The notes beneath the pieces were generated by a model that worked only from the letters and a program-made list of their open reading frames with translations, did not search any database and was not told where the DNA came from. A DNA stretch of 32,382 nucleotides, taken from NCBI GenBank assembly GCA_026996295.1, contig JALWLL010000109.1, forward strand, positions 1 to 32,382, given 5' to 3'. The DNA comes from Sulfurimonas sp. GTDB taxonomy: Bacteria > Campylobacterota > Campylobacteria > Campylobacterales > Sulfurimonadaceae. Positions within the stretch are counted from its first letter, which is position 1. Each line of letters opens with the position of its first letter. Made by a program: the position numbers and the translations under genes. Of the stretch, positions 1 to 32,382 are shown piece after piece.

Positions 1-2
1 AA

Positions 3-167
3 AAACTCATGATACTTAAAGAGAATAAGGCTGTTTACAGTTCTGCTCAAGAAGGCTGCAAAAAACTTGCAGGTGATTATGATAGAAAAAATTTGGCAAA
101 CAATATGCTCGATATTATTTTGGAAATCACACAAAATGATACAACGAAACTACAGATGAAGGATTGA
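3..167 (+). CDS. C-terminal end of a probable glycosyltransferase (5' end outside window)
   Basis: An open frame enters from the left edge and ends at the TGA at 165-167, leaving about 54 residues. The last stretch, with AGDYDRKNLANNML, resembles the C-terminal helix of GT-B (group 1/4) glycosyltransferases, where a line such as 'fd.e.la..m..il' follows the nucleotide-sugar site. No catalytic region is visible, so the family is inferred from this tail and from the polysaccharide genes that follow. The stop lies one base before the ATG of the next gene, which suggests co-transcription and translational coupling. Confidence 0.45.
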   Translation, partial: KLMILKENKAVYSSAQEGCKKLAGDYDRKNLANNMLDIILEITQNDTTKLQMKD

Positions 168-168
168 G

Positions 169-1539
169 ATGACCACAGAAGAATTACTACATCAATACCG
201 TTCAGTTTACTATAGTTTTCCCCAGTCATTGAAAACATTTTTAGGAACTCTTTACGGAAGCATCCCACTATCTGTAAGGTTTGGAAAACATTATGATATT
301 CATACAAAAGTTATTCATAAGTTTGAAAACTCAAGCGAACAGTTTAAATTAGATTTTATGTACAATAAAACACTTGAAACACTTTTATTTGCTGAAAAAA
401 ACATACCTTACTATAAAAATATTTTTAATGCTTATGGTGTATCATCAGATTCATATAAATCTTTGGATGATATCAAGCTTTTTCCGGTACTTACAAAAAA
501 TGATATTAAAAAAAATATTGATAATATATATACCGATAAATTTGAAAGAGCCGTCTCTTACTACTCCGGTGGCTCACTTTCAACACCAACAAAGTATTTT
601 TTACCAAATTCGAGCAGAGCTAAAGAAAAGGCGTATAATAATTATATCTTTTCAAAGATAGGATATAAGTACAGAGATAGAACTCTTTTGCTTAAGGGAA
701 GGGATGTTGCGGATCTTGAAAAAAATATCTTTTGGGAGTATGAGCCGATAGATAATTATTTTCTACTATCAAATAATTATCTAAGCTCATGTAAGTTTCC
801 ATTGATGTATCAAAAAGCACAAGAGTTTAAGCCCAAGTATATTTTTGGATATCCAAGTGCAGTTCTTAGCTTTATAAAACAATTAAAATTCAATAATTTA
901 CAGAAATTAGATATCCAGGGGATTATACTTGCTTCAGAGACAGTCTATCCTGATGAATTGCAGATGATGCAAGAATACTTTGAAGTAGATGTTTTAACAC
1001 ACTATGGGCATACAGAGCGTAATGCCATAGCCTATAGAATAAATAATAAAAAATATGATTTTTTAAACTCTTATGGTTTAGTAAGAGTAAATGATTATGA
1101 ACTAATCACAACAACTTTTGATAATTTTGTTATGCCATTTATAAATTATAAGTCGGGTGACAGTGTATCTGGAGATGCCGTTTACTATGATAACACAGAC
1201 ATACTTAGCAGAGTTGATAATATAGAGGGTAGAACACAGGACTTTTTAGTGACGGAAGATGAAAGGTTGATCTCGATTACTACGATGTGTGGTGGGCAAC
1301 ATTTATTACTGGAAAGTACAGATGTCATACAATACATACAAAATGAAAAAGGACAGGTTACTGTACTGGTGGAAGGACAAAATGTTAATAAGAAAAAAGT
1401 TAAAGAGGGGATGCAGAAGCTTGTGAAAAATGGTATCGATTTCCATATTAAAACAGTTGAGAAGATTGAAAAAACACATAGAGGAAAACGTGTAATCTGT
1501 AAACAATCTCTCGATATAGAAAAGATAAGGACAAAATAA
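169..1539 (+). CDS. CapK/PaaK-like adenylate-forming enzyme of polysaccharide biosynthesis
   Basis: This 456-residue protein belongs to the phenylacetate-CoA ligase/CapK group of adenylate-forming enzymes, which are common in capsule and O-antigen clusters. Residues 131-142 (YYSGGSLSTPTK) occupy the place of the Ser/Gly-rich phosphate loop, and YGHTE at 279-283 corresponds to the YGxTE adenylate motif; ASETVY just before it also fits. The C-terminal ~100 residues form a small domain, as expected. The ATG lies one base after the upstream stop, and the gene overlaps the next one by a single base (TAATG). The true substrate is unknown; CapK-type proteins are presumed to activate a small acid for transfer to sugars. 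The family is fairly certain, the role is inference. Confidence 0.75.
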   Translation: MTTEELLHQYRSVYYSFPQSLKTFLGTLYGSIPLSVRFGKHYDIHTKVIHKFENSSEQFKLDFMYNKTLETLLFAEKNIPYYKNIFNAYGVSSDSYKSLDDIKLFPVLTKNDIKKNIDNIYTDKFERAVSYYSGGSLSTPTKYFLPNSSRAKEKAYNNYIFSKIGYKYRDRTLLLKGRDVADLEKNIFWEYEPIDNYFLLSNNYLSSCKFPLMYQKAQEFKPKYIFGYPSAVLSFIKQLKFNNLQKLDIQGIILASETVYPDELQMMQEYFEVDVLTHYGHTERNAIAYRINNKKYDFLNSYGLVRVNDYELITTTFDNFVMPFINYKSGDSVSGDAVYYDNTDILSRVDNIEGRTQDFLVTEDERLISITTMCGGQHLLLESTDVIQYIQNEKGQVTVLVEGQNVNKKKVKEGMQKLVKNGIDFHIKTVEKIEKTHRGKRVICKQSLDIEKIRTK

Positions 1540-1949
1540 TGATATCAAGAATAATAGTAAGGCTTCTTGGTGGCATATGGAAGGTAAAGCTTACATCGCA
1601 AAACAGTACGTTGTATAAAGCTATGTACAATTACTATCAATTTCAGCATGGTAGTTCTATTTCAGTAGATGCAGAATTTGCAAATGAACCAACTTTCCCT
1701 AGAGGGATGAAGCAAATTGTTATCGGAAAGGGTGTTAAGATTGGTGAAAACTGTATTATATATCACCAAGTAACAATTGATGGGGAACTGCTTCCAAATA
1801 AATCTTCAAAGGTTCAACCGATTATTGGGAATAATTGTTATATTTACCCTGGTGCAAAAATAATTGGAAGTGTAGTGATTGGAGATAATGTAATAATATC
1901 TCCAAATGCAGTCGTCATGCAAGATATTCCGAGTAATACGAGTGTATAA
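1539..1949 (+). CDS. Serine acetyltransferase-like left-handed beta-helix (hexapeptide) transferase, short
   Basis: The 136-residue product has the hexapeptide repeats of acyltransferases (IGKGVKIGENCIIYH, IIGNNCYIYPGAKIIG, VIGDNVIISPNAVV), with the active-site His in IIYHQVTI, most like the C-terminal half of serine acetyltransferase (CysE) homologues found in sugar clusters. The likely role is O-acetylation of a glycan or sugar intermediate. The chain stops right after DIPSNTSV, where relatives usually continue with a segment like 'vvGnPAkii' and a final helix, so it looks C-terminally clipped. It overlaps the downstream gene. The start ATG shares one base with the previous stop. Confidence 0.7.
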   Translation: MISRIIVRLLGGIWKVKLTSQNSTLYKAMYNYYQFQHGSSISVDAEFANEPTFPRGMKQIVIGKGVKIGENCIIYHQVTIDGELLPNKSSKVQPIIGNNCYIYPGAKIIGSVVIGDNVIISPNAVVMQDIPSNTSV

Positions 1950-2619
1950 AGTATTTTTTGTTTTTATATTTATTGTAATTATCGGTATATATCTCTTTTT
2001 AAACTTAGGAAAGTTTATTGATGTTTCTAAAGAGCCTGTTAAATCAGATATCATTGTCTCCCTTGGTGGTGATTATTCAGGGTGTAGAATAAGAGAAGCG
2101 TTACATCTTTATAAACAAGGTTTCTCAATATCAGGAAAGTTTATGTACACAAGTAGAGACAGTGTGAGTAGTTCTATTGATAAAAGTGAAAGCAGAAAGC
2201 AATATCTACTCAACAACGAAGTTCGCGCAAAAGATATAGTACATGTTCGTAAAGAGATGGTTTTTAATACCATGGAGGAGGTTCTTTTTATAAAAAAATA
2301 TATGCTTTTTCATAATTATAAAAGTGTGCTGATTGTAAGTCATCCACAGCATTCAAGGCGTATTCAAACATTTGCAAAGTATATTGCGGACTATAAAAAA
2401 TACGGGCTTGATTTACATATAGCATCATGTCATCCTCGATGGTGGAATGCGGCTAAATATTATGAAAATGAAACGTCGTTTAAAGTGACAATTCAAGAAT
2501 TTTTGAAATTGGTCTATAATTTACTTAAGTACAATCCTCTGATGATTCAGTACACGAACTATTATAAAAGTGATAAAGAAAAGCTATGGGATGATGAAAT
2601 ACGAAATAAAATAAATTGA
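1942..2619 (+). CDS. Membrane-anchored DUF218 (YdcF/SanA/ElyC-like) protein
   Basis: The protein of about 225 residues starts with one hydrophobic segment (VFFVFIFIVIIGIYLFLNLG) followed by a DUF218 domain: SDIIVSLGGD, then RIREALHLYKQGF, and near the end VLIVSHPQHSRRIQTF. This family includes E. coli SanA, YdcF and ElyC, linked to envelope barrier function and lipid-carrier metabolism; the exact reaction is unknown. I chose GTG at 1942, which overlaps the acetyltransferase stop by 8 bases and starts just before the membrane segment. An ATG at 1906 is also in frame (237 residues) but gives a longer overlap. No strong ribosome-binding site separates the two. It closes the polysaccharide cluster. 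Confidence 0.6.
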   Translation: MYKVFFVFIFIVIIGIYLFLNLGKFIDVSKEPVKSDIIVSLGGDYSGCRIREALHLYKQGFSISGKFMYTSRDSVSSSIDKSESRKQYLLNNEVRAKDIVHVRKEMVFNTMEEVLFIKKYMLFHNYKSVLIVSHPQHSRRIQTFAKYIADYKKYGLDLHIASCHPRWWNAAKYYENETSFKVTIQEFLKLVYNLLKYNPLMIQYTNYYKSDKEKLWDDEIRNKIN

Positions 2620-2690
2620 TTCAAATTGTATTATTTTAATGAAAGGTGTAGTAAAATTTTCAAAACAAAGTTTCACATAAAAGAGAAAAC

Positions 2691-3701
2691 ATGAACATAC
2701 TCGTTACAGGTGCAGCAGGTTATATCGGCTCACACGTTGTTAAACAGCTTATTGAAGAGACGGATCACAGTATCTTTGTGATTGATAACCTCTCAACCGG
2801 ACATCAAAAAACAATAGATAAGCTCAATGATATCTTTCAACAAACAAGAGATGGAGAAATCACCTTTTACAGAGAAGATTTGAAAAATTTTGAAGTGATA
2901 GAAAAGATTTTTAAAAATAACTCTTTTGATGCAGTGATCCATTTTGCAGCGAGCATTGTGGTTCCTGAGTCTGTTGAGAATCCTTTGAAATACTATATGA
3001 ACAATACAGTAAATACTACACACCTAATAAAGCTTTGTAATGATTATAATGTTAAACATTTTATATTTTCATCTACAGCTGCGGTATATGGTGAACCCAT
3101 AGAGTCTCAGGTAACAGAAGAAACACAGACAGAGCCTATAAACCCGTATGGAAGAACAAAACTTATGAGTGAAATGGTTTTAAAAGATGCAAGCTGTGCA
3201 AATGATGCTTTTTCCCATGTTATATTGCGCTATTTTAACGTTGCGGGTGCCGATATACATAACCGCATAGGGCAAAGTTTTCCAAACGCTACGCACCTCA
3301 TAAAAGTGTCAGCTCAAACTGCCATTGGTACTCGTGAGAAGATGATGATATTTGGAGAAGATTATAATACTCCGGATGGAACATGCATACGAGATTATAT
3401 CCATGTTGATGATCTTGCATCTGCACACTTAAAAGCATTAGCGTATCTTGAGCAAGGAAATAAATCTAATGTGTTTAATGTAGGTTATGGACATGGATTT
3501 AGCGTTAAAGAGGTTATAGCTACTATGAAAAAAGTCAGTGGAGTTGATTTTAGGGTGGATAGCGCACCAAAACGTGCAGGTGATCCCGCGGTATTGATCT
3601 CAAATAATGAAAAAGTAAAACAAGTGCTTTCTTGGAAGCCAAAGCATGATGACTTGGATGTCATATGTATGACAGCATTGGCATGGGAAAAAACAATATA
3701 A
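2691..3701 (+). CDS. galE: UDP-glucose 4-epimerase (GalE-like)
   Basis: At 336 residues this is a full-length extended short-chain dehydrogenase. The N-terminal NAD-binding motif GAAGYIG is at 7-13; the catalytic set is Ser128 in FSSTAAVYGEP plus Tyr153 and Lys157 in NPYGRTK. RYFNVAGA and the downstream C-terminal substrate domain match GalE. It would interconvert UDP-glucose and UDP-galactose (or the N-acetyl forms) in the cytoplasm, supplying the surface-glycan genes before it. A gap of about 70 bases separates it from the DUF218 gene, with a possible -10 (TAAAAT at 2652-2657) and an AGAG-type ribosome-binding site, so it may have its own promoter. C4 versus C2'-N-acetyl specificity cannot be read from the sequence. 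Confidence 0.88.
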   Translation: MNILVTGAAGYIGSHVVKQLIEETDHSIFVIDNLSTGHQKTIDKLNDIFQQTRDGEITFYREDLKNFEVIEKIFKNNSFDAVIHFAASIVVPESVENPLKYYMNNTVNTTHLIKLCNDYNVKHFIFSSTAAVYGEPIESQVTEETQTEPINPYGRTKLMSEMVLKDASCANDAFSHVILRYFNVAGADIHNRIGQSFPNATHLIKVSAQTAIGTREKMMIFGEDYNTPDGTCIRDYIHVDDLASAHLKALAYLEQGNKSNVFNVGYGHGFSVKEVIATMKKVSGVDFRVDSAPKRAGDPAVLISNNEKVKQVLSWKPKHDDLDVICMTALAWEKTI

Positions 3702-3715
3702 GAAGATAAATCTTC
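3702..3715 (+). terminator. Weak hairpin after galE
   Basis: Immediately after the galE stop, GAAGA (3702-3706) and TCTTC (3711-3715) can pair around a TAAA loop, followed by GTTTA. The stem is short and AT-rich with no clear T-run, so it is at best a weak terminator between galE and pal. Confidence 0.25.
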
Positions 3716-3738
3716 GTTTACACAATTTAGTAATTTTT

Positions 3739-3747
3739 TGATATAAT
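3739..3747 (+). promoter_or_regulatory. Extended -10 promoter of pal
   Basis: TGATATAAT is an exact extended -10 element (TGnTATAAT), 32 bases before the pal ATG and followed by an AAGG ribosome-binding site at 3767-3770. The T-rich run before it is typical of Campylobacterota sigma-70 promoters, which lack a clear -35. Confidence 0.7.
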
Positions 3748-3779
3748 GCAGAATAATTTTAAGTTTAAGGTAATTACAT

Positions 3780-4349
3780 ATGAAAAGTATCATTCTTTCT
3801 AGTGTCGTAACAGCATTGTTAGTTTTTAGTGGATGTAGCTCAAAAGAGCCAACGGTTGTTGATGAGCCGGCTCAAGAGCCTGTAAAGCAAGAACAAGCGC
3901 AAGAGGTTGAGGCTGTTGAAACTGAAACAGTTGCTGAAGACAGTTCTTCTGTAGTCGATGAAAATGCAATGGCATCTTCTGACAGCAATGAAGTAAGCAT
4001 AGCAAGTTTGGAAGAAGATCTTTCAACTGTATATTTTGATTTTGACAAATTTGTTATCCGTGCAGATATGCAAGATAGAGTAACAGCAGATGCTAAAGTT
4101 GCAAATGGTCCGGCAAAAAGTTTTAAAGTAAAACTTGAAGGTAATTGTGATGAGTGGGGGAGTGATGAGTACAACTTCGCACTTGGGCTAAAAAGAGCAA
4201 ATAGTGTGAAAAATGCTTTAGTGGCTGAAGGTGTTGATGCTTCTCGTATTACCATGGTGAGCTATGGTGAGAGCAATCCGGTTTGTACTGATAAAACTCA
4301 AGAGTGTTGGGCGAAAAATCGTCGCGTAGATTTTAAGCTTCTTCCATAA
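3780..4349 (+). CDS. pal: Peptidoglycan-associated lipoprotein Pal
   Basis: The 189-residue protein has a lipoprotein signal peptide with FSGC at 16-19 (Cys19 as the lipidated residue), an acidic Glu/Val/Ala-rich linker to about residue 80, and an OmpA-like domain (YFDFDKFVIRADMQ, then GNCDEWGSDEYNFALGLKRA and NRRVDFKLLP). GNCDEWG replaces the GHADERG of E. coli Pal, as I recall for Campylobacterota. It anchors the outer membrane to peptidoglycan by binding diaminopimelate and works with the Tol complex during division. cpoB follows 6 bases later, but tolB, normally just upstream, is absent: galE is there instead. A promoter with an extended -10 lies directly upstream. Confidence 0.93.
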   Translation: MKSIILSSVVTALLVFSGCSSKEPTVVDEPAQEPVKQEQAQEVEAVETETVAEDSSSVVDENAMASSDSNEVSIASLEEDLSTVYFDFDKFVIRADMQDRVTADAKVANGPAKSFKVKLEGNCDEWGSDEYNFALGLKRANSVKNALVAEGVDASRITMVSYGESNPVCTDKTQECWAKNRRVDFKLLP

Positions 4350-4355
4350 TTCTTT

Positions 4356-5315
4356 ATGAAACGCAGTTTTTCAGTTGTAGTATGTACAGCTCTTCTGCCT
4401 CTTACACTATGTAGCAGCGAACCTTCTGCGTTCGGTGCCGGTGACTTAAGCAATCCTCAGCCGTATGGTTTAACTTCAAATGAAGAAGTTCTTCTTGAAA
4501 CAAAAAAAGATCTTCACAAAATTGCCGTTAAGAGTAATAACCAGGCAAATAAAGTTGAATCTTTAAGAGAGCGGATTGATGGCTTGCAGAGCATAGTTGA
4601 AAGTCTGGGTAGAAAATCGCATGAAACTAAAGTTGAAATAAACAAACTCATAGAAAAAAATACTCAAGAGCTTCAAACAAGAGATGAGTATGAAAAACGA
4701 CTCAGTGAAATAACACAACAAAACAGTGAACTTTCTCAAAAAAATGCAGCAAGTATTGAAAAGATCAAGTTGATTATCACTGAAATGTCAAGTGTTGTTG
4801 ATAATATCAATGCAACATATGTGACAAAAGATGAGTATAATGCTTTGGTTAAGGATGTGAATGATTTTAAAGATTTAGTTGCAAAAGAGTTGAAAAAATT
4901 TGCATCTTCTGGAAGCACATCTGCTGCAAACAAATCTTTTAAAAATATGCCTCTTGGTGATATAGCAACAAAGGCAAGACGCTACTATGATAAAAAGCTT
5001 TATACCAAAGCGATAGAGTATTATAATTATCTCATCGAGAAAAAATACAAACCTGCACGCGCTCACTATATGATAGGAGAGATGAACTACTACAGAAAAA
5101 ATTATGCTGATGCGATAGCATACTTCAAAAAAAGTGCATCTCTTTACTCTAAAGCATCTTATATGCCGGTATTGATGTTGCATACGGCAAGAGCGATGCA
5201 AAAAACGGGTGATAAAGCAAATGCACAGGCATTTTATAAGGGAATACTCGCTAAATATCCCGACACAAAATATGCAAAAGAGGCGCAAAAATATCTTGAC
5301 TTAATGAACAAGTAG
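4356..5315 (+). CDS. cpoB: Tol-Pal cell-division coordinator CpoB/YbgF-like TPR protein
   Basis: The 319-residue exported protein has a signal peptide (about 1-28), a long Lys/Glu/Gln-rich coiled coil (about 45-175), a short Ser-rich linker, and tetratricopeptide repeats over the last ~120 residues (KARRYYDKKLYTKAIEYY, AHYMIGEMNYYRKNYADAI, then AQAFYKGILAKYPDTKYAKE). This matches YbgF/CpoB, which in E. coli coordinates Tol-Pal with PBP1B in the periplasm. The start follows the pal stop by 6 bases and no ribosome-binding site is visible, so translation is probably coupled to pal. CSSE near the signal end is not a good lipobox because Leu precedes the Cys. The E. coli interactions are extrapolated. 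Confidence 0.85.
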   Translation: MKRSFSVVVCTALLPLTLCSSEPSAFGAGDLSNPQPYGLTSNEEVLLETKKDLHKIAVKSNNQANKVESLRERIDGLQSIVESLGRKSHETKVEINKLIEKNTQELQTRDEYEKRLSEITQQNSELSQKNAASIEKIKLIITEMSSVVDNINATYVTKDEYNALVKDVNDFKDLVAKELKKFASSGSTSAANKSFKNMPLGDIATKARRYYDKKLYTKAIEYYNYLIEKKYKPARAHYMIGEMNYYRKNYADAIAYFKKSASLYSKASYMPVLMLHTARAMQKTGDKANAQAFYKGILAKYPDTKYAKEAQKYLDLMNK

Positions 5316-5348
5316 CAAGAAATTTTTCAGCCATATCATAGATTGTTA

Positions 5349-5357
5349 TGATAAAAT
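5349..5357 (+). promoter_or_regulatory. Extended -10 promoter of the slyD-fabD group
   Basis: TGATAAAAT is an extended -10 element in the 70-base gap after cpoB, 28 bases before the slyD ATG. A good ribosome-binding site (AAAGG, 5373-5377) follows. It probably drives the tight group from slyD to the TtcA-like gene. Confidence 0.6.
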
Positions 5358-5385
5358 CCAAAAAAATTAAATAAAGGCTTAGTAA

Positions 5386-5904
5386 ATGGCAATAGAAACA
5401 AACCAAATAGTATCGATCGAGTATGAAGTTCGCGATGGTGACAAAGTAGTAGATAGCAATGTAGGTGGAGCTCCTCTCGTGTTTATGTTTGGGAAAGGTC
5501 AAATCATTCCAGGTTTGGAAAACGGCATATCAAACATGGCTATTGGTGAAAAGGGTGATGTTCTTGTGAAGGCTGAAGATGCGTATGGTGCTTATAATGC
5601 AGATGCAAAACAAGAGGTTCCAAAAGATCAGTTCGCCGGTATAGACCTAGAAGAGGGTATGACTCTGTATGGTCAAGGTGAAGATGGCGGTACTGTGCAG
5701 GTAACCGTAAAAGAGATCGGAGAAGAGAATGTTATCATCGATTTTAACCATCCTTTAGCCGGTAAAGATCTTATGTTTACAGTTACAATTAACAATATCA
5801 GAGATGCTTCCGCAGAGGAAGCTATGACTGGTATTCCTGCTGAAAATCAAAAAGATGATGAGTGTTGCGGTACTGGCGGTGGCAGCGGTTGTGGATGCCA
5901 TTAA
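5386..5904 (+). CDS. slyD: SlyD-like FKBP-type peptidyl-prolyl isomerase with Cys-rich metal-binding tail
   Basis: The 172-residue protein has the SlyD layout: an FKBP half (EYEVRDGDKVVDSN, GKGQIIPGLENGISNM), an inserted-in-flap chaperone domain (about 70-125), the return of FKBP with DFNHPLAGKDLMFTV, and a short tail rich in Cys and Gly (ECC, then GCGCH). It would catalyse prolyl isomerisation and act as a chaperone; in E. coli and Helicobacter, SlyD tails bind nickel and serve hydrogenase or urease maturation. Here the tail has five Cys and one His, so metal binding is likely, but the metal is unknown. The codons of the tail overlap the start of the next gene. It has its own promoter and AAAGG ribosome-binding site. 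Confidence 0.9.
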   Translation: MAIETNQIVSIEYEVRDGDKVVDSNVGGAPLVFMFGKGQIIPGLENGISNMAIGEKGDVLVKAEDAYGAYNADAKQEVPKDQFAGIDLEEGMTLYGQGEDGGTVQVTVKEIGEENVIIDFNHPLAGKDLMFTVTINNIRDASAEEAMTGIPAENQKDDECCGTGGGSGCGCH

Positions 5905-6643
5905 CTTTTTAACTGCTTCAGATGCTTCTCGTGAAGCGTTTAAAACAGCAACTCTTTTAAAAACACTCAGCGTTAACTCCCTCATAACCGGGGAGGTAGG
6001 TGTTGGTAAAAAGAGCCTTGCTCGTTATATACTTCCGGATGCACCTATCTTAGATGCATCTGAATTTGATGAAATCTTAACAACTCTTGAGAGTTCAAGA
6101 GAGATCATCATTGTCAATTTAGAAAATTCTCCCAATATTACAAGAATCATAGATATCATTAATGCTAGAAATGTCAGAGTTGTCGCAACTGCCAAAAGTT
6201 TGTTTTATAATGAGCACATAGATGAGGTTTTTAGTATAAAGTTTGATATACCACCTCTTGCACAAAGACCTGAAGATGTTGAAGCTCTTATGCAAGAGTT
6301 CGCCAATGAAGCTTCTGTACTCTTTGGAAGCAATGCAAAATTTAATATTGAAAATTTTAAACCGGATCTATCGGCCAATGCACAGTCACTCAAAAGACAG
6401 GTGATGATCAACTATCTTTTGCAGGATATAAATGATATAGAGCTCATGGATATTATTGAGAACTACTTGAGTGATAAAATAGGTTTCAATAATGATTATA
6501 GAAACTTTTTATATTTATATGAAGTGCCGCTTATCAGAAGTGGCTTGAATAAGTTTAAATCTCAACTGCAACTTGCAGATAAACTGGGACTAAACCGTAA
6601 TACATTAAGAAAAAAAATAGCAGACAATAAAAAATATTTATAA
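5891..6643 (+). CDS. Degenerate sigma-54-activator-like ATPase with Fis-type HTH
   Basis: I chose GTG at 5891 (250 residues), leaving a 14-base overlap with slyD; an in-frame ATG at 5855 would add 12 residues written over the SlyD tail. The Walker A loop GEVGVGKK (about 34-41) has the GExGxGKx form of bacterial enhancer-binding proteins, and IPPLAQRPEDVEAL matches their 'PLReRxeDI' segment. The C terminus, LGLNRNTLRKKI, is a Fis/NtrC helix-turn-helix. The GAFTGA loop that contacts sigma-54 is missing and the Walker B region (IIIVNLENSP) lacks the DE pair, so it is unlikely to activate sigma-54 normally. It is probably a DNA-binding regulator; the target is unknown. fabD follows after 9 bases. 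Confidence 0.7.
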   Translation: MDAINFLTASDASREAFKTATLLKTLSVNSLITGEVGVGKKSLARYILPDAPILDASEFDEILTTLESSREIIIVNLENSPNITRIIDIINARNVRVVATAKSLFYNEHIDEVFSIKFDIPPLAQRPEDVEALMQEFANEASVLFGSNAKFNIENFKPDLSANAQSLKRQVMINYLLQDINDIELMDIIENYLSDKIGFNNDYRNFLYLYEVPLIRSGLNKFKSQLQLADKLGLNRNTLRKKIADNKKYL

Positions 6644-6652
6644 AGGAATACA

Positions 6653-7591
6653 ATGTCAAAAAAAATAGCGATGATCTTTGCAGGTCAAGGTTCGCAAGCC
6701 GTTGGAATGGGAAAAGATTTTTATGAAAATTCAAAAGTTGCCCGTGAGATGTTCGCAAAAGCAGGGGAAAGAATAGGTGTGGATTTTAAAGAGCTTATCT
6801 TTGAAGAAAATGAGAAGTTATCTCAAACAGCTTATACCCAGCCCGCAATTTTATTGGTGCAGATGGTAGCCTATAGATTATTTGAAGATACACTTCCTAC
6901 AGATGCAGCCCTTTTTTTAGGACATTCTCTTGGTGAGTTCTCAGCCCTTTGTGCAAGTGGTGCAATTGATTATGTTGATGCAGTTGAGCTTGTTCATAAG
7001 CGTGGTGCATTGATGCAAGAAGCATGTGATACAATAGAAGCGGGAATGATGGCTATTGTAGGCTTGGATGATGCCGGTGTAGAGAAAATTTGTGCTGATG
7101 CACAGGCTGAGGGTAAAAAAGTATGGCCTGCAAACTATAACCAAGATGGACAGCTGGTTGTTGCAGGGATGAAAGCAGATCTTGCATCACTAGAGCAAAC
7201 CTTTAAAGATGCAGGAGCAAAAAGAGCACTTCTGCTCAATATGTCCGTAGCAAGTCACTGTGAACTGCTCTCACCCGCTCAAGAACCTTTGGCTCAAATC
7301 ATGCAAAAGGTGATCACCGATAATTTTTCGGCACCTGTTATCTCCAATGTCACTACAAAGCCATATCAAACAAAAGAGGAAGCAGTCGAGCTTCTCAAAG
7401 AGCAACTTGTGAAACCTGTAAAATATAAACAGTCCATAAAAGCAATAGCAGATGATGTTGATATCGCTATAGAGTTTGGAAACGGAGTGACTCTCAAAGG
7501 TTTAAACAGAAGAATAGCCAAAGATCTTAAAACACTTAATATTTCAGATATGAGCTCACTTGAGAAAGTTGTAGAGGAGTTAAGTAACTAA
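6653..7591 (+). CDS. fabD: Malonyl-CoA:ACP transacylase FabD
   Basis: The 312-residue cytoplasmic enzyme moves malonyl from CoA to acyl carrier protein, giving the chain-extender for fatty acid synthesis. GQGSQ is at 11-15, the nucleophile is Ser92 in GHSLGE (the same number as in E. coli), the malonate-binding Arg is in HKRGALMQEA, and the catalytic His is in SVASHCELLSPA. Length is normal. An AAAGGA ribosome-binding site lies upstream. The neighbouring amidase, nucleosidase and PP-loop genes follow at 1-8 base gaps or overlap, so it is transcribed with them although the pathways differ. Confidence 0.95.
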   Translation: MSKKIAMIFAGQGSQAVGMGKDFYENSKVAREMFAKAGERIGVDFKELIFEENEKLSQTAYTQPAILLVQMVAYRLFEDTLPTDAALFLGHSLGEFSALCASGAIDYVDAVELVHKRGALMQEACDTIEAGMMAIVGLDDAGVEKICADAQAEGKKVWPANYNQDGQLVVAGMKADLASLEQTFKDAGAKRALLLNMSVASHCELLSPAQEPLAQIMQKVITDNFSAPVISNVTTKPYQTKEEAVELLKEQLVKPVKYKQSIKAIADDVDIAIEFGNGVTLKGLNRRIAKDLKTLNISDMSSLEKVVEELSN

Positions 7592-7592
7592 G

Positions 7593-8309
7593 ATGAAAGT
7601 AACACTCTCGCAAATAGCACCAAAGCTTAACCGCACAAACCTTGAAGATATCATAGCTATCGTGAAAGAGCATATGGATGAGAGTGATCTTATCATCTTC
7701 CCGGAACTTGCACTCAATGGATACTTGCTGCAAGATAAGCTTTGTGAAGATGCATGGAGTTTAGATGAGTTGTATGAACTTTGTGAGTTGAGTAAGCATA
7801 TTGACATAGTTGTCGGTGCTGCTGTGAGGGAGGGGAAGGTTTTTCGAAACTCCGCCTTGTATTTTAGTGGGGGAGTGCTTGTAAACAAACATAACAAAGT
7901 ACATCTTCCAAACTACGGGATGTTTGAAGAAGCCCGCTATTTTACGGCAGGAGAAGGCTTTGAAAGTTTTCAGGTCTCGGGTATGAAAATTGCGACTTTG
8001 GTGTGTGAAGATCTTTGGAATGCGAACGTACATAAACAACTTTTTGAAGAGAGTCCCGATCTGATTGTAACATTGGTGGCATCGCCGGCTCGTGGTTTTT
8101 CAGATAAAGGATTGCTTATAGAAGATCAGTGGCATGCTCTTTTAAAATCAGCAGCGCTGCACTGTGAAGCAAAAGTGATTTTTGTCAATAGAGTCGGTTT
8201 TGAAGATGGTCTTGGCTTTTGGGGTGGAAGTTGTATCATAGACAAAGATGCACAGATATTACAAACTTTACCCCACTATGATGTGATAACAAAAACATTT
8301 GAAATATAG
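7593..8309 (+). CDS. Nitrilase-superfamily carbon-nitrogen hydrolase (NadE-amidase-like)
   Basis: The 238-residue protein has the Glu-Lys-Cys triad of the family: Glu38 in FPELALNGY, Lys102 in NKHNKVHLPNYG and Cys138 in TLVCEDLW. The CEDLW signature and YGMFEEARYF are typical of the glutamine-amidotransferase domain of NAD+ synthetases, so a glutaminase delivering ammonia is plausible, but no synthetase domain is attached. Other nitrilase branches (omega-amidase, N-carbamoyl hydrolase) are possible. The ATG is one base after the fabD stop. The fold and active site are well supported, the substrate is not. Confidence 0.82.
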   Translation: MKVTLSQIAPKLNRTNLEDIIAIVKEHMDESDLIIFPELALNGYLLQDKLCEDAWSLDELYELCELSKHIDIVVGAAVREGKVFRNSALYFSGGVLVNKHNKVHLPNYGMFEEARYFTAGEGFESFQVSGMKIATLVCEDLWNANVHKQLFEESPDLIVTLVASPARGFSDKGLLIEDQWHALLKSAALHCEAKVIFVNRVGFEDGLGFWGGSCIIDKDAQILQTLPHYDVITKTFEI

Positions 8310-8317
8310 GAAACAGA

Positions 8318-9016
8318 TTGAAAAATAAAATAGCAATAATGGGTGCAATGCCAGAAGAGATAGCCCCGATTTTACAAAGACTAGGCTCATATACGACAAC
8401 AGAATATGCAAATAACAAATACTATGAGGCAAATTATAATGGTGTAGATCTGGTTATAGCTTATTCAAAAATTGGAAAAGTTTTTTCAGCACTTACAGCT
8501 GCAACAATGATAGAGCATTTTGGAGCACAAAGATTACTTTTTAGTGGTGTGGCCGGAGCGATCAGCGATCAACTTCAAGTTGGAGACCTTATTGTTGCTA
8601 CAAAGCTTGCGCAGCATGATCTTGATATCAGTGCTTTTGGACATCCATACGGCTATGTTCCAGAAGGTGCTGTTTATGTGCAGGCCGATACAACGATGAT
8701 ACAACTTGCCAAAGAGGTTGCTTCTGAGATGGGTAAAACGCTTAAAGAGGGTGTTATCGCTACAGGTGATCAGTTTGTGGCTAATGAGGAGCGTAAAAAC
8801 TGGATCGGTTCCACCTTTGCCGCTGATGCATTGGAGATGGAAGGTGCTTCTGTAGCGGTGGTATGCGATGCACTGAAAGTTCCCTTTTTTATATTGCGTG
8901 CTATCAGTGATGCGGCGGATATGGATGCAAGCTTTTCTTTTGATGAGTTTTTAGAGACAAGTGCGCTTGAGAGTGCCGAGTTTGTTATGAAAATGGTGGA
9001 TAAAATTGTCGATTAA
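8318..9016 (+). CDS. mtnN: 5'-methylthioadenosine/S-adenosylhomocysteine nucleosidase (aminofutalosine hydrolase)
   Basis: The 232-residue enzyme aligns by eye with E. coli MTAN: GAMPEEIAPIL with catalytic Glu14, FSGVAGAI in the ribose site, EMEGASVA (substrate Glu) and RAISDAAD with the catalytic Asp. It cleaves the N-glycosidic bond of MTA and SAH. In Helicobacter and Campylobacter the same enzyme also hydrolyses 6-amino-6-deoxyfutalosine in menaquinone biosynthesis, and this is likely here. The start is TTG at 8318, preceded by TAGGA, because no ATG precedes the first beta strand. The next gene overlaps by 11 bases and also appears to use TTG. Confidence 0.9.
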   Translation: MKNKIAIMGAMPEEIAPILQRLGSYTTTEYANNKYYEANYNGVDLVIAYSKIGKVFSALTAATMIEHFGAQRLLFSGVAGAISDQLQVGDLIVATKLAQHDLDISAFGHPYGYVPEGAVYVQADTTMIQLAKEVASEMGKTLKEGVIATGDQFVANEERKNWIGSTFAADALEMEGASVAVVCDALKVPFFILRAISDAADMDASFSFDEFLETSALESAEFVMKMVDKIVD

Positions 9017-9764
9017 GTTATCTAAAAAGATCATGTCTAAGCTTGGAAAAACAAATGCTGAGTTTGAACTCATAGAAGAGGGTGATAAGATTCTGGTTGG
9101 TCTCAGCGGTGGAAAAGACTCCCTAACTATGATACATGCGATGAAAGAGCAGCAGCGACGCGCTCCGTTTGCATTTGAATTTATCGCTGTTACCATCTCT
9201 TATGGGATGGGGGAAGATTATACATCACTCACACAGCATTGCCAAGAACATGGCATACAGCATGTAGTCAAAGATACACAAACATACGAACTTGCCAAAG
9301 AGAAGATACGTAAAAACTCATCATTTTGCAGCTTTTTTTCCAGAATGAGAAGAGGGTATCTTTATTCTGTGGCACAAGAGTATGGGTGTAACAAGGTAGC
9401 ACTTGGACACCACCTTGATGATGCTGCGGAGAGCTTTTTTATGAACTTTATCTATAATGGACAACTCAGAAGTTTAGCACCAAAATATAAAGCTGATAAT
9501 GGTCTTATTGTTATACGCCCTTTAATTCAGATGAGGGAGAGACAACTTCGGGCATTTGTCCAAGATAATGATCTGGATGCTATCGGTGATGAAGCCTGTC
9601 CTGCCATGCGTTTTGATGTGAAAATGCCACATGCAAGAGCAAGTACAAAAGAGATGCTTGCAAAAATGGAGGAGGAGTTTCCCTCTCTTTTTAAAAGCTT
9701 GAATGCCTCATTTAAAAATATATCACAAGAGAGCTTTTTTGACAAAGAGAAATTTTCTCTTTAA
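9006..9764 (+). CDS. TtcA-like PP-loop ATPase, one cluster cysteine replaced
   Basis: The 252-residue protein carries a PP-loop SGGKDS at 34-39, the TtcA-type segment SRMRRGYLY and the LGHHLDDAAE motif. TtcA makes 2-thiocytidine at tRNA position 32 and holds a 4Fe-4S cluster through a CxxC pair and a third Cys. Here the first Cys (108) is kept, but the partner position is Phe111 (CSFF), and a candidate third Cys is at 198 in DEACPAM. It may be a divergent TtcA or another adenylating enzyme. The start TTG at 9006 (GGTGG at 8996-9000) keeps LSKKIMSKLG, which relatives share; ATG at 9033 is the alternative. It ends convergent with the next gene. Confidence 0.72.
   Translation: MSIKLSKKIMSKLGKTNAEFELIEEGDKILVGLSGGKDSLTMIHAMKEQQRRAPFAFEFIAVTISYGMGEDYTSLTQHCQEHGIQHVVKDTQTYELAKEKIRKNSSFCSFFSRMRRGYLYSVAQEYGCNKVALGHHLDDAAESFFMNFIYNGQLRSLAPKYKADNGLIVIRPLIQMRERQLRAFVQDNDLDAIGDEACPAMRFDVKMPHARASTKEMLAKMEEEFPSLFKSLNASFKNISQESFFDKEKFSL
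9744..9762. terminator. Hairpin shared by convergent genes
   Basis: AAAGAGA (9744-9750) and TCTCTTT (9756-9762) form a perfect 7-bp stem with a 5-base loop. The stem covers the stop codons of the TtcA-like gene and of the opposite hypothetical gene, so it could end transcription both ways. There is no T-run beyond the stem. Confidence 0.45.
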
Positions 9765-10252
9765 TATTTACAGGAAGCTTTTTCTTCATCTTTAGCTATT
9801 TGAGCTTTTTTTGTATGGAGTGTTTCCTCTTTAAGGGTTTGTAGAAATTCTAAAATATTATTTTGATAGGATCTTGTATCTTCATCTTGAGTAAAAACAA
9901 GTAGTTTTTGAAGTGATTCGATATCGATCTTTTTGGCATAGCGTGGAACAATTTTGAGCTCTTTTTGTATATGCTCTGCCAAAGTGTCGATATCAAGACC
10001 ATTATTGTCTTTCACTTTTTTTACAAGCTCTTTTGTAGTCATCATAAGAAGATCAGCTCGATCTTCATCATTTTTATATATCTGCATTCCAATATCTTTG
10101 ACAATAGAACAATTATCTGTTGAAACATCCTCATTCGCAGCAAGAATCAGGGCAAAAAGTTTTGAGCGAAATTCAAGTGAACCATGATGGTGCACAAATA
10201 ACTCACGAAATGCATTAAGAAAATGTTGTTTTATTCTAAAACTGAGTCGCAT
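9761..10252 (-). CDS. Conserved hypothetical protein, probably Campylobacterota-specific
   Basis: I do not recognise this 163-residue protein. It has no signal peptide or membrane segment, is rich in Lys, Glu and Asp, and looks all-helical. The first part (RLSFRIKQHFLNAFRELFVHHHGS) contains a His-His-His run, and the C-terminal 40 residues could form a coiled coil. A TATAAT -10 lies 18 bases upstream of a TTCCTT (AAGGAA on the coding strand) ribosome-binding site, so it is a separate transcript diverging from yebC. Its stop overlaps the convergent TtcA-like gene by 4 bases. A real gene is likely from its promoter, codon use and lack of competitors; the function is unknown. Confidence 0.7.
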   Translation of the reverse strand: MRLSFRIKQHFLNAFRELFVHHHGSLEFRSKLFALILAANEDVSTDNCSIVKDIGMQIYKNDEDRADLLMMTTKELVKKVKDNNGLDIDTLAEHIQKELKIVPRYAKKIDIESLQKLLVFTQDEDTRSYQNNILEFLQTLKEETLHTKKAQIAKDEEKASCKY

Positions 10253-10270
10253 CTAAATTCCTTATTTGCT

Positions 10271-10276
10271 ATTATA
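10271..10276 (-). promoter_or_regulatory. -10 box of the hypothetical gene divergent from yebC
   Basis: ATTATA on + reads TATAAT on -, 19 bases upstream of the gene's ATG, with AAGGAA at 10263-10258 between them. The -35 is not clear. Confidence 0.55.
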
Positions 10277-10348
10277 CACTTTTGAATCAAAAAATTTGTT
10301 TTTACAAGAACTTCAGAGGGGTTTTTTAGGTTCTCTCAAATGAGTTAG

Positions 10349-10357
10349 TGCTATAAT
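10349..10357 (+). promoter_or_regulatory. Extended -10 promoter of yebC
   Basis: TGCTATAAT is an exact TGnTATAAT element, 33 bases before the yebC ATG, followed by AAGGA at 10376-10380. The 137-base region between the divergent genes holds this promoter and the opposite -10; no further feature is evident. Confidence 0.7.
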
Positions 10358-10389
10358 TGCACCGATTATGAGAAGAAGGAATAAATTTT

Positions 10390-11100
10390 ATGGGTAGAGC
10401 ATTTGAGTACAGAAAAGCATCAAAACTAAAACGATGGGGAGCGATGTCGAAGTTGTTTCCAAAATTAGGTAAAATCATTACGATGGCTGCAAAAGAGGGT
10501 GGACCGGATCCTGACATGAATGCTAAGCTTCGTACAGCCATCTTAAATGCAAAAGCTGAAAATATGCCAAAAGACAACATCGAAGCGGCGATAAAAAGAG
10601 CATCTTCAAAAGACACCGCTAGTATGCTTGAGGTCAATTTTGAAGGCAAAGCACCTCATGGCGTTTTGATCTTCATCGAATGTGCTACCGACAACAACAC
10701 AAGAACAGTTGCCAATGTGAAAAATATATTAACTAAGCATGGGGGAGAGCTTTTAACAAACGGTTCTTTAGAGTTTATGTTCTCAAGAAAAGCTGTTTTT
10801 GAATTTGATCTCAAAGATGATATGGATTTAGAGGAGCTAGAACTAGAACTTATCGATGCCGGCCTTGAGGAGATAGAATCTGAAGATGGTGTGGTTTTGG
10901 TAACGGGTGATTACACAAGTTTTGGTACTCTAAACGAGGCTTTAGAAGGTATGGGAATCGAGATCACCAAAGCACACCTTGAGAGAATGGCAAATACACC
11001 CATAAGTATCACTCCAGAGCAACAAGCAGAGATAGATAAAATACTTGAAAGACTTGAAGATGATGAAGATGTTCAGAAGGTTTTCACAAATTTAGCCTAG
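10390..11100 (+). CDS. yebC: YebC/PmpR (TACO1) family protein
   Basis: At 236 residues it has the normal length and hallmark N terminus ([18 protein letters not shown], then a stretch with [14 protein letters not shown] and [14 protein letters not shown]) of the YebC/TACO1 family. Members were described as transcription regulators and more recently linked to translation, easing ribosomes through proline-rich stretches as TACO1 does in mitochondria; which applies here cannot be read. The first residues replace the usual AGHSKWANI with a related but shorter form. The ATG has AAGGA upstream and a clear promoter. The YigZ gene starts directly after its TAG with no gap, so the two are co-transcribed. 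Confidence 0.9.
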
Positions 11101-11679
11101 ATGTACTATGTCAAAGAGATCACAAACAATACACTAGAAGTTAAGCATTCAAAGTTTATTGCTTACCTTCTTCCCTATTCAGAATTTGAAACTACGCTGC
11201 ATAGACTAAAACAGGAACATCCAAAGGCAAGACATTTTGTTGTTGCATACAGATACCTCAATGAGTTCAATCAGATTATTGAACATGCAAATGATGATGG
11301 AGAACCAAAAGGAACTTCTGCAAAGCCTACCCTTTTTGTACTTCAAGGTGCACAGCTTATCAATACAGCCGTAATTACTGTAAGGTACTTTGGGGGCACA
11401 AAGCTTGGCACAGGTGGTTTAGTAAGAGCATACTCAGATGCTACAAATCTTGTTATTAAAACAGCAGAACTTTTTAAATATACTCAAGAGTCTATTGTAA
11501 ATATAGAGTTTGATTATACAAATATCAGACTGCTAGAGTATGAATGTGCAGAACACGATATCAAGATCTTAGATAAAAACTATGAGATGAAAACTTTGTA
11601 TAAAGTAAGTGGATCCAAAGAGAATATACAAAAGTTCTTAGGCACTCTCAATAGAGTTGTAGAGGTAAAAGATCTTTAA
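11101..11679 (+). CDS. yigZ: YigZ/IMPACT family protein
   Basis: The 192-residue protein has the IMPACT (UPF0029) signature: KHSKFIAYL at the start, a central HANDDGEPKGTSAKP, and VRYFGGTKLGTGGLVRAYSDA, followed by a small C-terminal ferredoxin-like domain. In eukaryotes IMPACT modulates Gcn2 signalling; bacterial YigZ has no settled function, though a link to translation or nucleotide binding is suggested. Its ATG abuts the yebC stop, and yebC is also translation-related, which supports that theme. It converges with mshG, the two stops lying 4 bases apart inside one hairpin. Confidence 0.88.
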   Translation: MYYVKEITNNTLEVKHSKFIAYLLPYSEFETTLHRLKQEHPKARHFVVAYRYLNEFNQIIEHANDDGEPKGTSAKPTLFVLQGAQLINTAVITVRYFGGTKLGTGGLVRAYSDATNLVIKTAELFKYTQESIVNIEFDYTNIRLLEYECAEHDIKILDKNYEMKTLYKVSGSKENIQKFLGTLNRVVEVKDL

Positions 11680-11687
11680 TCTTTTAC
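11665..11687. terminator. Bidirectional hairpin between yigZ and mshG
   Basis: GTAAAAGAT (11665-11673) pairs perfectly with ATCTTTTAC (11679-11687) around a 5-base loop. The 9-bp stem contains both stop codons of these convergent genes. It would stall or end transcription from either side and marks the end of the long msh operon. Confidence 0.5.
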
Positions 11688-12931
11688 TGTCTACCTTGAA
11701 CGGCATTCCCCATATCCCACATAGGCAAGAAAATACCAAGAGCAAGTAAAATAACCATAGAAGCAATGATTAAGAGCATAATAGGCTCAATCGCTTCAGA
11801 GAGACCGTCAATAATAGCATCAAACTTCATTTTATAGTATTCAGCAACTTTCCCTACCATAGTATCGAGTGTACCACTATCCTCACCTGCAGAAACCATT
11901 TGGATGATCATATTTTCAAAAAGTTCTGTGTCTTGAAGACCTTTGTTTAAAGTATCACCCTTTTCAACGGCGTTTCTAACTGTGATAAGTTTGGCTTTGA
12001 GCGGTAAGTTGTCTATCATAGTGGTTGCTGTCTCTAAAGCTTCTGCTATAGGAATACCGGCACGTAGCAGCTCTGAGAAAACAAGGGTGAAGCGACTGAG
12101 TGTAGCATATTTAATGATATTGTTTATAAGATAGGTTTTAAGTAAAAACTGATGCCATCCATACCGTATGTGTCGATGGTTGTTGATAAGGTACTTAAAG
12201 AATAGAAAAGCGGCTACCAAGATCAGCAAAACATAAGGACCATAATTGTTAAATAGATGCTCAAGCGTCAATAAAATTTGTGTAGGCAGCGGAAGTTCTG
12301 CATTTAACTCTTCAAAGATTGTTTTAAATTGAGGTACAACATAAGAGATAAGCACCGTAAATGCTATAGCCATCGCTATCATAACATTTCTAGGGTATGC
12401 CATAGCTTTTTTAAACTTAATAATATTAGCGCGTATCTCTTCAAGCATATTAGCAAGTGAATAAAGAGCTTCATCCAGATTACCGGTTTTTTCCCCTAGT
12501 TGCACCATAGCAATAGTTAGGTTACCAAGTTCAAATCTGAAATTTTCCATGGATGAAGAGAATGAATGCCCTGAGTTGATGTCATCTGCAAGTTTTGAGA
12601 AAACAAACTTTAAATTTTGATCCTGTGTCGAGTTTGCAATTTCGTTAAGTGAATCATGAATCGATATACCGGCATTAGTCATAACGGCGAGTTGTCTGAT
12701 AGCTGCTATAAGAGCATCAGGCTTGATTTTTCTTTTTTTGATATTTTGTAAAAAATTTGTTTTAAACCTTTTGAGTTGGGCATCTAAGGGCTCTTGCGCT
12801 TCTACAACTTTGATAATTATGCCAGAATGTTTGAGTTTTGCATGATCGTTTGCTTCTTTTTTGTTGTTGGCATAGAGAGGAAACTCTTCCTTTTTCCCTT
12901 TTGTTATTACTGTTGCTATGTAGTACTTCAT
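11684..12931 (-). CDS. mshG: MshG/PilC/GspF-type inner-membrane platform protein
   Basis: The 415-residue protein is a type II secretion F family member: a cytoplasmic N region, two copies of the T2SSF domain (about 80-200 and 280-405; RQLAVMTNAGISIHDSL and FSELLRAGIPIAEALE are the paired signatures), and three membrane segments (around 180-200, 230-250 and 385-408). It forms the base on which the ATPase turns pilin assembly. It overlaps mshE by 4 bases (ATGA), as in operons where these two act together. It is the last gene of the run and ends at a hairpin. The msh name follows from gene order; on sequence alone it could be called PilC or GspF. Confidence 0.88.
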   Translation of the reverse strand: MKYYIATVITKGKKEEFPLYANNKKEANDHAKLKHSGIIIKVVEAQEPLDAQLKRFKTNFLQNIKKRKIKPDALIAAIRQLAVMTNAGISIHDSLNEIANSTQDQNLKFVFSKLADDINSGHSFSSSMENFRFELGNLTIAMVQLGEKTGNLDEALYSLANMLEEIRANIIKFKKAMAYPRNVMIAMAIAFTVLISYVVPQFKTIFEELNAELPLPTQILLTLEHLFNNYGPYVLLILVAAFLFFKYLINNHRHIRYGWHQFLLKTYLINNIIKYATLSRFTLVFSELLRAGIPIAEALETATTMIDNLPLKAKLITVRNAVEKGDTLNKGLQDTELFENMIIQMVSAGEDSGTLDTMVGKVAEYYKMKFDAIIDGLSEAIEPIMLLIIASMVILLALGIFLPMWDMGNAVQGRQ

Positions 12932-14664
12932 GCTTTGGCTACCTTTAATATCTCCTGAATACTAGTAACACCATCGAGTGCTTTTTGAATACCGTTTTCA
13001 AAAATACCGATAAAACCATCTTCTTGTGCTTGTGCAAGTAACGCCTCTTTGGAAGCACCTTTGGCAATAAGTGATGATAGTTTTTCTGTTATATTTAAAA
13101 CTTCACATATCATTTCACGACCCATAAAACCAGTTTCATTACACTCTTTACACCCCTTACCTGTGTAAAACTTGGCATCTTCTGGAATATATTTTTTCAA
13201 GTCATCCAAGGTAGACAAGGGGACATTTTCCTCTACTTTACAGGATTGACATATTTTTCTAATAAGTCTTTGTGCCTGTATAGCAACAAGAGCTCCACTG
13301 ATAAGGTAGTTTTCTATTCCCATATCGACCATTCTTGGAATGGCACTGATAGAGTCATTGGTATGCAGGGTAGAGATCACCAGGTGACCGGTAAGTGCAG
13401 CTTTAATCGCAATTTCCAAGGTTTCTTGGTCACGAATCTCACCGATCATGATTTTATCAGGATCTTGCCTTAAAATAGAACGGAGAGCCTCTGCAAATCC
13501 TAGACCAACCTTAGGGTTTATCTGTACTTGTTGGATAAGATTCATTCGATACTCGACAGGATCTTCAACTGTGATAACCTTATCTTCTACATTTCTAAGT
13601 TCATTAAGGGCACCATAAAGGGTAGTTGTTTTACCACTACCTGTAGGTCCTGTAACCAAGATAATGCCGTGAGGTGCATGAAGCCCTTTGAGTAGTTTGT
13701 TGTAACTCATGGAGTCCATACCGGCATCTTCAAGTTTTACCAGCGCTTTTTGTTTGTCCAAGATACGCATAACAATAGACTCACCATAAAGTATCGGAAG
13801 TGTTGATATACGGAAGTCAAAATCTTTAGAACCCACTGTAGTTGAAAAACGACCATCCTGAGGTTTTCTTTTCTCGGCAATATCTAAGTTTGCAAGAAGT
13901 TTGAGTCTTGATGCAAGGGGAGGGTATATCCCTTTTTCAAAGATAAATATTTCAGTAAGTTTGCCATCAACTCTGGCACGAACAACACAGTTCTTTTCAG
14001 TTGGTTCTATGTGGATATCACTCGCACGACCATTGATACAAGCTTTTAAAATAACATCAATCAAAAGTAAGATCGAAGATGCTTCTTGCTGCTCCTCTAT
14101 ACTGCTGATGGAGTTGAGCTCGTCTTTAATCTTTTTTACCAAACCTTTCACACTGTCTTTAAGTTCAACCTTAAACAGGTAGGTTTGAATCTGTTTTTTG
14201 GTAGCTATGGCAACTTTAATTGGTTTTCTTGGAAATAGTCTCTGAATAGCTTCTTGCGCAACGATATCTATGGGGTCGTTAAAGGCTACAGTGATACTGA
14301 GATCATCTTCTGAAATGGGAAGTGCATTATGTCTTTTGAGTTGAGCAAGGGGTACTTTTTCTGTTAAATTATAGTCCATATCGATGGAGTCTAGATCAAT
14401 ATAAAGCAGGTCCAATTCTTTGGCAAGTTTTTTGAGAACTGCCTGTTCAGGTATATAATCGTAGTTATCGATTATAGAAAGTTCATATACACCCTGTCTG
14501 ATCTGATCAACTATATAACGGATAAGCCTATCCATCGTCATAAATCCAGAGAGGGTTATATCGCGCAGTATTAAATCTGGACTAATACCTTTTGCAAGCA
14601 GTCTATCTACCTGACTCTGCATTATAGAACCGTTGGCCAGTAAATCCTTTGTTATTCTATCCAC
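12928..14664 (-). CDS. mshE: MshE/PilB/GspE-type assembly ATPase
   Basis: This is a hexameric assembly ATPase of the GspE/PilB family. With GTG at 14664 (AGGGG a few bases upstream) it has 578 residues; a TTG at 14679 would overlap the preceding gene. The Walker A GPTGSGKT is at about 339-346, then the Asp box VEDPVEYR, a Walker B with IMIGEIRD, and the His box GHLVISTLHT. Two Cys pairs (CQSC and CKEC, about 472-508) form the zinc site of extension ATPases, so it is not a PilT. The N domain starts RITKDLLANGSIM; I could not match the c-di-GMP-binding MshEN motif. It powers pilin polymerisation at the inner membrane with MshG. Confidence 0.9.
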   Translation of the reverse strand: MDRITKDLLANGSIMQSQVDRLLAKGISPDLILRDITLSGFMTMDRLIRYIVDQIRQGVYELSIIDNYDYIPEQAVLKKLAKELDLLYIDLDSIDMDYNLTEKVPLAQLKRHNALPISEDDLSITVAFNDPIDIVAQEAIQRLFPRKPIKVAIATKKQIQTYLFKVELKDSVKGLVKKIKDELNSISSIEEQQEASSILLLIDVILKACINGRASDIHIEPTEKNCVVRARVDGKLTEIFIFEKGIYPPLASRLKLLANLDIAEKRKPQDGRFSTTVGSKDFDFRISTLPILYGESIVMRILDKQKALVKLEDAGMDSMSYNKLLKGLHAPHGIILVTGPTGSGKTTTLYGALNELRNVEDKVITVEDPVEYRMNLIQQVQINPKVGLGFAEALRSILRQDPDKIMIGEIRDQETLEIAIKAALTGHLVISTLHTNDSISAIPRMVDMGIENYLISGALVAIQAQRLIRKICQSCKVEENVPLSTLDDLKKYIPEDAKFYTGKGCKECNETGFMGREMICEVLNITEKLSSLIAKGASKEALLAQAQEDGFIGIFENGIQKALDGVTSIQEILKVAKA

Positions 14665-14672
14665 AGTTACCC

Positions 14673-15215
14673 CTACCAATAAACATGTCGTTTAATAGAT
14701 ATATTATCATAATATTCTTCAATAATTATTTTTCTAACACTTTTTTCTTCTATAATATATAATTTATACTTTAAACGGGGATCTTGTTTGTCTGTAAATA
14801 TATAGAAATCTCTTTTTTTGTGTTTTCCAAGTTCTGCATAGAGATCAAAAACCTTTGAAAGTATAAAATTTGTTGAGGGCAAGTTTAAAGAAGAGATATC
14901 ATAATCATCAAGCATAGCATGGTAGAGAAGCTTTTTTTGCATTAAGATTACAGAAAAGTATGCAGCATTAGCGCGTGCTTCTTTAGAATAACGTAGTATT
15001 GAGATCGGAATAGCCAATCTGTCAATAAAATCAGCATGAAGACAAGAGAGTGCATATAGGGAAATATACTCCTCATCTTTTTTATTTTTAGTAAAATTTT
15101 TAAAGCCAAGTTTACAGGCTTTTTCAAAATTTTTATTTTGATACAGTGTAAACATATCCTGTTTTGCATTCGCATAGAGTGACAAGCTAAGTAGTAGAGC
15201 GAGTATTAATTTCAT
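14673..15215 (-). CDS. Exported protein of unknown function inserted in the msh operon
   Basis: I do not recognise this 180-residue product. It begins with a short signal peptide (about residues 1-17, ending ANA) and then a mostly helical, Lys-, Tyr- and Leu-rich body; FTLYQNKNFEKACKLGFKNF and EEYISLYALSCLHAD look like tetratricopeptide or Sel1-type helical repeats. The C-terminal 35 residues (KYKLYIIEEKSV, then IIIEEYYDNISIKRH) look like beta strands. It overlaps mshN by 4 bases (ATGA) and lies 8 bases before mshE, so it is fully inside the operon. In the Vibrio MSHA locus, mshN is followed directly by mshE. A periplasmic accessory role in the pilus system is inference. Confidence 0.7.
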   Translation of the reverse strand: MKLILALLLSLSLYANAKQDMFTLYQNKNFEKACKLGFKNFTKNKKDEEYISLYALSCLHADFIDRLAIPISILRYSKEARANAAYFSVILMQKKLLYHAMLDDYDISSLNLPSTNFILSKVFDLYAELGKHKKRDFYIFTDKQDPRLKYKLYIIEEKSVRKIIIEEYYDNISIKRHVYW

Positions 15216-16042
15216 TTGAACTTTCCTGATAGAATCTCTTTAAGAAGTAATTTGGCTTGATTTGAATCAGAATGATTTATATATTGTTGCAAAGTTTGTA
15301 TAGCTTTGGCCTTTTGGTTGAGTTTGACTAAGGATTTTGAAAAAATGATCCAACTCGCTTCAATATTGTTGTTGATTTCATTTGTGATCAAAGCATAGTT
15401 ATAGGCTTGCTTATATTCACCCAGTTCATAATACTTTTTTGCAACAAACAAGCTTAGTGCAGGGTTGTTATTTTTTTTGAATCGTTTAATAACGTATTCT
15501 ATATCTTCGTAGGTGTTTTGTTTTTTTATGGTGATACTATTTGTTTCATGAGTGAGCTGTGTTTGAGGCTTCTGTGTTATTGTGGTTGCTGTTTGCTTCT
15601 TTGGAACTTGAACAGTGTTTTTTGGAACAGTTTTTTGAGTGTTTGTGGTTTGTCTGAGAGGCTTGCTTTGCATTGTTTCCATAAAAGCCATTGAAGGTTC
15701 TAAAATATTTTTTTCATGAGATGGAGTCTCATTGCGAGGTGGCAGTTGTATTGCTTCTTCAACCCTCGTAGGCGTTACTATCTCTTGTGAAATATCTTTA
15801 CTTTGCACAACAGGGGTTTCTTTTTTAAGGCTTTCTTGCACTGCATTACTTATGTTATTTTCTTGTTTTTTTGTAATAGTGCTTGGTATAGTAGTATCTA
15901 ATATATTGAGTTTTTTCAAATCAACAAATAAATAGATTGCAATTATTATAATAAGTAAAGCAATAAAAATACTTATAACAGGCAAAAAAGATTTTATTTT
16001 ATATGTAAGCCATTTTTTTTCAAGATCATAAATATTAAGCAT
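15212..16042 (-). CDS. mshN: MshN-like membrane-anchored TPR protein
   Basis: I chose ATG 16042 (276 residues): it overlaps the mshM stop by 8 bases and has AGGAC upstream; an ATG at 16075 would cause a 41-base overlap. After a short cytoplasmic N end, one membrane segment spans about 20-42, then a long Lys/Thr/Gln-rich periplasmic linker (about 50-180) and C-terminal tetratricopeptide-like repeats (NPALSLFVAKKYYELGEYK, then EASWIIFSKSLVKLNQKAKAI). This is the layout of MshN in the Vibrio MSHA operon, and its place after mshM agrees. It probably links the inner-membrane complex to the secretin. The sequence is divergent, so the name rests on layout and position. Confidence 0.7.
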   Translation of the reverse strand: MLNIYDLEKKWLTYKIKSFLPVISIFIALLIIIIAIYLFVDLKKLNILDTTIPSTITKKQENNISNAVQESLKKETPVVQSKDISQEIVTPTRVEEAIQLPPRNETPSHEKNILEPSMAFMETMQSKPLRQTTNTQKTVPKNTVQVPKKQTATTITQKPQTQLTHETNSITIKKQNTYEDIEYVIKRFKKNNNPALSLFVAKKYYELGEYKQAYNYALITNEINNNIEASWIIFSKSLVKLNQKAKAIQTLQQYINHSDSNQAKLLLKEILSGKFK

Positions 16043-16844
16043 CAATAAGTCCTGTGTGAATAGCAGCCATTTCAATGATTTTATTTGATATTTGGCGGGT
16101 ATTTATTTTAGAAGGGTTATTTTCACTATACCATGTATATATATCAAAAACGGTGTAGAGGAGCTTGTTTGTGTCTCTGTAGTTGCCTTTTGTGATTTTG
16201 TGAATAAGTTGCACAGATTTATTGTTGAAGATATTAGCTCCATCAAAACAGTTTGCTTTCATAAGTTTTTTTTGTATGTACATTTTAAGTTCTACGGCAG
16301 AAGCATTTTCAAGTTCTATGGTTTCCCATATTCTTGTTTGGAAGTGCTCTTTTGCAATGAGGTCTTCTCTCTCTGTTTTGTGAAGTGTTATAACAAATTT
16401 TATTTTTCTCGTATCTGCAAGGAGTCTGATTTTCTCCATTTGCTCACTCGAGTAAAGTTGAGCCTCATCTAAAAGTACTAAAGGGATGTCATACAAATTG
16501 TTCTCATTGAGGATAACTAAAAATTGTGTAAAGTTCAGCTCTCCTATGTATTTTATATTAAAAAGATCTTTTGATAATGTTTTGAAAAATTCACTTTCAT
16601 CTAAGATGGGAGTTTGATAAAGATGTACCTGTTGCGAGGAAGATAGGTCTTGGTAAAGTTTTGAGAGAAACATACTTTTACCAGTACCCGGTTTTCCGTA
16701 AAGAAGTACCATTTTGAGAGGCTTCTTTACTGAATTTTTTAAAGATTGGTATATTGTAGAGACTCTGTCTAACTGAACATAGTCTTTTGCATTGACTGCA
16801 TCGAGAAAAACATCTTTAGAGCTTGAAAAAATATTAGATTCCAT
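16035..16844 (-). CDS. mshM: MshM/ExeA-type AAA ATPase
   Basis: The 269-residue ATPase has Walker A GKPGTGKS at 50-57 and Walker B VLLDEAQ at about 123-129, the DEAQ form typical of ExeA/GspA/MshM, and a sensor-like VITLHKTERED. GspA/ExeA proteins help insert the secretin through the cell wall; MshM is the MSHA counterpart. Unlike ExeA, there is no C-terminal membrane or peptidoglycan-binding domain; the partner part may be MshN next to it. The start ATG overlaps the mshL stop by 11 bases and the gene overlaps mshN by 8, which fits tight translational coupling. Confidence 0.85.
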   Translation of the reverse strand: MESNIFSSSKDVFLDAVNAKDYVQLDRVSTIYQSLKNSVKKPLKMVLLYGKPGTGKSMFLSKLYQDLSSSQQVHLYQTPILDESEFFKTLSKDLFNIKYIGELNFTQFLVILNENNLYDIPLVLLDEAQLYSSEQMEKIRLLADTRKIKFVITLHKTEREDLIAKEHFQTRIWETIELENASAVELKMYIQKKLMKANCFDGANIFNNKSVQLIHKITKGNYRDTNKLLYTVFDIYTWYSENNPSKINTRQISNKIIEMAAIHTGLIDA

Positions 16845-18447
16845 TTTCCTCTACTATCTCTACAGAAGTATTGTTCTCTTTAGAATCAGATAAGTTGTTT
16901 ATTCTTACAGCATCATTGGTAATACCTGTATAACCAAGATCAGCCAATGAAAAATTATTTGCATCTTTACGAATAATATGCGGCTCAATAATAATAATAA
17001 GCTCCTCTACCTGTTTTACTTTTTCCTCATATTTAAAAAGGTAGCTTAGACCGGGAATATCACCCAAGATAGGAACTTTATTTGATTCGTTTGTACTTCT
17101 TGTGTTAATAAGACCACCAAGAATAATTCTATTGCCGTCTTTTATAGTAACCACAGAAGAGAGCTGGCGACGATTTAAATCAGGTGGCATCTTTCTGTCT
17201 GTAGATGTGTTTTGTGCCATATCTTCCCTTGTTTCAGAGATTGAAGGGTTGATCTTAAGAGTGATTCTGTCATTATTTGAAATTTCAGGTGTGATATCTA
17301 GTAGTACACCGGCAAATACAGATTGGATAAGATCATTTTGCGTGGTAGCAGCAACGCCACCCCCTGTCCCTTGCTGGTTTGTGGAGCGTTGTATTTTATA
17401 AAAATATTCTGTACCAACGGTAATGAGTGCCGGTTGATTGTTAAGTGTAAGTACTTTAGGATTTGAAATGGCATTGACATCCCCTTGTGTCTGTAAAAAT
17501 TTTATAACTTCATTGAGTGTCCCACCTGCTTCGATAGTCAAATAGTTACTTACATCATAGGATGTTCCATCGTCGAGTGATTTTGTTCCTGAACCATTGT
17601 TCAATTTTAATGTAACGTTTTGTAAAGCGTAAAGCTGTTTCCAGTCAACACCTGTACTTTTCGCTTCTGACATCGTAACTGTTAAAAGCTGAACATCAAT
17701 CAAGACTTGTAATTGAACCTTATTCTGAAGTTTTTTAAGATATGACTCAAGCCTTTGTATCTGTCTAGAAGTAGCTGTTACAGTAATAAGTCCTGCATTT
17801 TTGTTGATGATAGGAAGATCTGCTTTATATGCGTCATACTCTCTGTTTAAAATATTTTGTAGCTCCAAATCCAATTCTTCCCAGAATTTTACTTCATCAT
17901 TGCTTTCAATTTTAATACCGGATTCCGTAGTGGAGTTTTTACCTATACCCTGTTGAGCACCCATAGCACCCGATCTTCCCCCGGAACTTCCATATTGTCC
18001 GCCACCTGTACCACTTACGCCACCCATCATGTTTTGCTGATTGCTGGATGAACTCAGTGTGATGTCTGTTGTGCCACTCCCTTTTCTTTGAGATAAAATA
18101 TAGTCTATATTAAATACTTTCGTTAAGAGATAGGAGATTTTTAAAATATTATTCTCTAGAGTATAGGAGAGGTTGTTCTCTTTTAAGATAATATCCAAGA
18201 CCTCATCAATGGTTAAGTTTCTAAGGTAGGTTTTATTGAGTTTTTTATTTAAAATTTTTTCTGTTTGGGCATCAGATACAAGAACACTAAATTCACATTC
18301 ATCACTGAGCTGATCAATGAAGTCTACGATTTTTGTATCTTTTGTTGAACTGATACTAAAGAGTTCGTAAGAACAATCGGCAAAGCTATTGTTAAATAAC
18401 AGAAGCGTTAATAGCGTTGAATAAATTGATGTTTTAATGAGTTTCAT
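16834..18447 (-). CDS. mshL: MshL/PilQ/GspD-type outer-membrane secretin
   Basis: The 537-residue secretin has a signal peptide (about 1-23), an STN-like domain (about 40-105), a Gly/Ser-rich loop (about 141-170), an N1-like domain (ITVTATSRQIQRLESYLKK), and the C-terminal secretin core (LQVLIDVQLLTV, AISNPKVLTLNNQPALITVG, VFAGVLLDITPEIS, then GGLINTR and VPILGDIPGLSYLFK). It would form the outer-membrane pore for the pilus. Cys25 follows the signal, but the residues before it (FAD) are not a lipobox. The acidic C end (VEIVEENGI) overlaps the mshM start. The core is unmistakable; MshL rather than PilQ is from synteny. Confidence 0.92.
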   Translation of the reverse strand: MKLIKTSIYSTLLTLLLFNNSFADCSYELFSISSTKDTKIVDFIDQLSDECEFSVLVSDAQTEKILNKKLNKTYLRNLTIDEVLDIILKENNLSYTLENNILKISYLLTKVFNIDYILSQRKGSGTTDITLSSSSNQQNMMGGVSGTGGGQYGSSGGRSGAMGAQQGIGKNSTTESGIKIESNDEVKFWEELDLELQNILNREYDAYKADLPIINKNAGLITVTATSRQIQRLESYLKKLQNKVQLQVLIDVQLLTVTMSEAKSTGVDWKQLYALQNVTLKLNNGSGTKSLDDGTSYDVSNYLTIEAGGTLNEVIKFLQTQGDVNAISNPKVLTLNNQPALITVGTEYFYKIQRSTNQQGTGGGVAATTQNDLIQSVFAGVLLDITPEISNNDRITLKINPSISETREDMAQNTSTDRKMPPDLNRRQLSSVVTIKDGNRIILGGLINTRSTNESNKVPILGDIPGLSYLFKYEEKVKQVEELIIIIEPHIIRKDANNFSLADLGYTGITNDAVRINNLSDSKENNTSVEIVEENGI

Positions 18448-18456
18448 TGTTAGATC

Positions 18457-18948
18457 CTACTTACTTTTAAATTTTAAATTTGTATTTTTAGTGTGCGTTG
18501 AAAGCACAATTTTTTTACTTTTTCTAGCTAAAACTATAGAGGTCTTTGTAATGCTGAGCAGTTTATAGTTTTTAACCTTATCATTGAGTTTATACCATTT
18601 TCCATTAATGAGAGCCGAGTTATTCATGATAGCATCAAGCGTAAACCCTTTTTTGGATCTGGAAGCTTTTTTTCGATATACCTTGCGGTGTGTTGATGAA
18701 GAGCTGATACGTACAGGAGCTCTTTTTTGTTGAACAATATTTTTGCCGTCAAGTTCATCTTCTTTTTTTGGTCGATTTTTTTCTAAGAAAATGAAGGGAT
18801 CGGTTAAAATGGCAATGTTATAATTGCTGACACCCTCTCTTGACGGCTTAATAGCATTTACCTGCTCATCCACCCATGAAAGCTCGTTTGAGCTAAGAGT
18901 AGTTAGAGAAGTGGCCAGGATCAGGGCTGATAGTATATATTTTTTCAT
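18457..18948 (-). CDS. mshK: MshK/PilP-like periplasmic protein
   Basis: Using ATG 18948, which shares one base with the mshJ stop (TAATG), the product has 163 residues; an upstream ATG at 18966 would only add six residues and overlap more. A signal peptide (about 1-20, MKKYILSALILATS) is followed by a Lys/Arg-rich linker and a small C-terminal beta domain (ALINGKWYKLNDKVKNYK, then LLSITKTSIVLARKSKKI) that resembles the homology region of GspC/PilP and MshK, with the 'aiinGkwyk.Gd.v..y.v..I....v.L' pattern. It would bridge the inner-membrane MshIJ pair and the secretin. Sequence is weakly conserved; the position between mshJ and mshL is the main support. Confidence 0.7.
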   Translation of the reverse strand: MKKYILSALILATSLTTLSSNELSWVDEQVNAIKPSREGVSNYNIAILTDPFIFLEKNRPKKEDELDGKNIVQQKRAPVRISSSSTHRKVYRKKASRSKKGFTLDAIMNNSALINGKWYKLNDKVKNYKLLSITKTSIVLARKSKKIVLSTHTKNTNLKFKSK

Positions 18949-19580
18949 TAGTATGTTATCCCCCAAACGGATATGTTAAGATCCGAGTTTAGATGTTCCT
19001 GTGCTTTTATTTGCAACGTATGTATATCCACAACCAGTTCGCTTTGCTCAAGAGAATTGATGAACTTGAGTGTATTTTTATAACTCCCCGTCGTTTTTAG
19101 CGTAATATCAAGTACATGACCAAACGACTGATGCTTACGTGCATATTCATTGGTAAAGTCTATGATCTTCACATTGTACTTTTTGGCATTACTTGAGATT
19201 GAGTGAAGGTATTCTCCCCATGCTCTTTCATCATAGATAAGAGATGAAATAGCTTCAATTTTTGTTTTTATATATTCATTGTTATCCTTGAGAACAAGAA
19301 GTTCTTTTTTTGCTTTTTCGATATCTGCGTCCAGATTATAGATTTTATTCTCCGGATTTAACTGTAAAAAACTTTTGTCTGAATCAAGTTTTTTTTGTAT
19401 TTGAGCTATTTGTTGCTTTTTTTCCATAAAATCATTTTCAGCGCTATCCCAAAATAGTAGGTAGGAAAAAGCAAAAATAACACCAACGATCATTATATAA
19501 GAAAGAATAGTGTCTTTTTGACTTTTTTCTTTAAATGCCAGATCAATCTTATGCAAATAATCTTCAATATTCATCTTCAT
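18948..19580 (-). CDS. mshJ: MshJ/PilO-like inner-membrane protein
   Basis: The 210-residue protein has a cytoplasmic N end, one membrane segment at about 26-44 (SYIMIVGVIFAFSYLLFW), a coiled coil (about 50-105, ending KKELLVLKDNN), and a C-terminal ferredoxin-like domain (HVLDITLKTTGSYKNTLKFI, then LEQSELVVDIHTLQIK). This is the PilO/MshJ architecture, which pairs with PilN/MshI to form the periplasmic alignment complex. It overlaps mshI by 4 bases and mshK by 1. Fold and placement agree, so I regard the call as sound. Confidence 0.8.
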   Translation of the reverse strand: MKMNIEDYLHKIDLAFKEKSQKDTILSYIMIVGVIFAFSYLLFWDSAENDFMEKKQQIAQIQKKLDSDKSFLQLNPENKIYNLDADIEKAKKELLVLKDNNEYIKTKIEAISSLIYDERAWGEYLHSISSNAKKYNVKIIDFTNEYARKHQSFGHVLDITLKTTGSYKNTLKFINSLEQSELVVDIHTLQIKAQEHLNSDLNISVWGITY

Positions 19581-21118
19581 AATAAATTTACCTTTAATTC
19601 ACTAAAGTATTTTTTCTCATCCTCATCGAAGTAGATTTTATTGAGTGAAAAGTGGAATGTACCTTCATGTTTACTCGTCAGATATTCTACAAGGTTGGTG
19701 ATTTTTTTATCATTGGAAGAGACAAGATCAAAATAGAAAGTTTTATTTTTTTCATCTTGTGCATATTTTAAAGATTCTACTCTAACATTATATTTATTAA
19801 GATCTTTTGTAAAAAGAACCAATAATTTGGCTTTCATAGGGTAATTTACTTTAACGTCATGAATCTTAATAAGAGTATTCTTTTTATCATTGTAGTTTTC
19901 TTGCTCTTTGTTAAGCAGAGTAAGCATTTTTTCTTTGTCTGCTTCTTTATTTTTTATTGTAGCTTCTCGAGTGATTTTGATATTATGCACCTCTGCATAC
20001 TCTTGTTGGAGTAGATCGTATTGATAAGATTGTGCAAAAGTAAGTGACCAGTATGTAACCGGATAAAAAAAGGCTAAAGCAAATGAAGCGGCAGTTAAAA
20101 TAATAAGTTTACCACTGGCCCTTTTTGTAAACTTGGGTGGACGGAAATAGGTAGTAAAGTTACAGTTATATTTATCTCCCTGTGGCAGCATTGTATATAG
20201 ATGCATAAGTGAATGTATTTGATCGACATGCACGTCACTGCTTTCAAAGCCGTAGTCAAACTCAAAATTACTACTTTTTATGCTGAGCTCAACTTCTGCA
20301 AGTTCATCCAGCTTTGTGATAGAGGGGATCTGCAGACCTATGTAGACATGATTGATCTTTTCAATTTCAAAAGCTCTTTTGATATAGGTAAGGATATCAT
20401 TAACATTCGCAAATATCTCTTTGAAAAGACGAATAAAGAACTCTTTGAAATCACTGTTAGTTTCTTTGAGGTTTGCAGTGCTTAAAAAATCTATAAACTC
20501 CTCATAGTCTACTCTCTCTCCATAGAGCTCGCAAAAGCGTTCATGCATTTGGATAAAAGAGTATTTAATGGATTTTGTATAGATATATTCTTTTTCATTA
20601 TATACAGTTACAAAGGCATCATCTTCTTGAAAATATATAAAACAATGGACACCACCTGTATCTATGATATCTTTGGCATACAAAGATTTAAGAAGCAAAG
20701 GAGTAGGAATAATAACATCTAAGTATTTGATTTTTTCAATTGTCTTAGAGTATGTTTCATCAATAATAAGTGGATCTACTACAAAAACGTGGAAGTTTCT
20801 GTTATCCTCATCTAAATTATTAAATGTTTCTATATACTGTATCTGGTATGTTATAGCTTGGTCAAGTGCAAGATCATCATATACTTTACTGCTTATTGCA
20901 TCATGTAGATCTTCTTCCGGTATATTCTTTGTGATGGAGATCTGAGTGTTTATAAAGCCTTGCGTATTTAAGTATGAGATTGCAAACTGATCTTTTTGAT
21001 ATTCTGGAGAATTGATCTCATTTAAGAAGCTTGATACGCTGCGAATATATGTATTGTTGTAAGGATCAATTGAAAGTATACTTGCAAAAGAGTGTTTTTC
21101 TTCTTCTTCTTTACTCAT
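19577..21118 (-). CDS. mshI: MshI-like protein: fused PilM-like cytoplasmic and PilN-like membrane parts
   Basis: The 513-residue protein joins two modules. Residues 10-310 look like the actin-like (ASKHA) fold of PilM/GspL: SILSIDPYNNTY, FHVFVVDPLIIDE, DTGGVHCFIYFQEDD, INHVYIGLQIPS. A membrane segment follows at about 337-360 (LIILTAASFALAFFYP), then a coiled coil (365-415) and a PilN-like C-terminal ferredoxin-like domain (NVRVESLKYAQDEKNKTFYF). Typical type IV pilus loci encode PilM and PilN separately; MshI and GspL combine them. It would recruit the ATPase and pair with MshJ. The ATG lies 10 bases after the csd4 stop, without a separate promoter. Confidence 0.78.
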   Translation of the reverse strand: MSKEEEEKHSFASILSIDPYNNTYIRSVSSFLNEINSPEYQKDQFAISYLNTQGFINTQISITKNIPEEDLHDAISSKVYDDLALDQAITYQIQYIETFNNLDEDNRNFHVFVVDPLIIDETYSKTIEKIKYLDVIIPTPLLLKSLYAKDIIDTGGVHCFIYFQEDDAFVTVYNEKEYIYTKSIKYSFIQMHERFCELYGERVDYEEFIDFLSTANLKETNSDFKEFFIRLFKEIFANVNDILTYIKRAFEIEKINHVYIGLQIPSITKLDELAEVELSIKSSNFEFDYGFESSDVHVDQIHSLMHLYTMLPQGDKYNCNFTTYFRPPKFTKRASGKLIILTAASFALAFFYPVTYWSLTFAQSYQYDLLQQEYAEVHNIKITREATIKNKEADKEKMLTLLNKEQENYNDKKNTLIKIHDVKVNYPMKAKLLVLFTKDLNKYNVRVESLKYAQDEKNKTFYFDLVSSNDKKITNLVEYLTSKHEGTFHFSLNKIYFDEDEKKYFSELKVNLL

Positions 21119-21128
21119 TAACTACTAC

Positions 21129-22433
21129 CTATTTAAAATGTACCATAGACATAGAACAGAATTTATCATCTTTATAAAATTCAACCCTATATACCTTATG
21201 GCTTCTATCGACAGAAAAAAGTTTGTCTATTTCACTACGATTTATGTTTATTCCCGCTTCATTTATTTGTTTTACTGTTTTATAACCAATAACATTTACA
21301 CGAAAATCCCCGTTTTTCACTATATTGAAATCGTCCTTTACAAAAAAATCTGAAGTTTCTTTGACAGAAAATAGTTTTCCGTCAATTTTGACATCAAATT
21401 TTTGAGGACACCTCTTTGCAATTTCAAAATACTGAGGTTTTAATGTTGTTACTTTTTTGTTCCCCACATAAACAACATAATTACCATTAATTTTCTTTAC
21501 ACTTCCCAATGGGTTGGAAAAATTAAATCTATTGTCAGTAGATTTTATCGGAATGTAGCTTAAATTTTTTTTGATATTATCAAAGTTTAATAAAATTTTG
21601 TTATTTATCTCTAAAGTACCATAATCTTTGAGGATTTTATTGATTTTCTTTGCACTTAATTCAAAATTTCTTTGAAATGTGATATTCATAATCTTCATAA
21701 ACTCTTCAATTGCAAGAAGCTGATAGAATACTTTTTTGGATAATGAGGGTAGATGTTTACTACTTTCAATTGCAAAAGCAGGCTTGTTGTTTGTAACGGC
21801 AAAGTATGTCAGTGAATGTCTCATTGCTTCATCATGAAACTTTGTTTTTGTATTTTTTACATCAAAAACATGGTGTTCTTTGAGAAGTTTTTTATTGATA
21901 TTTTTTTTAACTTGCAAAGCTATGTCATTTAAATTTCCAAAAGCCTGTTCTTCGTTGAGTTTAGACTGGTCAATGACGCAAGTTTGTCCCCATGAGTTGG
22001 GGTTAAAGATATTACCACGGTTCTTTTTTCTGTAAAATCCATTTCCATCATGCAGGTTGAGAACCAGGGAGACTTTTTTTGAAAGAATGATCTGTTTTAT
22101 TTTTTGTACGATCTCTTTATCTTTATCATTGCTCTTGATGGTAGAGAATTTTCTATTCATATCCCCATGAATACCTCTTTTGTTTGCCTGAATACTGGCT
22201 TTATTGAGGTTTGGAACGATCCAAAGGTTTTGTGAAGTTATAGTGTAGTGTGTAGCAAGTATGGAAGCGGCAAAATAACCACCGGGTTCATCCCCGTGTA
22301 TCCCCCCTATCACCAGCAGTGTTGTATTGGCGTCAGGGTTTTCTTTCTTTATAAGTTGAATATCTTCAGAAGCAAAAAGATTCACAGCTATGAAAAAAAT
22401 AAAAAACTTGTATAATGCGGCAGTTTTATACAT
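21129..22433 (-). CDS. csd4: Csd4/Pgp1-like D,L-carboxypeptidase (M14) for cell shape
   Basis: At 434 residues this matches Helicobacter Csd4 and Campylobacter Pgp1, periplasmic enzymes that trim peptidoglycan tripeptides to dipeptides and set helical shape. A signal peptide spans 1-22. The M14 zinc ligands are His46 and Glu49 (GGIHGDEPGG) and His128 (LNLHDG); Arg86 and DMNRKF (91-96) hold substrate, and the catalytic Glu is in AFAIESS (223). In H. pylori Csd4 the first ligand is Gln46, so this enzyme has the ordinary His. The C-terminal ~190 residues form two further beta domains, as in Csd4. It follows csd6 by one base. Confidence 0.87.
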   Translation of the reverse strand: MYKTAALYKFFIFFIAVNLFASEDIQLIKKENPDANTTLLVIGGIHGDEPGGYFAASILATHYTITSQNLWIVPNLNKASIQANKRGIHGDMNRKFSTIKSNDKDKEIVQKIKQIILSKKVSLVLNLHDGNGFYRKKNRGNIFNPNSWGQTCVIDQSKLNEEQAFGNLNDIALQVKKNINKKLLKEHHVFDVKNTKTKFHDEAMRHSLTYFAVTNNKPAFAIESSKHLPSLSKKVFYQLLAIEEFMKIMNITFQRNFELSAKKINKILKDYGTLEINNKILLNFDNIKKNLSYIPIKSTDNRFNFSNPLGSVKKINGNYVVYVGNKKVTTLKPQYFEIAKRCPQKFDVKIDGKLFSVKETSDFFVKDDFNIVKNGDFRVNVIGYKTVKQINEAGININRSEIDKLFSVDRSHKVYRVEFYKDDKFCSMSMVHFK

Positions 22434-22434
22434 A

Positions 22435-23412
22435 TTATTTTTCTGTGAATATCTTCATATTATTTGTATCATCAACTCTCACCATCAGTACTTTTTCCCC
22501 TGTAAATGTATAGCTTTTGGAACTATAGAACTCTTTAAAGGTTATTTGGAAGATATTGTCGGTATCAGGGTAGGGGATGATAACAATATCGTTAAAAATA
22601 ATACTTTTAGACTCGTTTTTTTGAAAAATTCTATGTTTATACTTTTTGAATCTTTCAAAGTTCATGCCATCATATCGTTTAAAATCATCACTGTAAAATG
22701 CAAGATAGCCTTGAATATCGTTGTAGATCCAGGAAAATCTCCATTTGTATAACTGGGCGAGCAGGGATGCTAAAACTTTTTTATCTATTTTTTTGGCAAC
22801 TTCTGAGGGGTTGATTAAAAGTAGTGTTTTTTTATAGTTGATCTCTTTATCAAGGCAGACTATATTTGTATTGTTGATAGCAATACACCCTTTGGTAAAT
22901 TCATCCCTTTCTTGGTTTATCGGAAGTCCGTGAATCCATATGCCGTGGCCATTTTTGTTTTTGTATTTATCATAGGTATTTGGATAGGATGTTACAAAAG
23001 CCAAGGGGCCGTAAAATGGGTCCACTTTTGAGAGTTTTTTTGTCAGTCTGTAAATACCGTGCGGGGTTTTAAGATCTCCCTCTTTAAGCTTGTCGCCTTT
23101 GAATTTTCCTGTGTATGCATCATAGCTTTGTTGAAATGTATAATTATTATCTTTAGATTTTTTAAAAAGTTTTAAAGAAGAGCTTTCTTTGTTACATGTT
23201 AAAATAGATAAATTTTGTTCAACAAATCCAAATGTGGTGTCTTTGTCCTTTAGGTACTCTTGCCAATACTCTACACTTGCAAGTTCAAGATCCAATTTCT
23301 TTTGTATCTCTTTGATACCGTTATGCCTGTATTCATTCAGTAGAGTATTTGCTTCAAGTGACAGTGATAATAAGAGAAAAATATTCAGTATAAAAAAAGC
23401 TTTTTTGAACAC
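22435..23412 (-). CDS. csd6: Csd6/Pgp2-like L,D-carboxypeptidase (YkuD fold) with NTF2 domain
   Basis: I chose GTG 23412, which shares one base with the era stop (TAGTG) and follows AGGA. This gives 325 residues with a signal peptide (MFKKAFFILNIFLLLSLSLEA) and puts the YkuD nucleophile at Cys176 and the His at 161 (IWIHGLP to FTKGCIAI); I recall Cys176 in H. pylori Csd6 as well. A start at 23457 would add 15 charged residues before the signal. The C-terminal ~110 residues are an NTF2-like domain. Csd6/Pgp2 trims tetrapeptides to tripeptides, the substrate for Csd4. It sits after era, as HP0518 does in H. pylori. Confidence 0.87.
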   Translation of the reverse strand: MFKKAFFILNIFLLLSLSLEANTLLNEYRHNGIKEIQKKLDLELASVEYWQEYLKDKDTTFGFVEQNLSILTCNKESSSLKLFKKSKDNNYTFQQSYDAYTGKFKGDKLKEGDLKTPHGIYRLTKKLSKVDPFYGPLAFVTSYPNTYDKYKNKNGHGIWIHGLPINQERDEFTKGCIAINNTNIVCLDKEINYKKTLLLINPSEVAKKIDKKVLASLLAQLYKWRFSWIYNDIQGYLAFYSDDFKRYDGMNFERFKKYKHRIFQKNESKSIIFNDIVIIPYPDTDNIFQITFKEFYSSKSYTFTGEKVLMVRVDDTNNMKIFTEK

Positions 23413-24287
23413 TATTGGTATCCTATCTCTTTTAGAAACGATTTGTCTTTGGACCATCCCTTCTTAACGCTTACCTGCAAGTTTAAGTAAGCTTTTTTTC
23501 CACTGAGCAGTTCGATTTTCTCTCGTGCATATTTACCGATCCTCTTGATCGCTTCACCGTTTTTTCCGATGATGATCCCTTTTTGAGATTCTTTTTCAAT
23601 GATGATGGTTGCATATATTTTGTCTATATTGTTCTCTTCTTCTATCTTGTCTATAAGCACATCAGATTCATATGGAATTTCATCACTGATATTTTCAAAG
23701 ATACCTTCTCGAATAAATCCTGCATAAATATCCCTTACAAGCTCACTTGTGAGATCATCTGGGTCATATAAAAAAGGTGATTGGGGAAGTAATTTGGCAA
23801 TGGTGTCTAAAAGATCTTTGTGACCGACCTTTTTTGGTATTGCAATTGGTATAAGTGCTTCAAAGTGTTCTGCATATTGGTTGTACTGGGCTATTTTTTT
23901 AAAAAGCTTTTCCTGGGAAACCTGATCAATTTTACTCAGAGCTATGATATGCTTTACTTTGTTGTTATTGAGTTGAAGAAATTTTTCATAGATTTTGACA
24001 TCATCGGTTACAGGAGCCAAATAAACTATAAGATCACAATCTCCCATAGCTTTGAGTGCTTCATCAAGCATGAATTGATTTAAAATTTTCTCTTTTTCAT
24101 GCAGACCCGGAGTATCTACAAAAATTATCTGTGCATCACCGTGCATTACGATAGCATTTGAGCGTTTTCGTGTTGCATTGGCTTTTTGAGAGACCATGGC
24201 TATCTTCTCACCAAGTAGAGAGTTCATAAGTGTGCTTTTTCCAGCATTTGGACGACCGATGAGAGATACAAAACCAGCTTTTGTCAT
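23412..24287 (-). CDS. era: GTPase Era, 16S rRNA/30S assembly factor
   Basis: The 291-residue protein has G1 GRPNAGKST at 11-19, the switch region with TRKRSNAI, G3 DTPGLHE at 58-64, G4 SKID, and a C-terminal KH domain with GIIIGKNGEAIKRIG. Era binds the 3' end of 16S rRNA during small-subunit maturation. NATRKRSNAI replaces the more usual 'PQTTR..i.Gi'. It sits between hslU (19-base gap) and csd6 (1-base overlap), the Campylobacterota arrangement. Confidence 0.96.
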   Translation of the reverse strand: MTKAGFVSLIGRPNAGKSTLMNSLLGEKIAMVSQKANATRKRSNAIVMHGDAQIIFVDTPGLHEKEKILNQFMLDEALKAMGDCDLIVYLAPVTDDVKIYEKFLQLNNNKVKHIIALSKIDQVSQEKLFKKIAQYNQYAEHFEALIPIAIPKKVGHKDLLDTIAKLLPQSPFLYDPDDLTSELVRDIYAGFIREGIFENISDEIPYESDVLIDKIEEENNIDKIYATIIIEKESQKGIIIGKNGEAIKRIGKYAREKIELLSGKKAYLNLQVSVKKGWSKDKSFLKEIGYQ

Positions 24288-24306
24288 ATATTTTACCTTG
24301 TGTTAT

Positions 24307-25635
24307 TTATAAAATATAGCGGGAGAGATCATCATCTTCAACGACTATATCGAGTTTTTCATGGACAAGTTCGGCTGTAACTTCAAAGGTACGATCTTTG
24401 TATTCGTTAGCATTAAAACTTATATCTTCTAGAACTTTTTCCAAAACAGTGTGCAGTCTTCTTGCACCGATATCTTCCGTGATCTCATTTGCGCGGTGAG
24501 AAAGTTTTGCTATAGCTTTGATCGCTTCATCGCAAAATATCAGCTCTACCCCCTCAACACTTAAAAGTGCCGTGTATTGGTTCAAAAGGGAGTTCTTCGT
24601 TTGCGTCAAAATCTTATAAAGAGTCTCTTCTGTCAAAGATTCCAACTCAACTCTGAGTGGAAACCTTCCTTGAAGTTCAGGTATAAGATCACTTGGTTTT
24701 GTAAGGTGAAAAGCTCCTGCGGCTATGAAGAGTATATGGTCTGTATTGATCACACCGTATTTGGTGGTTACACTGCTTCCCTCTACGATAGGGAGCAGAT
24801 CGCGTTGTACACCCTCTTTGGAAGGGTCATTTCTTCCTTGAGACTTTGAACTGATCGCGATTTTGTCTATCTCGTCTAAAAAGATGATGCCACCATCTTC
24901 GGCACGTTTGAGAGCTTCGGTGTTGATATTTGTCATATCGAGAAGTTTGGCACTTGCTTCTTGTCTGAGTAAAGATTTTGCATCTTTGACTGTTACAGAT
25001 TTTTTATTGTCTTCTTTGTTCATTGTGGTGAATATTTTTGAAAAGGACTCTTGAACTTTTGCCATTTCAGGAGGTAGATTTGTGTCTGCAAACTCAATGT
25101 TGATCTTATCAAACTCTATCTCGATGATTTTATCATCCACATCACCCCTGATCACTTTTTCTTCCATCGATTTTAAAAGTTTTTGGTAGTCCTCTTTTTT
25201 CTCTTGGGTTGCCTGTTCAGGAAGTGGAGGAAGCAGTTTTTCAACAATTTTGTTTATGATATAGTTTTCGATTTTTTCTTTATTCTCTTCCTCTTTTTCC
25301 GCTTTTACTATACTTATGGAAGAGAGCACCAAATCGCGTATCATTGACTCTACATCACGCCCTACAAAACCGACCTCTGTGTATTTTGATGCTTCTACTT
25401 TGATAAAAGGGACTTTCATCATCTTTGCAAGGCGACGGGAGATTTCAGTTTTTCCGACACCGGTGGAACCTATCATCAGGATGTTCTTTGGCATTATTTC
25501 ATCTTGAAGCTCTCTGCTAAGTTGCATTCTTCTGTATCGTGTTCTAAGGGCGAGTGCTATGGTTTTTTTTGCATTATGTTGTGAGATAACAAATTTATCT
25601 AAATATTCTACAATCTCTTTAGGGGTTAAATTCAT
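24307..25635 (-). CDS. hslU: HslU ATPase/unfoldase of the HslUV protease
   Basis: The 442-residue AAA+ protein starts [13 protein letters not shown], with Walker A GSTGVGKT at 56-63, pore loop and EVGFVGRDVESM following, an I domain (about 110-240), Walker B IIFLDEID, and the C-terminal end (SRYIL) that docks into HslV. It unfolds substrates for HslV. The ATG overlaps the hslV stop by one base. Length and all motifs are normal. Confidence 0.96.
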   Translation of the reverse strand: MNLTPKEIVEYLDKFVISQHNAKKTIALALRTRYRRMQLSRELQDEIMPKNILMIGSTGVGKTEISRRLAKMMKVPFIKVEASKYTEVGFVGRDVESMIRDLVLSSISIVKAEKEEENKEKIENYIINKIVEKLLPPLPEQATQEKKEDYQKLLKSMEEKVIRGDVDDKIIEIEFDKINIEFADTNLPPEMAKVQESFSKIFTTMNKEDNKKSVTVKDAKSLLRQEASAKLLDMTNINTEALKRAEDGGIIFLDEIDKIAISSKSQGRNDPSKEGVQRDLLPIVEGSSVTTKYGVINTDHILFIAAGAFHLTKPSDLIPELQGRFPLRVELESLTEETLYKILTQTKNSLLNQYTALLSVEGVELIFCDEAIKAIAKLSHRANEITEDIGARRLHTVLEKVLEDISFNANEYKDRTFEVTAELVHEKLDIVVEDDDLSRYIL

Positions 25636-26180
25636 TATTTGTCTTCTTCTAGTGTTAAAGTTTTAATATTGTGGTTTGTGTATATACAAAGCTCAGCAGC
25701 GATACTAAGGCTTTCTCTGACAAGTTCTTCCTCATCCATTTGCTGTGCATGTTTTTTAAGGGCGCGTGCTGCGGAGATGGCAAAATTGCCACCACTTCCT
25801 ATCGAAGCGATCTGCCCATCTTCAGGTTCTACGACATCACCGTTCCCTGTAAGTATAAAGATATGTTTGTTGTTAAGAACTATCATCATAGCTTCAAGAC
25901 GGCGTAGTACTTTGTCTTTTCTCCATGCTTTTGAGAACTCTATGACCGACTTCAGAATATCACCTTTTTTCTCTTCAAGAAAATCCTCAAACATATCAAA
26001 AAGGTTAAAAGCATCTGCTGTGCTTCCTGCAAAACCGGCAAGGATCTTGCCGTTATGAAGGGTTCGTATTTTTGTAGCATTTCCCTTGAGAACAGAATCG
26101 CCAAAAGTAACCTGCCCGTCACCACCTATAACGGCTTTGTTTTCACCTCTATAGGCTAAGATGGTAGTAGCATCAAACAT
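25635..26180 (-). CDS. hslV: HslV peptidase subunit
   Basis: The 181-residue proteasome-like peptidase begins [12 protein letters not shown]: the catalytic Thr is Thr5, so four residues must be removed, unlike the single Met of E. coli. I recall the same form in Helicobacter. [14 protein letters not shown] and the [14 protein letters not shown] segment complete the signature. It forms a double hexamer capped by HslU. It is preceded by AGGAG and by an inverted repeat over the leader, which may regulate it. Confidence 0.95.
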
Positions 26181-26195
26181 TGATTGTTGTCTCCT

Positions 26196-26222
26196 TTTGC
26201 AAGGGGTGTTATCTCTTGCAAA
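26196..26222 (-). promoter_or_regulatory. Inverted repeat over the hslV leader, possible operator
   Basis: TTTGCAAG (26196-26203) and CTTGCAAA (26215-26222) are perfect 8-base arms around 11 bases. On the coding strand the left arm abuts a -10 box and the right arm runs directly into the AGGAG ribosome-binding site. It fits an operator or an RNA hairpin masking the site. It does not match CIRCE or HAIR. Confidence 0.5.
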
Positions 26223-26231
26223 TTTATAATA
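26223..26231 (-). promoter_or_regulatory. Candidate -10 region of hslV
   Basis: The coding strand reads TATTATAAA here, giving overlapping TATTAT and TATAAA hexamers. A transcript would start inside the inverted repeat. No -35 at proper spacing; TTGACA occurs farther up at 26256-26261. It is in the 92-base gap after rplI, just where an internal promoter for the 14-gene run would be. Confidence 0.4.
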
Positions 26232-26272
26232 TTGTTATTTCAAGAAGAGAGAAAGTTTTTTGTCAAAAAAAA

Positions 26273-26719
26273 CTATTCGCCCTGAACATCTACATGTAAT
26301 GTAGCGTGAATTCCATGACCGAGTTTAAGGTCAAGATCGTGTTCACCAACAGTTTTGATGGCAACTTTGTCAGTTATGTGTTTTTTGTCTATCTCTATGT
26401 TATGTTGTTCTTTTAAAGCGTGAGCGATCTCATCTTTTGTGATTGCTCCAAAAAGGTGACCGTTTTGTCCAAGTTTTTTTGTAAGAACGATCTCTGATTT
26501 GTCAAGTTGCTCAGCAACAGCTTTGAGTCTTGCGATCTCCTCAGCTTCCTCTTTTGCTTTTTGTTCCTCTTGAGCTTTGTGTTGCGCCAATATCTCAGGA
26601 GTTGCATGTTTGGCAAAACCTTTTCCTATAAGGAAATTTTTGCCATAACCATCTTTTACTTCTTTTACTTCACCGGCTTTTCCCAGACTTTTTACATCTT
26701 TAATAAGTAGTACTTTCAT
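26273..26719 (-). CDS. rplI: 50S ribosomal protein L9
   Basis: The 148-residue protein starts MKVLLIKDVKSLGKAGEV and has the N-terminal RNA-binding domain with YGKNFLIGKGFAKHATPE, the long linking helix (about 45-75, Lys/Glu/Ala-rich), and the C-terminal domain. L9 projects from the L1 side of the large subunit. The TAG is followed by eight Ts on the coding strand, but I see no stem before them. It follows the FTR-rhodanese gene by 25 bases; rpsF and rpsR, its neighbours in many bacteria, are absent. Confidence 0.96.
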   Translation of the reverse strand: MKVLLIKDVKSLGKAGEVKEVKDGYGKNFLIGKGFAKHATPEILAQHKAQEEQKAKEEAEEIARLKAVAEQLDKSEIVLTKKLGQNGHLFGAITKDEIAHALKEQHNIEIDKKHITDKVAIKTVGEHDLDLKLGHGIHATLHVDVQGE

Positions 26720-26744
26720 TATATATAAACCTTTAAATTATAGA

Positions 26745-27476
26745 TTATCTTTCTATCTCACCACCATAAGAAACGATACCGTGCGTTAAGTTTCCTATCT
26801 TTGTATAGCCCATATCACCCATGATGCGAGCTACATGAGCACTTCTGCTTCCAACATGGCAGTATAAAATGATGTTTTCTTCTTTATCTAGCTTTGCTTC
26901 ATCAAGTACTTGAAAAAAGCTGCTTGTCGGCACAAGTGCGTCAGCACCTTTGATGTGACCCATTTGCCACTCCATATGCTCACGGACATCGACAAGTTTA
27001 AACTTTATCATGCCTAACTCTCTTGCTTCCATAAGTGCAGAGAGCTCATCACCGTCAAGTTCAGCCTGGTTTACAAGTGTATCACACTCCTCTTGGGTGA
27101 GTCCGCGTGAGTGTGTGTGTACAGCTTCTTCCATACCAAGTTCAATACGTTGCTTAGCAGCATACTCAGGGGTACAGAAAATTCCACAGTGACATTTTCC
27201 CTCTTCTGGAAGTTCATGCTCTATTGCAGGCTTACAAGGGCAGATTCTATCATCGACACTTCTTGCTTTTCCATCAACTTCCTCAACCATAAAACAAGGA
27301 CAAAAACGTTTTTTATACATCATTTTATTGCGAGCAAGTCCCATCTGAACTCCCTCGTTTACCTCTTCTTGAGGATTATATACCCAACCAAACTGACTAC
27401 ATACTTTATCTGTAAATTTGACTGTTTTGTCCATCTCTGCTTGAAATTCCGGTGAATTCATGTCTATTTTAATCAT
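26745..27476 (-). CDS. Ferredoxin-thioredoxin reductase-like domain fused to rhodanese
   Basis: The 243-residue protein has two domains. The first (1-~105) has the Cys pattern of the catalytic FTR subunit: CPC at 59-61, CPC at 79-81 and CHC at 95-97, plus Cys101; these would hold a 4Fe-4S cluster and a redox-active disulfide. The second (about 155-243) is a rhodanese: LVDVREHMEWQMGHIKGA, active-site CHVGSRS with Cys206, and YGGEIER. Rhodaneses carry persulfide sulfur, so coupling to an electron-driven disulfide reductase suggests sulfur or thioredoxin metabolism; that is inference. There is no FTR variable subunit nearby. It lies between argG (22 bases) and rplI (25 bases). GGAAAA precedes the ATG. 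Confidence 0.85.
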   Translation of the reverse strand: MIKIDMNSPEFQAEMDKTVKFTDKVCSQFGWVYNPQEEVNEGVQMGLARNKMMYKKRFCPCFMVEEVDGKARSVDDRICPCKPAIEHELPEEGKCHCGIFCTPEYAAKQRIELGMEEAVHTHSRGLTQEECDTLVNQAELDGDELSALMEARELGMIKFKLVDVREHMEWQMGHIKGADALVPTSSFFQVLDEAKLDKEENIILYCHVGSRSAHVARIMGDMGYTKIGNLTHGIVSYGGEIER

Positions 27477-27498
27477 AACATTTTCCTTTTATATGTAG

Positions 27499-28713
27499 TT
27501 ATTTAACTCTTGCTTTGCCCTCGATGATAAATCGTAAAGCATTTAATTTTATGAAGCCTTCTGCATCTTTTTGGTTATATACTTCATCCTCTTCAAATGT
27601 AGAATATTCAGGATTGAAAAGTGATACGTCAGATTTTCTGCCTACAACTATAACATTTCCTTTGTAAAGTTTCAGACGAACCTTTCCGTTTACAAACTTT
27701 TGTGTGTTGTCTATGGCAGCTTGTAACATTTCACGCTCGGGTGCAAACCAAAATCCGTTGTAGATCAGTTTTGCATAACGTGGCATCATCTCATCTTTTA
27801 AGTGTGCAGCTTCACGGTCAAGCGTAATAGATTCAATAGCTCTATGTGCTTTAAGCATAATAGTTCCGCCTGGGGTTTCATAGCATCCGCGTGCCTTCAT
27901 ACCTACAAAGCGGTTTTCAACAATGTCCACACGCCCTATACCGTGCTTTCCACCGATCTCATTTAAAGTTTTTAACATTGTAGCCGGGCTGAGAGCTTCA
28001 CCGTTGAGTGTGATCGGATCGCCATTTTCATAACCGATCTCTATATACTCCGCTTGATCGGGTGCATTTTCAGGTGAATTGGACCATAGCCACATAGACT
28101 CTTCCGGTTCTGCGGCAGGATCTTCTAAAATACCACCCTCATAAGAGATGTGAAGCAGGTTTGCATCCATTGAATAAGGTGATTTTTTACCTTTTTTCTC
28201 TATTTGAATACCATGATCGGCTGCATATGCTAAAAGTTTTTCACGAGAGTTGAGGTCCCATTCTCTCCATGGAGCGATGATGGTAAGTGTTGCATCTTGA
28301 GAAAGATAACCCATTTCAAAACGAACTTGATCATTTCCTTTTCCGGTAGCTCCGTGACTCACACCGTCTGCGCCTGTGATCTTAGCGATCTCAGCTTGGC
28401 GTTTTGCAATAAGCGGACGGGCTATAGAAGTTCCAAGGAGGTACTCCCCCTCATAGATAGCATTGGCTCTGAACATTGGGAAAACAAAGTCTTTTACAAA
28501 CTCTTCTCTTAGATCATCAATAAAAATATTTTCAGGCTTGATCCCCAGCTCGAGTGCTTTTTTACGTGCAGGTTCAAGCTCTTCACCTTGACCAAGATCA
28601 GCTGTAAATGTTACAACTTCACATTTGTATTCATCTTGAAGCCATTTTAAAATAACACTCGTATCCAGCCCACCGGAGTATGCTAAAACTACTTTTTTAA
28701 CCTCTTTTTTCAT
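27499..28713 (-). CDS. argG: Argininosuccinate synthase
   Basis: The 404-residue enzyme has the N-type ATP pyrophosphatase loop [10 protein letters not shown], the citrulline/aspartate site segments ([23 protein letters not shown]), and [13 protein letters not shown], ending [10 protein letters not shown]. It joins citrulline and aspartate with ATP in arginine synthesis. Start and length are normal. It heads the - strand run, with its own promoter. In C. jejuni argG also lies next to rplI and hslUV, from memory. Confidence 0.97.
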
Positions 28714-28748
28714 ATAAAAAACCTTTAATCAGCAAAATAATTACCGCG

Positions 28749-28754
28749 ATTTTA
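28749..28754 (-). promoter_or_regulatory. Candidate -10 box of argG
   Basis: The coding strand reads TTGTAAAAT, with TAAAAT 35 bases before the ATG and AAAGG between. The 121-base gap to flaG otherwise holds only the flaG hairpin. Confidence 0.45.
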
Positions 28755-28819
28755 CAATAAATGTTATTAAAAAATGGTTAGTGAATAAAGATATGGAAAA
28801 ATATGTAAGTTTTGTATTA

Positions 28820-28845
28820 CAAAAGGGTGCAGATTTACCCTTTTG
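28820..28845 (-). terminator. Hairpin at the end of flaG
   Basis: CAAAAGGGT (28820-28828) pairs perfectly with ACCCTTTTG (28837-28845), a 9-bp stem with an 8-base loop that includes most of the flaG stop codon. No T-run follows on the coding strand, so termination would be modest, but it separates flaG from argG on the same strand. Confidence 0.5.
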
Positions 28846-29227
28846 AATCGAATAGTATCCCTGTGACCTCTTGCATTTTAGGTAAAAAATCCATCGCCTG
28901 TTCTGCCGGAAATCTGCGAATCATTCTGTTTGATTTCGCTTCAATCACAGAGACATAAAACACTTCATCTTTGTTATCAAACCCAAACTTAATTGATGTG
29001 GTGATAGGTGAGAGAGCATCGTTTAACTGCTTGATGAGATCTTGAACCTGCTCTTTTGTATCCACACCTGTATCTGTACTTGTAGCCTCATTTTGCATCT
29101 GCTTCACGAGATCCTGCTTCGGTGCCTGCTGCTGTGACTGTTGTGTACTTTGGGTCGCTCTTCCTTGAGGTTCCTGTGTACTCACTTGTGACTGTTGCTG
29201 TCTTGCAACATTTGCTATGCCATCCAT
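28835..29227 (-). CDS. flaG: Flagellar protein FlaG
   Basis: The 130-residue protein has a Gln/Ser-rich, disordered N half (about 1-50) and a conserved C half with IKFGFDNKDEVFYVSV, then a segment like 'RMIRRFPAEQAMDFLPKM', the FlaG signature. In Campylobacter, FlaG affects flagellar filament length. No other flagellar gene is in the window. The ATG has GGAG upstream; a near-perfect sigma-28 promoter lies 44 bases or more upstream. A perfect hairpin overlaps its stop. Confidence 0.9.
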   Translation of the reverse strand: MDGIANVARQQQSQVSTQEPQGRATQSTQQSQQQAPKQDLVKQMQNEATSTDTGVDTKEQVQDLIKQLNDALSPITTSIKFGFDNKDEVFYVSVIEAKSNRMIRRFPAEQAMDFLPKMQEVTGILFDSKG

Positions 29228-29270
29228 GACTGACTCCTCTTACTTAAAAGAAAATATTATATCACGAACA

Positions 29271-29297
29271 ATATCGGCAGCGAAAAAAATAACTTTA
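29271..29297 (-). promoter_or_regulatory. Sigma-28 (FliA) promoter of flaG
   Basis: On the - strand TAAAGTTA (29297-29290), 11 bases and GCCGATAT (29278-29271) match the consensus TAAAGTTT-N11-GCCGATAA with 14 of 16 bases and the exact spacer. Downstream, TGATATAAT (29264-29256) could be a second, sigma-70-type start. This makes flaG a late flagellar gene. Confidence 0.85.
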
Positions 29298-29333
29298 ATA
29301 AAAAAATTATTTTTATTTGATACTCTTGCATTT

Positions 29334-30539
29334 ATGAATCAATATATTAATTTACTTCGTGCCGATCAAGTCTTTAGACGATTGAGTATTATTCAACTTA
29401 TCTCCTATTTTGGAGCATGGTTCAGTAATGTTGCTATCTATACCCTACTTATCGGTATGGATGTCTCAGCTGAGATCATAGCGTTTGTAGCAGCTTTACA
29501 CTTTATAGCAGGTATTGTGCAGGCTCCGTTTTCAGGTTCTGTTCTTGACAGTGTAGCACCAAAAAAATTGATGTTGTCTCTTTTGTTTGTTGAGATTATC
29601 TCCACGATACTTTTAGTGCTTGTGAGTGATATATCCCATTTGTGGCTTTTATATGGACTGATATTTGTAAGAATGGCCGCGGCATCGTTTTATTTTACCG
29701 CTGAGATGTCTTTACTTCCCAAAATTCTTACGGGTAAAGATCTTCAAAAAGCCAATGAAATTCACTCTATCATCTGGTCTTTTTCTTATACTCTTGGTAT
29801 GGCAGTAAGCGGTTTTGTCGTATATCTGCTTGGTGTGAAGGTTGCATTTGTTTTAGATGCTTTGATGTTTGTTATCAGTTTTTCTTTGCTCTATGGCTTG
29901 CATTTGCAGGTGGGAAGTGTGAAAGAGAAAGAGAGTTTTTTGTATATGATGGGGGATATATTTAGGTATATAAAAAAATATCCCCACGCGCTGCATTTGA
30001 TGTTGATGCACTCTTTTGTGGGTCTTACAGCTTTTGATGCTTTGGTTGCTTTAATGGTGCAAGAGTATTATGCCGGTATTATTGCCACCTCTTTGGCGCT
30101 GGGATTATTACATGCCTCACGGGCAGTGGGTCTTGTTTTTGGTCCGATGATCTTGGGTTCATGGATCAATAACAAACGCTTGGTGCAACTCTTGATCTTT
30201 CAGGCTGTAGCGATTTGGTTGTGGGCTTGGTGGATGGAAAATTTTTACCTTTCCATGGTTGCGAGTGTGATTGTTGGTCTTTTTACGACAACGTTATGGT
30301 CTTATACCTACACGCTGCTGCAAAAGAACATCGATGAGAGATATTATGGTAGAATTGTGGCATACAACGATATGCTGTTTTTAAGTTCGGCCACACTGAC
30401 ATCTTTGATGATAGGTGCTCTTGCTTCTAAAAGTTTCTCACTGGAATTTATAACTTTTCTTATTGGCTTGGGTTTTATTGTGGGCGCACTCTATTTTACA
30501 TGGATATTAAAAACGCAAAATATTAAAGAGGTGGCATGA
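29334..30539 (+). CDS. MFS transporter (exporter-like)
   Basis: With ATG 29334 the protein has 401 residues and about 12 membrane segments: LSIIQLISYFGAWFSNVAIY, then SGSVLDSVAPKKLMLSLL (the loop 2-3 motif of MFS) and so on to the C end. It looks like the MFS_3/enterobactin-exporter type (FGAWFSNVAI is typical), so efflux of a small hydrophobic compound or metabolite is likely; the substrate is unknown. An ATG at 29217 would add 39 residues across the flaG start and its sigma-28 promoter, so I rejected it. No ribosome-binding site precedes 29334, an oddity. It overlaps the next gene by 4 bases (ATGA). Confidence 0.82.
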   Translation: MNQYINLLRADQVFRRLSIIQLISYFGAWFSNVAIYTLLIGMDVSAEIIAFVAALHFIAGIVQAPFSGSVLDSVAPKKLMLSLLFVEIISTILLVLVSDISHLWLLYGLIFVRMAAASFYFTAEMSLLPKILTGKDLQKANEIHSIIWSFSYTLGMAVSGFVVYLLGVKVAFVLDALMFVISFSLLYGLHLQVGSVKEKESFLYMMGDIFRYIKKYPHALHLMLMHSFVGLTAFDALVALMVQEYYAGIIATSLALGLLHASRAVGLVFGPMILGSWINNKRLVQLLIFQAVAIWLWAWWMENFYLSMVASVIVGLFTTTLWSYTYTLLQKNIDERYYGRIVAYNDMLFLSSATLTSLMIGALASKSFSLEFITFLIGLGFIVGALYFTWILKTQNIKEVA

Positions 30540-30790
30540 TATCATTTGCAGTACTGGGTGGCATACTTCTTAACATAGGTGCATACCTAACTTACAAGGG
30601 GCAGATTTTTCATGCGGTTATTGTGTACCTTTTTGCAGATATATGCTGGATTGTTATGGCATATGAAAAAGAGGACTTTATAGGCGCTGTATTTATCATA
30701 GTGGGAACCCTGCTTGGATTTTTGGCGTACCTGAAAATGCAAAACGGCGAGATGAGAAAGACACTTAACAAGGAAGATGATGCTCTATAG
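30536..30790 (+). CDS. Small inner-membrane protein of unknown function
   Basis: I do not recognise this 84-residue protein. It has three hydrophobic stretches (about 2-17, 25-42 and 48-65), for example FIGAVFIIVGTLLGFLAYL, and a charged C-terminal tail (QNGEMRKTLNKEDDAL). The ATG overlaps the MFS stop (ATGA) and the next gene starts inside its end, so it belongs to an efflux-like cluster with the MFS and MATE genes. A helper of either transporter is only a guess. Confidence 0.7.
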   Translation: MISFAVLGGILLNIGAYLTYKGQIFHAVIVYLFADICWIVMAYEKEDFIGAVFIIVGTLLGFLAYLKMQNGEMRKTLNKEDDAL

Positions 30791-31052
30791 TTCAAAGAAA
30801 GGTGATCTTGATCTAAGTAAACTGACACGACTTTACCCTGCGGCTGTTGTGGAGATGTATGGCGAAGTTGCGGAGATGAGTTTAGAGTGGATCGAGATCA
30901 ATCAGGACAAAGTTACACTTCGCTCCTTTGTTCTGGTTTTTGATTTTACACCTTTGAATGAAGATGTAAAAGATCGGGTAGTTTTGGAGTTTGATACGAA
31001 AGAGGAACTTTTTGAGACGATGAATGAGGTGGCACAATTATTGCAAAACTGA
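30780..31052 (+). CDS. Small soluble hypothetical protein in the MFS-MATE cluster
   Basis: This 90-residue protein is not one I recognise. It is acidic, with no signal or membrane segment, and appears to be alpha/beta (AAVVEMYGEVAEMSLEWIE, then VTLRSFVLVFDFTPL and KEELFETMNEVAQLL). I chose the second of two adjacent ATGs (30780) because AAGGA lies 7 bases before it; the first is 30777. It overlaps the previous gene by 11 bases. Its last codons contain a perfect sigma-54-like element and lead into the MATE frame. Confidence 0.65.
   Translation: MLYSSKKGDLDLSKLTRLYPAAVVEMYGEVAEMSLEWIEINQDKVTLRSFVLVFDFTPLNEDVKDRVVLEFDTKEELFETMNEVAQLLQN
31030..31045 (+). promoter_or_regulatory. Sigma-54-like -24/-12 element before the MATE gene
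   Basis: TGGCAC, five bases, TTGCA matches the consensus TGGCAC-N5-TTGCW exactly, with GG and GC 10 bases apart. It lies in the last codons of the preceding gene. Transcription from it would start near 31056, after the proposed MATE start at 31040 but before the ATG at 31139. It could be chance. Confidence 0.35.
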
Positions 31053-32365
31053 TCTCCAAAGACACTAAAAAAGTTTTTTCTCTGGCACTTCCTGCAGCTC
31101 TAAAACACTTAGTAGATATACTTCAAATTCTTATAGATATGCTTATGGTGGGGATGGTGAGTGTGAGTGCGCTGGCTGCTGTTGGTATGAGTATGCAGTT
31201 TATGATGATCATCAATGTGCTTATGACGCTTTATGTTGTGGGTGGCAATGCGCTTATTTCACGCTTTATCGGACAGGGGCGAAAAAAGCGGGCTTCGGCA
31301 CTTCTGTTTTCACTGACCCTTTTTGCTATGGTTCTTTCTGTTTTTGTAAGTATTGGAGGTTATTTGGGAAGTGAGTCCATATATGCACTCATGGGCGCTC
31401 AAGCAGACGTGGTGCATCAGGGGTCACTTTATTTCAAGATCATCTCTTTGGGGATTGTTGTTATTTTTATAGATACACTGCTCTATAATGCACTTTCTGC
31501 AGCGGGAGATACTAAAAGCTCTCTTTATATCAAGCTTTTCTCCTCTGCATTGAATGCATTGTTAAACTATACTTTTATTTTTGGTCACTTTGGTTTTGAA
31601 GCGATGGGGATTGAGGGTGCTGCTATTGCGACTATCATTGCATACAGTTTTAATGTGCTAGCATACTTTTTTCTTTTAAAACTTCCAAGAGCAAAGCTTG
31701 GAATTATCCCCATTTTTAGAAGCCGTGATCTCAAACGTGTGTGGAGTGTCGGATGGAGTGCAGCACTTGATCGTGGCATATCAAGTCTCTCATTTTTGGT
31801 TTTTGTTGCCATCATCACAGCCTATGGTACAGCAGAGCTTGCCGGATATCAGGTGGGCTTGCGTATTGAAGGGATAGCTTTTATGCCCGGTTTTGGTTTT
31901 GCCATTGCAGCTATGGCACTTGTAGGGCAAAATCTAGGTGCACAAAAGTATGAAAAAGCATATGCCATGGGTATTATAAGTGGACGGATCGCGTATGTAT
32001 TTATGGGAAGTGTGGGGTTGTTTCTCATACTGTTTCCAGAGTTTTTGGTGGGGTTCTTTACTAAAGATGAGGCTACAGTTACCATAGCATCACACTATCT
32101 TATACTCGTGGGTCTCGCACAGATTCCACTTGCGATAAACTTTGTGTACGGGGCAGCACTTCGAGGGGCCGGGGCGACAAAAACAACACTCAAGATCAAC
32201 CTTTTTTCATTATGGTTCTTTAGAGTGATACCATCCTATGTAGCATATACAATGGGTTTTGGAGTTATTGCTATCTTTGTCATTATGAATATTGAAACAT
32301 TGATCAAAGGGATTATCTACTGGCGTATCTATGCCCAAAGGAAATGGCTCTATACAAAAGTTTAG
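31040..32365 (+). CDS. MATE family multidrug/metabolite exporter, unusual start
   Basis: The protein has about 12 membrane segments and matches MATE (NorM/DinF) exporters: LMVGMVSVSALAAVGMSMQF, GNALISRFIGQGRKK, and the second-half counterpart ALVGQNLGAQKYEKAY. The frame is open from 31028 and residues before the first ATG (31139) still look like MATE (VFSLALPAALKHLVDIL), the first helix. No ATG, GTG or TTG occurs between 31028 and 31139; ATT at 31040 (GAGGT upstream) or CTG at 31049, overlapping the TGA as CTGA, are candidates. From 31040 it has 441 residues, the family length; from 31139 it has 408 and lacks that helix. Substrate unknown. Confidence 0.85.
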   Translation: MAKLISKDTKKVFSLALPAALKHLVDILQILIDMLMVGMVSVSALAAVGMSMQFMMIINVLMTLYVVGGNALISRFIGQGRKKRASALLFSLTLFAMVLSVFVSIGGYLGSESIYALMGAQADVVHQGSLYFKIISLGIVVIFIDTLLYNALSAAGDTKSSLYIKLFSSALNALLNYTFIFGHFGFEAMGIEGAAIATIIAYSFNVLAYFFLLKLPRAKLGIIPIFRSRDLKRVWSVGWSAALDRGISSLSFLVFVAIITAYGTAELAGYQVGLRIEGIAFMPGFGFAIAAMALVGQNLGAQKYEKAYAMGIISGRIAYVFMGSVGLFLILFPEFLVGFFTKDEATVTIASHYLILVGLAQIPLAINFVYGAALRGAGATKTTLKINLFSLWFFRVIPSYVAYTMGFGVIAIFVIMNIETLIKGIIYWRIYAQRKWLYTKV

Positions 32366-32382
32366 TATATCTTTTGCAGAGA

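Follow-up and report, generated by a model that had tools for sequence, protein, structure and literature searches.

The window analyzed here is a contig of 32,382 nt (C109) in a 2.10-Mb draft genome of a Sulfurimonas species, which comprises 119 contigs and carries a completeness rating of 100%. Positions 11684-21118 of its reverse strand hold a single tight operon of mshI-J-K-L-M-N-(180-aa gene)-E-G, in which all nine open reading frames (ORFs) are intact, lie on the same strand and are separated by gaps of -41 to +10 nt (Table 1). The original prediction had described an MSHA-type locus in canonical mshI-J-K-L-M-N-E-G order with secretin, ExeA-type ATPase, extension ATPase with its Cys pairs and platform protein intact; both points are borne out, the latter by matches to TIGR02519, AAA_22, PF05157/PF00437 and PF00482, and the gene of 180 aa between mshN and mshE has to be added to its list.

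Table 1. Genes of the assembly operon and its upstream neighbors in the window.
Gene	Position	Strand	Features
mshG	11684..12931	-	T2SSF platform protein; PF00482 E 4e-51; CtsF counterpart (phmmer E 1e-48)
mshE	12928..14679	-	extension ATPase; MshEN PF05157 and T2SSE PF00437; CtsE counterpart
180-aa gene	14673..15215	-	between mshN and mshE; predicted exported
mshN	15212..16075	-	membrane-anchored TPR protein (TPR-type Pfam match); CtsX counterpart (phmmer E 1e-8)
mshM	16035..16844	-	ExeA-type ATPase, Walker A GKPGTGKS; AAA_22 E 2e-9; CtsP counterpart (phmmer E 2e-18)
mshL	16834..18447	-	MSH-type secretin; CtsD counterpart (phmmer E 4e-77)
mshK	18457..18966	-	small secretin-associated protein; CtsR counterpart
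mshJ	18948..19580	-	PilO-like; PF04350 E 2e-5
mshI	19577..21118	-	513 aa; PilM-like actin fold, membrane helix, coiled coil, PilN-like domain
csd4-type	21129..22433	-	M99 carboxypeptidase (cell shape); PF17033 E 2e-65; 10 nt upstream of mshI
csd6-like	22435..23457	-	between era and csd4; neighbor; named by analogy, from position and sequence

The assembly operon

The secretin MshL scores 273 bits on TIGR02519, the MshL equivalog profile, and thus passes the cut-off of 250.2, which is exceeded in none of 14 control genomes; the GspD of the type II secretion system (T2SS) in the same genome reaches 110 bits. The nearest named record carries an MshL 98% identical to that of the window and is labeled Helicobacteraceae, and further close records are mostly labeled Sulfurimonas or Helicobacteraceae. 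Searches of Pfam and NCBIfam returned no family match for MshI, the AlphaFold (AF2) model of which (pLDDT 87.7) has PilM as its best Foldseek matches (E 4e-13), the PilM-like part being followed by a membrane helix and coiled coil and then a PilN/GspL-like domain. By phmmer, MshK matches the CtsR-like ORF of another genome (G097) at E 5e-14 and the gene at the MshK position in Legionella at E 8e-5. MshE carries two Cys pairs (CQSC...CKEC) that form a Cys4 zinc site. The 180-aa gene is conserved in Campylobacterota, 31 sequences having been collected from the same slot between mshN and mshE, and its product is modeled by AF2 (pLDDT 93) as TPR-like helices with a beta sheet; a fold search of this model against the PDB gave no match with an E-value below 0.1. 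The csd4-type gene is a neighbor and not a part of the pilus, and comparison of the locus across relatives identifies it as an insertion found at this site in Sulfurimonadaceae only. A class III signal-peptide scan of the window found no pilin or minor pilin, its single match being a spurious one inside a membrane protein, and there is no prepilin peptidase in the window, in agreement with what had been noted from the sequence.

Pilins and remaining parts elsewhere in the genome

Two explanations for this absence had been offered, namely that the pilins lie elsewhere or that the machinery has another cargo. The genome-wide search for class III signal peptides and PilD that had been proposed to distinguish them found nine class III pilin matches (PF07963), all outside the window, and a single prepilin peptidase (PilD), on contig C38. 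Three tandem pilins are situated on contig C13 between flgB and priA, directly upstream of priA, and ComEC is encoded on the same contig. Contig C41 bears an MshC-like gene and, divergent from it, a gene for a DUF6701 protein (E 5e-9; the ORF begins near the end of the contig and may be truncated), followed by MshD-, MshO- and MshP-like genes. In Aeromonas, the MSHA locus carries DUF6701 at the position of MshQ (E 6e-99), and phmmer finds a match between the MshO-like protein and MshO of Aeromonas (E 3e-6); the names MshC, MshD and MshP are given from position, size and signal peptide only. Two PilT-type ATPases are present, PilT on C84 (448 bits) and PilU on C26 (428 bits), against a family cut-off of 319. 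DUF6701 was detected in 18 of 298 genomes of the phylum, and the Msh-type minor-pilin set may therefore be either patchy or too diverged for detection. All 18 of these genomes give a strong MshL match; as most genomes do so, this co-occurrence was set aside as weak evidence.

A separate, complete T2SS with GspC-K-like genes, including its own GspG-K, is encoded on contig C110, and its GspD (353 bits) and GspG (133 bits) both pass the equivalog cut-offs. Its secretin, ATPase and platform protein are homologous to those of the window. The window locus itself is not a plain T2SS, as its secretin scores 169 bits on the GspD profile (cut-off 351), no pseudopilin is present in the window, and the ATPase tree described below places the T2SS GspE outside the MshE clade. 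Genome-wide searches found secretins and extension ATPases in exactly two copies each, and one pair belongs to the T2SS, which leaves the window machine as the only candidate for assembling the pilins of C13 and C41; by elimination, these pilins would be its substrates.

Conservation across relatives

The order of the machine genes is kept in more than 30 relatives, as the synteny comparison across Campylobacterota suggested with the original prediction revealed, and hence is not due to chance. The arrangement hslU-era-(csd6-csd4)-mshI-J-K-L-M-N-180-E-G recurs throughout the family to which the window belongs, and the same order without csd6-csd4 is found in four further families (f3, f8, f10, and f11), some members of which have no detectable 180-aa gene or mshM. 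Across the phylum, MshL scores above the cut-off in 220 of 298 genomes. A plain T2SS or type IV pilus locus with nearby pilins and a different gene order was looked for among relatives and not found, and a scan of machine loci from 15 relatives (323 kb) detected no class III pilin.

One further genome (G167) shows an unsplit locus. On a single contig, a PilU-pilin-pilin-PilT-MshO-MshD-like run adjoins, and is divergent from, mshI-J-K-L-N-E-G, so that homologs of genes dispersed in the Sulfurimonas genome over C13, C41, C84, C26 and C109 sit together there. The pilin nearest PilU is 46% identical to the third pilin of the Sulfurimonas genome. These observations bear on the possibility that the operon is cargo-less or has been repurposed to export something other than type IV pilins. 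The operon and the window do lack a pilin, as such a reading would predict; however, the genome holds pilins with no other machine to assemble them, G167 has pilins beside the machine, and a missing peptidase and an unlinked mshA are reported as general traits of MSH systems (Denise et al., 2019; PMC6668835). We therefore consider a repurposed machine very improbable, and of the two explanations offered, pilins elsewhere stands, whereas another cargo is not needed and has been rejected.

One to three pilins were found upstream of priA in 27 of 36 machine-bearing genomes examined, a set that includes strong MshL matches below the curated cut-off, among them genomes of family f5; a more distant pilin (~2.5 kb off) was found in two of the other nine, and none in the remaining seven, all of family f2. 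Among genomes with no strong MshL match, the priA site holds one diverged pilin in five of six f7 genomes and none in four genomes of g18. The co-occurrence of machine and priA-adjacent pilin is thus partial and does not serve as proof of a link, since the f7 genomes retain the pilin with no MshL over the cut-off and most f2 genomes have the machine with no such pilin.

A pilin family shared with Campylobacter

A profile was built from priA-adjacent pilins of 18 genomes outside the Campylobacteraceae, restricted to their globular part, with E-values calculated for 1000 sequences. It retrieves C. jejuni Cj0683 at E 4e-10, with decoy pilins at 0.02 or worse, the f7 proteins at E 1e-12 to 1e-20, and one protein of G167 at E 1e-6. 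The family (A3) has a common ending, FTY...G.F.C...C, and is present in 198 of 298 genomes, some of which contributed to the profile; its member in the Sulfurimonas genome is the third of the tandem pilins (L010, 6348-6773). By this profile evidence, the priA-adjacent pilin is a homolog of Cj0683, a protein encoded ahead of priA that is needed for efficient DNA uptake in C. jejuni, interacts with CtsE in yeast two-hybrid assays and has been described as unique to Campylobacter (PMC10046745). A wide occurrence of the Cj0683 family was not found described in the open-access literature, most subscription papers lying outside this search.

Correspondence with the Cts transformation machine

The operon ctsRDPXEF of C. 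jejuni, together with the unlinked ctsG/T/W, serves natural transformation (PMC10893306), and lengths of 472, 202, 195 and 519 aa have been published for the products of ctsD, ctsP, ctsX and ctsE (PMC8308473). The corresponding operon in our genome set (L123 of genome G102) has ORFs of 103, 470-472, 202, 195, 519 and 393 aa in the order ctsR-D-P-X-E-F. The adjoining FlgK gives a full-length match of 1306 bits to FlgK structures, which we take to be those of C. jejuni; on the strength of the ORF lengths and the FlgK match, we identify G102 as C. jejuni or a very close relative. The Cts apparatus is usually classed as type II secretion-like. CtsD of this genome reaches 334 bits on the MshL equivalog profile, which it passes, as opposed to 147 bits on the GspD profile (cut-off 351). 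The genes mshK-L-M-N-E-G correspond one for one to ctsRDPXEF (K-R, L-D, M-P, N-X, E-E and G-F), with a phmmer E-value of 3e-122 between MshE of the window and CtsE. In the ATPase tree, the MshE proteins of Campylobacterota and CtsE form one clade (support 100/100) that is sister to MshE of Aeromonas and Legionella (95/84), gammaproteobacterial MshE being represented by these two sequences only, and lies apart from the T2SS GspE proteins, including that of the Sulfurimonas genome. CtsE falls beside fast-evolving f2 sequences inside this clade, and uniting it with the other MshE proteins of Campylobacteraceae in a single group is rejected (AU p 0.019). The claim of strict orthology for CtsE is accordingly weakened; its placement may reflect a long-branch artifact or a separate history. 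That Cts and the window machine belong to the same subfamily is well supported by these comparisons, and Cts is probably a reduced descendant or relative of the same machine. The link to transformation was not part of the original prediction.

Operon order is common to the two systems, as is a homologous pilin encoded immediately ahead of priA. Cts differs in having no mshI, mshJ or 180-aa gene and no N-terminal MshEN domain; its genome has no PilT over the cut-off and encodes a single pilin at priA where the Sulfurimonas genome encodes three. The Cts locus adjoins a 1186-aa oxidoreductase-like gene and flgK, in contrast to the window locus, which adjoins hslVU-era. The Sulfurimonas genome is among the 165 of 298 in which PilT exceeds its cut-off, whereas no genome of genus g14, which we infer to be Campylobacter sensu stricto, has a PilT above it.

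Aligned to the c-di-GMP-binding motif of MshEN (PMC5013675), MshE of the window is degenerate (G11T, Q32G, R38L, and G40L). The motif is intact in Aeromonas and absent from CtsE along with the whole N-terminal domain. Control by c-di-GMP is thus predicted to have probably been lost in the window MshE, and its regulation would differ from that in Vibrio. This motif is a regulatory trait of Vibrio MshE and stands outside the MSH definition of Denise et al. (2019).

Discussion

The motor and pore encoded in the window are those of an ordinary MSHA-type pilus, the pilins of which are encoded elsewhere in the genome. An MSHA locus devoid of pilins is itself ordinary, as unlinked pilins have already been modeled for MSH, and the view that MSHA systems are chiefly gammaproteobacterial is out of date, MSH having been reported in Epsilonproteobacteria in 2019 (Denise et al., 2019; PMC6668835). 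In that study, the mandatory set comprises mshE, mshG, mshL and mshM with a loner mshA; the first four are in the window and major-pilin-like genes are on C13, as detected with profiles other than those of Denise et al. The epsilonproteobacterial systems reported there are of the same kind and from the same phylum as the window system, again with mshA as a loner, and the main text of that paper does not mention Campylobacter and hence does not discuss Cts. MshL and MshM are also listed in the genome paper of C. ureolyticus (PMC3758288). The system resembles the mannose-sensitive hemagglutinin (MSH) pilus of Vibrio, Aeromonas and Shewanella in the order I-J-K-L-M-N-E-G, the MshL equivalog, the ExeA-type MshM, the TPR protein MshN, the MshQ-type DUF6701 protein and a peptidase outside the locus. 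It differs from them in that pilins and minor pilins are encoded at two separate loci, the MshEN motif is degenerate and there is an additional conserved 180-aa gene, and also in its flank, as it adjoins hslVU-era whereas those loci continue into mshF-Q and mreB.

Taken together, the gene content, gene order and homologies shown above allow a model, to which we assign a probability of roughly 0.8, in which the window encodes the assembly machine of a split-locus MSHA-type (MSH) type IV pilus that employs the C13 pilins, MshC/D/O/P/Q-like priming, PilD and PilT/PilU, most likely functions in DNA uptake and/or surface attachment, and has in Cts a probable reduced relative. The model proposes that the single PilD matures the pilins, of which the three upstream of priA would be the major filament subunits, and that the filament is started by the MshC/D/O/P-like minor pilins with MshQ at its tip. 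MshE, anchored by MshI and the MshG platform, would then add pilins to the filament, with MshI/J/K forming the alignment complex. The filament could pass through MshL, which would constitute the outer-membrane gate together with MshM/MshN and possibly the 180-aa protein, and PilT/PilU may retract the filament.

An alternate scenario is a dedicated competence machine, that is, a short Cts-like DNA-uptake pseudopilus with neither a long surface pilus nor a role in adhesion. The gene-by-gene match to ctsRDPXEF, the Cj0683 homolog beside priA, ComEC on the contig of the pilins and the degenerate c-di-GMP site would all be in keeping with it; however, the Sulfurimonas genome, in contrast to that of C. 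jejuni, retains mshI and mshJ, both PilT and PilU, a tandem array of three pilins and a set of minor pilins with MshQ. This looks like a full retractile pilus, whereas g14 has no PilT over the cut-off. We regard such a restricted role as unlikely. A purely adhesive, Vibrio-like MSHA pilus with no part in DNA uptake appears similarly doubtful, for although the MshL equivalog, the MshQ-type protein and the MshC/D/O/P-like pilins suit it, the closest functionally studied kin in the phylum, of both the machine and one of the pilins, is a DNA-uptake system, and Vibrio-type c-di-GMP control has probably been lost. A split-locus MSH pilus that could serve either or both functions thus remains the preferred model.

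We lean, by a slight margin, towards a broader proposal, in which the MSH machine would be the ancestral pilus of Campylobacterota and double as a competence pilus. Cts would then be a stripped-down MSH from which MshI/J, PilT and the sensing of c-di-GMP have been lost, and Cj0683 would be what is left of a pilin family encoded beside priA in most families of the phylum. No paper joining Cts with MSH was found in the open-access literature, most subscription papers and supplements lying outside the search. If the link is true, it contradicts the statement that Cj0683 has no homolog outside Campylobacter, and DNA uptake in C. jejuni would be assigned a definite position within the type IV filaments. 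The correspondence between the machine and Cts makes DNA uptake a testable role for the Sulfurimonas pilus, and competence would, should the link hold, become directly testable in Sulfurimonas, which is non-pathogenic.

Genes Accompanying the MSHA-Type Operon and Related Loci

Only in Sulfurimonadaceae does the pair of cell-shape genes lie between era and mshI, and these genes may be co-transcribed with the pilus genes. Within the operon, the predicted periplasmic protein of 180 aa is conserved in Campylobacterota MSH loci; its structure was modeled with high confidence, and the model found no match in the PDB. Elsewhere in the phylum, in one Campylobacter genome (G247; loci L124 and L206), the ORF for CtsP, the natural-transformation counterpart of MshM, is reduced to 167 aa and priA is split over two reading frames, possibly reflecting broken uptake genes or sequencing errors. 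Genomes of genus g18, presumably Helicobacter, are missing both the secretin MshL and the retraction ATPase PilT, and none of the four examined has a pilin at priA. These absences would fit a genus that takes up DNA with a different machine, ComB type IV secretion. The Aeromonas caviae MSHA locus (L187), which comes from a 4.9-Mb sequence record described as a plasmid, seems to be interrupted by insertion-sequence-like ORFs.

Locations of features in the window and on contig C110 of the same genome
Feature	Contig	Position
csd4-type cell-shape carboxypeptidase and csd6-like gene (era-mshI interval)	window	21129-23457
180-aa protein	window	14673-15215
Complete T2SS (L009)	C110	5540-15684

In the ATPase trees, the closest relative of the GspE of the separate T2SS is encoded on a 24-kb Nitratiruptor plasmid (L189; support 100/100), which also bears GspG-, PDZ- and secretin-like genes. 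Plasmids of Campylobacterota may thus act as mobile carriers of T2SS.
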